A stretch of 64,000 nucleotides of DNA from Gemmatimonadaceae bacterium (lineage in GTDB: Bacteria; Gemmatimonadota; Gemmatimonadetes; Gemmatimonadales; Gemmatimonadaceae), in assembly GCA_016742275.1 (NCBI GenBank), contig JACVCD010000006.1, positions 1 through 64,000 on the forward strand. The letters are read 5' to 3'. Below, piece by piece: positions 1 to 64,000 of the stretch (the stretch's first letter is position 1; every line of letters begins with the position of its first letter). The translations under genes and the position numbers were made by a program. Under the pieces are notes generated by a model. That model had not been told where the DNA came from, searched no databases, and saw nothing but the letters and a program-made list of their open reading frames with translations.

Positions 1-234
1 CGACAGCCCCGCGGGGCCCGGCGCGGACGCCCCCGGTCGGGGAGGACCCGGCAGTACGCCGATCGGCACTTCGGTGTTGCCGAGCATGGTCTGCTCGAAG
101 TCGGTGAGTTGCGGTGCACGCGCGGCCGGAGCCGGCGAAGCAGCGGTTTCTTCCTTGAGCGACGAGAGCGGCTGTCCAGCGGCCTTGGCCGCCTGCGCGC
201 TCGCGACCAACGCGTCGATTTCGGCGGGATTCAT
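1..234 (-). CDS. fliN: Flagellar motor switch protein FliN, N-terminal part (truncated by window edge)
   Basis: Reverse-strand reading from ATG at 234: MNPAEIDALVASAQAAKAAGQPLSSLKEETAAS...LTDFEQTMLGNTEVPIGV; overlaps the FliM stop; position after fliM. Confidence 0.75.
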   Translation of the reverse strand, partial: MNPAEIDALVASAQAAKAAGQPLSSLKEETAASPAPAARAPQLTDFEQTMLGNTEVPIGVLPGPPRPGASAPGPAGLS

Positions 235-1235
235 GTGGTGGTCCGGGAGTCGGGGGTCGAAGCATTCGGCAACGCATCAACGATGCGCACCGCCAGGTTG
301 CCGTTCACGCGTCCGGCGTGACCGATAAAGCGTTCCTGCGTACCGGCACGCACGATCACGCGTGCGTCCTTGGGAATGCTGGTGGGGATGATGCTGCCTT
401 CGCTGATGTTGGCGAGGTCGCGCATCGACAACTGAAAGTCGGGAAGGCGCGCGGTGAGTGGCACCTTCGTGGCACGCAGCGCGGCTTCACTGCGCTGACG
501 CGTGATTTCGCGTTCCTGTTCGTTGGTGGTCAGCAGCGCGAGACGCTGCTGTCCGCTCGACGTGAAGAACTTGTCGAGCACCGAGAACGGAAGGCACAGC
601 AACAACAGACTGCTCACATTGCCGGTGCTGAACTCCACGTTCGCCACCAGCACGGGATCTTCACGATTGACGACCTGCAGAATTTCGGGCGACGATTCGA
701 AGCCCGTGATGTTGATGTCCATCGGGACATGGTCCTGCCAGATTTCCTGCAACAGCGCGGCGATCTTGTCGCCCACACTGCGAACCGCCATGCGCTCGAT
801 GGGCGTCAGCGCGCGCGTCAGCGCGCTGCCTGTGCCTTCGCCGCCAAACAGGCGATCCACGATGTACGTGCTGAACTCCGGGCCTACGTCAATGACACCC
901 TTCTGGCCCGTGCCCGCGATATCGAAAATGAAAGACGAGCAGGGCATCGGGAGCGACAACGTGAACTCGCCGAAGGAGAACTGCTCCACACTCTGCAGAC
1001 GGACTTCGATCTGTCCACGCACACGCGAGATGAGCCACGCTTCAAGCCCCTTCACCAGGCGCTCGTACATGGCTTCGAGCGTGCGCAGACGTTCCTTCGA
1101 CACGCGGTGCGGTCGACGGAAGTCGTACACCTGTACATCGAGTCCCTGCGTGGCAAACGTCGCCGTGTTGCGCGACGTGCCACCACCGCCCAGCAGGCGG
1201 TCGATGTCAGTTTGGGAGAGAGTTTCCGAGCTCAT
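231..1235 (-). CDS. fliM: Flagellar motor switch protein FliM
   Basis: MSSETLSQTDIDRLLGGG N-terminal CheY-binding-type motif; FliM/CheC-like middle and SpoA-like C-terminus. Confidence 0.95.
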   Translation of the reverse strand: MSSETLSQTDIDRLLGGGGTSRNTATFATQGLDVQVYDFRRPHRVSKERLRTLEAMYERLVKGLEAWLISRVRGQIEVRLQSVEQFSFGEFTLSLPMPCSSFIFDIAGTGQKGVIDVGPEFSTYIVDRLFGGEGTGSALTRALTPIERMAVRSVGDKIAALLQEIWQDHVPMDINITGFESSPEILQVVNREDPVLVANVEFSTGNVSSLLLLCLPFSVLDKFFTSSGQQRLALLTTNEQEREITRQRSEAALRATKVPLTARLPDFQLSMRDLANISEGSIIPTSIPKDARVIVRAGTQERFIGHAGRVNGNLAVRIVDALPNASTPDSRTTT

Positions 1236-1270
1236 CGCGGAATCAGGAGGAAGGGCCGCTTACGTGACGC

Positions 1271-1834
1271 TTACTGAACGACGAACTGCGGGAAGTAGAG
1301 ACTCTTGACCGAGTTCTTGCCGAAACGCGCGGTGACGGCGGTCTGCAGTTCCTTCTTGAATCCGTCGCGGTACGAGATGTCGGTGAGTTCGTCCACCGAC
1401 TTCGTGCCCAGCGCCGTGAGGATGATGTCGCGGAGTTCGGCGTCGCGATTCTTGAAGTCTTCGCCGGCCTTGGCCGAGCCCACTTCCATGGCGACGGAAA
1501 TCAGCAGAAAACGGCCGCCGTTACTGCCGGCCGGATTGAGTACGAGATTTTCGAGCAGGTAGATCGGGGCCGCCGCTGCGCCCTTACCTTCCGCACCGCC
1601 TTCACCTTCGGCGCCATGCCCGCCTTCCGCTTGAGCGCTATCGGCTGAGGCTGAGTCCGCATGAGCGACCACCGGAGTGCCCTTGCCCATTTTCTTGGCG
1701 ACCATGGGGCCGAGGAATACGGCACCGGTCCCGCCACCAACGGCGAGGCCTACGGCAACCATGCCGATCAGCATCGGCAATTTGGGCTTGGATGGGGCGG
1801 CGGCTTCTGCTGCCGGAGCTTCTTCGTTGGCCAT
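1271..1834 (-). CDS. fliL: Flagellar basal body-associated protein FliL
   Basis: N-terminal TM (LPMLIGMVAVGLAVGGGTGAVFLG), Ala/Gly linker, FliL domain (LENLVLNPAGSNGGRFLLISVAMEV); upstream of fliM. Confidence 0.85.
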   Translation of the reverse strand: MANEEAPAAEAAAPSKPKLPMLIGMVAVGLAVGGGTGAVFLGPMVAKKMGKGTPVVAHADSASADSAQAEGGHGAEGEGGAEGKGAAAAPIYLLENLVLNPAGSNGGRFLLISVAMEVGSAKAGEDFKNRDAELRDIILTALGTKSVDELTDISYRDGFKKELQTAVTARFGKNSVKSLYFPQFVVQ

Positions 1835-1874
1835 GGGAACGGTCGGACGAGGGTGAATTGGACACCCCCTATAA

Positions 1875-1915
1875 AGCAGCCCCCGTGCCAGCGTTTCGCC
1901 GGCCCGGGGGCTGTT
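1875..1915. terminator. Stem-loop between flgE and fliL (AGCAGCCCCCG ... CGGGGGCTGTT)
   Basis: 11-bp inverted repeat with one G:U pair, 19-nt loop; only a weak U-tract. Confidence 0.45.
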
Positions 1916-2061
1916 CTATTAAACCGTTAAAACACAACGCTTTACGGAGACATGTATGGCTGAGCTTGGTATCTGAACCGCCTTCCTGGACCCCGGCAAA
2001 ACCGGGCACTCCGGGCGCGGCGCGGCACCTTTTGCCTAGCCACTCTGGTCACCAGAAGCGC

Positions 2062-3591
2062 TTAGCGCTTGATCTGCATCAGCTCCTGCAGGATTTCGTC
2101 GGAGGTCGAGACGACCTTACCGTTGGCCTGGAAGCCGCGCTGGGCCACGATCATGTTCGTGAATTCCTGCGCCAGGTCGACGTTCGACATTTCCAGGGCG
2201 CCGCTGGTCATCTGCGACTGGGAGCCTTCCAGAGCGAAGCCGAGCACAGCGCCGCCGGAGTTGGCCGATTCCTGGTACATGTTGTCGCCGATACGCTGGA
2301 GACCCGACGGGTTGTTGAAGTCGGCCAGCACGATGCGGGCGAGCGGCGACGTCGTGCCGTTCGTGAAGAAGCCCGTGATGAGACCGAAACGGTCGATCGA
2401 GAAGTTCTGCAGCGTACCGGCCGTGAAGCCGTTCTGGTCACGCAGCACGGCCGTCGACGCGGTCGAGGCAAACTGCGTCAGACCATTCACGCCGCCGCCG
2501 AGCTTGAGGTCGATGCGGACCGGGTTGGCACCCGGCACGGCGAAGTTGAGCGCGGCCGTGATGTTCGTGTTCAGGATACCGGCGTTGTCGAACGTGAACG
2601 TACCGCTGTTCTCGCTCGCCGTGGCCGTATCCGGGCTCATGAAGTAGCCGACCTTGATCTGCGAGTTGAGCGGCATGTTCGCCGTGAACGTGATCTCGCC
2701 CGAACCCGGATCGAAGGTGTAGTCGCCCGGCGTGTTGTACTCGACGCCGGTGGTGCTGTACACCTTCACATTGGCCGCGAGGATCTCGTAGCCTGTCGGC
2801 GGCGTCGGCAACGTGATGTTTCCGGCAGGCGCGACACCCGCGGTACCGTTGTCCGTCTGGATATCGAACGTCTGCGCGGAAGCGATCGGATCAATCTTCC
2901 AGTCCCAGGAGTTCGGGCCGGTCTTCCACATCTGCAGCTTCACGTCGTGCTTCGTACCCTGCGAGTCGTACACGGCGATCTGCGTTTCCGTCCACGCCTT
3001 TTCGTTGATCGGCAGCGCGCGGTCGAGCGGATCATTGAAGTCGCCCTGGAACACAGGCGCCGAGGCATTCAGGTTGCCGGCGAGCACCGCTTCCGTGGTC
3101 GGATTGGCGGACACCTTCTGACCGAACGGCAGCTTGATGTCCTGGATGCCGTCCTGGATCTGGCCGTTGTCATACATGCGACCCTGCACGATGAAGCCGT
3201 TGGCCGGCGACACCAGCTGGCCGAGCGCGTCAACCTGGAAGTTGCCGGCGCGCGTGTAGAAGCTCTGGTTGCCCTTTCGCACGACGAAGAACGAGTCACC
3301 CTGAATGGCGACGTCCGTACCAAGACCCGTCGTTTCGAGGTTACCCTGGTTGAAGATCTGGTCGATGGACCCGATCTGCATACCGAGACCGATCTGGATG
3401 GGATTGATACCACCCTGGTCTCCAGGCGGACGGCTCGCGCCGGCCAGCAGCTGGGCAAAACCTTCCTTGAAGGTCACGCGGCCAGCCTTGAAGGCGACCG
3501 TGTTGACGTTGGCGATGTTGTTACCGATGACGTCCATGCGCACCTGGTTGTTGCGCAGGCCGGAGACACCAGCGTAGAGGGAACGAAGCAT
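2062..3591 (-). CDS. flgE: Flagellar hook protein FlgE
   Basis: MLRSLYAGVSGLRNNQVRMDVIGNNIANVNTVAFKAGRVTFKEGF; C-terminal VDLAQEFTNMIVAQRGFQANGKVVSTSDEILQELMQIKR. Confidence 0.96.
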   Translation of the reverse strand: MLRSLYAGVSGLRNNQVRMDVIGNNIANVNTVAFKAGRVTFKEGFAQLLAGASRPPGDQGGINPIQIGLGMQIGSIDQIFNQGNLETTGLGTDVAIQGDSFFVVRKGNQSFYTRAGNFQVDALGQLVSPANGFIVQGRMYDNGQIQDGIQDIKLPFGQKVSANPTTEAVLAGNLNASAPVFQGDFNDPLDRALPINEKAWTETQIAVYDSQGTKHDVKLQMWKTGPNSWDWKIDPIASAQTFDIQTDNGTAGVAPAGNITLPTPPTGYEILAANVKVYSTTGVEYNTPGDYTFDPGSGEITFTANMPLNSQIKVGYFMSPDTATASENSGTFTFDNAGILNTNITAALNFAVPGANPVRIDLKLGGGVNGLTQFASTASTAVLRDQNGFTAGTLQNFSIDRFGLITGFFTNGTTSPLARIVLADFNNPSGLQRIGDNMYQESANSGGAVLGFALEGSQSQMTSGALEMSNVDLAQEFTNMIVAQRGFQANGKVVSTSDEILQELMQIKR

Positions 3592-3618
3592 TGATTTGGT
3601 CCTCGGGTCAGGTCGCGA

Positions 3619-4434
3619 TCAAGCGCGAATCTGGGTGAGTCGGGACATCGGGACTTGTACCTTGTCGCCGATAGTCAGGATGGGGTTACCGTCTTGGTAG
3701 CGCATGCCGGTAATCCGTCCGGCCGTGTACGTCGTGGTGTCAGACCACGGGCCGCCATCCTTTGCGACCTGGAACTTGTAGGTGTATGAGCCGGGCTTAA
3801 GTGGGGGATCCCACGAGTAGTCGGCCAACTTGAACGAGTGTTGCCCCGCCTGGATGTCACCAACAAGTGCCATCCCGACGGTTTCTCCCTTGTCATTGGT
3901 CATCACGATGCGGCCGGTGCCGCTGCGTCCTGCGGTATCAATGAGGATCTCGCCATTGCCATCCTTGTCGACAAAGGCATTGTTGCCGGGCGTCACGCCC
4001 ACCTTGCCGACGGTGGCCATGGCCATCTGTCCTTCGATCAGCTGCGCGAGTTCATCGGCGCGTTCGTTCTGCGCTTCCTCGAGCGACGTGATGGCGTCGG
4101 TCATGGCGGCCTGCGCGGCCTTCGTTTCATCCATAGACTTGTTCATGGCGATGAGCTGCTCGACCGTGGAGAACTGGGCGAGCTGCGCGGCCATGTCCTT
4201 GCCGTCCATCGGATTCAGGGGATCCTGATTCTTGAGCTGGGCGACGAGCATCTTGAGGAACTCGTCGCGACCCATGCTGCCGCCGGTCGGCAACGTGCGT
4301 GGGCCGGATGGCTCCGGGTTGGCCTTGGGCGGCTCCTTTTCAGTCGGCGCGCCCGCCTTCGGTACATCCGTCGTCGGTGTGTCCGCCGTGTTGTAGCTCG
4401 GCGTGGAGAACATGCTGCGGACTGCGGTGATCAT
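3619..4434 (-). CDS. flgD: Flagellar hook capping protein FlgD
   Basis: MGRDEFLKMLVAQLKNQDPLNPMDGKDMAAQLAQFSTVEQLIAMNKSM; FlgD Ig/TUDOR-like C-terminus. Confidence 0.95.
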   Translation of the reverse strand: MITAVRSMFSTPSYNTADTPTTDVPKAGAPTEKEPPKANPEPSGPRTLPTGGSMGRDEFLKMLVAQLKNQDPLNPMDGKDMAAQLAQFSTVEQLIAMNKSMDETKAAQAAMTDAITSLEEAQNERADELAQLIEGQMAMATVGKVGVTPGNNAFVDKDGNGEILIDTAGRSGTGRIVMTNDKGETVGMALVGDIQAGQHSFKLADYSWDPPLKPGSYTYKFQVAKDGGPWSDTTTYTAGRITGMRYQDGNPILTIGDKVQVPMSRLTQIRA

Positions 4435-6695
4435 GACTCGATTCCGAAGAGGTTGAACTCCGGGCGCGGCGCGTCCTGTCGCTGCTGCCGTTCGTCGCGG
4501 GCGCGATTCGACTGCTCACGCCGTGCGTCGTCCTGGTAGTCGCGAGCGGGTGTCCGTTCCCGCTGTCCATTTCCGGCACTCTGATCCTGCGCGGTGGTCT
4601 GCGGCGCGTTGCCGATCTTCAAGGCATCACGTTCGCCACTCACCGCGCGCGCGGTGTCCGTGCCGTCCTGCGACTTCGTGGTGCTGATGCGCACGCGATC
4701 ACTCTCGAGACCATGACGTCCGAGGGCGTCCTGCAAATCAGCGGTCCGCATGCGGATCCGATCGGCGGTGGGCGCGTCGGTGGTGATCTGTGTGTTCACC
4801 GTGTTGCCGCGCACATCGATCGTGACCTTCTCCTGCGTGCCGTTCGCGTTGTCCACGTTCAGCGTCATGCGCGTGAGCGGCGTGGCCGGTGCATCATCAC
4901 GCATCTGCTGAATGTCCGACACGCGCTCGGCCTGATTGCTGCCGCTTGTGGCGTTCACCTGCGCGGCGCGCTCGGTGCCCGTCACACCGGTGTGACCCGG
5001 TGCGCTGGCCGATGCGCCGAAGGTGCCGATGGCCGACTGATCGGCGTCTCGTGATTCGCGGCCGAGTGCCTTGCCATCATTGAGCGGCTTGCCGGACGAA
5101 TCGCGTTCGCCGCGACCGAAGGCATTGCCGCTGTTCTGCTGTTCGTTGTGCGTATGGGCCGTATTGCCGAAGGCAGCCGATGCGGTCAGACCTTCACCAT
5201 TGCCGGCGGTGCGAGCGGTCGCGGTCGTGGCGCTGCTGTCAGCCACGCGCGCGACACCCGCCACACCGGCGACATTGGCAACCGATGCGACACCGCGTTC
5301 GCTGCTCGTGTTCTCACGCGGAATGCGCGATTCCACCTTGGCGCGGACCTCAGCATTGCGATCCACTGGCGCGCCAGCGCCAGGCAGTTCGAGATGTCCC
5401 GGATCCTTCATGCCGAGCGTGCGCAGACCTTCTTCACGCGCAATACGCTGGAGACGTGCAAAGCCCTGTGCGTTGTCCCACGATCCATCGATGATCACGT
5501 CCACCGCTTCGCCGCGCGTGTGCGCGGAATCGCGCGTCCACGTCACGACCGGACCCGTGCGCGTGCGGCCCTGTGCGAACAGCCAGTCCTGACGTTCCTG
5601 CGAGCGGGTGGTCTCGACGATGTCGACATCGTGACCGTATTCGTTCTTCATGCGCTCGACGACGCGCTCGACCTTGGCGCGCAGCTCGGGGCTCACGCCC
5701 TCGAGTGAGCGGTCGGCCATCGTGACGTCTTCGACAGCGGCGTTGGCCGAAAGCACACCGTGCGCATGAGCCTGCGCCTGTGCGCGACGGGACACGGCGT
5801 CGACGGCCGGTGCGGCGATGTTGGGCGACGTACCAGTGGTGCTGGTGATGTCGAGTCCGGCGGCTTCGTTGAGCAGTGCCTGCGTCGCGAGACGCGCGCC
5901 TTCCGGCGTACCGGCCTTGGCAATCAGGGCATCCAGCTGCGCGCGCGTATTGGCGCCGCGCGTGTCGCCCAGTGCCAGCAACTGTTCGAGTGAGCTGCCG
6001 CGCTTGGAGGCGACGCGGGCGAGCACATCGAGTGCGCGATCGTTGTCCATCGCCCCGATCTGACCAGCGGCCCGTGCGATGCCCTCAAGGGCGCGCGTGG
6101 TCGCATCGTCACCGCGGCGGGCATTTCGGGACTGCGCGTAGGCGTTGAGGTCGACCACATCCTTGGAACGATTGGCCGAGCGCTCGGCCGAACCCGAAGC
6201 GGGCTCGGCAGTTGTTTCCGTCGACTGTTCGCTCGTGCCCTGCTGCTGCAGAAGCCCGTAGCGCATGGCATCGGTGGTCGCCGTGGCATCAGTTGCCATG
6301 CCGGCCTGATCCGTCTCGATCATGCCCGTCTGCGCTGCGCTTTCCGCTCCATCAAAGAGGGACACGGCTTCCACTGGAGTGGAGCCCGCGGCTTCCTCGA
6401 GCAGGCGATCGACCAGCGAAGCGCTCTCTTCGGGAAGCTGCTGCAGCAGATCCGCGCGCACCTGACTTCCAGCACCGGCCAGCAGGGCGAGCAGGGCCGA
6501 GAACTCGGGACTCTTGCTGCGGATCTTCCGCGCGGCGGGCTCTTCACGTTCGGTCGTGTCGTCTGTACGACGCACATCCGAGCGACGGCCATCCGCACGA
6601 CGTGAATCAGCGGCACGCGGGGCGCGCGGCGATTCGTTGCGATTCGGTTCCGGCGCCGGACGATTCACGGCCGACATGATGTTCATGGCGCTCAC
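4431..6695 (-). CDS. fliK: FliK-like hook-length control protein with embedded M15-type peptidase domain
   Basis: Operon position before flgD (ATGA overlap); C-terminal Flg_hook-like LTRMTLNVDNANGTQEKVTIDVRGNTVNTQITTDAPTADRIRMRTADLQDALGRHGLESDRVRIS; central RSQERQDWLFAQGRTRTGPVVTWTRDSAHTRGEAVDV...DPGHLELPGAG. Confidence 0.85.
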   Translation of the reverse strand: MSAMNIMSAVNRPAPEPNRNESPRAPRAADSRRADGRRSDVRRTDDTTEREEPAARKIRSKSPEFSALLALLAGAGSQVRADLLQQLPEESASLVDRLLEEAAGSTPVEAVSLFDGAESAAQTGMIETDQAGMATDATATTDAMRYGLLQQQGTSEQSTETTAEPASGSAERSANRSKDVVDLNAYAQSRNARRGDDATTRALEGIARAAGQIGAMDNDRALDVLARVASKRGSSLEQLLALGDTRGANTRAQLDALIAKAGTPEGARLATQALLNEAAGLDITSTTGTSPNIAAPAVDAVSRRAQAQAHAHGVLSANAAVEDVTMADRSLEGVSPELRAKVERVVERMKNEYGHDVDIVETTRSQERQDWLFAQGRTRTGPVVTWTRDSAHTRGEAVDVIIDGSWDNAQGFARLQRIAREEGLRTLGMKDPGHLELPGAGAPVDRNAEVRAKVESRIPRENTSSERGVASVANVAGVAGVARVADSSATTATARTAGNGEGLTASAAFGNTAHTHNEQQNSGNAFGRGERDSSGKPLNDGKALGRESRDADQSAIGTFGASASAPGHTGVTGTERAAQVNATSGSNQAERVSDIQQMRDDAPATPLTRMTLNVDNANGTQEKVTIDVRGNTVNTQITTDAPTADRIRMRTADLQDALGRHGLESDRVRISTTKSQDGTDTARAVSGERDALKIGNAPQTTAQDQSAGNGQRERTPARDYQDDARREQSNRARDERQQRQDAPRPEFNLFGIES

Positions 6696-7450
6696 TCGTG
6701 CGACCCTCCGGTCGACTTCACGGCACCCTTCGTAATCGATGCCGCGCGCGCCGCCGGGAAGGCGGAGAGAATGGCTGCCGCCTGGCGATCGTTCATCATC
6801 GCGAGAATCGCGCGTACATCACTATCGGTCATCTGGTCGAGCACCTTGGCCGCATCCTTGGCTGCCATGGCGCCGAAAATCTTGGCGAGGCGCTGCTCGG
6901 GGAGCGCGGTCTGCAGCGCAGCGTCCCGGGCTTCCTTCACGGTGTTGGCTGCCTGCGCCGTGCTGGCAACCTGCTTGGAGTCCGGCGCGTGGTTCGCGGC
7001 CGGCGCCGTTGCCGGTGCTGCAGCGGGGCCGTGCGCGTTCTTGTCCCCGGTCTTCGCAGCAGCGTTGGCCGCAGCCATACCTTGGGCGACCGAGTTGGGC
7101 TTGGCGCCGTGATTGTTGGCTGTCGCCGACTTGATCGCCTCACGCGCGGCGGCAAGCGCACGCAGCGAATCGGCGGGAGTCATCGGTTCGGTGGACGCAT
7201 TCGCGGCCGCGTGTGCGCTGCTGTCCGCCGTGGAGTCGGCGTGCGCAGCGCTGTCGGTCGCTTCGTGCCTGTCGCCATGAGCCGCGGCACCATGTGCGGC
7301 GGCGGAATCGGGCGGCAACGTCTTCAGGCTATCGGCAATTCGCGCCGAGTCGACGGCGTACTTTGCCGAGGCCTTCATGTACGAGTACCCCGACCCGCCA
7401 CCAAGGCCGGCCAGTACTCCGATAACAATTGGGATGAGCAACTGCTTCAT
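6692..7450 (-). CDS. MotE/MgtE-N-like flagellar protein
   Basis: N-terminal TM, long Ala/His/Asp-rich linker, C-terminal RLAKIFGAMAAKDAAKVLDQMTDSDVRAILAMMNDRQAAAILSAFP (MgtE-N/MotE-like). Confidence 0.75.
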   Translation of the reverse strand: MKQLLIPIVIGVLAGLGGGSGYSYMKASAKYAVDSARIADSLKTLPPDSAAAHGAAAHGDRHEATDSAAHADSTADSSAHAAANASTEPMTPADSLRALAAAREAIKSATANNHGAKPNSVAQGMAAANAAAKTGDKNAHGPAAAPATAPAANHAPDSKQVASTAQAANTVKEARDAALQTALPEQRLAKIFGAMAAKDAAKVLDQMTDSDVRAILAMMNDRQAAAILSAFPAARAASITKGAVKSTGGSHE

Positions 7451-7953
7451 CGCGGGGATCCATCTCGATGGTCAGTGCCGTCGGCGGAAGTGCCGTTCGG
7501 CGCGTCTTTTGTCTCTGGCTTACGAGCGAATTGCAGGAGGGCGATTTCGTCCATCTGCACTCGGTCCTTCTGTGCTTCTTCAGCGCGCCAGGCTTCTGCG
7601 TGCCGTTCCTTGAGGCGATCGAGCACGCGGCGATCGCGTGCAGCGTCCTCCAGCAACGTTTTTGCCTGGTGCACACCGGCGTCGGCTTCCTTTACGAGGT
7701 CGTCGGCGACGATCAATCGTTCATCAAGAGAAGCGAGAACCGTGCCAAGCTGTTGGAGGTGCCCAACGCGTGGTCCGGCGTTCGTTGTGGAGTGGATTTG
7801 TGCGTGCGAATTCGCGCGCAATGAGGCCAGGGCGTCCTTGGCCTTCTGGGCTTCTTCGGCGGCCGACTGCGCGGCCGCGAGTTCGCGTGCCTTGGCCTGT
7901 TCGTGCTGCTCCCGCAGCTCGAGAATGCGCTGCAGTCGGAACTTGAAGCTCAC
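7447..7953 (-). CDS. fliJ: Flagellar export protein FliJ
   Basis: MSFKFRLQRILELREQHEQAKARELAAAQ coiled-coil; directly after fliI. Confidence 0.88.
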   Translation of the reverse strand: MSFKFRLQRILELREQHEQAKARELAAAQSAAEEAQKAKDALASLRANSHAQIHSTTNAGPRVGHLQQLGTVLASLDERLIVADDLVKEADAGVHQAKTLLEDAARDRRVLDRLKERHAEAWRAEEAQKDRVQMDEIALLQFARKPETKDAPNGTSADGTDHRDGSPR

Positions 7954-9323
7954 GGACGTCTCCGAACGGCCGATTCGATCTGCTCGGCGATCTGCGCCAG
8001 CGCCTGGTACGTGTCACCGTACTGCGTGGTCTCGTCAGGCCGCTGCTGTAGAAACTCCAGCACGTGGTGACGGTAGGCGATCGCGGCGTCGACATACAGA
8101 TCACTGCCGCGCTGATAGGCGCCGACCATGATCAGATCTTCTTTTTCCCGGTACGCGGCCTCCAGGCGGAGCATGGCACTGCCCGCGCGCTTCTGGACGT
8201 CGTTGGTAATGAGATCCTTGACGCGACTCTTGGAGTCGAGCACGTCGATGGCCGGGAAGTGATTTTGCGCCGCCAGGCGGCGCGTGAGCACAATGTGCCC
8301 ATCAAGAATGGAGCGGGTGGCGTCAGCCACGGGCTCGTTGAAGTCGTCACCGTCGACGAGCACCGTGTAGATGCCCGTGATGCCGCCGCGCTCACCATTG
8401 CCGGCGCGCTCGAGGAGACGCGGCAAGTTGGCAAACACGGAAGGCGGATAACCCTTGGTGGTGGGCGGTTCGCCAGTGGCGAGACCGATTTCGCGCCACG
8501 CCATCGCAACACGCGTGACCGAGTCGACCATCAGCAGCACCTGCTTGCCCTGATCGCGGAAGTACTCGGCGATAGCCGTGGCCACCAGCGCACCACGCGC
8601 GCGCACCAGCGCCGCCTGGTCACCCGTCGCCACAATCACGACCGAACGCGCGAGTCCTTCCTGACCGAGCGAGTGCTCGAGGAACTCACGCACTTCACGA
8701 CCACGTTCGCCGAGCAGCGCAATCACATTCACGTCGGCCTGCGCGTGACGCGCAATCATGCCGAGCATGGTGGACTTGCCTACGCCAGAACCGGCGAAGA
8801 TACCAACACGCTGACCACGACCAATTGTCAGCAGACCATCGATGGCGCGCACACCGGTTTCGAGCGGACGATCAATCGATTCACGCACGAGTGGATTGGG
8901 CGGTTCGGCGCTGAGCGACACACGCTCCACCGTATCCACCTTGCCCTTGCCGTCGATGGGATGGCCAAGACCATTGAGCACGCGGCCAAGGAGACCGGGG
9001 CCAACGTCAACACCGAACGTGCGGCCCAACGGCTGTACGCTCGCGCCGGCATGCAAACCATCGAGTTCGCCGAGCGGCATGAGCAGCACACTGCGCTCGT
9101 TGAATCCCACGACTTCGGCGAGCACCGAACGATCACGTGAGTGACTCGTGATGCGGCACAGTGAGCCGAGGCCGACATCAAGACCCGTAGCTTCCACCAC
9201 CAGACCAACCACGCGCGTGACCTTGCCGTAGCTGGTCAGCCGTTCTGCGCGCGCCAGACGATCGGTGAGTTGGTCGAGCGGGCTTTCTTCGCCGTTCAGA
9301 TAGTTCGCAAACGCAGCCGACAT
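7950..9323 (-). CDS. fliI: Flagellum-specific ATPase FliI
   Basis: Walker A GIFAGSGVGKST; ALLGERGREVREFLE; VLLMVDSVTRVAMAWREIGLATGEPP. Confidence 0.97.
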   Translation of the reverse strand: MSAAFANYLNGEESPLDQLTDRLARAERLTSYGKVTRVVGLVVEATGLDVGLGSLCRITSHSRDRSVLAEVVGFNERSVLLMPLGELDGLHAGASVQPLGRTFGVDVGPGLLGRVLNGLGHPIDGKGKVDTVERVSLSAEPPNPLVRESIDRPLETGVRAIDGLLTIGRGQRVGIFAGSGVGKSTMLGMIARHAQADVNVIALLGERGREVREFLEHSLGQEGLARSVVIVATGDQAALVRARGALVATAIAEYFRDQGKQVLLMVDSVTRVAMAWREIGLATGEPPTTKGYPPSVFANLPRLLERAGNGERGGITGIYTVLVDGDDFNEPVADATRSILDGHIVLTRRLAAQNHFPAIDVLDSKSRVKDLITNDVQKRAGSAMLRLEAAYREKEDLIMVGAYQRGSDLYVDAAIAYRHHVLEFLQQRPDETTQYGDTYQALAQIAEQIESAVRRRP

Positions 9324-10012
9324 CAGGCCTGGATTCCGCCGAGGCTGCGATAGGCGCGCTCGAGCGCGGTGTCGACACGACCATCGATGATGCGCTCACG
9401 TCCTTCAGTGAGGCAGCCACCGCGGCCGACATTGACATCACTGATCCAACGCAGCGCGCGCTGTGAACCGAACTCCTGTTCGATCACGCGGCGGCAGGCA
9501 TTGAAATCTTCCGGATTGACTCGGACCGTGATTTCCTGGTCGATCGGATACTGCACAATCGCGTTGGTCACCAGGTCGGCAACAAAGCTCGGGTCGGCGA
9601 CGATCTCGCGCTGCAGAATGTGCTGCGCCACGATCACCGACAGCGCGGCAATATTCTCTTCGGCGTTCGACAGCCAACGTGCTTCATGCACTGCGATGGA
9701 ATCCGTGGCTTCGCGAACAGCCTGCATGGCTGTTGCGAGCGTGCCATCGAGTGAAGCACGCGCGGCGCGCTCGCCATCGGCACGACCACGCGCATAGGCG
9801 TCGGCCTCGATACGCGTACGCTCGGCCGCCATACGCATGGCGAAGCCGGCTTCCATGGCCTCGAGCGATACGGCGGGTGTGGCGGTGACTTCGGCGGCCG
9901 CTTCCGGGCCGCCGAAGAACACGTCGGTCGCGAACTCGTCGAGCGACCACGGTGATGCGTGTGTAGCGGGCATGCGTGGTGGCTCAGATGATGACATCGT
10001 CGGTTCCTGCAC
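9323..10012 (-). CDS. fliH: Flagellar assembly protein FliH
   Basis: FliH/YscL-type C-terminus (LSVIVAQHILQREIVADPSFVADLVTNAIVQYPIDQEITVRVNPEDFNACRRVI); start may be the internal ATG at 9997. Confidence 0.88.
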   Translation of the reverse strand: MQEPTMSSSEPPRMPATHASPWSLDEFATDVFFGGPEAAAEVTATPAVSLEAMEAGFAMRMAAERTRIEADAYARGRADGERAARASLDGTLATAMQAVREATDSIAVHEARWLSNAEENIAALSVIVAQHILQREIVADPSFVADLVTNAIVQYPIDQEITVRVNPEDFNACRRVIEQEFGSQRALRWISDVNVGRGGCLTEGRERIIDGRVDTALERAYRSLGGIQA

Positions 10013-11036
10013 TCAACACGATCTCGCCTGTTTCCTCGAGCGCGCGGACCTTCGAAACGATGTCCGTCTGCGCGGCTTCGACGTCGCGCATCTTGACCGG
10101 GCCGAGGAACTCCATCTCTTCCTTGAGGCCAGCGACTGCACGCTGCGACATCGTATTCATGATCTTCTGCTTGAGGTCCGGGCTTGCGGCCTTGAGCGCG
10201 AGAGCCAGCTGCTTGACGTCCACTTCGCGCAGCAGGCGCTGCAGCGACTTGTCGTCGAGCGAGGTGAGGTCCTCGAACACGAACATGAGGTTCTTGATCT
10301 GATCGCTGAGGTGCGGATCCTTCTCCGCCACCAGGTCGAGCACTTCCTTCTCGAGCGAGGAGCTGACGAGATTGAGCACCGCGGCCACGGCCGCCGGACC
10401 ACCCACACTCGACATGCCCTGCGAGAAAGCCAGGTCGGCTTCGTTACCGATAGCGCGCTCAACGAGCGAGATCATTTCCGGCGACACCTTCTCCATGCGC
10501 GCAATGCGGAACATCACTTCGCCGCCGAGCTCAGGCTCGAATTCGCGAATGATGGCCGCGACGTGCGATGGATCGAGGTGCGCCATGATGAGTGCAATCG
10601 TCTGCGGGTGTTCACCGCGCAGCGTATTGCCCAGCTGCTGCGGATCGGCGCGACGCAGACGACCGAAACGATCGCTGTCGGCGAGCTGACCCTGAATGCG
10701 CTTGAGGATCTGCTGCGCCTTGGCCGGTCCGAACGCCTTTTCGAGCACGTCCTTGGCGAATTCCACACCACCGGTGCTGATGGAGTCCACGCCGAGCGTG
10801 GTCTCCAACCACTCGGCGAGAATAATTTCCACCGTGGCGGGCGGCACACGATCGAGCTGCGCCATTTCCAGCGCAACGATTTCTGCTTCTTCTGGGTGCA
10901 GGCCTGACGTAAGCTTGGCTGCGTGTTCGGCACCGATCGCCATGCACACGATCGCCACTTTCTGGCGACCGGTGAGACGATCAGGAGCCCAACGATCGGG
11001 CGCGGCGTTCTTCGCGAGGGCGATCATGTTTGCCAA
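9984..11036 (-). CDS. fliG: Flagellar motor switch protein FliG
   Basis: LTGRQKVAIVCMAIGAEHAAKLTSGLHPEEAEIVALEMA; EHPQTIALIMAHLDPSHVAAI; C-terminal charged motor domain. Confidence 0.96.
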   Translation of the reverse strand: MANMIALAKNAAPDRWAPDRLTGRQKVAIVCMAIGAEHAAKLTSGLHPEEAEIVALEMAQLDRVPPATVEIILAEWLETTLGVDSISTGGVEFAKDVLEKAFGPAKAQQILKRIQGQLADSDRFGRLRRADPQQLGNTLRGEHPQTIALIMAHLDPSHVAAIIREFEPELGGEVMFRIARMEKVSPEMISLVERAIGNEADLAFSQGMSSVGGPAAVAAVLNLVSSSLEKEVLDLVAEKDPHLSDQIKNLMFVFEDLTSLDDKSLQRLLREVDVKQLALALKAASPDLKQKIMNTMSQRAVAGLKEEMEFLGPVKMRDVEAAQTDIVSKVRALEETGEIVLSAGTDDVII

Positions 11037-12644
11037 TTACTGACGGAGCCAGTTGCGGGTCACTCGGAGCGCCGCATCAGGACGCTGCTCGACAGTGGCG
11101 ATAGCTTGTTCACGCTCAGGCGTGGTCGGCGGGGGCGGGAGACGGATGGCGCGGCGCTGCTCCTCGAGGAGTGCGGCTTCGTCGATCATCTCTTCCTGTT
11201 CCATCGAATGCGCTCCTGACTGGAGGGCGGCCTGCATCTGCGCGCTTGCCGGGAGTTCGGCATACTGTGTGCCGGCGGCCAGGGCATTTGTCTGCGCGGC
11301 GGCGATCTGCTTGGACTTCTTCGGCCGCAGCACGAACACCATCACCAGCGCCACGATCATCAACGCCACGATGGCGGCGATCGCAACAACCGGCTTGGGG
11401 TTCGACTGAATGCGGCCGATCATATCCTGCGGAACCGGCGTGGTGTCGGCCTTGGCAACAACCGGCTTCGGCATATCGAACGGCGCGCTCACCACGGACA
11501 CCATGTCGCCGCGCGTGCTGTCGACACCGAGTGCCGTACGCACCAACGATTCGATCTGCGCGAGTTCAGCTGGCGTGCGCGGCGTGATGACGGGATCCGG
11601 CACATTGCCCGCGCTGTCCGGCGCAGCAAAGGTCGCCTTGTCAGCCACGAGCACTGCAACCGTCAGCTTCTGCACATTGCCGATCGCGCCGCTGAACGTT
11701 TCCACGCTCTTCGTGTTTTCGTACGTCACCACTGACTGCGTGTAACCCGCACCCTGCTGCGGTGTGCTCGGCGCGACTTCCGACTTCTGTTCATTGAGAA
11801 TGGCCTGACGTTCGGGATCGACTGCCTGCGTGGTGCGCTCGACCTTGTTGAAGTTCATCGAAGCGGAGACCTGCACACGCGCGTTGCCTGTGCCAACCAG
11901 ACTCGAAAGCAGATCGTTCGCCTTCGCTTCCATGTGTCCTTCGACTTCCTTCTGCACCGCGAGCTGACGGCTGGTCAAACCAGCGACTGAACCTTCATCC
12001 TGCATGGTGAGTGCACGGCCACGCTCGTCGACCACGGTCACGTGTTCCGGCGTGAGTCCACCAACCGATGCAGCCACGAGGCTCGCAATGCCCTGAACTG
12101 TTTCAGCAGCCGGCGTGTTGCCATTGGCCATGCTCAACGTCACTGACGCCTTGCTCGGCCGCTCGTTCTGCTTGAACATCTGATCGTCTTCGAGTGCGAG
12201 GTGCACCTGGACGGTCTTCACATTCTGCATCTTGCCGATGGTGCGCTCGAGTTCTCCCTCGAGCGCGCGGCGGTAGTTCACTTTCTGCGTGAAGTCCGTC
12301 ATGCCCCACGACGGCTTATCGAACAGCTCAAGACCAGGACGACCGGCGTTTGGCATTTCGCCCGCAGCGAGATCCACACGCGCGCGCGCCACATCCTTGC
12401 TCTGCACCATGATGGTGGTGCCAGCCTGATCGAGCTCGAAGGTGATGCCCGATTCCTGCAGCTTGTCCGTCATGGCCTTCACACTTTCCACCGGCACATT
12501 GGCGAACAACGGCACCATGACCGGGCGTGTGGCCCACTGCGACACGTAGTACACGCCGGCCGCCACCATGAGACCAATGGCGACGATGGCGGTTTGACGT
12601 GGGCCGCCGAAGCGGCTGGTGATTGATTCGAAGAGGGGATTCAT
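11037..12644 (-). CDS. fliF: Flagellar M-ring protein FliF
   Basis: MTDFTQKVNYRRALEGELERTIGKMQNVKTVQVHLALEDDQMF; two TM segments; YscJ/FliF architecture. Confidence 0.96.
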   Translation of the reverse strand: MNPLFESITSRFGGPRQTAIVAIGLMVAAGVYYVSQWATRPVMVPLFANVPVESVKAMTDKLQESGITFELDQAGTTIMVQSKDVARARVDLAAGEMPNAGRPGLELFDKPSWGMTDFTQKVNYRRALEGELERTIGKMQNVKTVQVHLALEDDQMFKQNERPSKASVTLSMANGNTPAAETVQGIASLVAASVGGLTPEHVTVVDERGRALTMQDEGSVAGLTSRQLAVQKEVEGHMEAKANDLLSSLVGTGNARVQVSASMNFNKVERTTQAVDPERQAILNEQKSEVAPSTPQQGAGYTQSVVTYENTKSVETFSGAIGNVQKLTVAVLVADKATFAAPDSAGNVPDPVITPRTPAELAQIESLVRTALGVDSTRGDMVSVVSAPFDMPKPVVAKADTTPVPQDMIGRIQSNPKPVVAIAAIVALMIVALVMVFVLRPKKSKQIAAAQTNALAAGTQYAELPASAQMQAALQSGAHSMEQEEMIDEAALLEEQRRAIRLPPPPTTPEREQAIATVEQRPDAALRVTRNWLRQ

Positions 12645-12663
12645 CGGGAGTGTGCTGGCCAGC

Positions 12664-12978
12664 TCAGGACTGCATGCTGATCACGGAGCGATACGCTTCA
12701 ACCATCTTGTTGCGCAGCTCGATCATCATGTCGAGTGCGATGCCGGCTTCTTCGCTGGCTGCCATGACCTGATGCAATTCGACGTTTTCGCCATTGGCGA
12801 AACGCTGGACGAGATCACCCGCATAGTCGCGGGTATCGGAGACTTCGTTGATGGCGCGCGTCAGTGTCTTGCCGAACGAGTTGTCGCTCGTGCCGGTGAC
12901 CGGCACCTGCACGCTCTGTCCGCGGTCCTGTCCGAATTCGGGGAGGCTGCGGGTAAGAAGATCGAGACGGGTTTGCAT
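12664..12978 (-). CDS. fliE: Flagellar hook-basal body complex protein FliE
   Basis: MQTRLDLLTRSLPEF...ENVELHQVMAASEEAGIALDMMIELRNKMVEAYRSVISMQS; the supplied 223-aa ORF is over-extended, start assigned to ATG at 12978. Confidence 0.9.
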   Translation of the reverse strand: MQTRLDLLTRSLPEFGQDRGQSVQVPVTGTSDNSFGKTLTRAINEVSDTRDYAGDLVQRFANGENVELHQVMAASEEAGIALDMMIELRNKMVEAYRSVISMQS

Positions 12979-13024
12979 GGTCTGGGCGAGTGAGCGAGAA
13001 GTCGACGAAGAATTCAGTTGCGAA

Positions 13025-13417
13025 TCAGGCGCGTACGTCCAGACGGACACCGCGTGCCGCGGGCGGCGTCGGCGGCGTGGTCGTCGCAGCCTTGTAACGT
13101 CCGTAGGTGAGCGGGCCCATGTTCGCGGTCTTGGCGAAGAAGTTCCGCTCTTCGGTCGTGAGCATGCTCCAGAACGCCGGATCGGTGCCAGCCGGTGCTT
13201 CGGAGGGAACCGGTGACTGCGTAGCCTGCTGACCAGCGATCGGCGCCTGCGGCTTGAGTGCATTCGCGTTTGCATTCGTCCGCGCCAATCCCTGCTGGTT
13301 GGCAAGCGACGCGCGATCCAGACCGGCCTGTCCATTCGACGAAGCGCGCGTGCTATCGCTGCGCGTGGCGCCGGTATTGGGAAGCAGAGGCGAGTTGTTG
13401 ATGCCGTTGATGCTCAT
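13025..13417 (-). CDS. Hypothetical protein between fliE and flgC
   Basis: MSINGINNSPLLPNTG...TDPAFWSMLTTEERNFFAKTANMGPLTYGRYKAA; Ser/Ala/Gln-rich N-terminus and compact C-terminal motif; longer start at 13540 possible. Confidence 0.6.
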   Translation of the reverse strand: MSINGINNSPLLPNTGATRSDSTRASSNGQAGLDRASLANQQGLARTNANANALKPQAPIAGQQATQSPVPSEAPAGTDPAFWSMLTTEERNFFAKTANMGPLTYGRYKAATTTPPTPPAARGVRLDVRA

Positions 13418-13575
13418 GGGACCGTTGATGACGAAAGCGAGTGCGAAGACGAAAGCGAGAACAGCGTGGCGAAGAAGAGGCGCGGCGGGTCGGGGGCCGT
13501 TGTGCTGTCGGAGAGGAGGAGGAGGAGGAAGTGACCCCACACCGATCCCCGAACCCGCCGCGATAATCGTTTACA

Positions 13576-14184
13576 TCAGATGTCGAGTGCGGCGCGGAGC
13601 ATCGACTTGGCAGTCTGAAAAACCGCCGCGTTGGCTTCGTAGATGCGCTTGGCATCCATGAGCTTCACGAGCTCCTGCGTGGTATCGATGTCGGGGTAGC
13701 GCACGTAGCCGTTGGCGTCGGCATCCGGATGACCGGGCTCATACACGAGGCGACCTTCGCCCTGGTCTTCGGCCACACCAGCCACACGCACACCGTATTC
13801 ACCGCCCATCACACCATCAGGACCACCCGTTGTGGGCAGCACCGGTACTTCAATCGTGCGCGGCGCATCACCGCCGCTGATTGCTGTGCCAGTGCCCGAC
13901 ACGAGACCCGCGCCAGTCGAGGCAGCAGGATCGGGAAGGCCGAGGTTGAACGTGGCGTTGTTGGCATTGGCCGCTTCGAGCACGACTTCGCGGCGCTTGT
14001 AGGGCTGACCGTCGGCACCACGGGTGACGTCGGCGTTGGCAATGTTCTGCGCGATCGTTTCCATGCGCTGGCGCTGAGCGGAGAGTCCGCTGGCGGCGAT
14101 GCCCATGGAGCGGAACATCGGGCGCATGACCTGCTGGTTCGGCACCGGCAGAAGGCCCGGCGACTTGATCGGTCCGATCGGCAT
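13576..14184 (-). CDS. flgC: Flagellar basal-body rod protein FlgC
   Basis: MRPMFRSMGIAASGLSAQRQRMETIAQNIANADVTRGADGQPYKRREVV; VRYPDIDTTQELVKLMDAKRIYEANAAVFQTAKSM. Confidence 0.95.
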   Translation of the reverse strand: MPIGPIKSPGLLPVPNQQVMRPMFRSMGIAASGLSAQRQRMETIAQNIANADVTRGADGQPYKRREVVLEAANANNATFNLGLPDPAASTGAGLVSGTGTAISGGDAPRTIEVPVLPTTGGPDGVMGGEYGVRVAGVAEDQGEGRLVYEPGHPDADANGYVRYPDIDTTQELVKLMDAKRIYEANAAVFQTAKSMLRAALDI

Positions 14185-14489
14185 CAGCCGCCGCCTCCGC
14201 CACCCTTGATGGCAGTGCGCAGGCTGGCATAGGTCTTTTCGAGCAGGCGCGACGTCGCCAGGTACCGCAGCTGTTCGTCGGCCAGCGCGACCATCTCGTC
14301 TTCCACATTCACCGGGTTGGCAGCTGTACCGCCATTGCCGGTCCGGGCTTCAAGAGCAAAGCCATCACCGTTCTGGAGCGTCGCCTTGGAGACGCGATCC
14401 GCGATTCCACGCGAGCGATCAGCGCTCTGATCGAGCGCTGACTTCAGCGACGTCGCGCGGGTGGTGCGATCGATGAGTCCGAAGAGCAT
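14184..14489 (-). CDS. flgB: Flagellar basal-body rod protein FlgB
   Basis: MLFGLIDRTTRATSLKSALDQSADRSRGIADRVSKATLQNGDGF; TGATG overlap with flgC. Confidence 0.87.
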   Translation of the reverse strand: MLFGLIDRTTRATSLKSALDQSADRSRGIADRVSKATLQNGDGFALEARTGNGGTAANPVNVEDEMVALADEQLRYLATSRLLEKTYASLRTAIKGGGGGG

Positions 14490-14534
14490 GGAACAGGTCC
14501 GGGTGAAAGAGCGAGGGAATCCGGAGCTGTAAAA

Positions 14535-14550
14535 AGCAAACTGCGGGCCA
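14535..14550 (-). promoter_or_regulatory. Sigma-54-like promoter upstream of flgB (minus strand TGGCCC-N5-TTGCT)
   Basis: Plus strand AGCAA-actgc-GGGCCA; one mismatch to TGGCAC-N5-TTGCW with exact GG/GC spacing; about 46 nt from the flgB start; a sigma-54 activator gene is adjacent. Confidence 0.65.
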
Positions 14551-14667
14551 GAGAACTACAGTTCTCAGTTTTGAGTTGTCAGTGTCGAGTTAAAGTGTTG
14601 ATACAAAACATTTTGTGCTTTGTCTGCGTCGCCCGGCGAGTGGGCGCTGCGAGGCCCAGGGGCACGA

Positions 14668-14704
14668 CAAAAACCGGCCGGCAGGAAATTCCTGCCGGTC
14701 GGTT
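14668..14704 (-). terminator. Intrinsic terminator of the sigma-54 activator gene
   Basis: Minus strand AACCGACCGGCAGG-AATTT-CCTGCCGGCCGGTTTTTGTC: near-perfect stem plus T-tract. Confidence 0.8.
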
Positions 14705-14795
14705 GGTGATCCAAGTTGCCGTGTGATGGGGTCGCCGAGCGTTCGTGGACGGCGGCGACCGGGTATTCAGGGGGCCAGAATTTCAGCCCCGACGA

Positions 14796-16289
14796 CTACT
14801 CGTCGTCGCTGTCCTTGCCCGGGCCATTCAGCTTGTTGCGCAAGGTGCGCACGCTGATACCCAGCAGTTCCGCAGCCTTCGTGCGGTTATTATCGGCAGC
14901 TGCCAGCGCATGCTGAATAAGAACCCGCTCAGCGTCTGCAACATTGAGCGAAGCCAGGGCAATATTGCCCGAGGCCGGGGTCGTGGTCGCCACCCCACCG
15001 GCGGCGGCCAGTGCTCCGGGCGCGGCGGCGGCTCCACTCACCGCCAGCACCGGCACCGAACCCTGACCCGGTGTCGCCAGCGCCCGCGGACGCATGTTGG
15101 CCGAACCGAGCGAATGGGCCAGGCCAAACCGCGTGCCCTCGAGGCAGTGCGGCTGGATGATCGGGTCCGGCGTCAGAATCACCGCCCGCTCGATCACATG
15201 CTGCAGCTCGCGCACATTACCGGGCCACGGGAAACCCTGAAGCGCCGACAGGGCGTCCGGCGACAGCCCCTCGATCTTCTTGCCCATCTCCGCCGCCACC
15301 CGCATGGCAAACCGCAGTGCCAGCACCGGAATGTCTTCCGGCCGCTCGCGGAGGGGCGGAATCAGGACTGGGATGGTGGACAGTCTATAGTAGAGGTCCT
15401 GCCGGAACGTCCCGTGATCGGCTTCCATGGCCAGGTCACGGTTGGTTGTGGCGATGATACGGACATCTACCTTGATTGGTGTAGTTCCACCAACCCGCTC
15501 AAATTCCTGTTCCTGTAGCACGCGGAGCAGCTTGGCCTGGAGGTCGAGCCGCATTTCCGAGATTTCGTCGAGCAGGAGCGTTCCACGGTTGGCCCTCTCA
15601 AAAGCGCCTTCCACACGCTTTATTGCACCGGTGAACGCGCCCTTTTCATGGCCAAACAGGGCGGATTCCACCAGGCCTTCCGGTAGTGCCGCGCAATTCA
15701 GCTTGATGAAGGGCTTATCGCGTCGCTCGGATTGGTCGTGAATGGCCCGGGCGAACAACTCCTTACCGGTTCCGGATTCACCCTGCAGCAGCACCGTTGC
15801 CCGGGTGGGGGCGGCCATGGACACCGTCTGCAGAATACGGCGAACCGCTGGCGAATCTCCAAGAATCTGCCGCTCATTCCGGAACTGCATAACCTCCTTG
15901 CGGAGGGTCTCGTTCTCGCGGCGCAGGCGGACGAATTCGAGCGCCTGGTCGACCGCCAGTTCGAGCTGCTGCGGACGGACCGGCTTGGTGATGTAGTCAA
16001 TCGCACCAGCCTTGATCGATGCCACCGCATGCTCGATGCTCGCGTGTCCCGTGAGCATGATGAGCGGGATGTCATATCCCTCCCGGGTCAGGAGCTGGAT
16101 GAACTCCAGTCCCGTCAGCCCCGGCATTCTATAGTCGGAGATGATCAGATCGATCCCGTCGCGCTCCAGCACCTGCAGCGCCTCAGGGACGCTGCGCGCT
16201 CCGACCGGGGTGTGCCCGGCCTGCGCCAACGTGTCCTCGAGGATGAGGCCTACCGCTGGTTCGTCGTCGACGTACAGGATCGTGGCCAT
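14796..16289 (-). CDS. Sigma-54-dependent response regulator (NtrC/FlrC family)
   Basis: Receiver (LYVDDEPAV, ISDYRMPGLTG, TKPVRP), AAA+ with GESGTGKELFARAIH and GAFTGA, C-terminal Fis-type HTH NRTKAAELLGISVRTLRNKL. Confidence 0.96.
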   Translation of the reverse strand: MATILYVDDEPAVGLILEDTLAQAGHTPVGARSVPEALQVLERDGIDLIISDYRMPGLTGLEFIQLLTREGYDIPLIMLTGHASIEHAVASIKAGAIDYITKPVRPQQLELAVDQALEFVRLRRENETLRKEVMQFRNERQILGDSPAVRRILQTVSMAAPTRATVLLQGESGTGKELFARAIHDQSERRDKPFIKLNCAALPEGLVESALFGHEKGAFTGAIKRVEGAFERANRGTLLLDEISEMRLDLQAKLLRVLQEQEFERVGGTTPIKVDVRIIATTNRDLAMEADHGTFRQDLYYRLSTIPVLIPPLRERPEDIPVLALRFAMRVAAEMGKKIEGLSPDALSALQGFPWPGNVRELQHVIERAVILTPDPIIQPHCLEGTRFGLAHSLGSANMRPRALATPGQGSVPVLAVSGAAAAPGALAAAGGVATTTPASGNIALASLNVADAERVLIQHALAAADNNRTKAAELLGISVRTLRNKLNGPGKDSDDE

Positions 16290-16510
16290 TGGGTGCCAAA
16301 AAGGGACGTTTTTGCCGAGCGGCTGGCCAACTGGCTTCCACCACGCGGCATCGCGTGAGGGTAATGCCCGGGTGGTGACGTTTGCTCCAGCCGTGCGTCA
16401 CTGTCTCGGGAGTGTCAGCATCGCACCCGGCAAAAATAGCCGCATCACCCGAAAAACGCTAAAGGTCGCCGGAAAAGCGCCCAGTGTTCTTTCAATAGGG
16501 ACGAGGCTGC

Positions 16511-16537
16511 TAAAGGGAGCCCTGAGCGATCCGATAC
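16511..16537 (+). promoter_or_regulatory. Sigma-28-like promoter upstream of flgL (TAAAGGGA-N11-TCCGATAC)
   Basis: Match to TAAAGTTT-N11-GCCGATAA-type consensus; about 70 nt upstream of the flgL ATG. Confidence 0.6.
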
Positions 16538-16608
16538 TCGAATGTAGCGAATCGGTGCACGCGGAAGCCTCGACGGGGGCGGCTGCTCACTGATCCACCC
16601 GAGGTCGT

Positions 16609-17517
16609 ATGCGCGTTTCCAACAACATCATTACCCGCACCAGTCAGCTTCGCCTGCAGCAAGGTCTGCAGGGGATTAATCGGGTGCGTGATGACATTGC
16701 CACCGGCATCCGCATTCGCCGGATGTCCGACGACGCCACCGCTGGTGGCGAGGTTGTGCGCATCGGCAGTTCCATGCGCGCGCTTACACAGTTCCGACGC
16801 AACGCGCAGTCCGGTATTGCACGTGCCACGGCAGAAGAAGCGGTGCTCGACCAGTACAGCAACGTGCTGACTCGTGCATCCGAGTTGAGTATCACCGCTG
16901 CCAACGGCACCTCAGACAATCAGGCTCGCCAGATCGTGAAGGCCGAAGTCGACCAGATGCTGAGTCTGGCTGTGCGGCTTGGCAATACGCGTTTTGGCGA
17001 CGAGTATCTGTTCGGCGGCAATCGCGGGATGGAGAAGCCGTTTACCGAGCCGCCTCCAGCCACGGGATCGTTCTCGGCTCTGCAGCTTTCCGGCAGCCCT
17101 GTCGATCCGACCGGCAACATTACGCTCGAAATCGGCGACAACAAGTTTGTCACCCCGACGCATAACGGTAAGGAAGTTTTTCTCGATACCGACGGTCTGG
17201 ACGCGCTCCGCGAATTGTCCGACGCGTTGGGGGCCAATGATCTTGCGCGCATTGCCGCTGCCACGACGCGACTGAACAGTGCGGTCTCGGATGTTCAGTC
17301 ACTGGTGGGTACACAGGGCGCTCGCATCAACGAAATGGAAGATGCGCTGGTCAACATCGAAGCCACGGAGTTCAATCTCAAGGCGTTCCGATCCGACCTG
17401 CGCGATACCGAAGTCGACAAGGCGATGGTTGAACTGGTCGGCAAGCAGACGTTATATCAGGCTGCCATGAGCGCCACGTCGCGTATTCTCGGGTTGAGCC
17501 TTTCCAACTACCTGTAA
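16609..17517 (+). CDS. flgL: Flagellar hook-associated protein FlgL (HAP3)
   Basis: MRVSNNIITRTSQLRLQQGLQGINRVRDDIATGIRIRRMSDDATAGGEV; flagellin-like C-terminus. Confidence 0.93.
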   Translation: MRVSNNIITRTSQLRLQQGLQGINRVRDDIATGIRIRRMSDDATAGGEVVRIGSSMRALTQFRRNAQSGIARATAEEAVLDQYSNVLTRASELSITAANGTSDNQARQIVKAEVDQMLSLAVRLGNTRFGDEYLFGGNRGMEKPFTEPPPATGSFSALQLSGSPVDPTGNITLEIGDNKFVTPTHNGKEVFLDTDGLDALRELSDALGANDLARIAAATTRLNSAVSDVQSLVGTQGARINEMEDALVNIEATEFNLKAFRSDLRDTEVDKAMVELVGKQTLYQAAMSATSRILGLSLSNYL

Positions 17518-17519
17518 GC

Positions 17520-18014
17520 ATGGAATCCGCAGTTATGGACGCACCGTCGGAAATGGTTGCCATTGCGCATCCGTTTGGCACCATCGAAGTCGCTCGCGAA
17601 GCGCTGATGACCTTTCCCGCGGGCGGACCGTTCGGTTTCGAAAGCACCACGTCATTTGCGCTGCTGCCTGCCGCACGTCAGGGGCTGTGGTGGTTCATGT
17701 CGCCGACTGATCCGCCAACCACCTTCGTGCTCGCTGACCCCTTTGTGAGTTTTCCCGAGTACGAACTCGATCTGGGTGATCTCGAGAAGATGCAGTTGCA
17801 GGTGGAGAAGCCTGAAGACGTGCTGGCGCTGGTGATGCTCACGATCCCCGAAGGGGGCACGTCGGTCACCGCCAACTTGCGCGCGCCGATCGTGTTCAAT
17901 CTGACCAAGCGACTTGCCGCGCAGATCGTCAGTCGCGATGAGTCCCATGGCTTGGCCGTGCCGGTCAATCTCGCCGCCTATCCGATCAACGAGCACGGCG
18001 TACAGATGACCTAG
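17520..18014 (+). CDS. fliW: Flagellar assembly factor FliW
   Basis: FGTIEVAREALMTFPAGGPFGFESTTSFALL...FVLADPFVSFPEYELDL...NLRAPIVFNLTKRLAAQIV. Confidence 0.93.
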   Translation: MESAVMDAPSEMVAIAHPFGTIEVAREALMTFPAGGPFGFESTTSFALLPAARQGLWWFMSPTDPPTTFVLADPFVSFPEYELDLGDLEKMQLQVEKPEDVLALVMLTIPEGGTSVTANLRAPIVFNLTKRLAAQIVSRDESHGLAVPVNLAAYPINEHGVQMT

Positions 18015-18049
18015 GGAAGGGTCCCGGATGTAGATTTGCGCGACCCCGC

Positions 18050-19186
18050 ATGCCTGAGCCATACGTTTCGGCGCGCGGGGCGCCCTCCATCCTTCTTCCC
18101 CGATCCATGAGCGAGCCCTCTTCGCAGTCGCGAGACTCGCAATCGCGAGATGAATTCCGGGCCCCGGATGCCCGTCTCGACGGCGCCAGCCTGCTGATCA
18201 CGGGTGGCACAGGCTCGTTCGGCAATCAGTTTTTGCGCACGGTCCTCGAGCGCTACAATCCGCGGCGTGTCATTGTGTACAGCCGCGATGAGCTCAAGCA
18301 GTACATGATGCAGCAGGAGCCCGCCTTCCGCGCGCGTCAGGAAGTCATGCGCTGGTTCATCGGCGATGTGCGTGATGTCGACCGTCTGCATCGCGCCATG
18401 GAAGATGTGGACGTGGTGATTCACGGCGCCGCGCTCAAGCAGGTTCCCGCGGCGGAGTACAATCCCTTCGAAGCGGTCAAGACCAACGTGCTTGGCGCAC
18501 AGAACGTCATCGACGCCGCGCTTGAAGCCAATGTGGCGCGGGTGGTGGCGCTTAGCACGGACAAGGCTGCCGCACCGATCAATCTCTATGGCGCTACGAA
18601 GCTCGTGTCCGACAAGCTGTTCGTGGCGGCCAACAACTATCGCGGCAAGCGGCCGAGTCGTTTCTCGGTCGTGCGCTATGGCAATGTCATGGGCAGCCGT
18701 GGCTCCGTCATTCCGCATTTCCTCGCACAACGTGAGTCCGGTGTGTTGCCCGTAACACATGCCGACATGACCCGCTTCAGCATCTCGTTGCAGGAGGGCG
18801 TGGAATACGTGCTGAATGCACTGGCCACGGCGTGGGGTGGTGAAGTGTTCGTGCCAAAAATTCCGAGCTATCGCATTCTCGATGTCGCTCGCGCGATCGC
18901 GCCAGAAGCGCGCGTCGAGTTTGTGGGCATGCGTCCTGGTGAGAAGCTGCACGAGGAAATGATCACAGCGACTGATGCCATCTCCACCATCGAGTTCGAT
19001 CGTCATTACGTGATCGTGCCGTCCACGCGCTTGTGGGATGTGGAGCAATATCGTCTGGAAGGTGGTGTGCGTCCCGGTACCTGGTGCCCTCAGGGTTTCA
19101 GTTACGACAGCGGTGCGAACGACTGGTTTCTTACCGTCGACGAATTGCGCGCACAGATCTTCCCTGCCGGTACACCGGCGGCGTGA
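18050..19186 (+). CDS. pseB: UDP-GlcNAc 4,6-dehydratase (inverting), pseudaminic acid pathway
   Basis: LLITGGTGSFGNQFL; ALKQVPAAEYNPFEAVKTNVLGAQNVIDAAL; STDKAAAPINLYGATKL; start may be the ATG at 18107. Confidence 0.93.
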   Translation: MPEPYVSARGAPSILLPRSMSEPSSQSRDSQSRDEFRAPDARLDGASLLITGGTGSFGNQFLRTVLERYNPRRVIVYSRDELKQYMMQQEPAFRARQEVMRWFIGDVRDVDRLHRAMEDVDVVIHGAALKQVPAAEYNPFEAVKTNVLGAQNVIDAALEANVARVVALSTDKAAAPINLYGATKLVSDKLFVAANNYRGKRPSRFSVVRYGNVMGSRGSVIPHFLAQRESGVLPVTHADMTRFSISLQEGVEYVLNALATAWGGEVFVPKIPSYRILDVARAIAPEARVEFVGMRPGEKLHEEMITATDAISTIEFDRHYVIVPSTRLWDVEQYRLEGGVRPGTWCPQGFSYDSGANDWFLTVDELRAQIFPAGTPAA

Positions 19187-20331
19187 TGGACATCGTACCG
19201 TACGGTCGTCAGGAAATCGACGATGCCGATGTCGAGGCGGTCGTATCGGTGCTGCGTGGGGCGTGGCTGACCACGGGACCTGTTGTCTCGCAGTTCGAAT
19301 CAGCGTTTGCTGAGTTCTCCGGTGCGTCGCATGCAGTGGCGGTCAGCAATGGTACGGCCGCACTGCATCTCGCCATGTTGGCGGAAAACATCGGGCCTGG
19401 TGATGAAGTCATTGTGCCGGCCCTGACCTTCGCCGCTACGGCCAACTGTGTACGATATGTGGGCGCGACCGTAGTGTTCGCTGACGTCGACGCCGCAACA
19501 CTGACAGTTGATGTAGCACATGTGGCATCGCTGATCACTTCTCGCACACGGGCCATTGTGGGGGTGGACTACGCGGGATTGCCGGCGGATCTCACGGCGT
19601 TGCGTGCGCTGGCGGACAAGCACGGTCTATACTTCGTGGAAGACGGCTGTCATGCACCGGGTGCCATGTGCGACGGGCGCGCCGTTGGCACGGTGGCCGA
19701 TGCCACGACGTTCAGTTTTCACCCGGTCAAGCACGTCACCACCGCGGAAGGTGGCATGATCACCGTGAGTGATGCTGATCGCGCTGCGCGTCTCAAGACG
19801 CTGCGCAATCATGGCATCACCACCGATGTGCGTACACGGGAAGAGGCCGGTGTCTGGGCCTACGACATGGTGGCACTCGGCTTCAACTATCGTCTGTCCG
19901 ATCTGCAGTGCGCGCTGGGATTGAGTCAGCTGCGAAAGTTACCGGGATGGCTGGAGCATCGCCGTGCACTGGCGGGACGATACGCTGAAGCCTTTTCGGG
20001 AGACGCACGACTGCAGCTGCAAGTTGTGCCGCCGGGCCGTACGCACTCGTGGCATCTGTATGCTGTGCGTGTGAATACCGAACAACCGGCCGTTGCGCGC
20101 GAAGCCATGTACACCGCGCTGCGTGCAGCAGGTGTTCGGGCCAATGTGCACTATCGCCCCGTGTATCAGCACAGTTACTACCGTGCCCTGGGATACACGG
20201 ATGGTCTGTGTCCGGTGGCTGAGCGCGCCTACGACGGTTTGCTGTCGCTACCGCTGTGGCATGGCCTCGATGATGATACGCAGGATCGAGTGATCGATCT
20301 CGTGCGCCATGAGTTGGCCCGCCATGGCTGA
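19186..20331 (+). CDS. pseC: UDP-4-amino-4,6-dideoxy-N-acetyl-beta-L-altrosamine transaminase (DegT/DnrJ/EryC1 family)
   Basis: MDIVPYGRQEIDDADVEAVVSVLRGAWLTTGPVVSQFE; FSFHPVKHVTTAEGGMI; TGATG overlap with pseB. Confidence 0.92.
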   Translation: MDIVPYGRQEIDDADVEAVVSVLRGAWLTTGPVVSQFESAFAEFSGASHAVAVSNGTAALHLAMLAENIGPGDEVIVPALTFAATANCVRYVGATVVFADVDAATLTVDVAHVASLITSRTRAIVGVDYAGLPADLTALRALADKHGLYFVEDGCHAPGAMCDGRAVGTVADATTFSFHPVKHVTTAEGGMITVSDADRAARLKTLRNHGITTDVRTREEAGVWAYDMVALGFNYRLSDLQCALGLSQLRKLPGWLEHRRALAGRYAEAFSGDARLQLQVVPPGRTHSWHLYAVRVNTEQPAVAREAMYTALRAAGVRANVHYRPVYQHSYYRALGYTDGLCPVAERAYDGLLSLPLWHGLDDDTQDRVIDLVRHELARHG

Positions 20332-21058
20332 TACTCGAGCGGTCGCGATTATCCCCGCACGTGGTGGCAGCAAGCGTATCCCGCGCAAAAACATTCGTCC
20401 ATTTCTTGGTGTGCCGCTGCTGGTGCGCACCATACAACGATTGCAGGGCATTTCTTCTGTTTCGCGTGTGGTGGTCTCCACCGACGACAACGAAATAGCT
20501 GATATCGCCCGTTCGGCTGGCGCCGAAGTTCCATTCATGCGACCCGCGACACTCGCCGATGATCACGCGTCGACGGTGCCGGTCGTGCGTGACGCAGTGG
20601 AGCGATTGGCTGCGGCAGGTGAAACCGCCCGTGTGATGTGTGCGGTATATCCGGCGGCCGTGTTGCTGGATACCGAAGTGTTGGCAGAGGCCATAGGCAT
20701 CGTGGCGCAGGATGCAACTGTCGACTTCGCGGTGCCGGTCACCAGTTTTCCGTCGCCCATTCAGCGAGCGATGCGCCGAAGCGCCGATGGTCGGTTGGAG
20801 ATGTTTCAGCCGGAGCACTACGAAAGCCGCTCGCAGGATCTCGAACCCGCGTTTCATGACGTAGGGCAGTTCTATGTCGGATCGGTGGACGCCTGGTTGC
20901 ATGAACGCGCACTGTTTTCCTCTCGCACCCATTCGTTGGTGGTTCCGCGCTGGCGTGTGCAGGACATCGATACTCCAGAAGACTGGACGCGCGCCGAGCA
21001 GATTGCCGTCATGCTTGGTGTCGTCGCATCAGAGCATGCTGCAGGAGGTCACGCGTGA
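20324..21058 (+). CDS. pseF: Pseudaminic acid cytidylyltransferase
   Basis: MADTRAVAIIPARGGSKRIPRKNIRPFLGVPLL; CMP-sialate synthetase-like family. Confidence 0.92.
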   Translation: MADTRAVAIIPARGGSKRIPRKNIRPFLGVPLLVRTIQRLQGISSVSRVVVSTDDNEIADIARSAGAEVPFMRPATLADDHASTVPVVRDAVERLAAAGETARVMCAVYPAAVLLDTEVLAEAIGIVAQDATVDFAVPVTSFPSPIQRAMRRSADGRLEMFQPEHYESRSQDLEPAFHDVGQFYVGSVDAWLHERALFSSRTHSLVVPRWRVQDIDTPEDWTRAEQIAVMLGVVASEHAAGGHA

Positions 21059-21681
21059 GTGAGTCCGTGCTTGGCGCCCACGAAGAGTTCTGGCGCGGGT
21101 CGTTTGGTGACGCATACGTGGAACGCAATCGCGATTCCCGATTTGTTGCGGCCAATGTGGCGCTCTTCACGCGTATTCTGCAGCGTACCGGCCCTCTCGA
21201 GTCCGTGCTGGAACTCGGATGCAATGTCGGGCTCAATCTGCGCGCACTGTCCACGTTGCAGCCGCAAGCACGACTCACGGGTGTGGAGATCAATGCCAGC
21301 GCGGCGGCTGAGGCGCGGGCCTGGGGCGGCGCCACCATTGTCGAAGGGTCATTTCTGCAGCCGCAGGATTTTGGACAGCATACACTGACGTTCACGAAAG
21401 GTGTGCTGATTCATATCGATCCCGAGCAGCTGACGAAAGCGTACGATACCCTCGTGCGCTCCAGCAGTCGCTATGTGCTGGTGGCAGAGTACTACAGCCC
21501 CTCGCCGGTCATGGTGCCATACCGTGGTGAAAGTGAGCGCTTGTACAAGCGCGATTTCGCCGGGGAATTGCTTGATCGGCATCCGCACCTGTCGTTGGTG
21601 GACTACGGCTTCTGCTGGAGACGCGATCCCACATTCCCGATGGATGATCTCACCTGGTTTCTTCTGGAGCAGCGCTCATGA
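21055..21681 (+). CDS. Pseudaminic acid biosynthesis-associated class I SAM methyltransferase
   Basis: EEFWRGSFGDAYVERN...VLELGCNVGLNLRAL; FTKGVLIHIDPEQL; pse operon context. Confidence 0.87.
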   Translation: MSESVLGAHEEFWRGSFGDAYVERNRDSRFVAANVALFTRILQRTGPLESVLELGCNVGLNLRALSTLQPQARLTGVEINASAAAEARAWGGATIVEGSFLQPQDFGQHTLTFTKGVLIHIDPEQLTKAYDTLVRSSSRYVLVAEYYSPSPVMVPYRGESERLYKRDFAGELLDRHPHLSLVDYGFCWRRDPTFPMDDLTWFLLEQRS

Positions 21682-22388
21682 GTACGGTGCTGGTGGTGGT
21701 CGCGCATCCGGACGACGAGGTGCTTGGGTGTGGTGGCACGATCGCACGGTACGCGCGTGACGGACACGCCGTGCATGTGCTGGTGCTCGCTGATGGTGTG
21801 GGTGCCCGATACGCTGCCGGTGTGACCGATTCGGCCCGCACGGAGGAACGCGGGCGTCGCACGGATGCACTGCAGCGGGCGGCCGCCATTCTGGGTGTGA
21901 GCGGCGTTGAAACAGCCGATTTCCCCGACAACGCCATGGACACAGTGCCGTTGCTTCACGTGGCACAGCGGATCGAGCAGAGCATTGCCAGGTTGACTCC
22001 GCATATCGTGCTGACGCATCACGCGGGCGATGTGAATCAGGACCATCGGCAAACACACGACGCCGTGGTGGCAGCCTGTCGTCCGCAGCCCGGGCATTCT
22101 GTGCGCACGCTGCTCACGTTCGAAGTCGCGTCGAGCACAGAGTGGCAGTTACCCGGTACGCGTGCGGCATTCGAGCCCAACTGGTTTGTGGACACGACCG
22201 ATACGCTGGAGTTGCAACTCGCTGCGCTCGAAGCCTATGCTGAAGAGCTGCGAGAGTGGCCGCATCCGCGTTCGGTTCGCGCGCTTCGTGCGCGTGCCGA
22301 GTGGCGTGGGGCTACGGTAGGATGTGCGGCCGCTGAGGCATTCATGGTTGGACGGCATATCGTGGGACGCCCCATCGTGCGCGCGTGA
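21678..22388 (+). CDS. PIG-L family (LmbE-like) deacetylase
   Basis: VVVAHPDDEVLGCGGTIARYARDGHAVHVLVLADG; THHAGDVNQDHRQTHDAV. Confidence 0.92.
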   Translation: MSTVLVVVAHPDDEVLGCGGTIARYARDGHAVHVLVLADGVGARYAAGVTDSARTEERGRRTDALQRAAAILGVSGVETADFPDNAMDTVPLLHVAQRIEQSIARLTPHIVLTHHAGDVNQDHRQTHDAVVAACRPQPGHSVRTLLTFEVASSTEWQLPGTRAAFEPNWFVDTTDTLELQLAALEAYAEELREWPHPRSVRALRARAEWRGATVGCAAAEAFMVGRHIVGRPIVRA

Positions 22389-22389
22389 C

Positions 22390-23463
22390 ATGACACTCCG
22401 GGTGCTCGTGCGCGTCGATGCATCACCCGCCATTGGTCTTGGCCATGCCATGCGTTGCCTGGCATTGGTGCAAGTGCTGCGTGCATCCGGTCATGATGTC
22501 GTGATTGCTACCCTTGCGATGCCGGAAACTCTGCGTCACCAGTATCACTCGCTTGGTGTTGCCACGCAGGATATGGCATCCGTGATGGCGGGATCGGCAG
22601 AGGATGCTGCGAGCACTGAACAGATCGCGTATGCGCACGATGTCCACTGGGTGGTCGCCGATGGCTACGCATTCAGGCTGCCCTGGCAGCAGCAAGTGCG
22701 GCGAGGAATTGCGGTCATTGGTGCGCGCCTCGCACTATTGGACGACGAAGCAAAAGCCGACGCCTGGGACGTAGATCTGCTGCTCAATCAGAACCTTGGC
22801 TTTGCTCGTGAGGCGTATACCGATCGAGCAGGAGCCGCGACCGTGCTGGCGGGAGCGCAGTATGTGTTGCTGCGAGAGGAATTCCGCGCAATGCCTCGTG
22901 CGCCGCGTGCCTCTGTTCCAGTTGCGCGGCGTCTGTTGATCACGATGGGCGGGGCAGATCCGGACAACGTGACCACACAGGTGGTGCAGGCGCTGAGCGC
23001 ATTGGATGATCTCGAACTGCGTGTGGTGATCGGTGCCGCCAACACACATGGCCGGTCAATCGAAGCCGCGGTGCGCGATTTGCCAAATACCGTGACTGCT
23101 CGTGTCCTCGCCCAGGTCACCGATATGCCGCAGCAGATGCAGTGGGCCGACCTGGCCATCTCAGCTGGTGGGAGCACACTGTGGGAACTGGCCTACATGC
23201 AGTTGCCCGCGCTGGTTGTCGTCCTGGCCGAGAATCAGCGCGGTGGGGCTTCCGCCTGCGTAGCCGCAGGAAGCATCCATGAGCTAGGTGATGTCGATGC
23301 GCTGCATTCATCTGAAATCGCGCGCGCGGTCACCGCACTTCGTATGGATCAAAGCCAGCGCGACACCATGGCGCAGGCCGGAGCGACCTTGGTGGACGGT
23401 CTCGGCGCACGTCGGGTGATGCATGCGCTGGAAGCCGCGTCTCAGGTGGCGGCGACCCAATGA
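22390..23463 (+). CDS. pseG: UDP-2,4-diacetamido-2,4,6-trideoxy-beta-L-altropyranose hydrolase-like
   Basis: RVLVRVDASPAIGLGHAMRCLAL; LLITMGGADPDNVT; AISAGGSTLWELAYMQLPALVV; no fused acetyltransferase domain. Confidence 0.9.
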   Translation: MTLRVLVRVDASPAIGLGHAMRCLALVQVLRASGHDVVIATLAMPETLRHQYHSLGVATQDMASVMAGSAEDAASTEQIAYAHDVHWVVADGYAFRLPWQQQVRRGIAVIGARLALLDDEAKADAWDVDLLLNQNLGFAREAYTDRAGAATVLAGAQYVLLREEFRAMPRAPRASVPVARRLLITMGGADPDNVTTQVVQALSALDDLELRVVIGAANTHGRSIEAAVRDLPNTVTARVLAQVTDMPQQMQWADLAISAGGSTLWELAYMQLPALVVVLAENQRGGASACVAAGSIHELGDVDALHSSEIARAVTALRMDQSQRDTMAQAGATLVDGLGARRVMHALEAASQVAATQ

Positions 23464-24518
23464 CATTTTCTCGAAACCTGACGCTCGGTGCACGCGCTCT
23501 TGGTGATGGTGCGCCTTGCTTTGTTGCTGCGGAAATCGGCATCAATCACAACGGCGATCTCTCCCTCGCTCGCGAGATGATCTTTGCCGCGGCGCGGGCT
23601 GGCGTCGATGGTGTGAAGTTTCAGAACTATCGCACAGAAGACTTCATCACTGATCGCTCGCTGATGTACCGCTATGAGCGAGATGGGGTGATGCATGAGA
23701 TTTCGCAGTTCGATCTGTTCAAGCAGAGCGAACTGGATGCTGCGGCGCTGATGCAGCTCTCAGCCTGGTGCGCGGAAGCTGGTGTCACCTTCTTCTCCAC
23801 GCCCACCGGGCCGGAGGGCCTGCAGGATCTGGTGCGCGCGGGCGCGCCACTGGTAAAGAACGGTTCGGACTATCTCACGCATGTTGCACTCATTGCCGAG
23901 ATGGCGCGCAGCGGACTGCCCACCGTGCTTTCCACGGGCATGGCCGTTTCGGAAGAGATCGATGATGCCGTGCGTGCCTATCGTGAGGCGGGTGGCACCA
24001 AGCTGGTGCTCTTGCACTGCACGTCGGCCTACCCAACGCCAGACGACGAAGTCAACCTTGCGCGTATTCCCGCTCTCGCTGAGCGATACGGCTGTCTGAT
24101 TGGTTTCTCCGATCACACATGGGGTGTGCAGGCGGCTGTTGGTGCCGTGGCGCTTGGCGCGATGTTCATCGAGAAGCATTTCACCACCGACAAGAACCTG
24201 CCGGGTCCTGATCAGCACTTCTCGAGCGATGAAGCTGAGCTGCGAGAGTTGGTCGAGAGTGTTCGGCGGTTTGAAAAGCAGCGAGGCAGCGTTGCCGGCG
24301 GCCCCACCAAGGCAGAAGCTGAGGGACGCGTGCAGTTTCGCTTGTCCTGTGTCGCAGCGCACGACCTGCCAGCAGGTCACGTGTTGGCAGAAAGCGACAT
24401 TGCCTTCCGGCGGCCCGGAGACGGACTGCCACCGCGTGACGTGCACACGCTGATCGGTCATCGTCTGCGCACGGCGAAGCCTCGGGGCGCACGGCTGCAA
24501 CGCGGAGACGTCGAGTGA
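23460..24518 (+). CDS. pseI: Pseudaminic acid synthase (NeuB/PseI family, SAF C-terminal domain)
   Basis: CFVAAEIGINHNGDLSLAREMI; VLLHCTSAYPTPDDEVNL; IGFSDHTWGVQAAVGAVALGAMFIEKHFTTDK. Confidence 0.95.
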   Translation: MTFSRNLTLGARALGDGAPCFVAAEIGINHNGDLSLAREMIFAAARAGVDGVKFQNYRTEDFITDRSLMYRYERDGVMHEISQFDLFKQSELDAAALMQLSAWCAEAGVTFFSTPTGPEGLQDLVRAGAPLVKNGSDYLTHVALIAEMARSGLPTVLSTGMAVSEEIDDAVRAYREAGGTKLVLLHCTSAYPTPDDEVNLARIPALAERYGCLIGFSDHTWGVQAAVGAVALGAMFIEKHFTTDKNLPGPDQHFSSDEAELRELVESVRRFEKQRGSVAGGPTKAEAEGRVQFRLSCVAAHDLPAGHVLAESDIAFRRPGDGLPPRDVHTLIGHRLRTAKPRGARLQRGDVE

Positions 24519-25192
24519 GCGACGAGTCGGTCCAGGAGCTCTGGGACGCGAAGTACCGGTCCGGTCATCGCGAACGGTATCCATGGGATGCCGTGGTCTC
24601 GTTTCTCTTTCGTCACGCCCCACGTGATCGGGCGCGTGATGCCGTGCGGGTTCTGGAAGTGGGGTTTGGGACGGGAAACAATCTCTGGTGTGCCGCGCGT
24701 GAAGGGTTCGCTGTCGCTGGTGTCGAATTCAGCGAGGCGGCTGTGATCGTAGCCCGTGCGCGATTTGTCGACGAACAACTCGCAGGTGATCTGCAGCATG
24801 GCAGTTTCACGGCGCTGCCGTTCTCTGATGGCTATGCCGATCTCGCCATTGATCGTGCGGCTATTACCTGTGCCAGTCGTGATGACGCCGTGCTGGCAGT
24901 GAGCGAACTCCATCGGGTGCTGCAACCTGGTGGTCGAGTGCTCTCCTGTCTCTACGCGACACAATCCACCAGCGCGAGCAGTGGGACACGCGGTACAGAC
25001 GGACGTCGTCATGACATCACGTCTGGCACGCTCACCAATGTTGGCCCCCTGCGTTTCTACGACGAAACGGAAGTGCGCGACCTGTTTGCCGCGTGGCGAG
25101 TGATATCGCTCGCACGACACGATCGCACGGAATATGCGGGCGAGCCGATCGTGCATGCAGAATGGCATGTCATCGCCGAGAAGCCATTGTGA
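24515..25192 (+). CDS. Class I SAM-dependent methyltransferase
   Basis: VRVLEVGFGTGNNLWCAAREGFAVAGVEFSEAAV; GTGA overlap with pseI. Confidence 0.85.
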   Translation: MSDESVQELWDAKYRSGHRERYPWDAVVSFLFRHAPRDRARDAVRVLEVGFGTGNNLWCAAREGFAVAGVEFSEAAVIVARARFVDEQLAGDLQHGSFTALPFSDGYADLAIDRAAITCASRDDAVLAVSELHRVLQPGGRVLSCLYATQSTSASSGTRGTDGRRHDITSGTLTNVGPLRFYDETEVRDLFAAWRVISLARHDRTEYAGEPIVHAEWHVIAEKPL

Positions 25193-26115
25193 TGATGAAG
25201 CTTCGGGTGGCGTTTCTCGGCAATCACACGGTCGGACTCACCGCGCTACGTGCCTTGAGTGAGGTGGCCGATGTTGTGGCTGTAGTGGCCCACCCTGAAG
25301 ATCCTGAAGACGGCGTGCGCTACGACTCGGTGTATGCATGGGCGCATGAGACCGGTTTGCGTATCGTGCGTGGGCGTGGCAATGACACGCAAGTGGCGTC
25401 GCTGCTCGAAGAAGTGCGGCCCGATCTGCTTTGGGTGACCGACTATCGCTACTTGTTGCCAGCGAGCGTGCTGCGGATTGCGCCGCGTGGTGCGGTCAAC
25501 CTGCATCCTTCGTTGCTTCCAAAGTATCGCGGCCGCGCGCCACTCAACTGGGCTATTCTGCGAGGCGAAACGGAAGTTGGACTCAGTGCACATGTCATTG
25601 ACGAGGGCATGGACTCGGGTGACTTGCTCGCGCAGGTTCAAATACCCGTCCACGCGGACGATGACATCGGCACTGTGCTGGAAAAACTGCTTCCGCACTA
25701 TGACGCCTTGCCGCGACGAATCCTCGCGGATATGACTGCCGGTACGCTCGTCCGCACGCCGCAGAATCATGACGATTCGACAGAGTTTCGGAGGCGCACT
25801 CCAGATGATGGCCGCCTCAATTGGGAGCAGTCGGCAATCGAACTCCATAATCTCGTGCGTGCCGTGACCGCACCATATCCCGGTGCATTCGCCTACCGCG
25901 ATGCTGAGCGCATCATGGTGTGGCGCACGGCGCTGACGGAGGTGGTGCCGCCGGCAGGTACGGAACCGGGTACCGTGTTCGCCTTGCAAGGCGGGGAGCC
26001 ATTGGTGGCATGCGGTAGCATCAGCCAGCCACAGGCGCTCGTACTGCTGCATTGTACGGCACCTGATGGTCAGATCATTCAAGGGACGTGGCAACTGGGC
26101 GAGGTGCTTCGGTGA
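25192..26115 (+). CDS. Formyltransferase family protein (Fmt/ArnA-N-like; putative sugar N-formyltransferase)
   Basis: LRVAFLGNHTVGLTAL; NLHPSLLPKYRGRAPLNWAILRGETEVGLSAHVIDEGMDSGDLLAQ; start ATG 25192 (supplied ORF over-extended). Confidence 0.9.
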   Translation: MMKLRVAFLGNHTVGLTALRALSEVADVVAVVAHPEDPEDGVRYDSVYAWAHETGLRIVRGRGNDTQVASLLEEVRPDLLWVTDYRYLLPASVLRIAPRGAVNLHPSLLPKYRGRAPLNWAILRGETEVGLSAHVIDEGMDSGDLLAQVQIPVHADDDIGTVLEKLLPHYDALPRRILADMTAGTLVRTPQNHDDSTEFRRRTPDDGRLNWEQSAIELHNLVRAVTAPYPGAFAYRDAERIMVWRTALTEVVPPAGTEPGTVFALQGGEPLVACGSISQPQALVLLHCTAPDGQIIQGTWQLGEVLR

Positions 26116-26780
26116 GTGAGCCTGGTCGGTCGAACAAAAATCCGGAAGAAGCGCGGGTAGTGGAGCACTACCGCATGCTGTGGGACATACACGGCGATTC
26201 GCATCGGTCGCTCGATTGGGGAAGCGCCGCATCGCAGAAACGCCGTTTCTCCGTGCTGCTCGACGAGGTGGATCTCAAGGGACGTCGATTGCTCGATGTG
26301 GGATGCGGCCTCGGGCATCTCGCCGACTGGCTCGCCGAGCAAGGGGTGTCAGTCACATATACTGGGCTCGATATCACGCCTGAGTTACTGAAGCAGGCTG
26401 CTGCGCGGCATCCCGGCCACCGATTTGTGCAGGGCAGTGTACGTGACGCAGACCTATTCGCCGGCGAGCAATTCGACATCGTCGTGTCGAGTGGGCTCTT
26501 CTACACGTACGTCGACGGTGGTCTTCCGTGGATGCTCGACACCATTGCCACACTCTGGCAATGGACCGGCGGTATGCTGGCATTCAACTCACTGAGTGCG
26601 TGGGCTCCACAGCACACACCTGGTGAATTCAGCGCCGATCCGTTGCGGGTACTCGAGGCGTGCCGGCAGCACACCACGCGTCTGCGCCTGCGTCACGACT
26701 ATCATCCTGGTGACTTCACCATGCAGATGCGGCGTGAGACCTCGCCGGGTGATCGAGTCGACATGATCGTCTCGCGATGA
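26112..26780 (+). CDS. Class I SAM-dependent methyltransferase
   Basis: RLLDVGCGLGHLADWLAEQGVSVTYTGLDITPELLKQA; GTG start coupled to the formyltransferase stop. Confidence 0.87.
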   Translation: MSEPGRSNKNPEEARVVEHYRMLWDIHGDSHRSLDWGSAASQKRRFSVLLDEVDLKGRRLLDVGCGLGHLADWLAEQGVSVTYTGLDITPELLKQAAARHPGHRFVQGSVRDADLFAGEQFDIVVSSGLFYTYVDGGLPWMLDTIATLWQWTGGMLAFNSLSAWAPQHTPGEFSADPLRVLEACRQHTTRLRLRHDYHPGDFTMQMRRETSPGDRVDMIVSR

Positions 26781-26802
26781 TCGTCTCGCGATGATCGTCT
26801 CC
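26763..26802. repeat. 14-bp tandem repeat ATGATCGTCTCGCG, about 2.8 copies
   Basis: Units at 26763-26776, 26777-26790 and partial 26791-26802, spanning the methyltransferase stop and WbqC-like start. Confidence 0.95.
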
Positions 26803-27513
26803 ATCATGCAGCCGGCGTATCTGCCCTGGCTTGGCTATTTCGATCGATTGCAGCGCAGCGATCTGCATATTGTGCTCGATTCCGTGCCGTTGGGTACGGC
26901 GAATCGCAATAACTTCACGACACGCAATCGTGTGCGGCGTGCAGGGCCGGCCAACGAAGGCACGTGGCTCACCGTACCGGTCGCCGGAGGCCAGCATGAT
27001 ACGATCATTCGCGATGTCATGCTGGCCAATCAGCCAGGCTGGGCGAGAAAACACGCAGAGACGCTGCGCCATTCCTACGCGCGAGCACCCTTTGCTTCGG
27101 ATGTCGCCGACATTGCACGTGTGATTCAGGAGCACGCCGAAGCGAATGCGTCGGGAAATGGTGCGTTGGCGTCGCTGCTGGATGTCACGACAGAGCGACT
27201 CTGCGAGAAGCTGGACATTCGTACACCAATGGTCCTGTCCTCCAGTTTGCCTGTAACAGGCACCAAGTCAGCCCTGATTCTCTCGCTCTGTGTTCATGTA
27301 GGCGCTACCACATATGTGTCTGGCCCTTTCGGCCGCGACTATCTCGATCTGGTAGCGTTTACGAAGGCGGGCGTGCAGGTAGAGTTTCATGACTATGCAC
27401 ATCCGACGTACACGCAGCAGGGTGAACCCTTTGTGCCGTATCTGAGCGTCGTTGATCTGATCGCCAACCATGGGGCCGCCAGTCGCGATATCCTCACCAT
27501 GGTCACCCGCTAA
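26791..27513 (+). CDS. WbqC-like family protein
   Basis: MIVSIMQPAYLPWLGYFDRLQRSDLHIVLDSVPLGTANRNNFTTRNRVR. Confidence 0.87.
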   Translation: MIVSIMQPAYLPWLGYFDRLQRSDLHIVLDSVPLGTANRNNFTTRNRVRRAGPANEGTWLTVPVAGGQHDTIIRDVMLANQPGWARKHAETLRHSYARAPFASDVADIARVIQEHAEANASGNGALASLLDVTTERLCEKLDIRTPMVLSSSLPVTGTKSALILSLCVHVGATTYVSGPFGRDYLDLVAFTKAGVQVEFHDYAHPTYTQQGEPFVPYLSVVDLIANHGAASRDILTMVTR

Positions 27514-27518
27514 ATCGC

Positions 27519-28916
27519 ATGTCGCGCCGCATGTCGAGTCGTACGCGCACAGATCACGATCATACCGATCTGTCAGACGAGTCGGTCGTGGTGATTGGCG
27601 GCGGGTTCACCGGGTGCATTACGGCGCTGCGTCTCGCGCAGGCCGGACACCGTGTCATGCTGTACGAAACACAGTCACAGCTCGGTGGTACACTGCGCGA
27701 TCTGGATGTTGATTCGTCTGCTGGCACCAGGAGGTTCCTGAGGGGCTGCCAGTACGCCGATGTCGATGCGCCATGGCATACCGCGCTGACAAATCTGGTG
27801 GCTGAGCACCTGGACGATGTGTCACACACCATGGGCAGTGCGACGCGCCAGGGTAATAGCATGCATGTGGCTCATGATGTTGCTGTGCCAATGCTTGGCG
27901 GCGCGTTGCCTGCACGAGCGCGGCATGTCGATACCGTGTCGACGGACGCGGTTCCTGTCACGCTGGCCGAGCGATTCGCGGAGTATGACGCATGGTCGCC
28001 CTGGTTGACGCGGTACGCCGAACGATCGGGGCATGCTGCCAATGTACTCTCTGCACGCGCGGCCCTCGGCATGCAGCTCAGTCGCGTAGTCGCGGCTGAT
28101 ATTCCCTCGCTAGATGTCCTGGCGTGCAAGGCACGCTCGGCATGGGCCGACGCGCATCTCGCGGTGCCACGCAGCGCTCGGGGCAATTCGCCGCTGCGTG
28201 CCCTGGTGCCACGCAGTGGCTGGTCGCCGTTCTTCGATGCATTGCACCAGCATCTCGTGCACGAAGGGGTGGCCGTGCACACCGGTGTGCCCCTGCGTGT
28301 GCGCGGGACCGATGGGCAAATCACGGTCGATGCACCCGCACTCCCCTCGTCGGCGGTGTATGTGTGGGCAGGAAGTCCCGTCCCGCTGCATAAAGCCTTT
28401 CGCGACGCCTTTCCGGAGGCGGATAGCCCACGCCTCGACAACGCCGCGATGCCTGCGGTGCATGTGCACGCCGATGTAGAGCATTGGTCCGGGCCAGTGC
28501 CGCACTATGTGCAGTGGTTCGATACCGAAAGCCCGCTGCTCCGGTTGTACGTGTATCGCATGAAGGACCGGGTACAGGCGTGTTTCGAGTGCAAGGGGCC
28601 GCTGACTCACGACGCCGTGCAAAGCCTGCTGCATGACGTGGCGCGGCAGTGCATGGCTCTGGGTCTCGCAGGCACGACAAGCGCCCTGCGATTCACCGCA
28701 GTCGAGGTCAATGCATTGCGTCTGCACCACCTGCAAACCGCACGCGATGTGGAGCGACTATCGCAATTCGCTCAGCAGCTCGCGGCGTGGAAACCCAACG
28801 CCGCATCGTCTGTTCGCGCCATGATCGATGGCGCGTGGCTCGCCTATGGACGCGAACAGAAACTTCGCGAGATCAAGAACGCATTGATAGAACGTGGTCT
28901 CGCCGTCGCCTGGTGA
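27519..28916 (+). CDS. FAD/NAD(P)-binding oxidoreductase (UDP-galactopyranose mutase/amine-oxidase-like)
   Basis: SVVVIGGGFTGCITALRLAQAGHRVMLYETQSQLGGTLRDL dinucleotide-binding motif; exact function unclear. Confidence 0.7.
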   Translation: MSRRMSSRTRTDHDHTDLSDESVVVIGGGFTGCITALRLAQAGHRVMLYETQSQLGGTLRDLDVDSSAGTRRFLRGCQYADVDAPWHTALTNLVAEHLDDVSHTMGSATRQGNSMHVAHDVAVPMLGGALPARARHVDTVSTDAVPVTLAERFAEYDAWSPWLTRYAERSGHAANVLSARAALGMQLSRVVAADIPSLDVLACKARSAWADAHLAVPRSARGNSPLRALVPRSGWSPFFDALHQHLVHEGVAVHTGVPLRVRGTDGQITVDAPALPSSAVYVWAGSPVPLHKAFRDAFPEADSPRLDNAAMPAVHVHADVEHWSGPVPHYVQWFDTESPLLRLYVYRMKDRVQACFECKGPLTHDAVQSLLHDVARQCMALGLAGTTSALRFTAVEVNALRLHHLQTARDVERLSQFAQQLAAWKPNAASSVRAMIDGAWLAYGREQKLREIKNALIERGLAVAW

Positions 28917-28927
28917 CGTCGAGAGAG

Positions 28928-31657
28928 CTACGCGGCCATGGCTTCCGCCATCGCACCCATGACGGCCCGATGATGCGCTGCTTCGGTGCTTGCTGATCGC
29001 AATACACTGCCATCGGGACTCGGACACACCGGCGCGCCGTCCAGCAACACCGAAACCGCATGATCGAGTCCCGCATCCCGACCGGGCTGCAACGCGTCGA
29101 GTGACGTGTAGCCGAGACCCGCTGCCGAGAAATCACGCTGCGGCACGAGGGGAAACGGTACCATGTAACGCACCATGGCGAGATACGCGAAGCGCCAGGC
29201 GCGTGTGCGCCGCGCGAGAACGGCTTCTTCACTTTCTGGTGCAACCACATACCGATCAAGCTGCGCGCCGTACAATGCCACATCGGATACATCGTCGGTG
29301 AAACCGTAACCGCCAATGTAGGCCGATGCCCCCATGATAGCCGGCTTGCCACGACATGCCGCTTCGAGACCCGTTGTGCTGAGATACGACAAGGTCACCG
29401 TGGCCATATCCATGAGCGTGTAGCTGCTTACGTCATCGTCGGGCCACACGAATCGCACCGAGGGTGCGGTCGTACGCGCAAACGCCTGAAGCCATTGCAG
29501 CTGCTCGGCGTTGTGGCCGGTGGATTGGCGTCCGCCGGTGTTGGGATGCACACGAATGACCAAGTCCACTTCGGGATGCTTCGCCGCCCAGGCCGCTGTA
29601 GCCTCGAGCCACGCTGCCTGCGAACCAAACACACTTTGCCGTTCGCGGTTGCCGGCAACCTCGTCTTCCGACGAAGTGTACAGCACGAACAACGGAGCAT
29701 CTGCGCGCAATGCCAACTGCGTACGCACGGCCTCGTCCGATCCCGGTGGCGGTGAAAAGCGTCGCCAGTTGAGATTCCGCCCAAATGCCCGATCGAGCAG
29801 CCAACCTTCGGTGCGCTTGAGTTCCGGCTCAGTAAGCGGCGTGTCAACCCAGCGACTCCACGCCTCACGCAAGGGTGCCAGCGACAGGCAGTCGGCATTC
29901 TCTGCCAGGTAGAGCGTACCTGCCGTCCACCCACGCTCGTGCGTGACAATGCGAACACCGGCAGCCTGCGCCAGCTCGAAGGCTACGCGCAGCACGCCCA
30001 TGCGCCCGTTGAACAGGAACAGCACATCGGGCTTCCAGGTGACCAGCAGGCGCTGCATGGCAAACGCCACCAGCAAACCCGCCTCCAGATGTGCACGCAA
30101 CACACGCTCGTGATCGGCGTTGTGCGGGTCCACCACATTCGTACGGAACTGACTGTGAATGGATGACACGATCCACGGCCCAATATCCCACGACTGCCAA
30201 CGCGCCGTCGTGAGCTCGGTCACCGGCTGCGCGGCAGACCAGCGCGCTGCTTCGGCGCGTTCTTCTTCGCTGACCAGGGTGGAGATCCATTCGAACGGCA
30301 TCTGCAATCCGTTGGCCGTACGCGCCTGCATGGCCATGCAGGATGCGCACGATTGCGCATCGCGCGGACGCACGGCTTCCCAGTGCATGTCGCAGGAGCG
30401 GAACAGACCGCTGCACATCACGTAACGCACTTCGGCGCCACGCCACCGCGCACCATGGAGAATGGTCTGCTCGTGCTGCGCATGCAGTGTCCATTGACCG
30501 TACGGCATCCAGCACAGCACACGTGGCGCGTTGGTTGCCGCTGTGGGCATCACCGCAGTCGTTGTGCCTGCACGCGGTGTCTCAGTGGCAACCCGTGCCT
30601 GCCATGCATTGCCATAGGCCAGCAACAACATGGCCTGACCATCGGCAACCTGTCCCGCTTCGAGGTAGATGGCGCCAAGACGTTGTGTGGCTTCAACGCC
30701 GATGCGTCCCGACTTCACCTGCGCCAGCAGACGCGGAAGCACGGTGGATACGGAACCATCTTGTACGCAGCGCGCCGCCCATGCCATGGCATCGGCCGCG
30801 TCATGGCGCGCGGCAGTCAGTAGCGCGGCACGAAGGATTTCATCGAGACCATCCCACACATCGAGTGGTGCCACCGGTTCGTCGCGCAGAATGCGCGCCG
30901 CCACATCGTGGGTGACCAGCGAGTACCAGGTGGGATTGTTCTGCACAATCGACGCCCGCAACGCGAGATCGCGCGCATGCGTCGAGGCGAACACACCACT
31001 GGCGAGTTCGCGATAGTTGAAGAACGGAAACGGCAAGCGCTTGCCGCGATATCCCAGCGATGCGGCCGCAAGCCAGAAATCCCAGTCTTCGTAGCCACGC
31101 ACATTGGTGCGATAGCCACCCACACGATCCCAGATTTCTCGGCGAAACGCGGTGACACAGGGACAGAGATTCTGTTGTGAAAGCTGCACGCCGCTCCAGT
31201 CGTGACTGGGCCACATGCGCATGTCGCCTTCTTCCGTGAAGCCGAGAATGTCCGGATACACGAGACCCAATCCCGGGTCTTCCACAAAGGCTTGCTGCAC
31301 CGCCTGCAGATACAGCGGTGAGAGCATGTCGTCGGCATCGAGGCAGATCACGACATCACTGCTCGTGAGTGGGATGCCGGCGTTGCGGGCATGAGCAGGC
31401 TGTCCACTGTTGGCCTGACGTACAACACGCACGCTCAGTTCGGGGTGCGCTGCAGCAAACCGATCAGCAACGGTAGCTGAATCGTCCGTGCTGCCGTCGT
31501 CCACGACCACAATGGATTGCGGGAGCGACGTCTGCGCCGCCAGCGATGCCAGCGCGGCACCGATGTACGGCCCCTTGTTGTACGCGGTTACCACCACCGC
31601 AATCGAAGGGGCCATCGCCGAATCTCCGCCCGTCTTGCTCATGATATGATTCGTCAA
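28928..31657 (-). CDS. Glycosyltransferase family 2 fused to a capsule-polysaccharide-synthesis-like domain
   Basis: IAVVVTAYNKGPYIGAALASLAAQTSLPQSIVVVDDGSTDDSATVADRF; VICLDADDMLSP; C-terminal region with TLSYLSTTGLEAACRGKPAIM. Confidence 0.82.
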   Translation of the reverse strand: MTNHIMSKTGGDSAMAPSIAVVVTAYNKGPYIGAALASLAAQTSLPQSIVVVDDGSTDDSATVADRFAAAHPELSVRVVRQANSGQPAHARNAGIPLTSSDVVICLDADDMLSPLYLQAVQQAFVEDPGLGLVYPDILGFTEEGDMRMWPSHDWSGVQLSQQNLCPCVTAFRREIWDRVGGYRTNVRGYEDWDFWLAAASLGYRGKRLPFPFFNYRELASGVFASTHARDLALRASIVQNNPTWYSLVTHDVAARILRDEPVAPLDVWDGLDEILRAALLTAARHDAADAMAWAARCVQDGSVSTVLPRLLAQVKSGRIGVEATQRLGAIYLEAGQVADGQAMLLLAYGNAWQARVATETPRAGTTTAVMPTAATNAPRVLCWMPYGQWTLHAQHEQTILHGARWRGAEVRYVMCSGLFRSCDMHWEAVRPRDAQSCASCMAMQARTANGLQMPFEWISTLVSEEERAEAARWSAAQPVTELTTARWQSWDIGPWIVSSIHSQFRTNVVDPHNADHERVLRAHLEAGLLVAFAMQRLLVTWKPDVLFLFNGRMGVLRVAFELAQAAGVRIVTHERGWTAGTLYLAENADCLSLAPLREAWSRWVDTPLTEPELKRTEGWLLDRAFGRNLNWRRFSPPPGSDEAVRTQLALRADAPLFVLYTSSEDEVAGNRERQSVFGSQAAWLEATAAWAAKHPEVDLVIRVHPNTGGRQSTGHNAEQLQWLQAFARTTAPSVRFVWPDDDVSSYTLMDMATVTLSYLSTTGLEAACRGKPAIMGASAYIGGYGFTDDVSDVALYGAQLDRYVVAPESEEAVLARRTRAWRFAYLAMVRYMVPFPLVPQRDFSAAGLGYTSLDALQPGRDAGLDHAVSVLLDGAPVCPSPDGSVLRSASTEAAHHRAVMGAMAEAMAA

Positions 31658-31658
31658 C

Positions 31659-32645
31659 TCAGGACCGAGCGGGCAGCGGGGCCGCGCCCGTGCTCAGGAT
31701 CGATTCGAAATAGGCAATGGTGTGACGCAGCCCTTCCGTGAGCGCCACGTGCGGTTCCCAGTCCAGCGCTTCACGCGCGAGTGAGATATCCGGGCGCCTC
31801 TGCCGCGGATCATCAGAGGGCAGTGGCCGGAACACGAGCTTGGACTTGGCACCAGTGAGAGCGATAACCTGTTCAGCCAATTCACGAATGGTGAACTCGC
31901 CAGGGTTGCCAAGATTCACCGGCCCCGTGAAATCATCGGCCGTTCCCATCATGCTCACCATGCCACGAATGAGATCGTCCACATAGCAGAAGGAGCGCGT
32001 CTGCGACCCATCACCGAACAAGGTGATGTCCTCACCACGCAGCGCCTGCATGACAAAGTTGGAGACCACGCGCCCATCATTGGGGTGCATGCGCGGTCCA
32101 TACGTGTTGAAAATGCGAATGACTTTGGTGCGCAGCTTGTGCTGTCGGTGATAATCGAAGAACAATGTCTCCGCGCAGCGCTTCCCTTCATCGTAGCAGG
32201 AGCGAATGCCGATCGGATTTACATTGCCCCAGTACGATTCCACCTGGGGATGCACTTCCGGATCGCCGTACACTTCCGATGTGGAGGCCTGCAGAATGCG
32301 CGCGCGCAGGCGTTTGGCGAGCCCCAGCATGTTGATGGCGCCATGCACACTGGTCTTCGTGGTCTGCACCGGATCGTGCTGGTAGTGCACGGGTGATGCA
32401 GGGCAGGCGAGGTTGTAGATCTCGTCCACTTCGACAAACAGCGGGAAGGTCACGTCGTGCCGCATCAGCTCGAATCGCGGGTGATCGAGCAGATGTTCGA
32501 CGTTTCGCCGCGTGCTGCTGAAGAAGTTGTCGACACACAGCACCTCATGCCCCTGCGACAGCAGGGTCTCGCACAGGTGCGAGCCAAGGAACCCGGCACC
32601 GCCGGTTACGAGAATGCGCCGACCAACCACTGGGACTGCCGACAT
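31659..32645 (-). CDS. UDP-glucuronate decarboxylase (UDP-xylose synthase), SDR family
   Basis: [104 protein letters not shown]. Confidence 0.95.
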
Positions 32646-32741
32646 CGGGTACTCCAGGGGGAAATGAATGGGCCGTCACGGCATATGTGTCACGGCACCG
32701 CACCAACCGCGAATGGAAATGCAGGAATTGTGCCTGCTCTA

Positions 32742-32769
32742 AATGCTTAAAAATCAACAACATGGAATA
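32742..32769 (-). promoter_or_regulatory. Copy 1 of a shared AT-rich motif upstream of the UXS gene
   Basis: AATGC-TTAAAAATCAACAACATGGAATA; compare copy 2 at 39006-39033. Confidence 0.5.
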
Positions 32770-32881
32770 TCTCCACCGGAACGGACGCCGTCACGAAGCG
32801 GCAACTCCTGCCGGGAGTATTTTCCGGGGATATCTTCAACACATCAGCCCCAATCAGGGAAGCCCCCTCCACCGAGATCCC

Positions 32882-33541
32882 GTGTCCGCTTCGTCCATTC
32901 CTTCCGCCCAGGTGACCGCCGATGGTCAGCCGCGCTTTCATCTGCCGGCCCCGGCTTCCCTCACCGGATGGAATGAGGCGGCGACCGACGAAGAGGCCGG
33001 TGGAGTGTCCGCCGACATTCGCATTTTCCTCGACGCGCAGCTGGGCGACGGCGATGTGCTGGTCGACCAGGATCCGGGCTTCGGATTTGTGGCGCTTGGC
33101 GCGGCGACCGCCCCGGGCGGCCTGCCTTCCGTATTCGTGAGCGGTGTGGACGAGGCGCGTCTCGCGCAATTGCAGGCCGCGGCATCGGATGTTGGCGCCA
33201 CCATTGATGCGGCACCCGGTGACCGCGGAGCACTGCAGAAGTTGGTGAACTCCCGCATGGATCACGAGAGCCGCCTGTTCGTCCATGTCGCGGCGGCCCA
33301 GGTGGCCTCGGTGTTCACCACGTTTCGCGAGCATGCCGACAGCGGACGTCTGGTGGCGGTCTGCATTAGCGATGCCCATCGCGCCTCCAATTGGTCGGCC
33401 GCTGGTCGTGCACTCAGCAGCGCGGGCTTTGTGGCCTGCGCCATTGCCGAACGACAGGGCCAGGCCATTCTCATGCCACAACCCGAGCCGCCCACGTCAG
33501 CGGTCATTGCGCTCCCGTCGGAACTGGTGAACGGCGCCTGA
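32882..33541 (+). CDS. Hypothetical protein, possible degenerate FkbM-like fold
   Basis: DIRIFLDAQLGDGDVLVDQDPGFGFVALGAATAPGG; GTG start chosen at 32882; the longer supplied ORF (32687) runs through the upstream regulatory region. Confidence 0.5.
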   Translation: MSASSIPSAQVTADGQPRFHLPAPASLTGWNEAATDEEAGGVSADIRIFLDAQLGDGDVLVDQDPGFGFVALGAATAPGGLPSVFVSGVDEARLAQLQAAASDVGATIDAAPGDRGALQKLVNSRMDHESRLFVHVAAAQVASVFTTFREHADSGRLVAVCISDAHRASNWSAAGRALSSAGFVACAIAERQGQAILMPQPEPPTSAVIALPSELVNGA

Positions 33542-33546
33542 AGCAC

Positions 33547-34587
33547 ATGTCGGGCGTTTCGTTCTGTGTCATCACCGACGGTCGTCGGCCGGCACTGCTG
33601 CAGGACATGATCGCGAGCATACGCGCGCTGGCGCTGCCGGCGTGGGAAGTCATCGTGGCGGGCAATGTGCCGTCGGGACTGGGCGACGATGTGCGCGTGT
33701 TACATGCACCGGAGCTTGCGCTCGCTGGACGTCTGGGCGCCATGCGCAATCTGGCGTGTCGATCGGCGCGCTTCGATCAGCTGGTGGTGAGCGACGATGA
33801 CATGCACTTCCATCCGGAGCTGGCGGAAGTGCTCACCGATCGTGATCCCGCAGTTGATGTGATGTGTGTACGTCTGCTCAACCCCGATGGTACGCGCTAC
33901 TGGGATTGGGCCACACACGGCGGCCCACGTGGACACACGCTGTTGTCATACGACGAAACCGACGATCACGTGTATGTGACCGGTGGACTCGCCATCATGT
34001 GGGCGCGTGTGCACGAGCAGGTACCGTGGGACGACGCACGCGGCTTCTATCAGGGCGAAGACATCGAGTGGTCATCTCGTGTGCACGCAGCGGGATTTCG
34101 TATTGGTCTCGATGTGCGCGGACGAGTCACGCACCAGGATGCGCGATACACCCAGCACGGCACGCACCTGATCTTCCGGCAGGATCTGTCGACGCGTGAG
34201 CGACTCGCCCCCGGTATCGAAGCCACGGGTGTCTTTCGCGAAGATGTGGGCGGTGTGAAGGGTTGCAAGTGGATGAGCATTCAGGGTGCAGTGCACGCCC
34301 CGGTACGCACGACAGATCAGCAGTGGTTGCAGTTTGTCGCGTCGTCCATCGCACCCGCGCTTGCCGGCGAGCCATTCGGCGTGCTGGTCGAAGTCAACGG
34401 GCAAGCCATGGGTGTCATGACATTCAGCGGCACGCAATCGATCCCCGTGCGAATCCCGCTACAGGACCACACAACACTCACGGTGCGCCTCACCAGCGAG
34501 AAGGGCGTCAACGCATCGGCCGTCGGCATCCCCGACGACCGCCCCGTGAGTGTGTTGCTGCACGACGCGCAGCTCAGCCCGCGCTGA
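33547..34587 (+). CDS. Glycosyltransferase family 2-like protein
   Basis: MSGVSFCVITDGRRPALLQDMIASIRALALPAWEVIVAGNVP; VVSDDDMHFHPELAEVL; YQGEDIEWSSRVHAAGFRI. Confidence 0.82.
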   Translation: MSGVSFCVITDGRRPALLQDMIASIRALALPAWEVIVAGNVPSGLGDDVRVLHAPELALAGRLGAMRNLACRSARFDQLVVSDDDMHFHPELAEVLTDRDPAVDVMCVRLLNPDGTRYWDWATHGGPRGHTLLSYDETDDHVYVTGGLAIMWARVHEQVPWDDARGFYQGEDIEWSSRVHAAGFRIGLDVRGRVTHQDARYTQHGTHLIFRQDLSTRERLAPGIEATGVFREDVGGVKGCKWMSIQGAVHAPVRTTDQQWLQFVASSIAPALAGEPFGVLVEVNGQAMGVMTFSGTQSIPVRIPLQDHTTLTVRLTSEKGVNASAVGIPDDRPVSVLLHDAQLSPR

Positions 34588-37500
34588 CGTCCGCGGTGTG
34601 CGGTTGCAGGGCAATTGCGCGAAGACCACTCAAGGCGAGATGCGAAACCACTGGCACCTGCATGGCCGCCGCACGCGCATGACTCGCCACGTCGCGTGGG
34701 GCAATCAGCACATGATCGGCTGAGCGAAACAGCGAGGCGACGAATTCCTCGGTGATTTCGTCAGGCACCAACAGCACATCCATCGCCTGCTCGTCCGCCA
34801 CACCAAGTTCTGTGCGCAGTGTGGCCAGCTGTTCGGCGACTTGTTCGCTGCTCACCCCCTGCGCCGGATCGAGTGTCAGAACGAGTGACACATCGTCGTC
34901 TGCGGTAAAGGCGAGGAAGCAGGTGCGTACGACATCACGCCAGTCACCGTCGTGCCAGTTGGGCTGAAACAACAGCACCGTACCACGCGGCTGATCGAGC
35001 GGATACGACGGACCCGCAGGCGTGAAGACATGCGATGCCGCGAACCGCACTGGTGCGCGCTTCGACAGTGCCAGCAATCGTGCACGCGCTGCGCGCGCCC
35101 CCACGGAATACTGGAACTGCGACACCATGCGTTCGCGGGCACGAGCACCGATGGCACGCGCCTCTTCAGGGTTTGCCACAACATGTCGCATGCGTTCGGC
35201 AAGCACCGTGACATCGGGTTCTGCCCAACTGAACTCCATGCGTCCCGGCTCAACACCAACCACATGCGGCGGTACCACGGCCGGAGTGTACGGCAACAGG
35301 TACGCCGAGTGCTCGTCGCAAAGGTCGAGCATCGGCCCCACGTTGGTGACCACCACCGGCAAGCCGCTGGCCATCGCTTCGGCGATCGGAAGACCAAACC
35401 CCTCGCCGCGGAACGGCGCGACGAACACATCACACGCGCGATACAACGAGGCGACGGCATCATCATCCAGCGTATCACCAATGAACTCGATCTCCGGACC
35501 ACCCGTCGCTTCCACCAGCGCGGGCAGTTCAGCGAAATCCTTCTGCCCCTGATTGCCGTGATACGCCCAGCGTGAACTCAGTCCCTTGATCACGAGACAG
35601 ACGTCGTCGTCTTTCGTGAATGTGCGCAGATAGGTCTGCACCAGCACATCCATGCCCTTGCGCGGGATGATGCCTCCAACGGCCAGCAGCTTGGTGCGCT
35701 TGCGTGTGCGCAGCGGATAGCGCACACCGTCCGGCGTGTAGCGCGAGACGTCCACACCCAGCGGCACGATGGACACCTTGTCCGCAGGGACACCGCTCTC
35801 GATGGCACATTCACGCTGCCATGAGCAGTACACCCACATTTCGTCGGCCTGATCGCGGATGATGGGAATCCATTCACCGGGCAATCCACCGTACTCCCAC
35901 GGCTGCATCAACACCCACGCGCCTTCGGCGGGTGCATGAAACACCGGGGGCCATTGATGTCCCACATGCACAGCGGCCGGCGTAGGCGCCTGGATACCCA
36001 TGCGCGCAGCAAGCGCAATGTGCGGTGTGCCAGGAGCGGAGACGTCCGGAACGAAGTCGTGACGATAGGTGGGACGCGGCACCAGTGTCACTCTACCTTC
36101 AGTCAACAGCGCCGAACCGATTTCGCGATTGACGACGCCGAGGCTTGAGTGGGTGAAGAACGGACCTTCCCATCGCACGACGGGGCCGGACACTGGAGGA
36201 ACAGAAACTGGAGATGGTGCGACAACGGCCGCCGCGAGTGACGGGCGCTTCGACAACTCTTCGAGTCGCTCCTGCACCAGCGATCCCACACGATCCCACG
36301 TCCACTGGGTGACCATGTCTTCGCGGGCGCGCGCACCTATTGCATTCGCGCGCGCGCGATCATCGACCACGACACGCAGTAACTCCGTCAGATGTCGTGT
36401 GCTGGGCTTGGCCCAACGCTGCCCAGCCAAATCACCGACGTAGGAGTCCACCGCCGGAATCAGCGTGTCGACGTCACAGAGCAAACTGTTCTCGTCATGC
36501 ATGAACTCCAGATTCGCGCTCCATCGTGTGGCAATGGTAGGCAAACCGGAAGCCATCGCTTCCATATAGGGATAACCCCAGCCCTCACCGCTCGATGCAA
36601 CCACGTAGGCGCTGGCGGCCGTGTAGAGTCGGGGAATATCCGCATCGGAGAGTGGATGACCGATAACGAGAATGGGCGCGATGTCTGCACGCTGCCGGCC
36701 AATCGTTGCGAGAAATGCATCGATCTCGCGATTGATGGCCGGTGCGTGATCCCGGTCGGCGTTGCCCGGAACCGAGCTGCGGAAGACCAGGCATACATCA
36801 TCCTGCGCGGTAAATGCATCGGCCCAGGCCTGCACCAACGTCTGCCATCCCTTGCGGGGCTTCCACTCGATGGTCGACAGGTACACGGTACCGCGCGCAC
36901 CGGGAACGACGTACGGCGCATGGTCCGGTGAAAAACGTGTGCTGTCGATGGCCCCGGGTATGCGCTGGATGTGCGTACGCACACCAGCCTTGCGGAATGT
37001 CTGTTCGTTGAATGCCGACGGAAGCCAGAGTTCGTCCATCTGATTGCACCGCGCCACCATCGCCGCTGGCAATCCGTCCGTCTCGAACATCGTGCGGGCA
37101 ATCATGTACTCGGCACCCACCACTCGCTCGAGAAAGCTCGGCGGCAGATGCAGCACGCTGATGGACGTGGACGGATCGGGCTGCGCCAGCATCACATCGA
37201 ATCGATCGCGCAAGGCAGGATCGAGCGCTGCGCGGAATCGTTCGGAGCTGTTGCCCACACGACGCAGCACGGGCGATGTGCCGCGGCGGTCGAGTGCCTG
37301 TACGAACCCGCGGGCTTCACTGCCGTAGCCGCTGGGATCATAAAAGGGGCCGGCCCAAAGAACGGGAGCGATGGGAGGGACAGTTGAACTGTTAACTGCG
37401 GGAGCAATAGCGGCGGAAGCGACAACCACGGATGCATTAACTGCGGAAGCAATACCCGCGGGGGGGACGGTGTTCAGCGTTTCAATTACTGGTGCGGGGG

Positions 37501-38917
37501 CGGCGGCGCGGATGGCGAACTCGCGCGCAACTCGCGCTTCGCGAAGCGCGGGAGTGCGATATACCGGCGCATCGAGGTTCTTGATCACCAGCGCGTCGGC
37601 CAACGGATAGGCATGCTTTGCACCCGATGCTTCGAGCGCGAACAGCAGCAGTTGTAGTTGCGCCTCTTCACCGTGGGGGTCGGTCTGGCCCTCGGCGTGT
37701 GCCGGCAGATGCCAGACATCGGCCGGAAGTTCCTGTACCAATTGGCGGAGGAGCGGCGCGCGCACGGCCAGTGGGGCGAACTCTCCGATCAGTGCAGGCA
37801 GCGCACGAAATCCGCGCTGAGCCCACAGGGCAGGGGGAAAGGACGCCTGCGGCCATGCCGGTGTGCGTGGCTCCGTGAGGCACGCGCCGTAGGTCGCCCA
37901 TACATCGGGGTGTTCGCCAAATACGTGGGCCAGGCGCGAGAGCGCTCCGGGGTGGGCCAGACGTTCATGCACCAGCAGCGGGACGATCACATCGTCCGCG
38001 CCAAGCGAAATGTCCGTGAAAGACCCCGATACCAATGCGGCAATCGCGTTCGCATTCTCGGACGTACCCGACGCAGCGGCTCGCAACAGGATGCGCGAAT
38101 CGTCCTGCGCCGCCTTGGTCAGCAGGCGACGGGTCTTGTCCTGCGTGGTGTGGTCTTGGACCACGACCACGAAGTTGGCGTACCGCTGTTCGCGGAGCGC
38201 CGAAAGAAATGCAGGCAGCTGTTTCTGGTCGTCGTCGCACACCCGTGTGGTGAGCACAAACCGTTCACGCCAGCTGCCGCCCTGCGCCTTGTTGCGCGGA
38301 GAGTGCTGGCCCGGACCGCGGCAGGTGAACACCAGGCAGTCATCGATGGCACCCTCCACCGGATGCCGCGTCCAGTAGTCGCGGTCCTCGCTTGGCGGAT
38401 CATTCCAGGTCGCTGTCAGTGCGTCGCGCCGCGCCATCGTGTTCGGCGTGAGCGGATGATGAGCAAGTGTCGCCTGACCAGTGCAATCGGGGCTAGCCAT
38501 GCCGCAGGTCTGAATACGGCACCGTACGATCGTGAGCCCGAGGTCGAGCGCGCCGGCCAGCTGCGCGATGTACTCCGGCGCGTAGTCATCGTCGTCGTCC
38601 ACGAAAGCCACGTAGTCGCCGCGCGCCAGTTCGAGCCCGTGATTACGCGCAGCACCCTGCCGCCCATGGACGGCAGAAGTGACCACTATCCGCGGGTCGG
38701 CGGGAAGCGCGGCTCGCACCGCCGCTTCGGCTCCCGGCGCCGGGTCGTTGTTGACGATGATCAGTTCGAGCGGCGGGCGTGTCTGCGCATCAAGCAACTG
38801 CCGTGCGGTTTCGGCCAGACAGTGGGTCCGGCGGAATGTGGCCATAACCAGCGTCACCTGACCGGCACCTCGGGGAGGTGTCGAACGGGGCGTCTGATTG
38901 GATTGAGCAGCGGGCAT
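34574..38917 (-). CDS. Large multidomain glycosyltransferase (GT2-like regions plus two GT4-like modules)
   Basis: VTLVMATFRRTHCLAETARQLLDAQTRPPLELIIVNND; VAFVDDDDDYAPEYIAQL; two GT-B modules each ending in a (G)EG(W/F)G.P..EAMASGLP signature. Confidence 0.9.
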   Translation of the reverse strand: MPAAQSNQTPRSTPPRGAGQVTLVMATFRRTHCLAETARQLLDAQTRPPLELIIVNNDPAPGAEAAVRAALPADPRIVVTSAVHGRQGAARNHGLELARGDYVAFVDDDDDYAPEYIAQLAGALDLGLTIVRCRIQTCGMASPDCTGQATLAHHPLTPNTMARRDALTATWNDPPSEDRDYWTRHPVEGAIDDCLVFTCRGPGQHSPRNKAQGGSWRERFVLTTRVCDDDQKQLPAFLSALREQRYANFVVVVQDHTTQDKTRRLLTKAAQDDSRILLRAAASGTSENANAIAALVSGSFTDISLGADDVIVPLLVHERLAHPGALSRLAHVFGEHPDVWATYGACLTEPRTPAWPQASFPPALWAQRGFRALPALIGEFAPLAVRAPLLRQLVQELPADVWHLPAHAEGQTDPHGEEAQLQLLLFALEASGAKHAYPLADALVIKNLDAPVYRTPALREARVAREFAIRAAAPAPVIETLNTVPPAGIASAVNASVVVASAAIAPAVNSSTVPPIAPVLWAGPFYDPSGYGSEARGFVQALDRRGTSPVLRRVGNSSERFRAALDPALRDRFDVMLAQPDPSTSISVLHLPPSFLERVVGAEYMIARTMFETDGLPAAMVARCNQMDELWLPSAFNEQTFRKAGVRTHIQRIPGAIDSTRFSPDHAPYVVPGARGTVYLSTIEWKPRKGWQTLVQAWADAFTAQDDVCLVFRSSVPGNADRDHAPAINREIDAFLATIGRQRADIAPILVIGHPLSDADIPRLYTAASAYVVASSGEGWGYPYMEAMASGLPTIATRWSANLEFMHDENSLLCDVDTLIPAVDSYVGDLAGQRWAKPSTRHLTELLRVVVDDRARANAIGARAREDMVTQWTWDRVGSLVQERLEELSKRPSLAAAVVAPSPVSVPPVSGPVVRWEGPFFTHSSLGVVNREIGSALLTEGRVTLVPRPTYRHDFVPDVSAPGTPHIALAARMGIQAPTPAAVHVGHQWPPVFHAPAEGAWVLMQPWEYGGLPGEWIPIIRDQADEMWVYCSWQRECAIESGVPADKVSIVPLGVDVSRYTPDGVRYPLRTRKRTKLLAVGGIIPRKGMDVLVQTYLRTFTKDDDVCLVIKGLSSRWAYHGNQGQKDFAELPALVEATGGPEIEFIGDTLDDDAVASLYRACDVFVAPFRGEGFGLPIAEAMASGLPVVVTNVGPMLDLCDEHSAYLLPYTPAVVPPHVVGVEPGRMEFSWAEPDVTVLAERMRHVVANPEEARAIGARARERMVSQFQYSVGARAARARLLALSKRAPVRFAASHVFTPAGPSYPLDQPRGTVLLFQPNWHDGDWRDVVRTCFLAFTADDDVSLVLTLDPAQGVSSEQVAEQLATLRTELGVADEQAMDVLLVPDEITEEFVASLFRSADHVLIAPRDVASHARAAAMQVPVVSHLALSGLRAIALQPHTADVSAG

Positions 38918-39005
38918 GTCGGCAGGTGCTGAACGGCAGTGTCAGAAAGCGGGTAAAGCAGTCGTATGAGACCAAGCAAAACCCATGCCGCAGTCGTTCG
39001 CACGT

Positions 39006-39033
39006 AATGCGTTGAAAATCAACAACTTGAATA
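39006..39033 (-). promoter_or_regulatory. Copy 2 of the shared AT-rich motif upstream of the 1447-aa glycosyltransferase
   Basis: AATGCGTTGAAAATCAACAACTTGAATA; GTTGA-AAA-TCAAC palindrome; about 100 nt upstream of the start. Confidence 0.5.
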
Positions 39034-39101
39034 ATAATAGCGAATCTGTTTTCTCAATCGACTTTGCCTGATGCCGTTACACGCTAGGCAGAACGTGCCG
39101 C

Positions 39102-40544
39102 CTAGGTGCCAAGTAGAGCCTGCAATTCGGGGAGTACGCTGGCCCAGCTGGCAGGTGAGGCCTCCCGCACGAGTCGCGCAGACGGGTAGAGCGGTGTCCG
39201 GTCACCTGACCCCCCCCATCGCCAGTCCGGCGTGTACGGCAGCAGCACATGCACCGGAATTCCCATGGCGCCTGCCAGGTGCGCACCTGCCGTATCAACG
39301 GAAACTATCGCATCCAATTGCGACATAAATAGAGCAGTATTAAGCCATTCATGAGATAGAGAAGGATTCTCTCCGGTAAACCCTTTAGGCGGATTTCTGT
39401 CGGGCAACAGCCAGACCCAGTCGATTCCCGGGATCGCGAGAATAGCCTCGACTGTCGCCTCGTCGAGGTCGCGCAGGTTGGTTGCCAGGAAGCTCGGATT
39501 GCCAGCGGCTATCAGCCCAACTCGGCCCCTACCACCAAGGCCAGCTCTCAACCCATCGGCAGGCTTGGAGTCATTGTCTATTCGAATGTATGGCGCGGAA
39601 AAATCGCTTTCTGATAAATCACCAAGGCGCCATGGAAGAGACAATAAAGGAACACATAGCTCCTGTTTCGCTCCAGTTCCTGCGGCAATCGCAGAATATC
39701 CAGCCGCGGCCAGCAGCGACACGGCCGCTTCCGGTGCTTCCACCACGACAGACCCTGCGCCACGCTCGCTCAGTAGCGGCACATACCGCACAAAATGAAA
39801 GAGGTCGCCGATCCCCTGTTCCATGACCACCCGAATGGATCGACCATCCAGCGGCTCGCCGCGCCACCAGCTGCTGCCAGCCGGCAGCGCGGGCAGACCG
39901 CGGTGTTCAAAATCTTCCCACCCCTGACGCGACGGACCGCGAATGAGTCGGGTCAGTGCCCGCTGCATGCGCGTGGGTGAGTGCAGCGGTCGCACCGCTT
40001 CCGCCTTCTTGAGCCATTGCAGCGCATCGTCAAATCGCAGCTGCGCGTGGCGGACCTGCGCGGCGGTCAGGAGCAACGCCGGATTCTTCTTGTCGCGACT
40101 CACCGCCTGATCGGCCAGGCGCCACGCCTCATCCAGCGCCCCAAGCGCTCGGTGCGCTGACGCCATGGCGCCGAGCAGCGCCGGATTGCCAGGACGAAGG
40201 CGCGCGGTCACGGAAAAACAGGCGAGCGCCAGATCCGGTGCCCCCACATCGAGACACATCGCGCCCACTTCATAGGATGTGGTGTCGGACAATGTGCTCA
40301 GATCGGTCAGCCGTACGGCGCGGCCAAGCACCTCACGTGCCCGGTGCCGGCTTCCCGCGGTCTGCCAGGCCACGGCAGCCATTCTGGCGATTGCGAGATC
40401 CGCCGGTACGAGATCGGCTGCCGCCTGCAGCGACCGCGCGGCTTCACTGTGCTGGCCTGCCGTCACGGCCTGTTCGCCGGCTACGAGATGCTCCGAAAGC
40501 TGGGCCGATTGCGAAATGGACAGTCCAGAAAACGCGTTACTCAC
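39102..40544 (-). CDS. TPR-containing glycosyltransferase (TPR + GT-B, FlmG-like architecture)
   Basis: N-terminal TPR-like repeats (VAGEQAVTAGQHSEAARSLQAAADLVPADL...); C-terminal QGIGDLFHFVRYVPLLSERGAGSVVVEAP, VSVDTAGAHLAGAMGIPVHVLLPYTPDWRWG; divergent from flagellin. Confidence 0.85.
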   Translation of the reverse strand: MSNAFSGLSISQSAQLSEHLVAGEQAVTAGQHSEAARSLQAAADLVPADLAIARMAAVAWQTAGSRHRAREVLGRAVRLTDLSTLSDTTSYEVGAMCLDVGAPDLALACFSVTARLRPGNPALLGAMASAHRALGALDEAWRLADQAVSRDKKNPALLLTAAQVRHAQLRFDDALQWLKKAEAVRPLHSPTRMQRALTRLIRGPSRQGWEDFEHRGLPALPAGSSWWRGEPLDGRSIRVVMEQGIGDLFHFVRYVPLLSERGAGSVVVEAPEAAVSLLAAAGYSAIAAGTGAKQELCVPLLSLPWRLGDLSESDFSAPYIRIDNDSKPADGLRAGLGGRGRVGLIAAGNPSFLATNLRDLDEATVEAILAIPGIDWVWLLPDRNPPKGFTGENPSLSHEWLNTALFMSQLDAIVSVDTAGAHLAGAMGIPVHVLLPYTPDWRWGGSGDRTPLYPSARLVREASPASWASVLPELQALLGT

Positions 40545-40713
40545 CGCTCACTCTCCCGTCATGTGACGTGCCATGTGACGTGTCACGTGACGGATTGGGC
40601 CACGGCTGTACCAGCTGTGCCGCCTGTGTGAGGGACTGTGCCAAATCATCTGACGAAAAACAAATCGCTCTCAAGTTCTGATGGGCGGAGACGACACTGA
40701 GAACTGACCGCGC

Positions 40714-40721
40714 TCCGATAG
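40714..40721 (+). promoter_or_regulatory. Putative sigma-28 -10 element (TCCGATAG) for flagellin; -35 weak
   Basis: Same CCGATA core as upstream of flgL, flgM and cheA; TSS predicted near 40728. Confidence 0.4.
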
Positions 40722-40732
40722 TCGGAAGCGGA

Positions 40733-40748
40733 GAGGCACGGATGCCTC
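40733..40748 (+). promoter_or_regulatory. Flagellin 5' leader hairpin GAGGCA-CGGA-TGCCTC exposing a CsrA-type GGA (CACGGATG)
   Basis: 6-bp perfect stem, CGGA tetraloop; CACGGATG at 40737-40744 fits CANGGANG. Confidence 0.6.
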
Positions 40749-40759
40749 AGATACAACAT

Positions 40760-40767
40760 CACGGAGG
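40760..40767 (+). promoter_or_regulatory. Second CsrA-type site (CACGGAGG) overlapping the flagellin Shine-Dalgarno
   Basis: Fits CANGGANG; contains the GGAGG Shine-Dalgarno; ATG at 40776. Confidence 0.55.
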
Positions 40768-40775
40768 ATAGAATC

Positions 40776-41528
40776 ATGCGTATCAACACCAACGTCGGCG
40801 CTCTTACCGCTTCACGTAACGCGTTCGTGAACAACATGGCCACCGAGTCCAGCATGCGTAAGCTGAGCTCGGGTCTGCGTATCAGCCGCGCGGCTGACGA
40901 CGCGGCCGGTCTTGCCATCGCGAACAAGCTGCGCGCTCAGCATCGTGGTCTCGCCGCTGCGGCGACCAACGCCGAGCAGGGTAACGCCATGTTGCAGATC
41001 GCCGAAGGTGCCGCCCAGACCATCGAGCGCATCATCGAGCGTCAGAAGGAACTGCTGGTGCAGGCGGCTTCGGGTCAGAACGCCACTGTGTCCGGCACGT
41101 TGACCACGGAAGTCTCGACGCTGAACTCGGAAATCACGCGTATCCGCGGCGCTGCGACCTTCCAGGGCACGAACGTCTTCGCCAGCCACTCGTTCGCGGT
41201 GGATGACACGGGCGCCACGTTCTCGGTCGACGCGAGCTACACGGCTGCGACGAACCCGACCTCGGTTTCGGCTGCAGACACGAACCTCACGGCTGTCAAC
41301 ACGACGCTGGCCGCGATCGGTGCTGGTCAGAACCGTCTCGACTACACGGTGCAGAACCTCAAGTCGGCGGTCGTGAATGTGAAGGCGGCCGAGTCGACGA
41401 TCCGCGATGTCGACATGGCTGAAGAAATGGCCAACTTCACGAAGAACAACATCCTGACGCAGGCGGCACAGGCGATGCTGTCGCAGGCGAACCAGGGTGC
41501 CCAGAGCGTGCTGAGCATCCTCCGCTAA
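40776..41528 (+). CDS. fliC: Flagellin (short, 250 aa)
   Basis: MRINTNVGALTASRNAFVNNMATESSMRKLSSGLRISRAADDAAGLAIANKLRAQHRGL; C-terminus MANFTKNNILTQAAQAMLSQANQGAQSVLSILR. Confidence 0.97.
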   Translation: MRINTNVGALTASRNAFVNNMATESSMRKLSSGLRISRAADDAAGLAIANKLRAQHRGLAAAATNAEQGNAMLQIAEGAAQTIERIIERQKELLVQAASGQNATVSGTLTTEVSTLNSEITRIRGAATFQGTNVFASHSFAVDDTGATFSVDASYTAATNPTSVSAADTNLTAVNTTLAAIGAGQNRLDYTVQNLKSAVVNVKAAESTIRDVDMAEEMANFTKNNILTQAAQAMLSQANQGAQSVLSILR

Positions 41529-41562
41529 TAGCGGAACGGCACACGTCTGAAATCGTGATACA

Positions 41563-41594
41563 CCCCGGGGTCGGCGTAACAGCCGGCCCCGGGG
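41563..41594 (+). terminator. Strong 13-bp stem-loop between flagellin and fliD
   Basis: CCCCGGGGTCGGC-GTAACA-GCCGGCCCCGGGG (one G:U); no U-tract, so attenuator/3'-stabiliser rather than a classical terminator. Confidence 0.65.
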
Positions 41595-41637
41595 ATTGGC
41601 CTTAGCCGGACGAAACAGCGTCCTGAGGAAGGACACC

Positions 41638-43689
41638 ATGACCACCCCGTTGAATTTTGGCGGCTTGAGCAGCGGCGTTCAGTGGAACGACATCGTCGAT
41701 ACGACGATCAAGGCCCTGGAAGCACGCAGTGTCACGCCGATCACCGATCGCATCACGCTTCGCAACAAACAAAAAGAAGCGTGGACCAAACTGCAGACGC
41801 TTGTCGAGACGCTGAATACCGCAGCGCTCGGTGTGCGGCGCGCCGGCTTTGGTGGCTATGCCGCCACGGTTCCGACGAGTCCTACCAGTGGACGCAGTTT
41901 GCTCACGGCCGCGGCCAGCAGTTCGGCCACGCCCGGGCGCTATCGCGTAGAAGTGGTTCAACTCGCCGACACCGCCAAGGTGGCCGGCGCTTCGGTTGCC
42001 GATACCTCAGCCGCTCGAAATCTGAGCGGCACGTTCGCTGTAAATGGTACCAACATCGCGATTGACGCCGCGGATTCGCTGGCCGGCATTCGCGACAAGA
42101 TCAATGCAGCCAACACCGGCGTCACCGCCTCTATCGTCTCTGAAGGCGGGACGGCGGGGCGTTTGGTATTGACCGGAAATACACCGGGTGCCACTGGCAT
42201 CTCGGTGACCGACGGAACGGGAGCACTCGGACGCGAACTCGGCTTCCTCGACTCGCGCTCCAAGCCCGTTTCCTCGGCAACCATGTCCGCCGCAGCGGCG
42301 CTGGGACTCGCGGTCTATCCGCCCCCGGCTACCATCCGCGTCGGCAATGTCACGGTTTCGGCAGATCTCGAAAACGAATCCATCGCCACCATTGCCGCCA
42401 AGATCAATGCGGCCGGTGGCTCGGCTTCGGTCGAGCAGGAACAGTACGGTGATGAAACACGCTACCGCCTCGTGACCGACGGCAATGTGTCGGCCGTGGG
42501 TGGTGATGCCAATTCGCAGGCCGTCATCGATGCCCTGGGCATGGCGGCTGGATCGTACGGCAGCATTCGTCACACCGTACAGTCGGCAGCATTCACGGAT
42601 GGTGCCGACGCAGCCGTTACGTCGGCTACGTCACTGACGGCCCTCAAGGTGAATGGCGCGTCGGCGAGTCTGGTCGCTGGTGATGCCATCAATATCCGTG
42701 GCACACGTGGCGATGGAACGAGCGTGACGTATGGCATGGTCATCCAGCCGGGTGACACCATGCAGACGTTGCTCGATCGCCTGAATGATGAAACGTCGGG
42801 CTTTGGTTCCGGCACGCGCACGGCCACGGCTTCGCTGGGTCCCGATGGTCGCATTCGTCTGAGCGACGACACCGGTGGCGCTTCGCGTCTCACGTTGTCG
42901 ATGTCGGTCACGCGCGCCGATGGCAGCACCGGCACGTTGGGTACCACTTCCACTTCGGTGGTGGGACGCAGCCGCGAAGTACAGCAGGGCCGCGACGCGA
43001 TCATTCGCGTGGATGGTCAGGAATACACGCGTACCAGCAATACCATTGCTGACGCGATCAATGGCGTAACGCTCAATCTGCAGACCGCCGAACCGGGTTC
43101 GTTCATCGACATCGAAGTCGCGCGCGATGAAAAGGCAGCGGTGGATGCCGCGAAGAAACTTGCCGACGGCTACAACGCCATCAAGGATTTCTTCGACGAA
43201 CAGCGCCAGCCGGATGCGCCGCTGTATTCTGACGGTTCGCTGCGCCGGGTGATGAACACGTTCACCGAGGCGCTGCGCACGCAGACCCCGGCCAATGGGA
43301 CGTACACCAGCGCGACACTCGCCGGCCTGGTACTCGACCGCAATGGCAAGCTCACGTTCAATGAGGACGTGTTCAAGAAAGCCTATGCGGACAAGCCAAA
43401 GGAAATCGAAGCGTTGTTCGGCACCGGAGGCCTGGGCAGTGCCTTCGTGACGGCCACCGACAACGCCACGCGCTATGGTGAGGGCGCGATCAGCGTCAAC
43501 ATCAACAACATCATTGAAAACGTTCACTCGCTGAAGTCGAAGGAGACGCTCGCGCAGCGTCGTCTCGAAGATCGTCGTCTGCGGTTGATCGAGCAGTACA
43601 CCCGTATGGAAGAAGCCATGTCGCGCCTGCAGTCGCAGAGCAATTCGCTGATTTCCAGTGTACAGGGACTTCAGGGCGGGCAGCGCTAG
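41638..43689 (+). CDS. fliD: Flagellar filament cap protein FliD (HAP2)
   Basis: MTTPLNFGGLSSGVQWNDIVDTTIKALEARSVTPITDRITLRNKQKEAW; C-terminal RLRLIEQYTRMEEAMSRLQSQSNSLISS. Confidence 0.96.
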   Translation: MTTPLNFGGLSSGVQWNDIVDTTIKALEARSVTPITDRITLRNKQKEAWTKLQTLVETLNTAALGVRRAGFGGYAATVPTSPTSGRSLLTAAASSSATPGRYRVEVVQLADTAKVAGASVADTSAARNLSGTFAVNGTNIAIDAADSLAGIRDKINAANTGVTASIVSEGGTAGRLVLTGNTPGATGISVTDGTGALGRELGFLDSRSKPVSSATMSAAAALGLAVYPPPATIRVGNVTVSADLENESIATIAAKINAAGGSASVEQEQYGDETRYRLVTDGNVSAVGGDANSQAVIDALGMAAGSYGSIRHTVQSAAFTDGADAAVTSATSLTALKVNGASASLVAGDAINIRGTRGDGTSVTYGMVIQPGDTMQTLLDRLNDETSGFGSGTRTATASLGPDGRIRLSDDTGGASRLTLSMSVTRADGSTGTLGTTSTSVVGRSREVQQGRDAIIRVDGQEYTRTSNTIADAINGVTLNLQTAEPGSFIDIEVARDEKAAVDAAKKLADGYNAIKDFFDEQRQPDAPLYSDGSLRRVMNTFTEALRTQTPANGTYTSATLAGLVLDRNGKLTFNEDVFKKAYADKPKEIEALFGTGGLGSAFVTATDNATRYGEGAISVNINNIIENVHSLKSKETLAQRRLEDRRLRLIEQYTRMEEAMSRLQSQSNSLISSVQGLQGGQR

Positions 43690-43757
43690 CCGATACTCAG
43701 TAGGGAAGGGGACAATACCCCGCACGTATCATCTCACCGCTTCCTGCCACACGTCAC

Positions 43758-44156
43758 ATGTCATACGGCACCATGCAGTCCAACTACCGCGAGATGGAGA
43801 TTCATGCCGCCTCGCCCGAGAAGTTGCTCTGCATCGTTTTCGAGCAGTTGGTCGTGAATCTCGAGCGCGCGCGCATCGCCATGGAGCGAAAGGATATCGA
43901 GCTCCGTGTCGTGGCTCTGCGTCGTTCACGGGATCTGGTGACGGAACTCCTTACCACGCTCGACGTGGAAAAGGCTGGTCAGCTCGGCGTCGATCTCGCC
44001 GGCATCTATCAGGTGATGCTGTTCGAACTGGTCGACGTGGGCATGCGTGGTGACCTCAAGGTCATGCGCCAGCTCATCAACATTGCTACGGCATTGCGCG
44101 ACGGATTCGTCGGTGCCGCGCAGCAGTTGGCGTCGCAGCGTCTCAAGACGGCGTGA
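43758..44156 (+). CDS. fliS: Flagellar secretion chaperone FliS
   Basis: YGTMQSNYREMEIHAASPEKLLCIVFEQLVVNLERARIAME; downstream of fliD. Confidence 0.93.
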   Translation: MSYGTMQSNYREMEIHAASPEKLLCIVFEQLVVNLERARIAMERKDIELRVVALRRSRDLVTELLTTLDVEKAGQLGVDLAGIYQVMLFELVDVGMRGDLKVMRQLINIATALRDGFVGAAQQLASQRLKTA

Positions 44157-44644
44157 CGCCGCCGGACTTTCATCAGGCTCTCGTCGCCATGCGCACTGCA
44201 TACGCCGCGTCTCCCGTTTCCGACCGCCGCCGGGCTGCTGCCCGCGAGGCGCTGGCGCTGTGCGCCGGTGCCGATGCATTGGCGCGCGAAGCGGCGACCA
44301 CGGCGTTGGCCGACGAGCACCGTTTGCTGGCCCTGCTCGAGCAGCGGGAAGAAATGTTGCAGGATCTGGCCGAACAGTTGGCCATCCTCAAGTATGAGCG
44401 CCCCACGGCCGATAGTGCGTTGTACGCCGCCACCGAACGGGTGGTGGATGAAGCCGACGCGCTCGTGGCCGAAGTCTGTTCTGCGCTGACCAGCTCGCAT
44501 CAGGTCACGCTGGAACTCGCGGCCAAGGTGGCGCGCCGCACGGAAGAAATCCGGGCGGAGCTCGACGAAGTCCAGCGGACGTCGGTGGCCAGCGCCGGGT
44601 ACGGCGGCTACACCGGACCGCGTCTCGTGGACCGGGTGCGCTAA
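44153..44644 (+). CDS. FlgN/FliT-like helical chaperone (putative)
   Basis: Helical protein (ADEHRLLALLEQREEMLQDLAEQLAIL) overlapping fliS; position-based. Confidence 0.5.
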   Translation: MTPPDFHQALVAMRTAYAASPVSDRRRAAAREALALCAGADALAREAATTALADEHRLLALLEQREEMLQDLAEQLAILKYERPTADSALYAATERVVDEADALVAEVCSALTSSHQVTLELAAKVARRTEEIRAELDEVQRTSVASAGYGGYTGPRLVDRVR

Positions 44645-44660
44645 GCGCTCCGGCTCACGG

Positions 44661-44921
44661 ATGAGACCGGATATGGCGACGGCACCAGAGTTCTTCGGAC
44701 AACTCTTGCAGGAAAAGCTGGACGAACTCGATGCGGCGGCCGCTGAGGAGGCGGCACTCGAAATCGATGAAGTCGAACAGCTGAGGTTACGGGCGGCGCA
44801 CCTGGTGACAGGGCAGGCCGGCCGGACGTGGTCCACCGGGGCCGCGATGCACTACCAGCAGGACCGGGGGGCGCCTGAACCGGCGCCTTCCACCCTCGAT
44901 ATACGCTTTCCGGCTCGCTAA
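44661..44921 (+). CDS. Hypothetical small protein
   Basis: MATAPEFFGQLLQEKLDELDAAAAEEAALEIDEVEQLRLRAAHL; in line with the fliS operon. Confidence 0.5.
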   Translation: MRPDMATAPEFFGQLLQEKLDELDAAAAEEAALEIDEVEQLRLRAAHLVTGQAGRTWSTGAAMHYQQDRGAPEPAPSTLDIRFPAR

Positions 44922-45021
44922 CGGGCGATCGATCGCCTGAAGGACAGCTGGATAGACCCATCGAGATTCTCACGTCGGGCGACAGGGACGTCGCGTTCCA
45001 CTGACAGGAAAGGATCCGAAG

Positions 45022-45049
45022 TAAAGTTACGGACCGACGCTGCCGATAG
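45022..45049 (+). promoter_or_regulatory. Sigma-28-like promoter upstream of flgM (TAAAGTTA-N12-GCCGATAG)
   Basis: Close match to FliA consensus. Confidence 0.75.
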
Positions 45050-45074
45050 TCCCCAGTGAGGAGGAGGAACCCCT

Positions 45075-45359
45075 ATGAAGATCAACAGCTATATCGACTC
45101 CCTGCGTACGACGCCGACGAGCTCCCCTGCCGTCCAGCGTCCCGCTCAGGAAGTTGCGCAGACCCCGGCTTCGCGGCCGGTCAAGTCGGACTCGGTCCAG
45201 ATCTCGGACGAGGCGCGCCGCATGAGTGCGGCCCCCCGTGAAACGCTCGACCCCGAGCGTATCGCCGAACTCCGTCAAAAAGTCTATGCCGGCGCCTACA
45301 ACACGCTTGACGTGGTGGACCAGGTAGCCCGGCGCATCCTTACGCGCGGCGATCTCTAA
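45075..45359 (+). CDS. flgM: Anti-sigma-28 factor FlgM-like
   Basis: MKINSYIDSLRTTP...KSDSVQISDEARRMSAAPRETLDPERIAELRQKVYAGAYNTLDVVDQVARRIL. Confidence 0.87.
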   Translation: MKINSYIDSLRTTPTSSPAVQRPAQEVAQTPASRPVKSDSVQISDEARRMSAAPRETLDPERIAELRQKVYAGAYNTLDVVDQVARRILTRGDL

Positions 45360-45401
45360 CGCCGCACCTTTGAATCCGGCGACTCCAGGAGATTGGCGGT
45401 T

Positions 45402-45773
45402 ATGAAGTTCCTCGTCGTGGACGACTCAGCGACCATGCGTCGCATCGTCATCAACTCGCTGCAGCGCATCGGCTACAATGAAGTCGTTGAAGCCGGCGAC
45501 GGTCAGGAAGCCCTGACCAAGTTCGACACGTCCATCTCGTTTGTCATTACCGACTGGAACATGCCGAACATGAGTGGCACCGAGTTCACGAAGGTGCTTC
45601 GTACGCGTGACGATGGTCGCACGGTACCGGTGTTGATGGTGACGGCGCGTTCGGTGAAGGAAGACATCCTCACCGCGATGGAAGCCGGCGTCAACAACTA
45701 CATCGTCAAGCCTTTCACGCCCCAGGTCCTCAAGGAGAAGATCGACGCGCTCCTGCCGGCCGCGGCCGCCTGA
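45402..45773 (+). CDS. cheY: Chemotaxis response regulator CheY
   Basis: MKFLVVDDSATMRRIVINSLQRIGYNEVVEAGDGQEAL; FVITDWNMPNMSG; NYIVKPFTPQVLKEKI. Confidence 0.96.
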   Translation: MKFLVVDDSATMRRIVINSLQRIGYNEVVEAGDGQEALTKFDTSISFVITDWNMPNMSGTEFTKVLRTRDDGRTVPVLMVTARSVKEDILTAMEAGVNNYIVKPFTPQVLKEKIDALLPAAAA

Positions 45774-45783
45774 GGATCGATCA

Positions 45784-46464
45784 ATGTCCAGTACCCGCGC
45801 TCATGAAGTGCTGTATGAATCCGAGGCGGCACTCCGCCTTGTGGATCAGGAATTGACCGGCTTGCACGACGTGCGCGATGCCGCGCCACCGCAGGCGCCC
45901 ACTATTTCGCTTTCTGACTTGCCGAACATTCTCGAGCAGGCCAACACGCAGATCCTGAATGTGCTGGCTCGACTTCGGGAAAGCCGTGCCGCCCTGCAAA
46001 CGACGGCGCTTGAGCGCCTGCAGACCACCCATGAAAAGATCAAGGAAGTGACCTCGGCCACCGAGGACGCCGCGATCAACATCATGGATGCCTGCGACCG
46101 TGCGACGCAGATGGTCGATGAACTCGATACGATCGATCAGGAAGAAGCGCCTGACCGTGAGAAGGCCACGGGGATCCGTGCCAATCTGCGCGACGAGTTG
46201 TTCCTCATGATGGGCGCCCTGCAGTTCCAGGACATCACGTCGCAGCAGCTGGCGCACGCGTCCTCGGTGCTGGTGGATATGGAGCAGCGTCTGCTCGATG
46301 TGGCGCGCCTCTTTGATCACAATGTCGACACCGGTCACATCTCGCTCTCCAAGAGCGCGATCGACGAAGCGACATTCGATCCGAATGCGACGACGCGCAA
46401 CGCCGAAGGGCGTCAGGCGCTCGCCGACGAAATCTTCACCACGGTGAAGGCTCCCGCGGCGTGA
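45784..46464 (+). CDS. cheZ: Chemotaxis protein phosphatase CheZ
   Basis: ALQFQDITSQQLAHASSVLVDMEQRLLDVARL; after cheY. Confidence 0.9.
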   Translation: MSSTRAHEVLYESEAALRLVDQELTGLHDVRDAAPPQAPTISLSDLPNILEQANTQILNVLARLRESRAALQTTALERLQTTHEKIKEVTSATEDAAINIMDACDRATQMVDELDTIDQEEAPDREKATGIRANLRDELFLMMGALQFQDITSQQLAHASSVLVDMEQRLLDVARLFDHNVDTGHISLSKSAIDEATFDPNATTRNAEGRQALADEIFTTVKAPAA

Positions 46465-46487
46465 TCCCCCCGGTCACGTGTGGGTGA

Positions 46488-46527
46488 AACGGCCCGTACT
46501 CGCAAGAGTACGGGCCGTTCACTTTTT
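46488..46527 (+). terminator. Intrinsic terminator after cheZ
   Basis: AACGGCCCGTACTC-GCAA-GAGTACGGGCCGTT perfect 14-bp stem followed by cacTTTTTgc. Confidence 0.92.
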
Positions 46528-46543
46528 GCACGGTTTTATACGG

Positions 46544-46571
46544 TAAACCTGCGCGGGGGCGCGACCGATAC
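46544..46571 (+). promoter_or_regulatory. Sigma-28-like promoter upstream of cheA (TAAACCTG-N12-ACCGATAC)
   Basis: Same spacing as the flgM promoter; immediately after the cheZ terminator. Confidence 0.6.
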
Positions 46572-46618
46572 TGTGACGAGAGAAGCTGGCGTCCGAGTGG
46601 ACGTCGGCACTGGCACCC

Positions 46619-48940
46619 TTGCTGGCATGCCCCGTGTCTCCACTGAATCTTGATGATGCCGCCACGCTGCTGATGCAGTTGGAGGCGACCGATACCGCCG
46701 ATCTCGCCGTCCTGCGCGACGCACTCACTGATCTCGCTTTCGAGAACAAGGTGCCGCTCCGGGCGCAACCGTTCGTGGCCAAGGCCGCGCGCGTACTCGG
46801 CACCATTGTGAATGGAACTGCCGCCGATGTGCAGGCCGCCTTCGCCGACGTGGGTCAGTCGATCGAAGAAGCCATGAAGATCTGCGACGCCGCGACACCG
46901 GCAGCAGCCGTGGGCGCAGTGCCCGTGGCGCAGGTGATGGCGGGAACGATCAACGGGGCGACGGCGATTGCCGTGGCGTCCGGTGCGCTTACGACTGAAA
47001 AGCAAACGGCGGAAGCAGAAAAGCCGAAAGCGAAGAAGGCGGAAGCGAAGGCACCGGAAGCTGTGGTTGCGGCTCCTGCGCCCGCGGCTCCCGCAGTTCC
47101 CGCTCCTGTTGCTTCCGCCCCGATTGCTTCCGCGCCAGTTGCTTCCGCTCCACCTGCTTCCGCTGTTAAGGCAGTTGCTGCAGTTGATGAGCGCCTCGGC
47201 GATGATGCAGACCGCGATCTGCTTCCCGACTTCATCACTGAAAGCACCGAGTGCGTCGGCAACTCCGAAGCGGCGTTGCTGCAGCTCGAGGAGAATCCGT
47301 CGGACGAAGAAGCGGTCAACACCGTCTTCCGCGCCTTCCACACGGTCAAGGGCACATCGGCGTTCCTCGGTCTTACGCGCATTGCAGCGTTTGCCCATGA
47401 AGCCGAGTCGCTGCTGAGCCGCGTGCGCGACAAGGAAATCACGTACACGCGAGGCTGCGCGGATCTGTCGCTGCGCTCCGTGGACATGCTGAAGGATCTG
47501 CTCCAGGTCGTCGAAACGGCGCTTGCCGGCGACGGTCGTCTGCCGATTCCTGCTGGCTATCAGGAACTGCTCGACGCACTCGCGGGGTACGATCCGGCGC
47601 GTGACGCGAATGGCGTGACGCTATCGGTGGCAGCGGATGCTGAAGACATTTTCCCGGCGCCCAGCGATGCAGGTACTGCTCGCGCGGAAGCCGGTGCGCC
47701 GGCCAATGGCGGCGCTCGCAAAGCGAACGAACCGGTCAACGTCGATGCCACCATCCGTGTACGTACGGACCGTCTGGATCGCCTTATCGACATGGTCGGT
47801 GAGCTCGTAATCGCGCAGTCCATGATTGCCGGCGACGATACCATCGACACCGCAACGCAGTACGAATTGCAGCGCAAGGTCACACACGCCGGCAAGATCG
47901 TGCGTGAACTGCAGGATCTCTCCATGTCCATGCGCATGGTGCCGCTGCGTGCGACGTTCCAGAAGCTCACGCGTGTCGTGCGCGACACGGCCAGCAAGGC
48001 CGGCAAGACGGTGCAGTTCACTACCGATGGCGACGATGTCGAAATCGATCGCAACATGGTGGACCGCCTGAGTGATCCGCTGGTGCACATGGTGCGCAAC
48101 GCGGTCGACCATGGTGTCGAGCCGCCGAGCGAGCGCACGGCCAATGGCAAGAACAGCCTGGGCCAGGTGCGCCTCCGCGCCTACCACGCGTCAGGCAATG
48201 TCGTTGTCGAGCTGATCGATGACGGCCGTGGTTTGCACCGCGACAAGATCGTCAAGAAGGCCATCGAGAAGGGGCTGATCGAGAACGATAAGGGCATGAC
48301 AGACAGCGATGTCTTCAACCTGATCTTCGCGCCTGGCTTCTCGACGGCAGAAAAGATCACGGACATTTCCGGCCGTGGTGTGGGTATGGACGTGGTGCGC
48401 CGGAATCTCGAAGAGATCCGCGGCCGCATCGAGATCACGTCGGCGCCTGGCAAGGGCACGACGTTCGCGATCCGTCTCCCGCTCACGCTCGCGGTCACCG
48501 ACGGCATGCTCGTGCGTGTTGGCGAAGAGCGCTTCATCATCCCGCTCACGCACATCCACATGTCATTCCGCCCCGAGCCCAGCATGCTGAGCACGGTGGT
48601 CGGCAAGGGTGAAATGGTGGTGCTGCGTGGTGAGCTGATGCCGGTGGTGCGTCTGCATCGCCTGTTTGAAGTCGCCAACGCGGTGGAAAGCCCGTTGGAA
48701 GGTCTGCTCATGATCGTCGGCGATGGCAGTCGCCGCACGGCGCTGCTCGTGGATGATCTCCTCGGTCAGCAGCAGGTCGTGGCGAAGGCGTTGAGTGATG
48801 GTCTGGGCAAGGTGGCCGGTGTGAGTGGCGGTGCCATTCTCGGCGACGGTCGCGTGGGCCTCATCCTCGACGTCAACGAAACGGTCGCTCTCGCGCAGTC
48901 GATCGATACGACCGCCCCGTCGGTGCGTAACGCCGCGTAA
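46619..48940 (+). CDS. cheA: Chemotaxis histidine kinase CheA with N-terminal extension
   Basis: HPt (NTVFRAFHTVKGTSAFLGL), dimerisation, HATPase (VDHGVEPPSERTANGK, GRGVGMDVVRRNLEEIRGRIEI), CheW-like C-terminus; ~190 aa precede the HPt. Confidence 0.96.
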   Translation: MLACPVSPLNLDDAATLLMQLEATDTADLAVLRDALTDLAFENKVPLRAQPFVAKAARVLGTIVNGTAADVQAAFADVGQSIEEAMKICDAATPAAAVGAVPVAQVMAGTINGATAIAVASGALTTEKQTAEAEKPKAKKAEAKAPEAVVAAPAPAAPAVPAPVASAPIASAPVASAPPASAVKAVAAVDERLGDDADRDLLPDFITESTECVGNSEAALLQLEENPSDEEAVNTVFRAFHTVKGTSAFLGLTRIAAFAHEAESLLSRVRDKEITYTRGCADLSLRSVDMLKDLLQVVETALAGDGRLPIPAGYQELLDALAGYDPARDANGVTLSVAADAEDIFPAPSDAGTARAEAGAPANGGARKANEPVNVDATIRVRTDRLDRLIDMVGELVIAQSMIAGDDTIDTATQYELQRKVTHAGKIVRELQDLSMSMRMVPLRATFQKLTRVVRDTASKAGKTVQFTTDGDDVEIDRNMVDRLSDPLVHMVRNAVDHGVEPPSERTANGKNSLGQVRLRAYHASGNVVVELIDDGRGLHRDKIVKKAIEKGLIENDKGMTDSDVFNLIFAPGFSTAEKITDISGRGVGMDVVRRNLEEIRGRIEITSAPGKGTTFAIRLPLTLAVTDGMLVRVGEERFIIPLTHIHMSFRPEPSMLSTVVGKGEMVVLRGELMPVVRLHRLFEVANAVESPLEGLLMIVGDGSRRTALLVDDLLGQQQVVAKALSDGLGKVAGVSGGAILGDGRVGLILDVNETVALAQSIDTTAPSVRNAA
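47100..47166 (+). repeat. Degenerate 18-bp tandem repeat (GTTGCTTCCGCNCC-type) encoding the Ala/Pro linker of CheA
   Basis: gttgcttccgccccgattgcttccgcgccagttgcttccgctccacctgcttccgct; protein VASAPIASAPVASAPPASA. Confidence 0.8.
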
Positions 48941-48975
48941 TTGCGGCGTCGCACCTTAAGAATTGCAACACAGAG

Positions 48976-49003
48976 TAAAGCTCCGCTGACGGGGCGTCGA
49001 TAC
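48976..49003 (+). promoter_or_regulatory. Sigma-28-like promoter upstream of cheW (TAAAGCTC-N12-GTCGATAC)
   Basis: Same -35 core and N12 spacing as flgM and cheA sites. Confidence 0.55.
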
Positions 49004-49056
49004 ATCATCGTACGGGTCGCAAGACCTGCAGAACTTCTCAACCCATCGAGCGAGCC

Positions 49057-49551
49057 ATGAGCACGCAAATTGATTCCGCGACCCAGACGCAGTCCCGGGC
49101 CGGCAAGTATCTCACCTTCTTCCTCGCGGACGAAGAGTACGGTCTCGAGATCCTCAAGGTCAGCGAGATCATTGGACAGCAGCCCATCACGCGCGTGCCC
49201 CGCATGCCGGAGTTCGTGCGCGGCGTGATCAATCTGCGCGGCAAGGTCATCCCCATCACCGATCTTCGCATGAAGTTCGGTATGGATGCGGAAGACACCA
49301 CCGACAGCTGCATCATCGTGGTGCAGATGAAGGGCATTCAGACTGGTATTGTCGTCGATCGCGTGAGCGAAGTGGTTGCCATCGCCGAAAGCGACATCGA
49401 GGATGCGCCGAGCTTCGGCGCCGGCATCCGCACCGAATTCCTGCTTGGCATTGGCAAGGCAGGTGGCCGCGTGAAGTTGCTGCTCGACATCGACAAGGTT
49501 CTTGCCACGAGTGAACTCCTGGCACTCGAAGCGGCCCAGCAGGCCGCCTGA
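49057..49551 (+). CDS. cheW: Chemotaxis adaptor CheW
   Basis: YLTFFLADEEYGLEILKVSEIIGQQPITRVPRMPEFVRGVINLRGKVIPITDLRMKFG. Confidence 0.96.
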   Translation: MSTQIDSATQTQSRAGKYLTFFLADEEYGLEILKVSEIIGQQPITRVPRMPEFVRGVINLRGKVIPITDLRMKFGMDAEDTTDSCIIVVQMKGIQTGIVVDRVSEVVAIAESDIEDAPSFGAGIRTEFLLGIGKAGGRVKLLLDIDKVLATSELLALEAAQQAA

Positions 49552-49562
49552 GATTGAGGCCG

Positions 49563-49587
49563 ACGTCCCGTCCATCGGACGGGACGT
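49563..49587 (+). terminator. Stem-loop downstream of cheW
   Basis: ACGTCCCGTCC-ATC-GGACGGGACGT perfect 11-bp stem, no U-tract. Confidence 0.5.
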
Positions 49588-49674
49588 ACGCGCCCGCTCG
49601 ACCCAGGCGTTGGCACGCGCCGCGGCGATGTCGCCGTGCCGGTGCCGCTGTGGTCGTCTCGCAAGCTTTCACAA

Positions 49675-50511
49675 ATGACTGCCCCCAGTCCCACCGCCTT
49701 CTTCACGGAATGTGAGTTGACGGCGACGCAGTTTGCGCGCATCACGCGCCTCCTCCACGAGCATGCCGGTATCCGCATGCGCGAAGGGAAGGAGGGGCTG
49801 GTCCGCGCGCGACTTACGAAGCGCCTGCGCAAGCTCGGGCTGGCGGACTTCGATGCGTATCTCGAATTCGTGGAGAAGGAACCGTCGCGCCGCGAATTCG
49901 CGGAAATGATCGACGCGCTGACCACGAACAAGACGAGCTTCCTGCGCGAAGCCTCGCACTTCGACTATTTGCGTGAAGCGGTGTTCCCGCATATCAGCGG
50001 CCCTGTGCGCATCTGGAGCGCTGGCTGCTCGAGCGGTGAAGAGCCCTACACGCTGGCCATGTTGTGCAACGAGACGTTCCCCGACGCGGCCAAGCGCGAC
50101 ATCAAGATTCTCGCGACCGACATCTCGCACCGCGTGCTGGGCACGGCCAAGGCCGGTCTCTACCCGACGGAGAACATGAGCGATGTGCCGGCGCCCTGGC
50201 TGCAGAAGCATTGGGCGCGCCGCACCGATGGCGCAGGTCGCCCGGTGTATGAGGCGCAGCCTTCGCTCCGTCGCATGGTGCACTTCGCCAAGCTCAATCT
50301 CATGGAGCGTTGGCCGATGCAGGGACCGTTTGACGCGATTCTCTGCCGCAATGTGATGATCTACTTCGACAAGGCCACGCAGCAGCAGCTCGTCGAGCGC
50401 TACTGGGCCCTGTTGCGTCCGGGTGGACACCTCTTCGTCGGACACTCGGAGAGTCTCACCGGCCTCACGCACCGGTTCCGGTACGTGCAGCCCGCGGTCT
50501 ACGTGAAGTGA
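49675..50511 (+). CDS. cheR: Chemotaxis methyltransferase CheR
   Basis: TNKTSFLREASHFDYLREAVFPHI; IWSAGCSSGEEPYTLAMLC; DAILCRNVMIYFDKATQQQLVERYWALLRPGGHLFVGHSESL. Confidence 0.96.
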   Translation: MTAPSPTAFFTECELTATQFARITRLLHEHAGIRMREGKEGLVRARLTKRLRKLGLADFDAYLEFVEKEPSRREFAEMIDALTTNKTSFLREASHFDYLREAVFPHISGPVRIWSAGCSSGEEPYTLAMLCNETFPDAAKRDIKILATDISHRVLGTAKAGLYPTENMSDVPAPWLQKHWARRTDGAGRPVYEAQPSLRRMVHFAKLNLMERWPMQGPFDAILCRNVMIYFDKATQQQLVERYWALLRPGGHLFVGHSESLTGLTHRFRYVQPAVYVK

Positions 50512-51026
50512 CCATGGGTACTGCCGCTCCAGCGCGCGTCGCAGACAAGGTCGTCGGGGTAGCCGACCTCAAGGTGTCGAATGTCCAAGGTGAGCGTCTT
50601 ATCACGTATGCCCTCGGCAGCTGCCTCGGGATCGTGATTCACGATCCGGTGGCCGGCGTAGCTGGCATGCTGCACGTGATGCTTCCAACGGGAACCATTG
50701 ATCCAGCAAAGATGGCGGACAAACCCGCCATGTTCGTGGACAGCGGCGTCCCGCTGCTGTTCAAGGAGTGCTACAAGCTCGGGGCCAAGAAGGAGCGCAT
50801 GCAGGTCAAGGTCGCCGGTGGCGCCCATGCCGGTGCGCGCGAAGAAGACGATCGTTTCCAGATTGGCAAGCGCAACATGATCGCGCTGCGTAAGCTCTTG
50901 TGGAAGAATGGCGTGATGATTCACGCCAATGATACGGGTGGTGTGCAGACATCACGCACGATGTGGGTGGACGTGACCAGTGGCGAAGTCACGCTCAAGA
51001 TCAACGGCGCCGAAAGCAAGCTCTGA
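50508..51026 (+). CDS. cheD: Chemoreceptor glutamine deamidase CheD
   Basis: RLITYALGSCLGIVIHDPVAGVAGMLHVMLP; KVAGGAHAG. Confidence 0.95.
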   Translation: MTMGTAAPARVADKVVGVADLKVSNVQGERLITYALGSCLGIVIHDPVAGVAGMLHVMLPTGTIDPAKMADKPAMFVDSGVPLLFKECYKLGAKKERMQVKVAGGAHAGAREEDDRFQIGKRNMIALRKLLWKNGVMIHANDTGGVQTSRTMWVDVTSGEVTLKINGAESKL

Positions 51027-51041
51027 CACGCGAACCGACCT

Positions 51042-51470
51042 ATGGCATTCAACGTACTGGTGGTGGACGACAGCGCCGTGATGCGGCAAATGGTCGTCCG
51101 GACGCTCAAGATGAGCGGCCTCCCGCTGGGCACGGTCCACGAGGCCGGCAACGGTGAGGAGGGGCTGTTCACCCTGCAGGAACAATGGGTGGATCTGCTG
51201 CTGCTCGATATCAACATGCCCGTCATGAATGGCGAGGAGATGCTGCGGCGTCTGCGCGCCAATCCTGAGACGGAAAACCTTCCGGTCATCGTGGTGTCGA
51301 CCGAAGGCAGTGAAACGCGATTGCAAGCGCTGCAGGAACTTGGCGCATCGATCGTTCGCAAACCCTTCGCGCCGGAGACCCTGCGCGAGACCATTCTGCG
51401 CATGACGGGAGTCACCGATGTCGAATACTATGGTTCAGTCCCTGCAGCGAGCGACGACGGCGACTTTTGA
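51042..51470 (+). CDS. CheY-like response regulator
   Basis: FNVLVVDDSAVMRQMVVRTLKMSGL; LLLLDINMPVMNGEEML; VRKPFAPETL. Confidence 0.93.
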   Translation: MAFNVLVVDDSAVMRQMVVRTLKMSGLPLGTVHEAGNGEEGLFTLQEQWVDLLLLDINMPVMNGEEMLRRLRANPETENLPVIVVSTEGSETRLQALQELGASIVRKPFAPETLRETILRMTGVTDVEYYGSVPAASDDGDF

Positions 51471-51894
51471 GGAGCTCGCGCTCCTCTTTCCCGAGCCGGA
51501 TCTGTCGCCTGAACAGGCGGCCGCACCGCTCGATGTCTCGGTGTCGGTGGACTTTCGTGGCCCGCTGACCGGTCGTCTGGTTGTTCGTGCATCGTCGTGC
51601 ATTCTGCCGGCGATTGCGGCCAACATGCTGGGCGCTGAAGAGTCGGACAAGTTGCCGCTGCAGCGCGATGCGCTCGGCGAAGTGGCCAACGTGATCTGTG
51701 GTCACGTCGTGCCGCTCATTGCCGGTGCCGATGCCGTCGTCAATCTCAGTGCACCGCAGGTACATGATGGTGCAGACCTTCCGCAGCGTGATGAGGACGA
51801 ACCCTCGGCGCGTGTGCAGGTCGGTCTCGAAGACGGACGCGCGGAAACCGTGCTCTATCTCTTCAACACCGCCGGAGTCGCGTCGGTCGCGTGA
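51418..51894 (+). CDS. CheX/CheC-like phosphatase domain protein
   Basis: VSVDFRGPLTGRLVVRASSCILPAIAANMLG...QRDALGEVANVICGHVVPLIAG. Confidence 0.78.
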   Translation: MSNTMVQSLQRATTATFEELALLFPEPDLSPEQAAAPLDVSVSVDFRGPLTGRLVVRASSCILPAIAANMLGAEESDKLPLQRDALGEVANVICGHVVPLIAGADAVVNLSAPQVHDGADLPQRDEDEPSARVQVGLEDGRAETVLYLFNTAGVASVA

Positions 51895-53027
51895 GCACTC
51901 TGCTTGCCTCCCTTTCGGGAGGATCCTCCTCTGGAGGATCACCCTCGAGCGGCGCGAGCGCTGCGGTCCCCGGGCGCACGCCTGGTGTGATTCGCGTGCT
52001 CGTCGTCGACGACTCGGCGCTCGTTCGACGCATCCTCACGGATGCGTTGTCGAAGCACGAGGATATCGAGGTCGTGGGCACGGCTACCGATCCCTATGTG
52101 GCGCGTGAGCGCATTGCGCAGCTGCGCCCCGATGTGATCACACTCGATATCGAAATGCCGCGCATGGACGGACTGTCGTTCCTGTCCAAGCTCATGCGGC
52201 ATTTCCCGATGCCGGTGGTGGTGTGCAGTTCACTCACGCCGCAGAACAGCGAGACCGCGCTGCGCGCGTTGTCGCTTGGTGCGGTGGAAGTCATCGCCAA
52301 GCCCGGATCATCGCTCGCAGCTGGTGATGTGGCGGAGGAACTCGCGCGCGCGGTACGTGCGGCGTCGCATGCACGAGTCACCAAGCGTATCGAGCCGGTG
52401 GATCCACCGGCCATGGCGCGTCCGGCCATCGCCACGATTGATTCGACCAACAAGATCATTGCGCTCGGTGCATCAACGGGCGGCACGCAGGCGCTCGAAG
52501 TGGTGCTGCGCCGGTTCCCCGTGGACGCACCAGGTACTGTGATCGTGCAGCATATGCCCGAGCACTTCACCGCCTCGTTTGCCAAGCGTCTCGACAGTGT
52601 GTGTCAGATGCGTGTGCAGGAAGCGAAGGACGGTGACTACGTGGTACCCGGTCTCGCACTGGTTGCGCCTGGCGGCAAGCATCTGGTGCTGCAGGCCAGT
52701 GGTGCAAGATGGGTGGCGCGTGTGAAGGACGGCCCCAAGGTCCATCATCAGCGTCCTGCGGTCGACGTGCTCTTTCAGAGCGTCGCGCGCAGCGCTGGTC
52801 GTAACGCGGTCGGTGCCATTCTCACCGGCATGGGCGCCGATGGCGCCAAGGGCATGCTGGCTATGCGCGAAGCCGGTGCGTACACGGTTGCGCAGAACGA
52901 AGACACCTGCGTTGTGTACGGCATGCCGCGTGAAGCGGTGAAGCTCGATGCTGCGGTGGATATCCTCCCACTCGAAAGAGTGGCCGATGCACTGCTCACG
53001 CATACCCGCTCAGCAGCACACGCATAA
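51891..53027 (+). CDS. cheB: Chemotaxis glutamate methylesterase CheB
   Basis: RVLVVDDSALVRRILTDALSKHEDIEVVGTATDPYVARERI; ALGASTGGTQALEVVL; HMPEHFTASFAKRLD; GILTGMGADGAKGMLAMREAGAYTVAQ-type motif. Confidence 0.96.
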   Translation: MSTLLASLSGGSSSGGSPSSGASAAVPGRTPGVIRVLVVDDSALVRRILTDALSKHEDIEVVGTATDPYVARERIAQLRPDVITLDIEMPRMDGLSFLSKLMRHFPMPVVVCSSLTPQNSETALRALSLGAVEVIAKPGSSLAAGDVAEELARAVRAASHARVTKRIEPVDPPAMARPAIATIDSTNKIIALGASTGGTQALEVVLRRFPVDAPGTVIVQHMPEHFTASFAKRLDSVCQMRVQEAKDGDYVVPGLALVAPGGKHLVLQASGARWVARVKDGPKVHHQRPAVDVLFQSVARSAGRNAVGAILTGMGADGAKGMLAMREAGAYTVAQNEDTCVVYGMPREAVKLDAAVDILPLERVADALLTHTRSAAHA

Positions 53028-53091
53028 AAGCAGTTTGGGTCTATTTCCATCTCACACTCTGAACATCAGAGCGTCTGACTCTCTCAACGTC

Positions 53092-53757
53092 TCAAGCTGT
53101 TGGGAGGACGAGAGAGACTCGTGTCCTGATTTCTCTCTGCGCTTCCAGCTTTCCGCCCAGCGCCATTGCAAATGCATTGGCGAGCGCGAGTCCGAGTCCC
53201 GCACCACGCACACCGTTCTTGGTCGTGAGGAACGGTTCGCCAATACTTGGCAGTGATGCGGCGAATCCCGGGCCGCTGTCCTGCACTTCGATGCGGACCG
53301 TTTGGTTGGCCATCGACAGGTGCACCTCGACCGGCGTGTCGGCGGGTGCGACCTCATGTGCATTACGCAGCAACTCGGTCAGCACCTCGCGGAACCAGAC
53401 AGGGTCCGCGTTGATCGTTGTCCCGGTCGTACCTGCGATCGCAATGGTTCGTGTCGGTACTTCACGCCGAAATGCGTCGACGGTTTCCGCGACGACGGCG
53501 TCTACCGGGACCGGAGCCTTTTTCATGCCGGCAGCACGTGCAAAGCGCGTGACGCGCTGCAGGTACTGCACCATACTTTCCGCCGCGCGCTGAATCTCCG
53601 TGACATCAGCGTGCGTGGGCGAGTCCGCTGGCAGCTCGGAGAGCAGCAGCTCGCTGTACGTGCGCACGACCGTGGAGAAGTTGTTCAGGTCGTGCGAGAT
53701 CCGGCGGGCGAACCGGATGAGGGTCTCGTCGGCAACCGCTGGTGTCGTGTCTGGCAT
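53092..53757 (-). CDS. Orphan soluble histidine kinase (HisKA + HATPase_c)
   Basis: RFARRISHDLNNFSTVVRTYSELLL H-box; LTELLRNAHEVAP N-box; SGPGF; GVRGAGLGLALANAFA; no sensor or TM region. Confidence 0.9.
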   Translation of the reverse strand: MPDTTPAVADETLIRFARRISHDLNNFSTVVRTYSELLLSELPADSPTHADVTEIQRAAESMVQYLQRVTRFARAAGMKKAPVPVDAVVAETVDAFRREVPTRTIAIAGTTGTTINADPVWFREVLTELLRNAHEVAPADTPVEVHLSMANQTVRIEVQDSGPGFAASLPSIGEPFLTTKNGVRGAGLGLALANAFAMALGGKLEAQREIRTRVSLVLPTA

Positions 53758-53881
53758 GGCTAGGATAGAATATGGACACGGTAGCCGCAGCCGGCCCGAC
53801 GCACCATGGGGCGAACGCCCGAGTCCGGTTAGCTGTTCCCTCGATTACCCCGCCCTCCTTCCTTTGCTTCCGGAGCACCAG

Positions 53882-54475
53882 ATGCGATTTGCTGCCGGCC
53901 GCGCCTGTGCGGCATTGCTCACCGTCCTCGCGCCGTTCGCTGCCCGCGCCCAGGCCATTCCACCGGCTGATCAGCAGATCGCGGCCGCCGTGCTCGCGCT
54001 TCCGGCCGAAATGCGCGCCGGGGCCGGCGTCATGGGCTACAAGGCGCCCGGCAAGCTCGAGCTGCTGCGGCCCGTCAAGAACGGTATGCTCTGCCTGGCC
54101 GATGACCCCGCCGAAGAGCAGTTCCATGTGTCCTGCTACGCGGACACCATCGACCCGTTCATGGCACGTGGTCGTTCGCTTCGCGAGCAGGGTGTGAAGG
54201 GCGCGCAGGTGGATACGGCGCGCTTTGCCGAAATCCGGTCGGGCAAGCTCAAGATGCCGGAGAAGCCGGCCGCGCTGTATCAGATCTTTGGCCCCAAGGG
54301 TGCCTATGATCATGCGACCGGCAAGGTGACCAGTGGTCGTGCACTGTTCGTGGTGTATGTGCCGTTTGCCACGCCTGAAAGCACAGGCCTCAGTGGTGTG
54401 CCGTCGTCCAATACGCCGTGGCTCATGCTGGGCGGCACGCCCAAGGCGCACATCATGTTCAGCGCCACGATGTGA
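53882..54475 (+). CDS. Secreted hypothetical protein
   Basis: Signal peptide MRFAAGRACAALLTVLAPFAARAQA; supplied ORF start (53600) over-extended. Confidence 0.7.
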   Translation: MRFAAGRACAALLTVLAPFAARAQAIPPADQQIAAAVLALPAEMRAGAGVMGYKAPGKLELLRPVKNGMLCLADDPAEEQFHVSCYADTIDPFMARGRSLREQGVKGAQVDTARFAEIRSGKLKMPEKPAALYQIFGPKGAYDHATGKVTSGRALFVVYVPFATPESTGLSGVPSSNTPWLMLGGTPKAHIMFSATM

Positions 54476-55161
54476 GCGCCAAGCTCAAGCGAAGCACCGC
54501 GCCCGACAGTCAGGGCGTCATCCTGTCGCGCGCGACACTCGATCGCGCGCAGCAGGAACTCGCCGAGTCCGATCCGCGACTCGGCGCATGGATTGAAAAG
54601 ATTGGACCGTGCACGATGGAACCGCGTCGCGAAGGCACACACTTCGGACACCTCGTGCGCAACATCGTGTATCAGCAATTGTCGGGTGGTGCGGCGTCCA
54701 CCATTCACGGCCGCTTCTCGGAGCGACTGGGTGGTGATCCGCAGGCACCGCTCCCCGAGCATGTGCTGGCACTCGATGAGCCCACCATGCGCGGCTGTGG
54801 TCTCAGTAGTGCCAAGGCACGCGCCATTCGTGATCTGGCGCAACATGTGGCCGATGGACGACTGCCCATCGAGTCGCTCGACGGCCTGAGCGACGACGAA
54901 GTCATCGCGGCACTGGTGCCGGTTCGCGGTATCGGCCCGTGGACGGCACAGATGTTTCTGATGTTCCGTCTCGGACGACCCAATGTGTTGCCCGTGCTCG
55001 ATCTTGGTGTGCGCAAAGGCGCGCAGAAGATCTATCGGACACGTGAGTTGCCCGACGCGGTTCGTCTTGAGAAGATCGCGCGGAACTGGCGGCCGTGGGC
55101 AAGCGTTGCCAGTTGGTATTGCTGGCGTGTACTCGATCTCGACGACGCCGGCGGCTGGTAA
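54472..55161 (+). CDS. DNA-3-methyladenine glycosylase II-like (HhH-GPD)
   Basis: FGHLVRNIVYQQLSGGAASTIHGRF; LVPVRGIGPWTAQMFLMFRLGRPNVLPVLDLGVRKG; GTG start overlapping the upstream stop. Confidence 0.88.
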   Translation: MSAKLKRSTAPDSQGVILSRATLDRAQQELAESDPRLGAWIEKIGPCTMEPRREGTHFGHLVRNIVYQQLSGGAASTIHGRFSERLGGDPQAPLPEHVLALDEPTMRGCGLSSAKARAIRDLAQHVADGRLPIESLDGLSDDEVIAALVPVRGIGPWTAQMFLMFRLGRPNVLPVLDLGVRKGAQKIYRTRELPDAVRLEKIARNWRPWASVASWYCWRVLDLDDAGGW

Positions 55162-55204
55162 TACGGTTTCTCCATCTGCACACGGTCATCCGAAGACGGT
55201 CCTC

Positions 55205-56584
55205 ATGCACGAGTTCACGCAACGATCGCGATATCCGGTGTCGGTGGAAGAGTTGTTCGCCTGGCACGAACGTCCCAGCGCCTTCGTACGGCTATCGCCG
55301 CCATGGGATACGCCCGAGGTGATCTCGCACACGGGCGGCATTCGTGATGGTGCTCGTGTCGTGGTACGTCTGCATGCAGGGCCAGTGCCGACCACCTGGC
55401 ACATTGAACACCGTGACTACATCGCCAATCGGCAGTTTCGCGATGTCATGACCGACGGTCCGTTCTCGCAATGGGTGCACACGCACTATTTCGAAGCAGA
55501 AGGTGCGAAGAGCAGTGTGCTCGAGGATCACATCGCGTACACGCTACCGCTCGGTGCCGTTGGTGACGTAGTGGGCAAGGACTTCGCGCATCACACCATG
55601 GCGCGGGTGTTCAAGTATCGACATGCGCTGTTGGCAGGTGATCTCGATCGGCATGCACAATTCGCTGATCGACCGCGTTTGCGAGTCGCCATCACTGGCG
55701 CGACCGGCTTCATCGGGCGACAACTCGCGGCGTTTCTTTCAACCGGCGGTCACGACGTTGTGCGCATTGGTCGCGGGCCCGTGGCGCCCGGTGTCACCGA
55801 TGTGTCGTGGAATCCCGATCGTGGGGAACTCGACCCACGTGCGCTCGAAGGTGTGGATGCCGTGGTGCATCTGGCAGGCGCGTCGATCGCCGAACGCTGG
55901 ACCAGTGCACATCGCGCGGCGATCAAGTCGAGTCGTGTGGAAGGCACATCGCTGCTTGCGCATGCGTTGGCGCAACTGTCACGCAAACCGCGAGTGCTGC
56001 TGAGTGGATCGGCCATCGGTATCTACGGCGCGCAGCGTGACGAGCTGCTGGACGAAAGCAGTGCGCTCGGCACGGATTATCTCGCCGAAGTCGGTCGTGC
56101 GTGGGAAGCGGCCACAGAGCCTGCATCGCGTGCCGGTATTCGTGTAGTGCATCTGCGCACGGGTATCGTGCAGGGCGCGGCTGGTGGTGCGCTGGCAAAG
56201 CAACTGCCGCTCTTTCGCATGGGTGTTGGCGGGCCATTGGGTGATGGTAAACAGTGGCTCAGTTCCATCGCACTCGATGATCACATCGGCGCGATGCATT
56301 TCTGTCTGATGACAGACACGATTCACGGCCCGGTGAATCTCGTGGCGCCGGAACTGGTGACGAACGCCGAGTTCACGGAGACGTTGGCGCGCGTGCTGGA
56401 GCGGCCCGCTATAGTGCCGGCGCCGGCATTCGCGTTGCGATTGGCACTCGGGCGTGAGATGGCGGACAGCACGGTGCTGGCCAGTCAGCGTGTTGTGCCG
56501 GGCGCGCTCGAACGCGCGGGATTTGTGTGGAGACACCCGACGTTGGAGCGGATGTTGCGGTTTGAGCTTGGGTTGCTTGGTTGA
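55205..56584 (+). CDS. TIGR01777-type NAD-dependent epimerase with N-terminal SRPBCC-like domain
   Basis: SRYPVSVEELFAWHERPSAFVRLSPPWDTPEV; RVAITGATGFIGRQLAAFLSTGGHDVVRIGR; ALEGVDAVVHLAGASIAERWTSAHRAAIKSSRVEGT. Confidence 0.9.
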   Translation: MHEFTQRSRYPVSVEELFAWHERPSAFVRLSPPWDTPEVISHTGGIRDGARVVVRLHAGPVPTTWHIEHRDYIANRQFRDVMTDGPFSQWVHTHYFEAEGAKSSVLEDHIAYTLPLGAVGDVVGKDFAHHTMARVFKYRHALLAGDLDRHAQFADRPRLRVAITGATGFIGRQLAAFLSTGGHDVVRIGRGPVAPGVTDVSWNPDRGELDPRALEGVDAVVHLAGASIAERWTSAHRAAIKSSRVEGTSLLAHALAQLSRKPRVLLSGSAIGIYGAQRDELLDESSALGTDYLAEVGRAWEAATEPASRAGIRVVHLRTGIVQGAAGGALAKQLPLFRMGVGGPLGDGKQWLSSIALDDHIGAMHFCLMTDTIHGPVNLVAPELVTNAEFTETLARVLERPAIVPAPAFALRLALGREMADSTVLASQRVVPGALERAGFVWRHPTLERMLRFELGLLG

Positions 56585-56621
56585 TGGTTCGGTGCAGATC
56601 GATGGTTTGGTGCAGTTTGAA

Positions 56622-56764
56622 AGTTGGTTTGAACAGATCACGCAGAGAGGCAGAGGGCGCAGAGTCGCGGAGAACTGTACAACTTCATGATTTGACTGCA
56701 GTTGCGGTTCCTCTGCGACTTTGCGGCTCTCTGCAGTTCTCTGCGTGATCGGTTCAAACCAACT
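56622..56764. repeat. Long imperfect inverted repeat (~55-bp arms) rich in GCAGAG/CTCTGC
   Basis: Left AGTTGGTTTGAACAGATCACGCAGAGAGGCAGAGGGCGCAGAGTCGCGGAGAAC; reverse complement of right arm AGTTGGTTTGAACCGATCACGCAGAGAACTGCAGAGAGCCGCAAAGTCGCAGAGGAAC. Confidence 0.9.
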
Positions 56765-56809
56765 CGCATTGACACTTTTCCTCGACCTCAACGTACGGCT
56801 CTGTAACAC

Positions 56810-57070
56810 ATGACCGTCATCATCATCGAAAGCGTCCTCTTCATCGCACTTCTGGCGGTGGTGGGCGCTTTTGTCGCCTCGGCCCTCGGTATCACACCGT
56901 GGGGACGACGCTTGCGGCAAACGGCCAATCGCAAGCGCATTGATAAGCAGGCCGAACTCACCTGTCCCATCCACGGGTTGCAACACGAAGACGATCTCGT
57001 GCGGCTGCCTACCGGTGAGCCGTTGTGCCCAAAGTGTTACCAGGAGGCAGTCCATGGCCACATCAGTTGA
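56810..57070 (+). CDS. Small membrane protein with CPxC/CPxH-like cysteines
   Basis: N-terminal TM; LTCPIHGLQHEDDLVRLPTGEPLCPKCYQEAVHG; overlaps the SPFH gene start. Confidence 0.6.
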   Translation: MTVIIIESVLFIALLAVVGAFVASALGITPWGRRLRQTANRKRIDKQAELTCPIHGLQHEDDLVRLPTGEPLCPKCYQEAVHGHIS

Positions 57071-58034
57071 CGCAACCCTCGACGGACTGCGCGAAGCCAT
57101 GCGCAATTCTCTGTCGGGCGCTGGACGCGGCGGTGGCGTGTCTGGCGGCGGTGGCGGCAGCGGTGTGTTTCGTCGGCTGGTGTTTGCAGCCGTCGCGTTG
57201 TTCCTACTGATGCTGTTACTCCGCCCCACAGTCGCCTACATCGAACCCGGTCACGTCGGCATCGTTATCAACCGCGCGGGTGGTGGTGTTTCACCACAAC
57301 CGCTCGGCCCCGGTTTCCACTTGCGCAACCCGCTGTTCACGCAGATCCAGGAGTATCCCACGTTCATGCAGACGTTGGTGCTCACACGTGATGCAACCAC
57401 GGGAACCGGACGCAACGACGAGATCAACGTGAACTCAGTCGAAGGTCAGCCACTTTCGCTGGACGTGTCCATGTCCTTCGAACTCGATGGTTCACGTGTG
57501 CCGGCGCTCTATCAGACCTTCCGTACGGATGTGCAGACCATCGCGCAGGGCTTCATCAAGCAGGCCATTCGTCAGTCCCTGCAGGAAGTCGTGGGTCAGG
57601 AGGAAATCGCGGCCATCCTTGGCCCCAAGAAGGCCGAAGTAGTGACACAGACGCAGGTGCAACTGCAGAAGCGTCTCGATCCCTACGGCATCAGTGTGAA
57701 GCAATTCACGCTGAACGAATTCCGCGCACCGCAGGCGGTTATGGACGCCATCTCACTCAAGAACGTCATGCAGCAGCAGGCGCTCACGGCGCAGAACGAA
57801 CTCCAGAAGAACACCTTCCAGGCGCAGGGCGACAGCATCAAGGCGGCGGGACGTGCCAAGGCCATTCTCACCGAGGCTGAGGCGCAGGCCAAGGCCAATG
57901 ATCTGCTCTCGCGCAGCTTGACCAACAATCTCGTACAGTACGAGATGGCGAAGCGCTGGAACGGTCAGATGCCGCAGGTCACGGGTGGTGCCATGCCCAT
58001 GCTGCAGTTGCCCACGGGAGGCAAGACGCCCTAA
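57054..58034 (+). CDS. SPFH/Band 7 (prohibitin-like) membrane protein
   Basis: TM near N-terminus; YIEPGHVGIVINRAGGGVSPQPLGPGFHLRNPLFTQIQEYPTFMQTL; Glu/Ala/Gln-rich coiled coil; start ATG 57054. Confidence 0.92.
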   Translation: MATSVDATLDGLREAMRNSLSGAGRGGGVSGGGGGSGVFRRLVFAAVALFLLMLLLRPTVAYIEPGHVGIVINRAGGGVSPQPLGPGFHLRNPLFTQIQEYPTFMQTLVLTRDATTGTGRNDEINVNSVEGQPLSLDVSMSFELDGSRVPALYQTFRTDVQTIAQGFIKQAIRQSLQEVVGQEEIAAILGPKKAEVVTQTQVQLQKRLDPYGISVKQFTLNEFRAPQAVMDAISLKNVMQQQALTAQNELQKNTFQAQGDSIKAAGRAKAILTEAEAQAKANDLLSRSLTNNLVQYEMAKRWNGQMPQVTGGAMPMLQLPTGGKTP

Positions 58035-58058
58035 GGGTCAGTGCCGACGTCACGAGCC

Positions 58059-58096
58059 GCCAACAGCACCACGGAAGCAGCTGTGGTGCTGTTGGC
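58059..58096. terminator. Bidirectional stem-loop between convergent genes
   Basis: GCCAACAGCACCAC-10 nt-GTGGTGCTGTTGGC perfect 14-bp stem. Confidence 0.65.
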
Positions 58097-58129
58097 CGGC
58101 ATATTGCTATGCGGGTTCCGTCTCGCCAA

Positions 58130-61100
58130 TCAGTATCGAAACTCCGTACGCCGAAGTCGCGCGATTGCTCCAGCATCCAGAAGCGTAGCGATGGCAGGAT
58201 CGATCATGGCCATCTGAGAGGCCGTGAGCAAAGCCCGTATCCTTCCAACTGTACCCTCGAGCGCGTCCCACGCCAGTTGTTGGGCTCCCCGAATAGTGGT
58301 AATCGTCGCCGGTCGATCGTAGTGTTTCTCGGCCGCCGCCAGCGTCTTGGCCATTGGGCTCCAGATTGAATCAAGACGCGCATTGAACTCGCGCACCGCG
58401 CTGTCCAGCGATAGCGATTGTGTCGCCGTCAGATTCAGTGAATCGCGAACCCGGTACAGTGCCAATACGGGATTGATTACACCGTAGTTCATATATCGCT
58501 GCTTCACCTGCTCGGCTGTGAGACGGGTTCCCGGGCGATCTCTCCCAGGAGCCATCACCTGATTGAGCAGTTGCTCGTGTTGCGGACGACTCATGGGAAT
58601 GCGCAGATCCACGGTCAGACGCGATGCGTTCCATCGTGTCATGGCATCACGTCTCACGTCGCCAAAGGCAGGATTGGCTGCATAGCGAAAAGCCTTGTCT
58701 GTTGCACTGAAGCCGATGGGATACACGAGCACGGGATCCGGGGCGCCGGACTGACCCCACCCCCTCGTCTGAGACCCATGCAAGAGCTGATCGAGACCAG
58801 CCAGCGGATTGACGATACCGACGGTCACAGTCGATCGGCTGGGCAGTCGCATCAAAGGTCCGGGAATGACGATCGATGCATTGACACTGGTCTGCGATGG
58901 TCCTCGGCAGCTTGCCGCCGCCGCCACGCGACCAATCTGACCGCGTAGGCACGAGTGTCCGGCCAGATCTGCCGATATATAAGCGCGATCGTTTGCCAGC
59001 CGATCGCCATTTACATCGCCGCCAATCAATGGCGTGAACGGGAGTCCCGACTGCCACTGGGCACCCATTGAAATGAACGCGCCATTGGCAAAGCGAATTG
59101 CCGCAAAGCCGGTGACGCGATGGCGCGATGCATAGGGTGACGATACCCACTCAACTACTTGAGGATCTCCAGACGTGGTCCCTTCGAAACCCGACGCACT
59201 GTTCATGGCATCGGTCCAGGCATATCCAAGCCCCCACAGCAGGCGATCGGCAGGCGACACGGATGCTGGCGACAGCATAGTCGACAGCTGCATCGCCCGT
59301 GAACGGAGGCGGCTGTGCATGATGGCGCTGCGCGTAGCAAACGTTTGACGTCCGATGCCCAGTCGTTCGTCAATCATACTTGGGTCGAAGTAGACTGGCC
59401 GGTTGTTTTCTCCTGGCAAGAGAAAGGAAGGCGCTACGAATTCTTCGGGATACGCCAAACCAGTCAATCCTGTGGTACGAGACAACGTGGCGTCGATTGC
59501 CAGCTGTAGTCCGAGGCCCGGTTCACCTGTCCAGCCGATGCTGCCGCGCCACGAAGTAGCCGGCGCGTAATTCGAAGCAATCCCAATGGTGTCGGCCTGC
59601 AGCGCGCGCGCTCCGTTGTTGGCGTTCGCGCTATTGTCCACCTGTGCGCAGGAGGTGGGCAAGTCAGCCCCGTCTCCCCAGTCACTCCACGTGATCGATG
59701 GAGCCAGGGCTCCGATGCACTCCAGCCTCGATAGACCTCCGGCATTGTTGGTGTTGAGGAGAGTCGCGCGCAGTTCGCCAGGCGCGTGCACGCCTCGAAA
59801 CGCTCCGATGCCTCCACGAATCGATCCACGCGGTCGCGGCCCAAATCCAGCTTGTGCGATCTCGCCGTGATTCCATGAGAATCCGACGCGCGGCGAGAGA
59901 TACCATGAGTCGACGCTCGATCGTGCTCGCGTAGCGCCGGACGCCGATGTGCCGGTGGAACCGGATAGCCCGTCGGCATCGACACGAAGCCCATACTGGA
60001 CGAACAGCACGTCGGTAATACGCCAATGATCGCCAAGCGAGAGTCCAGCATTCCACGCGCTGCTGCTGTACTTCTGCTGACCGAGTTGCCGAACGAAGCT
60101 CGATGGCTGTCCGATACGCAGCGCATCCAGTGACGGATAGGTCACGCGTCCTAGTGGATAATCAGCTTCTACTGCTGATAGTTGCTCGCGGCTGAGTTGG
60201 CTCGCGAGCCGGAACAAGTGGCGGCTGTCGGCCGAATACCACGTTAGGCCGTGTCGCAGTTCGAGTCGCTGATTCGTACTGCGACTACCAAGTGTGCCGT
60301 TCCCCCCGAAGCTGACGGATGTAAGTCCAGAGTTCGAACCGGAGTCCGACGGGATGAGAACCTGTCCTCGGGGAAGGAGACGAGCGGGTGCTCCGCTCAG
60401 ATCTTGGTAGCTGATTCCCGCTCTGGTGTGCGAAAGAAATCGCGTTCGGTAGAGTGAGGCGTGGTCGAGCAGCAACATGCCGTTGCTTGTCACACGCGTA
60501 TCGCCGCGTGACGCCGCGGAAAGCGGTCCGACGGACAGGGGGATCACCTGACTCCTGGAGCCGTAGGCGACCACGTTTGCCGTGCGCAGCGGCGTCGGAG
60601 CGAGATCAATTCGTACGAATGCTGAGCCGCTGGTGTTCGCGCTTCGCGCCGCATTGGTTCCTGCGAGCGCGGTAATACCAAGAGAGTCAAGTACACGCAG
60701 TGTTGAGACTGCAGCGTTCTGCGAGAGGCCCGGTGCTGTTGTTCGCCCGGAGGCCGCATCTCGCAGCGTGGCTGCGCGATCCTCGGCCCGGTCGACCGCC
60801 GCTGCAATGTTGTAGAAGAACTTTCCTTGAGCGACCGGGCCTGAGCGAGAGCCGCTTATGCCGAATGGAGGAGTGCCCGGAGAGGGGATGCCAGGGCTGC
60901 CACCGGATGAAAGTTGTGTTCTCCAAGTCAGCGTGCCGTTGTTGAAGATGGAACCGGAGAACGTTCGCAGTGCAAGCTGTGCGCCGGCGAAGCCGCTCTG
61001 TGCGACATCATAGGTACTGGTCACCGCACGTGCGGGAGCGAACAACTCTCGCGGAAGGTCGTTGGCTCCAAAGGTGATGCCATTCAGCGTTGCGACCGTC

Positions 61101-61465
61101 TGCGAAGCAGGGAGTCCCAGAGCAGATAGCCCACTACCGTTCGCTCCGCTGAGCAGAGTAAGGCCGGGGATCGTGGCTCCCAGGGCTGTAATCGATCCCT
61201 GGGCGGTTGTCGCCAGGCCGAGCGACGCCCCGTCCCGTTCAAGGCCTGTTGGATCGCTCGCGACTGCCTGTGACACGGTGGGACGCCGCCAACGGCGTGC
61301 GCTCACGCGGACGGTGGCGAGTTGCGGCGAAGCGCGCTTGGCCGAGTCCGCACGGCTCGAATCCGTCGGCGGTTTGGGCTTGGTTTCCTGCGCATTGGCT
61401 TTGAATGGCGGTACGCTGCCCAGGAGAGCAAGGTACACTATCGCAATAGTTTGAATACGTATCAT
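58130..61465 (-). CDS. TonB-dependent receptor-like outer membrane protein with C-terminal helical region
   Basis: Signal peptide MIRIQTIAIVYLALLGSVPPFKANA; plug-like LGATIPGLTLLSGANGSGLSALGLPASQTVATLNGITFGANDLPRE; beta-barrel strands; helical C-terminus LNLTATQSLSLDSAVREFNARLDSIWSPM...SQMAMIDPAI. Confidence 0.85.
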   Translation of the reverse strand: MIRIQTIAIVYLALLGSVPPFKANAQETKPKPPTDSSRADSAKRASPQLATVRVSARRWRRPTVSQAVASDPTGLERDGASLGLATTAQGSITALGATIPGLTLLSGANGSGLSALGLPASQTVATLNGITFGANDLPRELFAPARAVTSTYDVAQSGFAGAQLALRTFSGSIFNNGTLTWRTQLSSGGSPGIPSPGTPPFGISGSRSGPVAQGKFFYNIAAAVDRAEDRAATLRDAASGRTTAPGLSQNAAVSTLRVLDSLGITALAGTNAARSANTSGSAFVRIDLAPTPLRTANVVAYGSRSQVIPLSVGPLSAASRGDTRVTSNGMLLLDHASLYRTRFLSHTRAGISYQDLSGAPARLLPRGQVLIPSDSGSNSGLTSVSFGGNGTLGSRSTNQRLELRHGLTWYSADSRHLFRLASQLSREQLSAVEADYPLGRVTYPSLDALRIGQPSSFVRQLGQQKYSSSAWNAGLSLGDHWRITDVLFVQYGLRVDADGLSGSTGTSASGATRARSSVDSWYLSPRVGFSWNHGEIAQAGFGPRPRGSIRGGIGAFRGVHAPGELRATLLNTNNAGGLSRLECIGALAPSITWSDWGDGADLPTSCAQVDNSANANNGARALQADTIGIASNYAPATSWRGSIGWTGEPGLGLQLAIDATLSRTTGLTGLAYPEEFVAPSFLLPGENNRPVYFDPSMIDERLGIGRQTFATRSAIMHSRLRSRAMQLSTMLSPASVSPADRLLWGLGYAWTDAMNSASGFEGTTSGDPQVVEWVSSPYASRHRVTGFAAIRFANGAFISMGAQWQSGLPFTPLIGGDVNGDRLANDRAYISADLAGHSCLRGQIGRVAAAASCRGPSQTSVNASIVIPGPLMRLPSRSTVTVGIVNPLAGLDQLLHGSQTRGWGQSGAPDPVLVYPIGFSATDKAFRYAANPAFGDVRRDAMTRWNASRLTVDLRIPMSRPQHEQLLNQVMAPGRDRPGTRLTAEQVKQRYMNYGVINPVLALYRVRDSLNLTATQSLSLDSAVREFNARLDSIWSPMAKTLAAAEKHYDRPATITTIRGAQQLAWDALEGTVGRIRALLTASQMAMIDPAIATLLDAGAIARLRRTEFRY

Positions 61466-61655
61466 CTCGACCCCTTCGCCGTGAGCGTGCTTGCGGTGCC
61501 CGGGACTCGGACCAGGCCATGTTCAAAGGGGAGACGGCAATAGCAATCGCCGGGTGCGATTCCGGCAGCATTCTGTCGATTTCGATTTCCACCGCACCTT
61601 TTGTCCTGTGCCGACGTCAATCCATCGCACCCTGTACTTCAGGCATGGAGAAGAC

Positions 61656-62261
61656 GTGGCGGTACCGGTCCTCATCAAGGCAGACATCGGGGCTCACCTG
61701 CATCAGCCAGAAGTTTCACCGGACGTCGCAATCGTAGCGCGGATTCGCCGTGGAGACACGGCGGCCATTGGGCTGCTGTACGAACGTCACGCGGAGCGCG
61801 TCTACGAAACGGCGTGGCGTATTCTGCGCAATCGTTCGGATGCGGAGCAGGCCACGCAGGACGTGTTTATTCGCGCATTGCCTTCGCTCCATCAACTTCG
61901 CGATGTCTCGACGATCGGTGCATGGCTGTGTGCTATTGCGGCGCGCGCGGCCTACGACTTGCTGCGCGTGCAAAAGCGCGATGCCCGTCGACTAGTGCCT
62001 TTGGACCAGGCGGACGCGGCTCCCGCTGCTCCATCGCCTGACCCATTGCTTGGGGACCACCTGCGACAGGCAATCGCCACACTGTCAAGCAAACTGCAGA
62101 TCGTGCTGGTGATGTACGAGATCGAAGGACACAGCCACGCGGAGATCGCGTCGGTGCTTGGAATTCCGGAAGCCACGTCAAAAACACGACTTTCCCAGGC
62201 ACGTGCCCAGCTTCGACAGCTCTTGGCGCCATATGCCAAGACGGAGAACAGCAATGGATAA
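61656..62261 (+). CDS. ECF-type RNA polymerase sigma factor
   Basis: RIRRGDTAAIGLLYERHAERVYETAWRILRNRSDAEQATQDVFIRALPSL; LQIVLVMYEIEGHSHAEIASVLGIPEATSKTRLSQARAQLR; start uncertain. Confidence 0.93.
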   Translation: MAVPVLIKADIGAHLHQPEVSPDVAIVARIRRGDTAAIGLLYERHAERVYETAWRILRNRSDAEQATQDVFIRALPSLHQLRDVSTIGAWLCAIAARAAYDLLRVQKRDARRLVPLDQADAAPAAPSPDPLLGDHLRQAIATLSSKLQIVLVMYEIEGHSHAEIASVLGIPEATSKTRLSQARAQLRQLLAPYAKTENSNG

Positions 62262-62871
62262 CGATCAGGACCGCAGCGACTTCTCCGCGCCACCAGACGC
62301 GACCCTCGATGCCGCGCTCGCGCAATTGCGTGGCATGCGTCCCGATTCCCCCATGCGAAAGGATGAGGTCTGGCGCGCCATCCAAGCGAGTCAGCGCGCG
62401 ACGTCCGAAACGTCCAGCACGCGTCGATGGATGGCCGCGGCGGCCATGGTCGTTATGGCGGGTGGCGCCGGTCTCGCGGTGGAGTGGACACGGCGCGTTG
62501 AAGGCAGTGGTGGACAAGGCAGCGCTGTTGTCGATCCTGTATTGGTGAGCGCTGGTCCGATTCTGCGTGCACTGACTACGCCGCAGGTACCGACGCCTCC
62601 TGTTGCCGAAGCTGCCGCGTCGCCTTCTGTAGCACTGGTGAAGGAAGACACGCTGCGTCGCCAGAGTGCGCTGCTGCTGGTGGCCACTCGCGTTGCCATG
62701 GACGACACGTCTCTGACGTCACAGCAGGAGCGCCTTCTGCTTGACGTGGAGTATGTGCTGGCACAAGTGGTGGAAGCCGGATCGCATGATCAGGCGGAAG
62801 GTGCGCTCATTCGCAACACGATCAACAGTCGGAACCTCCTGCGTCGCGTAGAACGCGGAGGTCTGCAATGA
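62254..62871 (+). CDS. Putative anti-sigma factor (single TM)
   Basis: ATGGAT start overlapping the sigma stop; TM WMAAAAMVVMAGGAGLAVEW; supplied ORF over-extended. Confidence 0.7.
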   Translation: MDNDQDRSDFSAPPDATLDAALAQLRGMRPDSPMRKDEVWRAIQASQRATSETSSTRRWMAAAAMVVMAGGAGLAVEWTRRVEGSGGQGSAVVDPVLVSAGPILRALTTPQVPTPPVAEAAASPSVALVKEDTLRRQSALLLVATRVAMDDTSLTSQQERLLLDVEYVLAQVVEAGSHDQAEGALIRNTINSRNLLRRVERGGLQ

Positions 62872-63818
62872 CATCCTCTTGGTGCTGCCACAGGCGGATA
62901 GGTGCTGTGGGGGTCGCGGCATTCTTCGCCTTCGTGTTGATCTCTTGCCAGGATCATCCTGTTGCCGATTCGGCGCGGCGGGAAGCAGGCAGCGCAGTGA
63001 TGGCGAGTGACGTCACGCCAGGTGCAACTGACTCGGCGTCGCAGCTCTACTTGAACGCTCGGGTCGCGCTCGAACAAGACGATACCACGAGTGCGCTGCA
63101 ACAGCTCGATCGCGTTATTGTTGGCTGGTCACAGTCCAACCGCGGCGTGCAGGCCATGTACTGGAAGGCCTTTATCCTGTATCGACGTGGCGCGGCGAGT
63201 GACCTGAAAACGGCCTCGCGTCTTCTGGAGCTTGCCACTCAACTCGCACCGACAACGTTCGCGATCGGCGACGCCTCGACGTTGCTCTTGCGCATCAGGG
63301 TGCGCCTCGCGAATGCGGGGGATTCTGACGCCATTCGGGAGCTGGGATTCCCCGATCACGAGTCATGGACCGCGTGCCGTCTCGCGAACGACGCGAATCA
63401 ACTGGCGCGTGTGGTTTCGGCTGGCGATTCGCCGGAGCGACAGATGGTCTTGTTGCGTGACATCATGGACGACCCTTCGGTGTGTGCTGCTCCCACGCGA
63501 GAGCAGGCCCTGCTGATCTTGGCGCGCATTCCGAACGGCCTTGGCGTTTCTTCTCTGGTTAAGGCCATCGAGGAAGACGGTTCGCTTGCTGTGCGCCGAA
63601 CGGCGTTGCGTGTCCTGCCGCGGCCAGCACCCGACACAGCTCGCAACGTGTTGCGGCAGGTGCTGGTCAGCGCAACGGACGTGACATCACTCGAGGCGGC
63701 GGCGTCCGCATGGGCATCCCGGCTGGACTGGGGCATTGAGCCGCTCCACGCATACCTCAGACGCTCCGATCGCAATGCGACTGTGGTGGACTACGTCACC
63801 AGGCTGCTGACACGTTGA
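62868..63818 (+). CDS. Putative lipoprotein with TPR/HEAT-like repeats
   Basis: Lipobox-like FVLISCQD; repeat-like LNARVALEQDDTTSALQQLDRVIVGWSQSNRGVQAMYWKA; ATGA overlap with the upstream gene. Confidence 0.72.
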   Translation: MTSSWCCHRRIGAVGVAAFFAFVLISCQDHPVADSARREAGSAVMASDVTPGATDSASQLYLNARVALEQDDTTSALQQLDRVIVGWSQSNRGVQAMYWKAFILYRRGAASDLKTASRLLELATQLAPTTFAIGDASTLLLRIRVRLANAGDSDAIRELGFPDHESWTACRLANDANQLARVVSAGDSPERQMVLLRDIMDDPSVCAAPTREQALLILARIPNGLGVSSLVKAIEEDGSLAVRRTALRVLPRPAPDTARNVLRQVLVSATDVTSLEAAASAWASRLDWGIEPLHAYLRRSDRNATVVDYVTRLLTR

Positions 63819-63901
63819 TCCTGAGTTGAATTCGAGCATTGCATCGGTGTGCGAGGCGTTCATGTCCCCAAATCAGTTCACCATTCTTCCAAGCTCCCAT
63901 A

Positions 63902-64000
63902 ATGACACAAGTTCCAGGTAGCGTGCTTCTGTTTGCGGATCAGCCGTCGATTATGCAATGGCTTGCCGGTGCCCTCGTCTCATACAACCCGGTGATTGTT
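63902..64000 (+). CDS. Partial ORF at right edge
   Basis: ATG at 63902: MTQVPGSVLLFADQPSIMQWLAGALVSYNPVIV, open to the window end. Confidence 0.3.
   Translation, partial: MTQVPGSVLLFADQPSIMQWLAGALVSYNPVIV

Follow-up and report, generated by a model that had tools for sequence, protein, structure and literature searches.

A FliK flagellar ruler with an internal M15 peptidase domain in Gemmatimonadota, probably working like the hydrolase of dual-domain FlgJ

Comparison with known flagellar and wall-cutting proteins

In the dual-domain FlgJ, the rod cap is joined to a GH73 or SLT hydrolase, and hence an exported flagellar protein bears a wall-cutting domain. The same holds for the protein described here (M15-FliK), and the task is likely the same; however, the carrier is FliK, the enzyme is a peptidase rather than a glycosidase, and FlgJ is separate and short. 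In the cases of SltF in Rhodobacter and BB0259 in Borrelia, wall cleavage is supplied where FlgJ is single-domain (PMC8517470), as it would be by M15-FliK. Both are separate proteins and lytic transglycosylases, whereas the enzyme here is part of the ruler. FlgJ of Borrelia is single-domain, and its flagellum therefore needs the separate lytic enzyme to cross the wall (PMC8517470).

Ordinary FliK (PF02120, T3S4) shares with the present protein the operon position before flgD, the Flg_hook C-terminal domain, and a low-complexity N-terminal part and tail, but the present FliK has in addition a conserved M15 peptidase, placed after the N-terminal part and before the switch domain. The Ply500, LysB4, ChiX, LysECD7, RB49 and T5 endolysins share with this peptidase the predicted fold, the H-x6-D ... 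D-x2-H site, and the RSxxxQ..L..QGR block. However, the M15 endolysins and L-Ala-D-Glu peptidases are free enzymes or are linked to wall-binding domains, whereas here the domain is situated inside an exported ruler, at about 30% identity. To our knowledge, no FliK with an enzyme domain has been known. A literature search of partial coverage found no FliK bearing a peptidase domain or a lytic one, and the genome survey was centred on Gemmatimonadota. M15-FliK appears to be a previously undescribed form of FliK, which probably functions as the hydrolase does in dual-domain FlgJ.

The fliK locus

In the window (the whole stretch of 64,000 nucleotides that was analysed), fliK is an ORF of 754 residues on the minus strand (4431–6695) with a GTG start at 6695, encoding the M15 domain between the N-terminal region and the FliK switch domain. 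The operon, all on the minus strand, runs in the order flgB, flgC, fliE, fliF, fliG, fliH, fliI, fliJ, a motE-like gene, fliK, flgD, flgE, fliL and fliM. The upstream part, comprising fliJ, fliI, fliH, fliG, fliF, fliE, flgC and flgB, is located at 7447–14489. The motE-like gene directly before fliK encodes an MgtE_N-domain protein (6692–7450; Pfam MgtE_N, E 4.5e-9), and the gene directly after it is flgD for the hook cap (3619–4434; Pfam FlgD, E 1e-23). fliK overlaps both neighbours by 4 bp, namely the MgtE_N gene ending at 6692 and flgD starting at 4434. The downstream flagellar block (231–3591) is constituted by flgE (2062–3591), fliL (1271–1834) and fliM (231–1235). FliF was identified by profile, and the names other than FlgD, MgtE_N and FliF were assigned to the ORFs from sequence and gene order. 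The relatives are Gemmatimonadota, and in them the spacing from fliF to fliK is the same as in the window.

The C-terminal switch domain (Flg_hook, T3S4) occupies 4605–4934 (minus strand), with the Flg_hook match at 4665–4865. The isolated domain matches Flg_hook at E 7e-6 and 26.2 bits, below the curated cut-off of 29.8. The same profile matches 44 of 48 homologues, and its cut-off is exceeded by 19 M15-carrying or other family members, among 25 genomes over the cut-off. The model of the switch domain has a pLDDT of 72.9, i.e. moderate confidence, and its two best PDB matches are the PscP switch domain (5cuk) and FliK_C (2rrl), both with a probability of 1.00 but with E-values of 0.009 and 0.035, respectively. 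With the Flg_hook C-terminal domain and the place in a flagellar operon between fliJ/motE-like and flgD, the ORF is FliK, in agreement with the preliminary description, which had called it FliK-like. That description also had the ORF end in the Flg_hook-like domain; the domain is indeed C-terminal, but a low-complexity tail of ~77 residues extends beyond it. Export by the flagellar T3SS and the setting of hook length would be expected of this protein as a member of the FliK family.

The possibility that the genome encodes a further, normal FliK at another place was considered and rejected, the PF02120 matches elsewhere being non-significant. An NCBIfam search with the window FliK yielded nothing useful. 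Shortly after the M15 domain lies a short Ala/Val repeat, VASVANVAGVAGVARVA (residues ~466–490; window ~5226–5300, minus strand), which was found at the same place in nearly all M15-FliK proteins read.

Fold and active site of the M15 domain

The M15/LAS peptidase domain spans residues ~329–437 (5385–5711, minus strand), and the M15-like peptide quoted in the preliminary description is present there. For the window domain alone, Pfam returned Peptidase_M15_3 at E 0.0032 (18.0 bits against a cut-off of 23.2) and VanY at E 0.012 (15.8 bits against 25); these cut-offs serve annotation and do not describe a biological property. For the family the matches are significant: at E ≤ 0.1, the homologues match VanY in 21 of 21 cases and M15_3 in 20 of 21, with best E-values of 7e-5 to 8e-5. 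Furthermore, a profile of the FliK-M15 family matches Ply500 and LysB4 in the PDB at E ~3e-9. The AlphaFold2 model of the domain, with a pLDDT of 86.6, matches LysECD7, Ply500, ChiX, LysB4 and the RB49 endolysin in Foldseek at E 8e-7 to 5e-5 and a probability of 1.00. Most of the best structural matches are named L-Ala-D-Glu peptidases, and carboxypeptidases of the VanX/VanY type rank behind them.

Four residues constitute the predicted active site. The first zinc ligand, H392 (codon 5520–5522), is situated in the motif SAHTRGEAVD, followed by the second ligand, D399 (codon 5499–5501); D431 (codon 5403–5405), at the position of the catalytic acid/base, and the third ligand, H434 (codon 5394–5396), belong to the DPGH motif, all codons being on the minus strand. 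We take these roles to be those of the corresponding residues in Ply500. The H-x6-D spacing and the conserved block align with Ply500 and LysB4. By profile and predicted fold, the middle of FliK is an M15 (LAS) peptidase domain, closest to the L-Ala-D-Glu endolysins Ply500, LysB4 and ChiX, and the M15 identity proposed earlier is borne out by the family profile and the AlphaFold2 model. The predicted fold and the His/Asp/Asp/His site, whose absence would have spoken against the preliminary description, are both present and are conserved in the orthologues. The domain is probably an L-Ala-D-Glu endopeptidase, and we infer from sequence and model that it would act as a peptidase on peptidoglycan with that bond specificity.

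The Pfam scores of the window domain, lying below the curated cut-offs, count in favour of a chance resemblance or an assembly chimera. Such an origin has a negligible probability against the strong profile and structure matches and the recurrence of the same architecture and gene position in 63 genomes from many assemblies; a chance motif or chimera is contradicted by this survey.

Distribution and constraint in Gemmatimonadota

The survey covered 298 genomes spread over the phylum, and matches at E < 1e-35 were taken as strong. Such M15-FliK matches occur in 63 of the 298 genomes, corresponding to 63 of the 81 that bear FliF, and none was found in a genome of the survey without FliF. FlgI is present in 80 genomes and FliF in 81, and both occur in all 63 genomes with M15-FliK. 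Wherever the ORF is not truncated at the end of a contig, M15 and the FliK C-domain share one reading frame; some rows of C-domain matches were secondary matches before M15 and were excluded from the coordinates. Weak matches elsewhere in the phylum (E > 1e-12) were kept apart from the count, and those inspected are located in phage-like neighbourhoods (L073 and L085) or outside flagellar loci (L071, L072 and L080). The FliKs of G187 and G203 were given no call, their fliF-bearing contigs ending before fliK, and in G169 FliK is represented by just a fragment where a contig begins. A scan for close relatives across 84,980 species returned only FliKs of the Gemmatimonadota type, one of them from a MAG titled Kuenenia, and one Treponema match in another context. 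The fusion put forward in the preliminary description holds, and it represents a stable feature of Gemmatimonas and most of its flagellated relatives rather than a one-off. In the tree, the M15 domains of FliK form one clade (support 0.71) separate from the remaining M15 sequences collected, among them viral and prophage ones, which suggests that M15-FliK arose by a single fusion.

Two MAGs show peculiarities of their own. One titled Candidatus Kuenenia stuttgartiensis (L017, CALQGY020000005.1) contains a fliK of the Gemmatimonas type, and its title is probably wrong. PLM2.Bin16 contains two different M15-FliK copies (L018 and L020), which would reflect either a mixed bin or the presence of two flagellar systems.

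Across wide divergence, 62 of the 63 genomes retain the complete set of four active-site residues: D399, D431 and H434 in 63 of 63, and H392 in 62. The remaining protein, in G171 (L036), has Gln for the first zinc His with the rest conserved, which may be real or a sequence error. In G040 (L079, 4833–6554, minus strand), FliK contains a decayed M15 remnant with the active site lost, and the flagellar genes and a short FlgJ are kept. Between the window FliK and its close relative L001, dN/dS (Nei-Gojobori, one ortholog pair) is 0.07 in M15, 0.25 in the switch domain, and 0.28–0.33 in the N-terminal part, linker and tail; in this one pair, no other part of FliK is as constrained as M15.

These data bear on whether M15 might now be non-catalytic, a folded or unfolding spacer that alters the ruler length or slows export to aid the specificity switch. 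FliK does act through its length and slow passage (PMC13344023), and the lost site in G040 and the His-to-Gln change in G171 would be tolerated in a spacer. However, a spacer would not require zinc ligands and a catalytic Asp to be retained in 62 of 63 genomes and would leave the dN/dS of 0.07 unexplained, making such a role very unlikely.

FlgJ and other wall enzymes

The window genome encodes one FlgJ of about 106 residues, consisting of the rod-binding domain only. FlgJ as the hydrolase carrier in this genome was rejected, the protein being short and having no hydrolase domain; the contrast with a FlgJ-borne hydrolase drawn in the preliminary description holds. PF10135 matches only this separate short FlgJ (G000:C10) and not FliK. 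Hence M15-FliK may work like the hydrolase of FlgJ but is not a FlgJ, which would have PF10135 in the same protein. A search with one sequence for SLT-type enzymes in the window and the second flagellar contig found none; other hydrolase families were looked for there by eye only.

FlgJ is short in all M15-FliK genomes checked (n = 21: the window genome, 19 others and G171). In the more distant sister class f11 (L237, L093 and L240–L243), FlgJ has a C-terminal SLT lytic transglycosylase domain in 6 of 6 genomes, and none of the six has an M15-FliK match. Short FlgJ with M15-FliK versus FlgJ-SLT without it looks like an exchange of carriers, but it is not a rule. In family f2 (L086–L092 and L244–L247), eight genomes have flagellar genes and a short FlgJ; no M15-FliK match was found in these eight, and four f2 FliKs read directly are without M15. 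The f2 family, with neither arrangement, and G040, with its decayed M15 and short FlgJ, indicate that flagella can do without this activity on FliK.

Proposed role during rod growth

The analysis directly shows the fusion, the predicted fold, the conservation of the active site, the position of the gene, its occurrence together with flagella, and the short FlgJ; we infer catalytic activity, the bond cut, and the place and time of action. In the reading we prefer, at a probability of about 0.6, a genuine FliK that has acquired M15 in its middle serves as a delivery device for a periplasmic wall peptidase during rod growth. FliK would be exported as single molecules via the growing rod. With the rod tip in the periplasm, each molecule would exit the channel, and its M15 domain would refold and bind zinc. 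The refolded domain would then cleave the peptide stems of peptidoglycan at the assembly site, easing the passage of rod and rings across it. After the opening of the outer membrane, FliK molecules exported subsequently would exit the cell, and wall cutting would terminate itself. The hydrolase of dual-domain FlgJ would in effect have been transferred to FliK. Counting against a periplasmic role, most FliK export at a finished hook goes outside the cell.

A further form of this proposal, on which the odds stand about even, makes the ruler itself the wall-opening enzyme. Export would meter peptidase molecules to the rod tip for as long as the tip stays in the periplasm and no longer. Wall opening would thereby start with export and end with passage of the outer membrane, and the hydrolase of FlgJ would have been replaced by a shift of the activity to another export substrate. 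In Salmonella, FliK is secreted during rod and hook growth, including into the periplasm, where a FliK-beta-lactamase fusion (FliK-Bla) is active (PMC13344023); thus, an enzyme attached to FliK is able to travel through the channel, fold again and work in that compartment.

The same secretion continues while the hook grows, with the tip then outside the cell (PMC13344023), and the nearest relatives of the FliK M15 domain are phage endolysins; both would suit an active wall peptidase acting outside the cell, in which FliK leaving the hook tip cuts the wall of neighbours or debris and the ruler is a secreted lysin too. However, the outer membrane shields intact Gram-negative neighbours, and the match with hydrolase-less FlgJ would be a coincidence. 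Moreover, a flagellum exports FliK in low numbers, which would make for poor dosing of a secreted lysin, and this external action is quite improbable.

Somewhat less improbable, though still unlikely, the peptidase may serve another flagellar step than rod-tip passage, e.g. making room for the P-ring or stator, or trimming the wall round the finished rod. The same sequence evidence applies to it, with nothing here that separates the two, and the release of FliK extends over the period in which the rod is completed and the P/L rings are awaited (PMC13344023); however, given the short FlgJ, a FlgJ-like role is simpler. The preliminary description had suggested a coupling of wall remodelling to hook-length control. 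Such a coupling may exist, but the evidence agrees more closely with local wall opening in rod growth than with hook length being linked directly.

Flagellar wall crossing in bacteria with a hydrolase-less FlgJ is only partly understood, and one lineage appears to place a wall peptidase on its ruler. M15-FliK makes testable when and where FliK is released in rod growth, whether rod passage needs wall cleavage, and how an exported ruler tolerates an enzyme domain. Its existence also suggests that a flagellar wall hydrolase can shift between export substrates in evolution.
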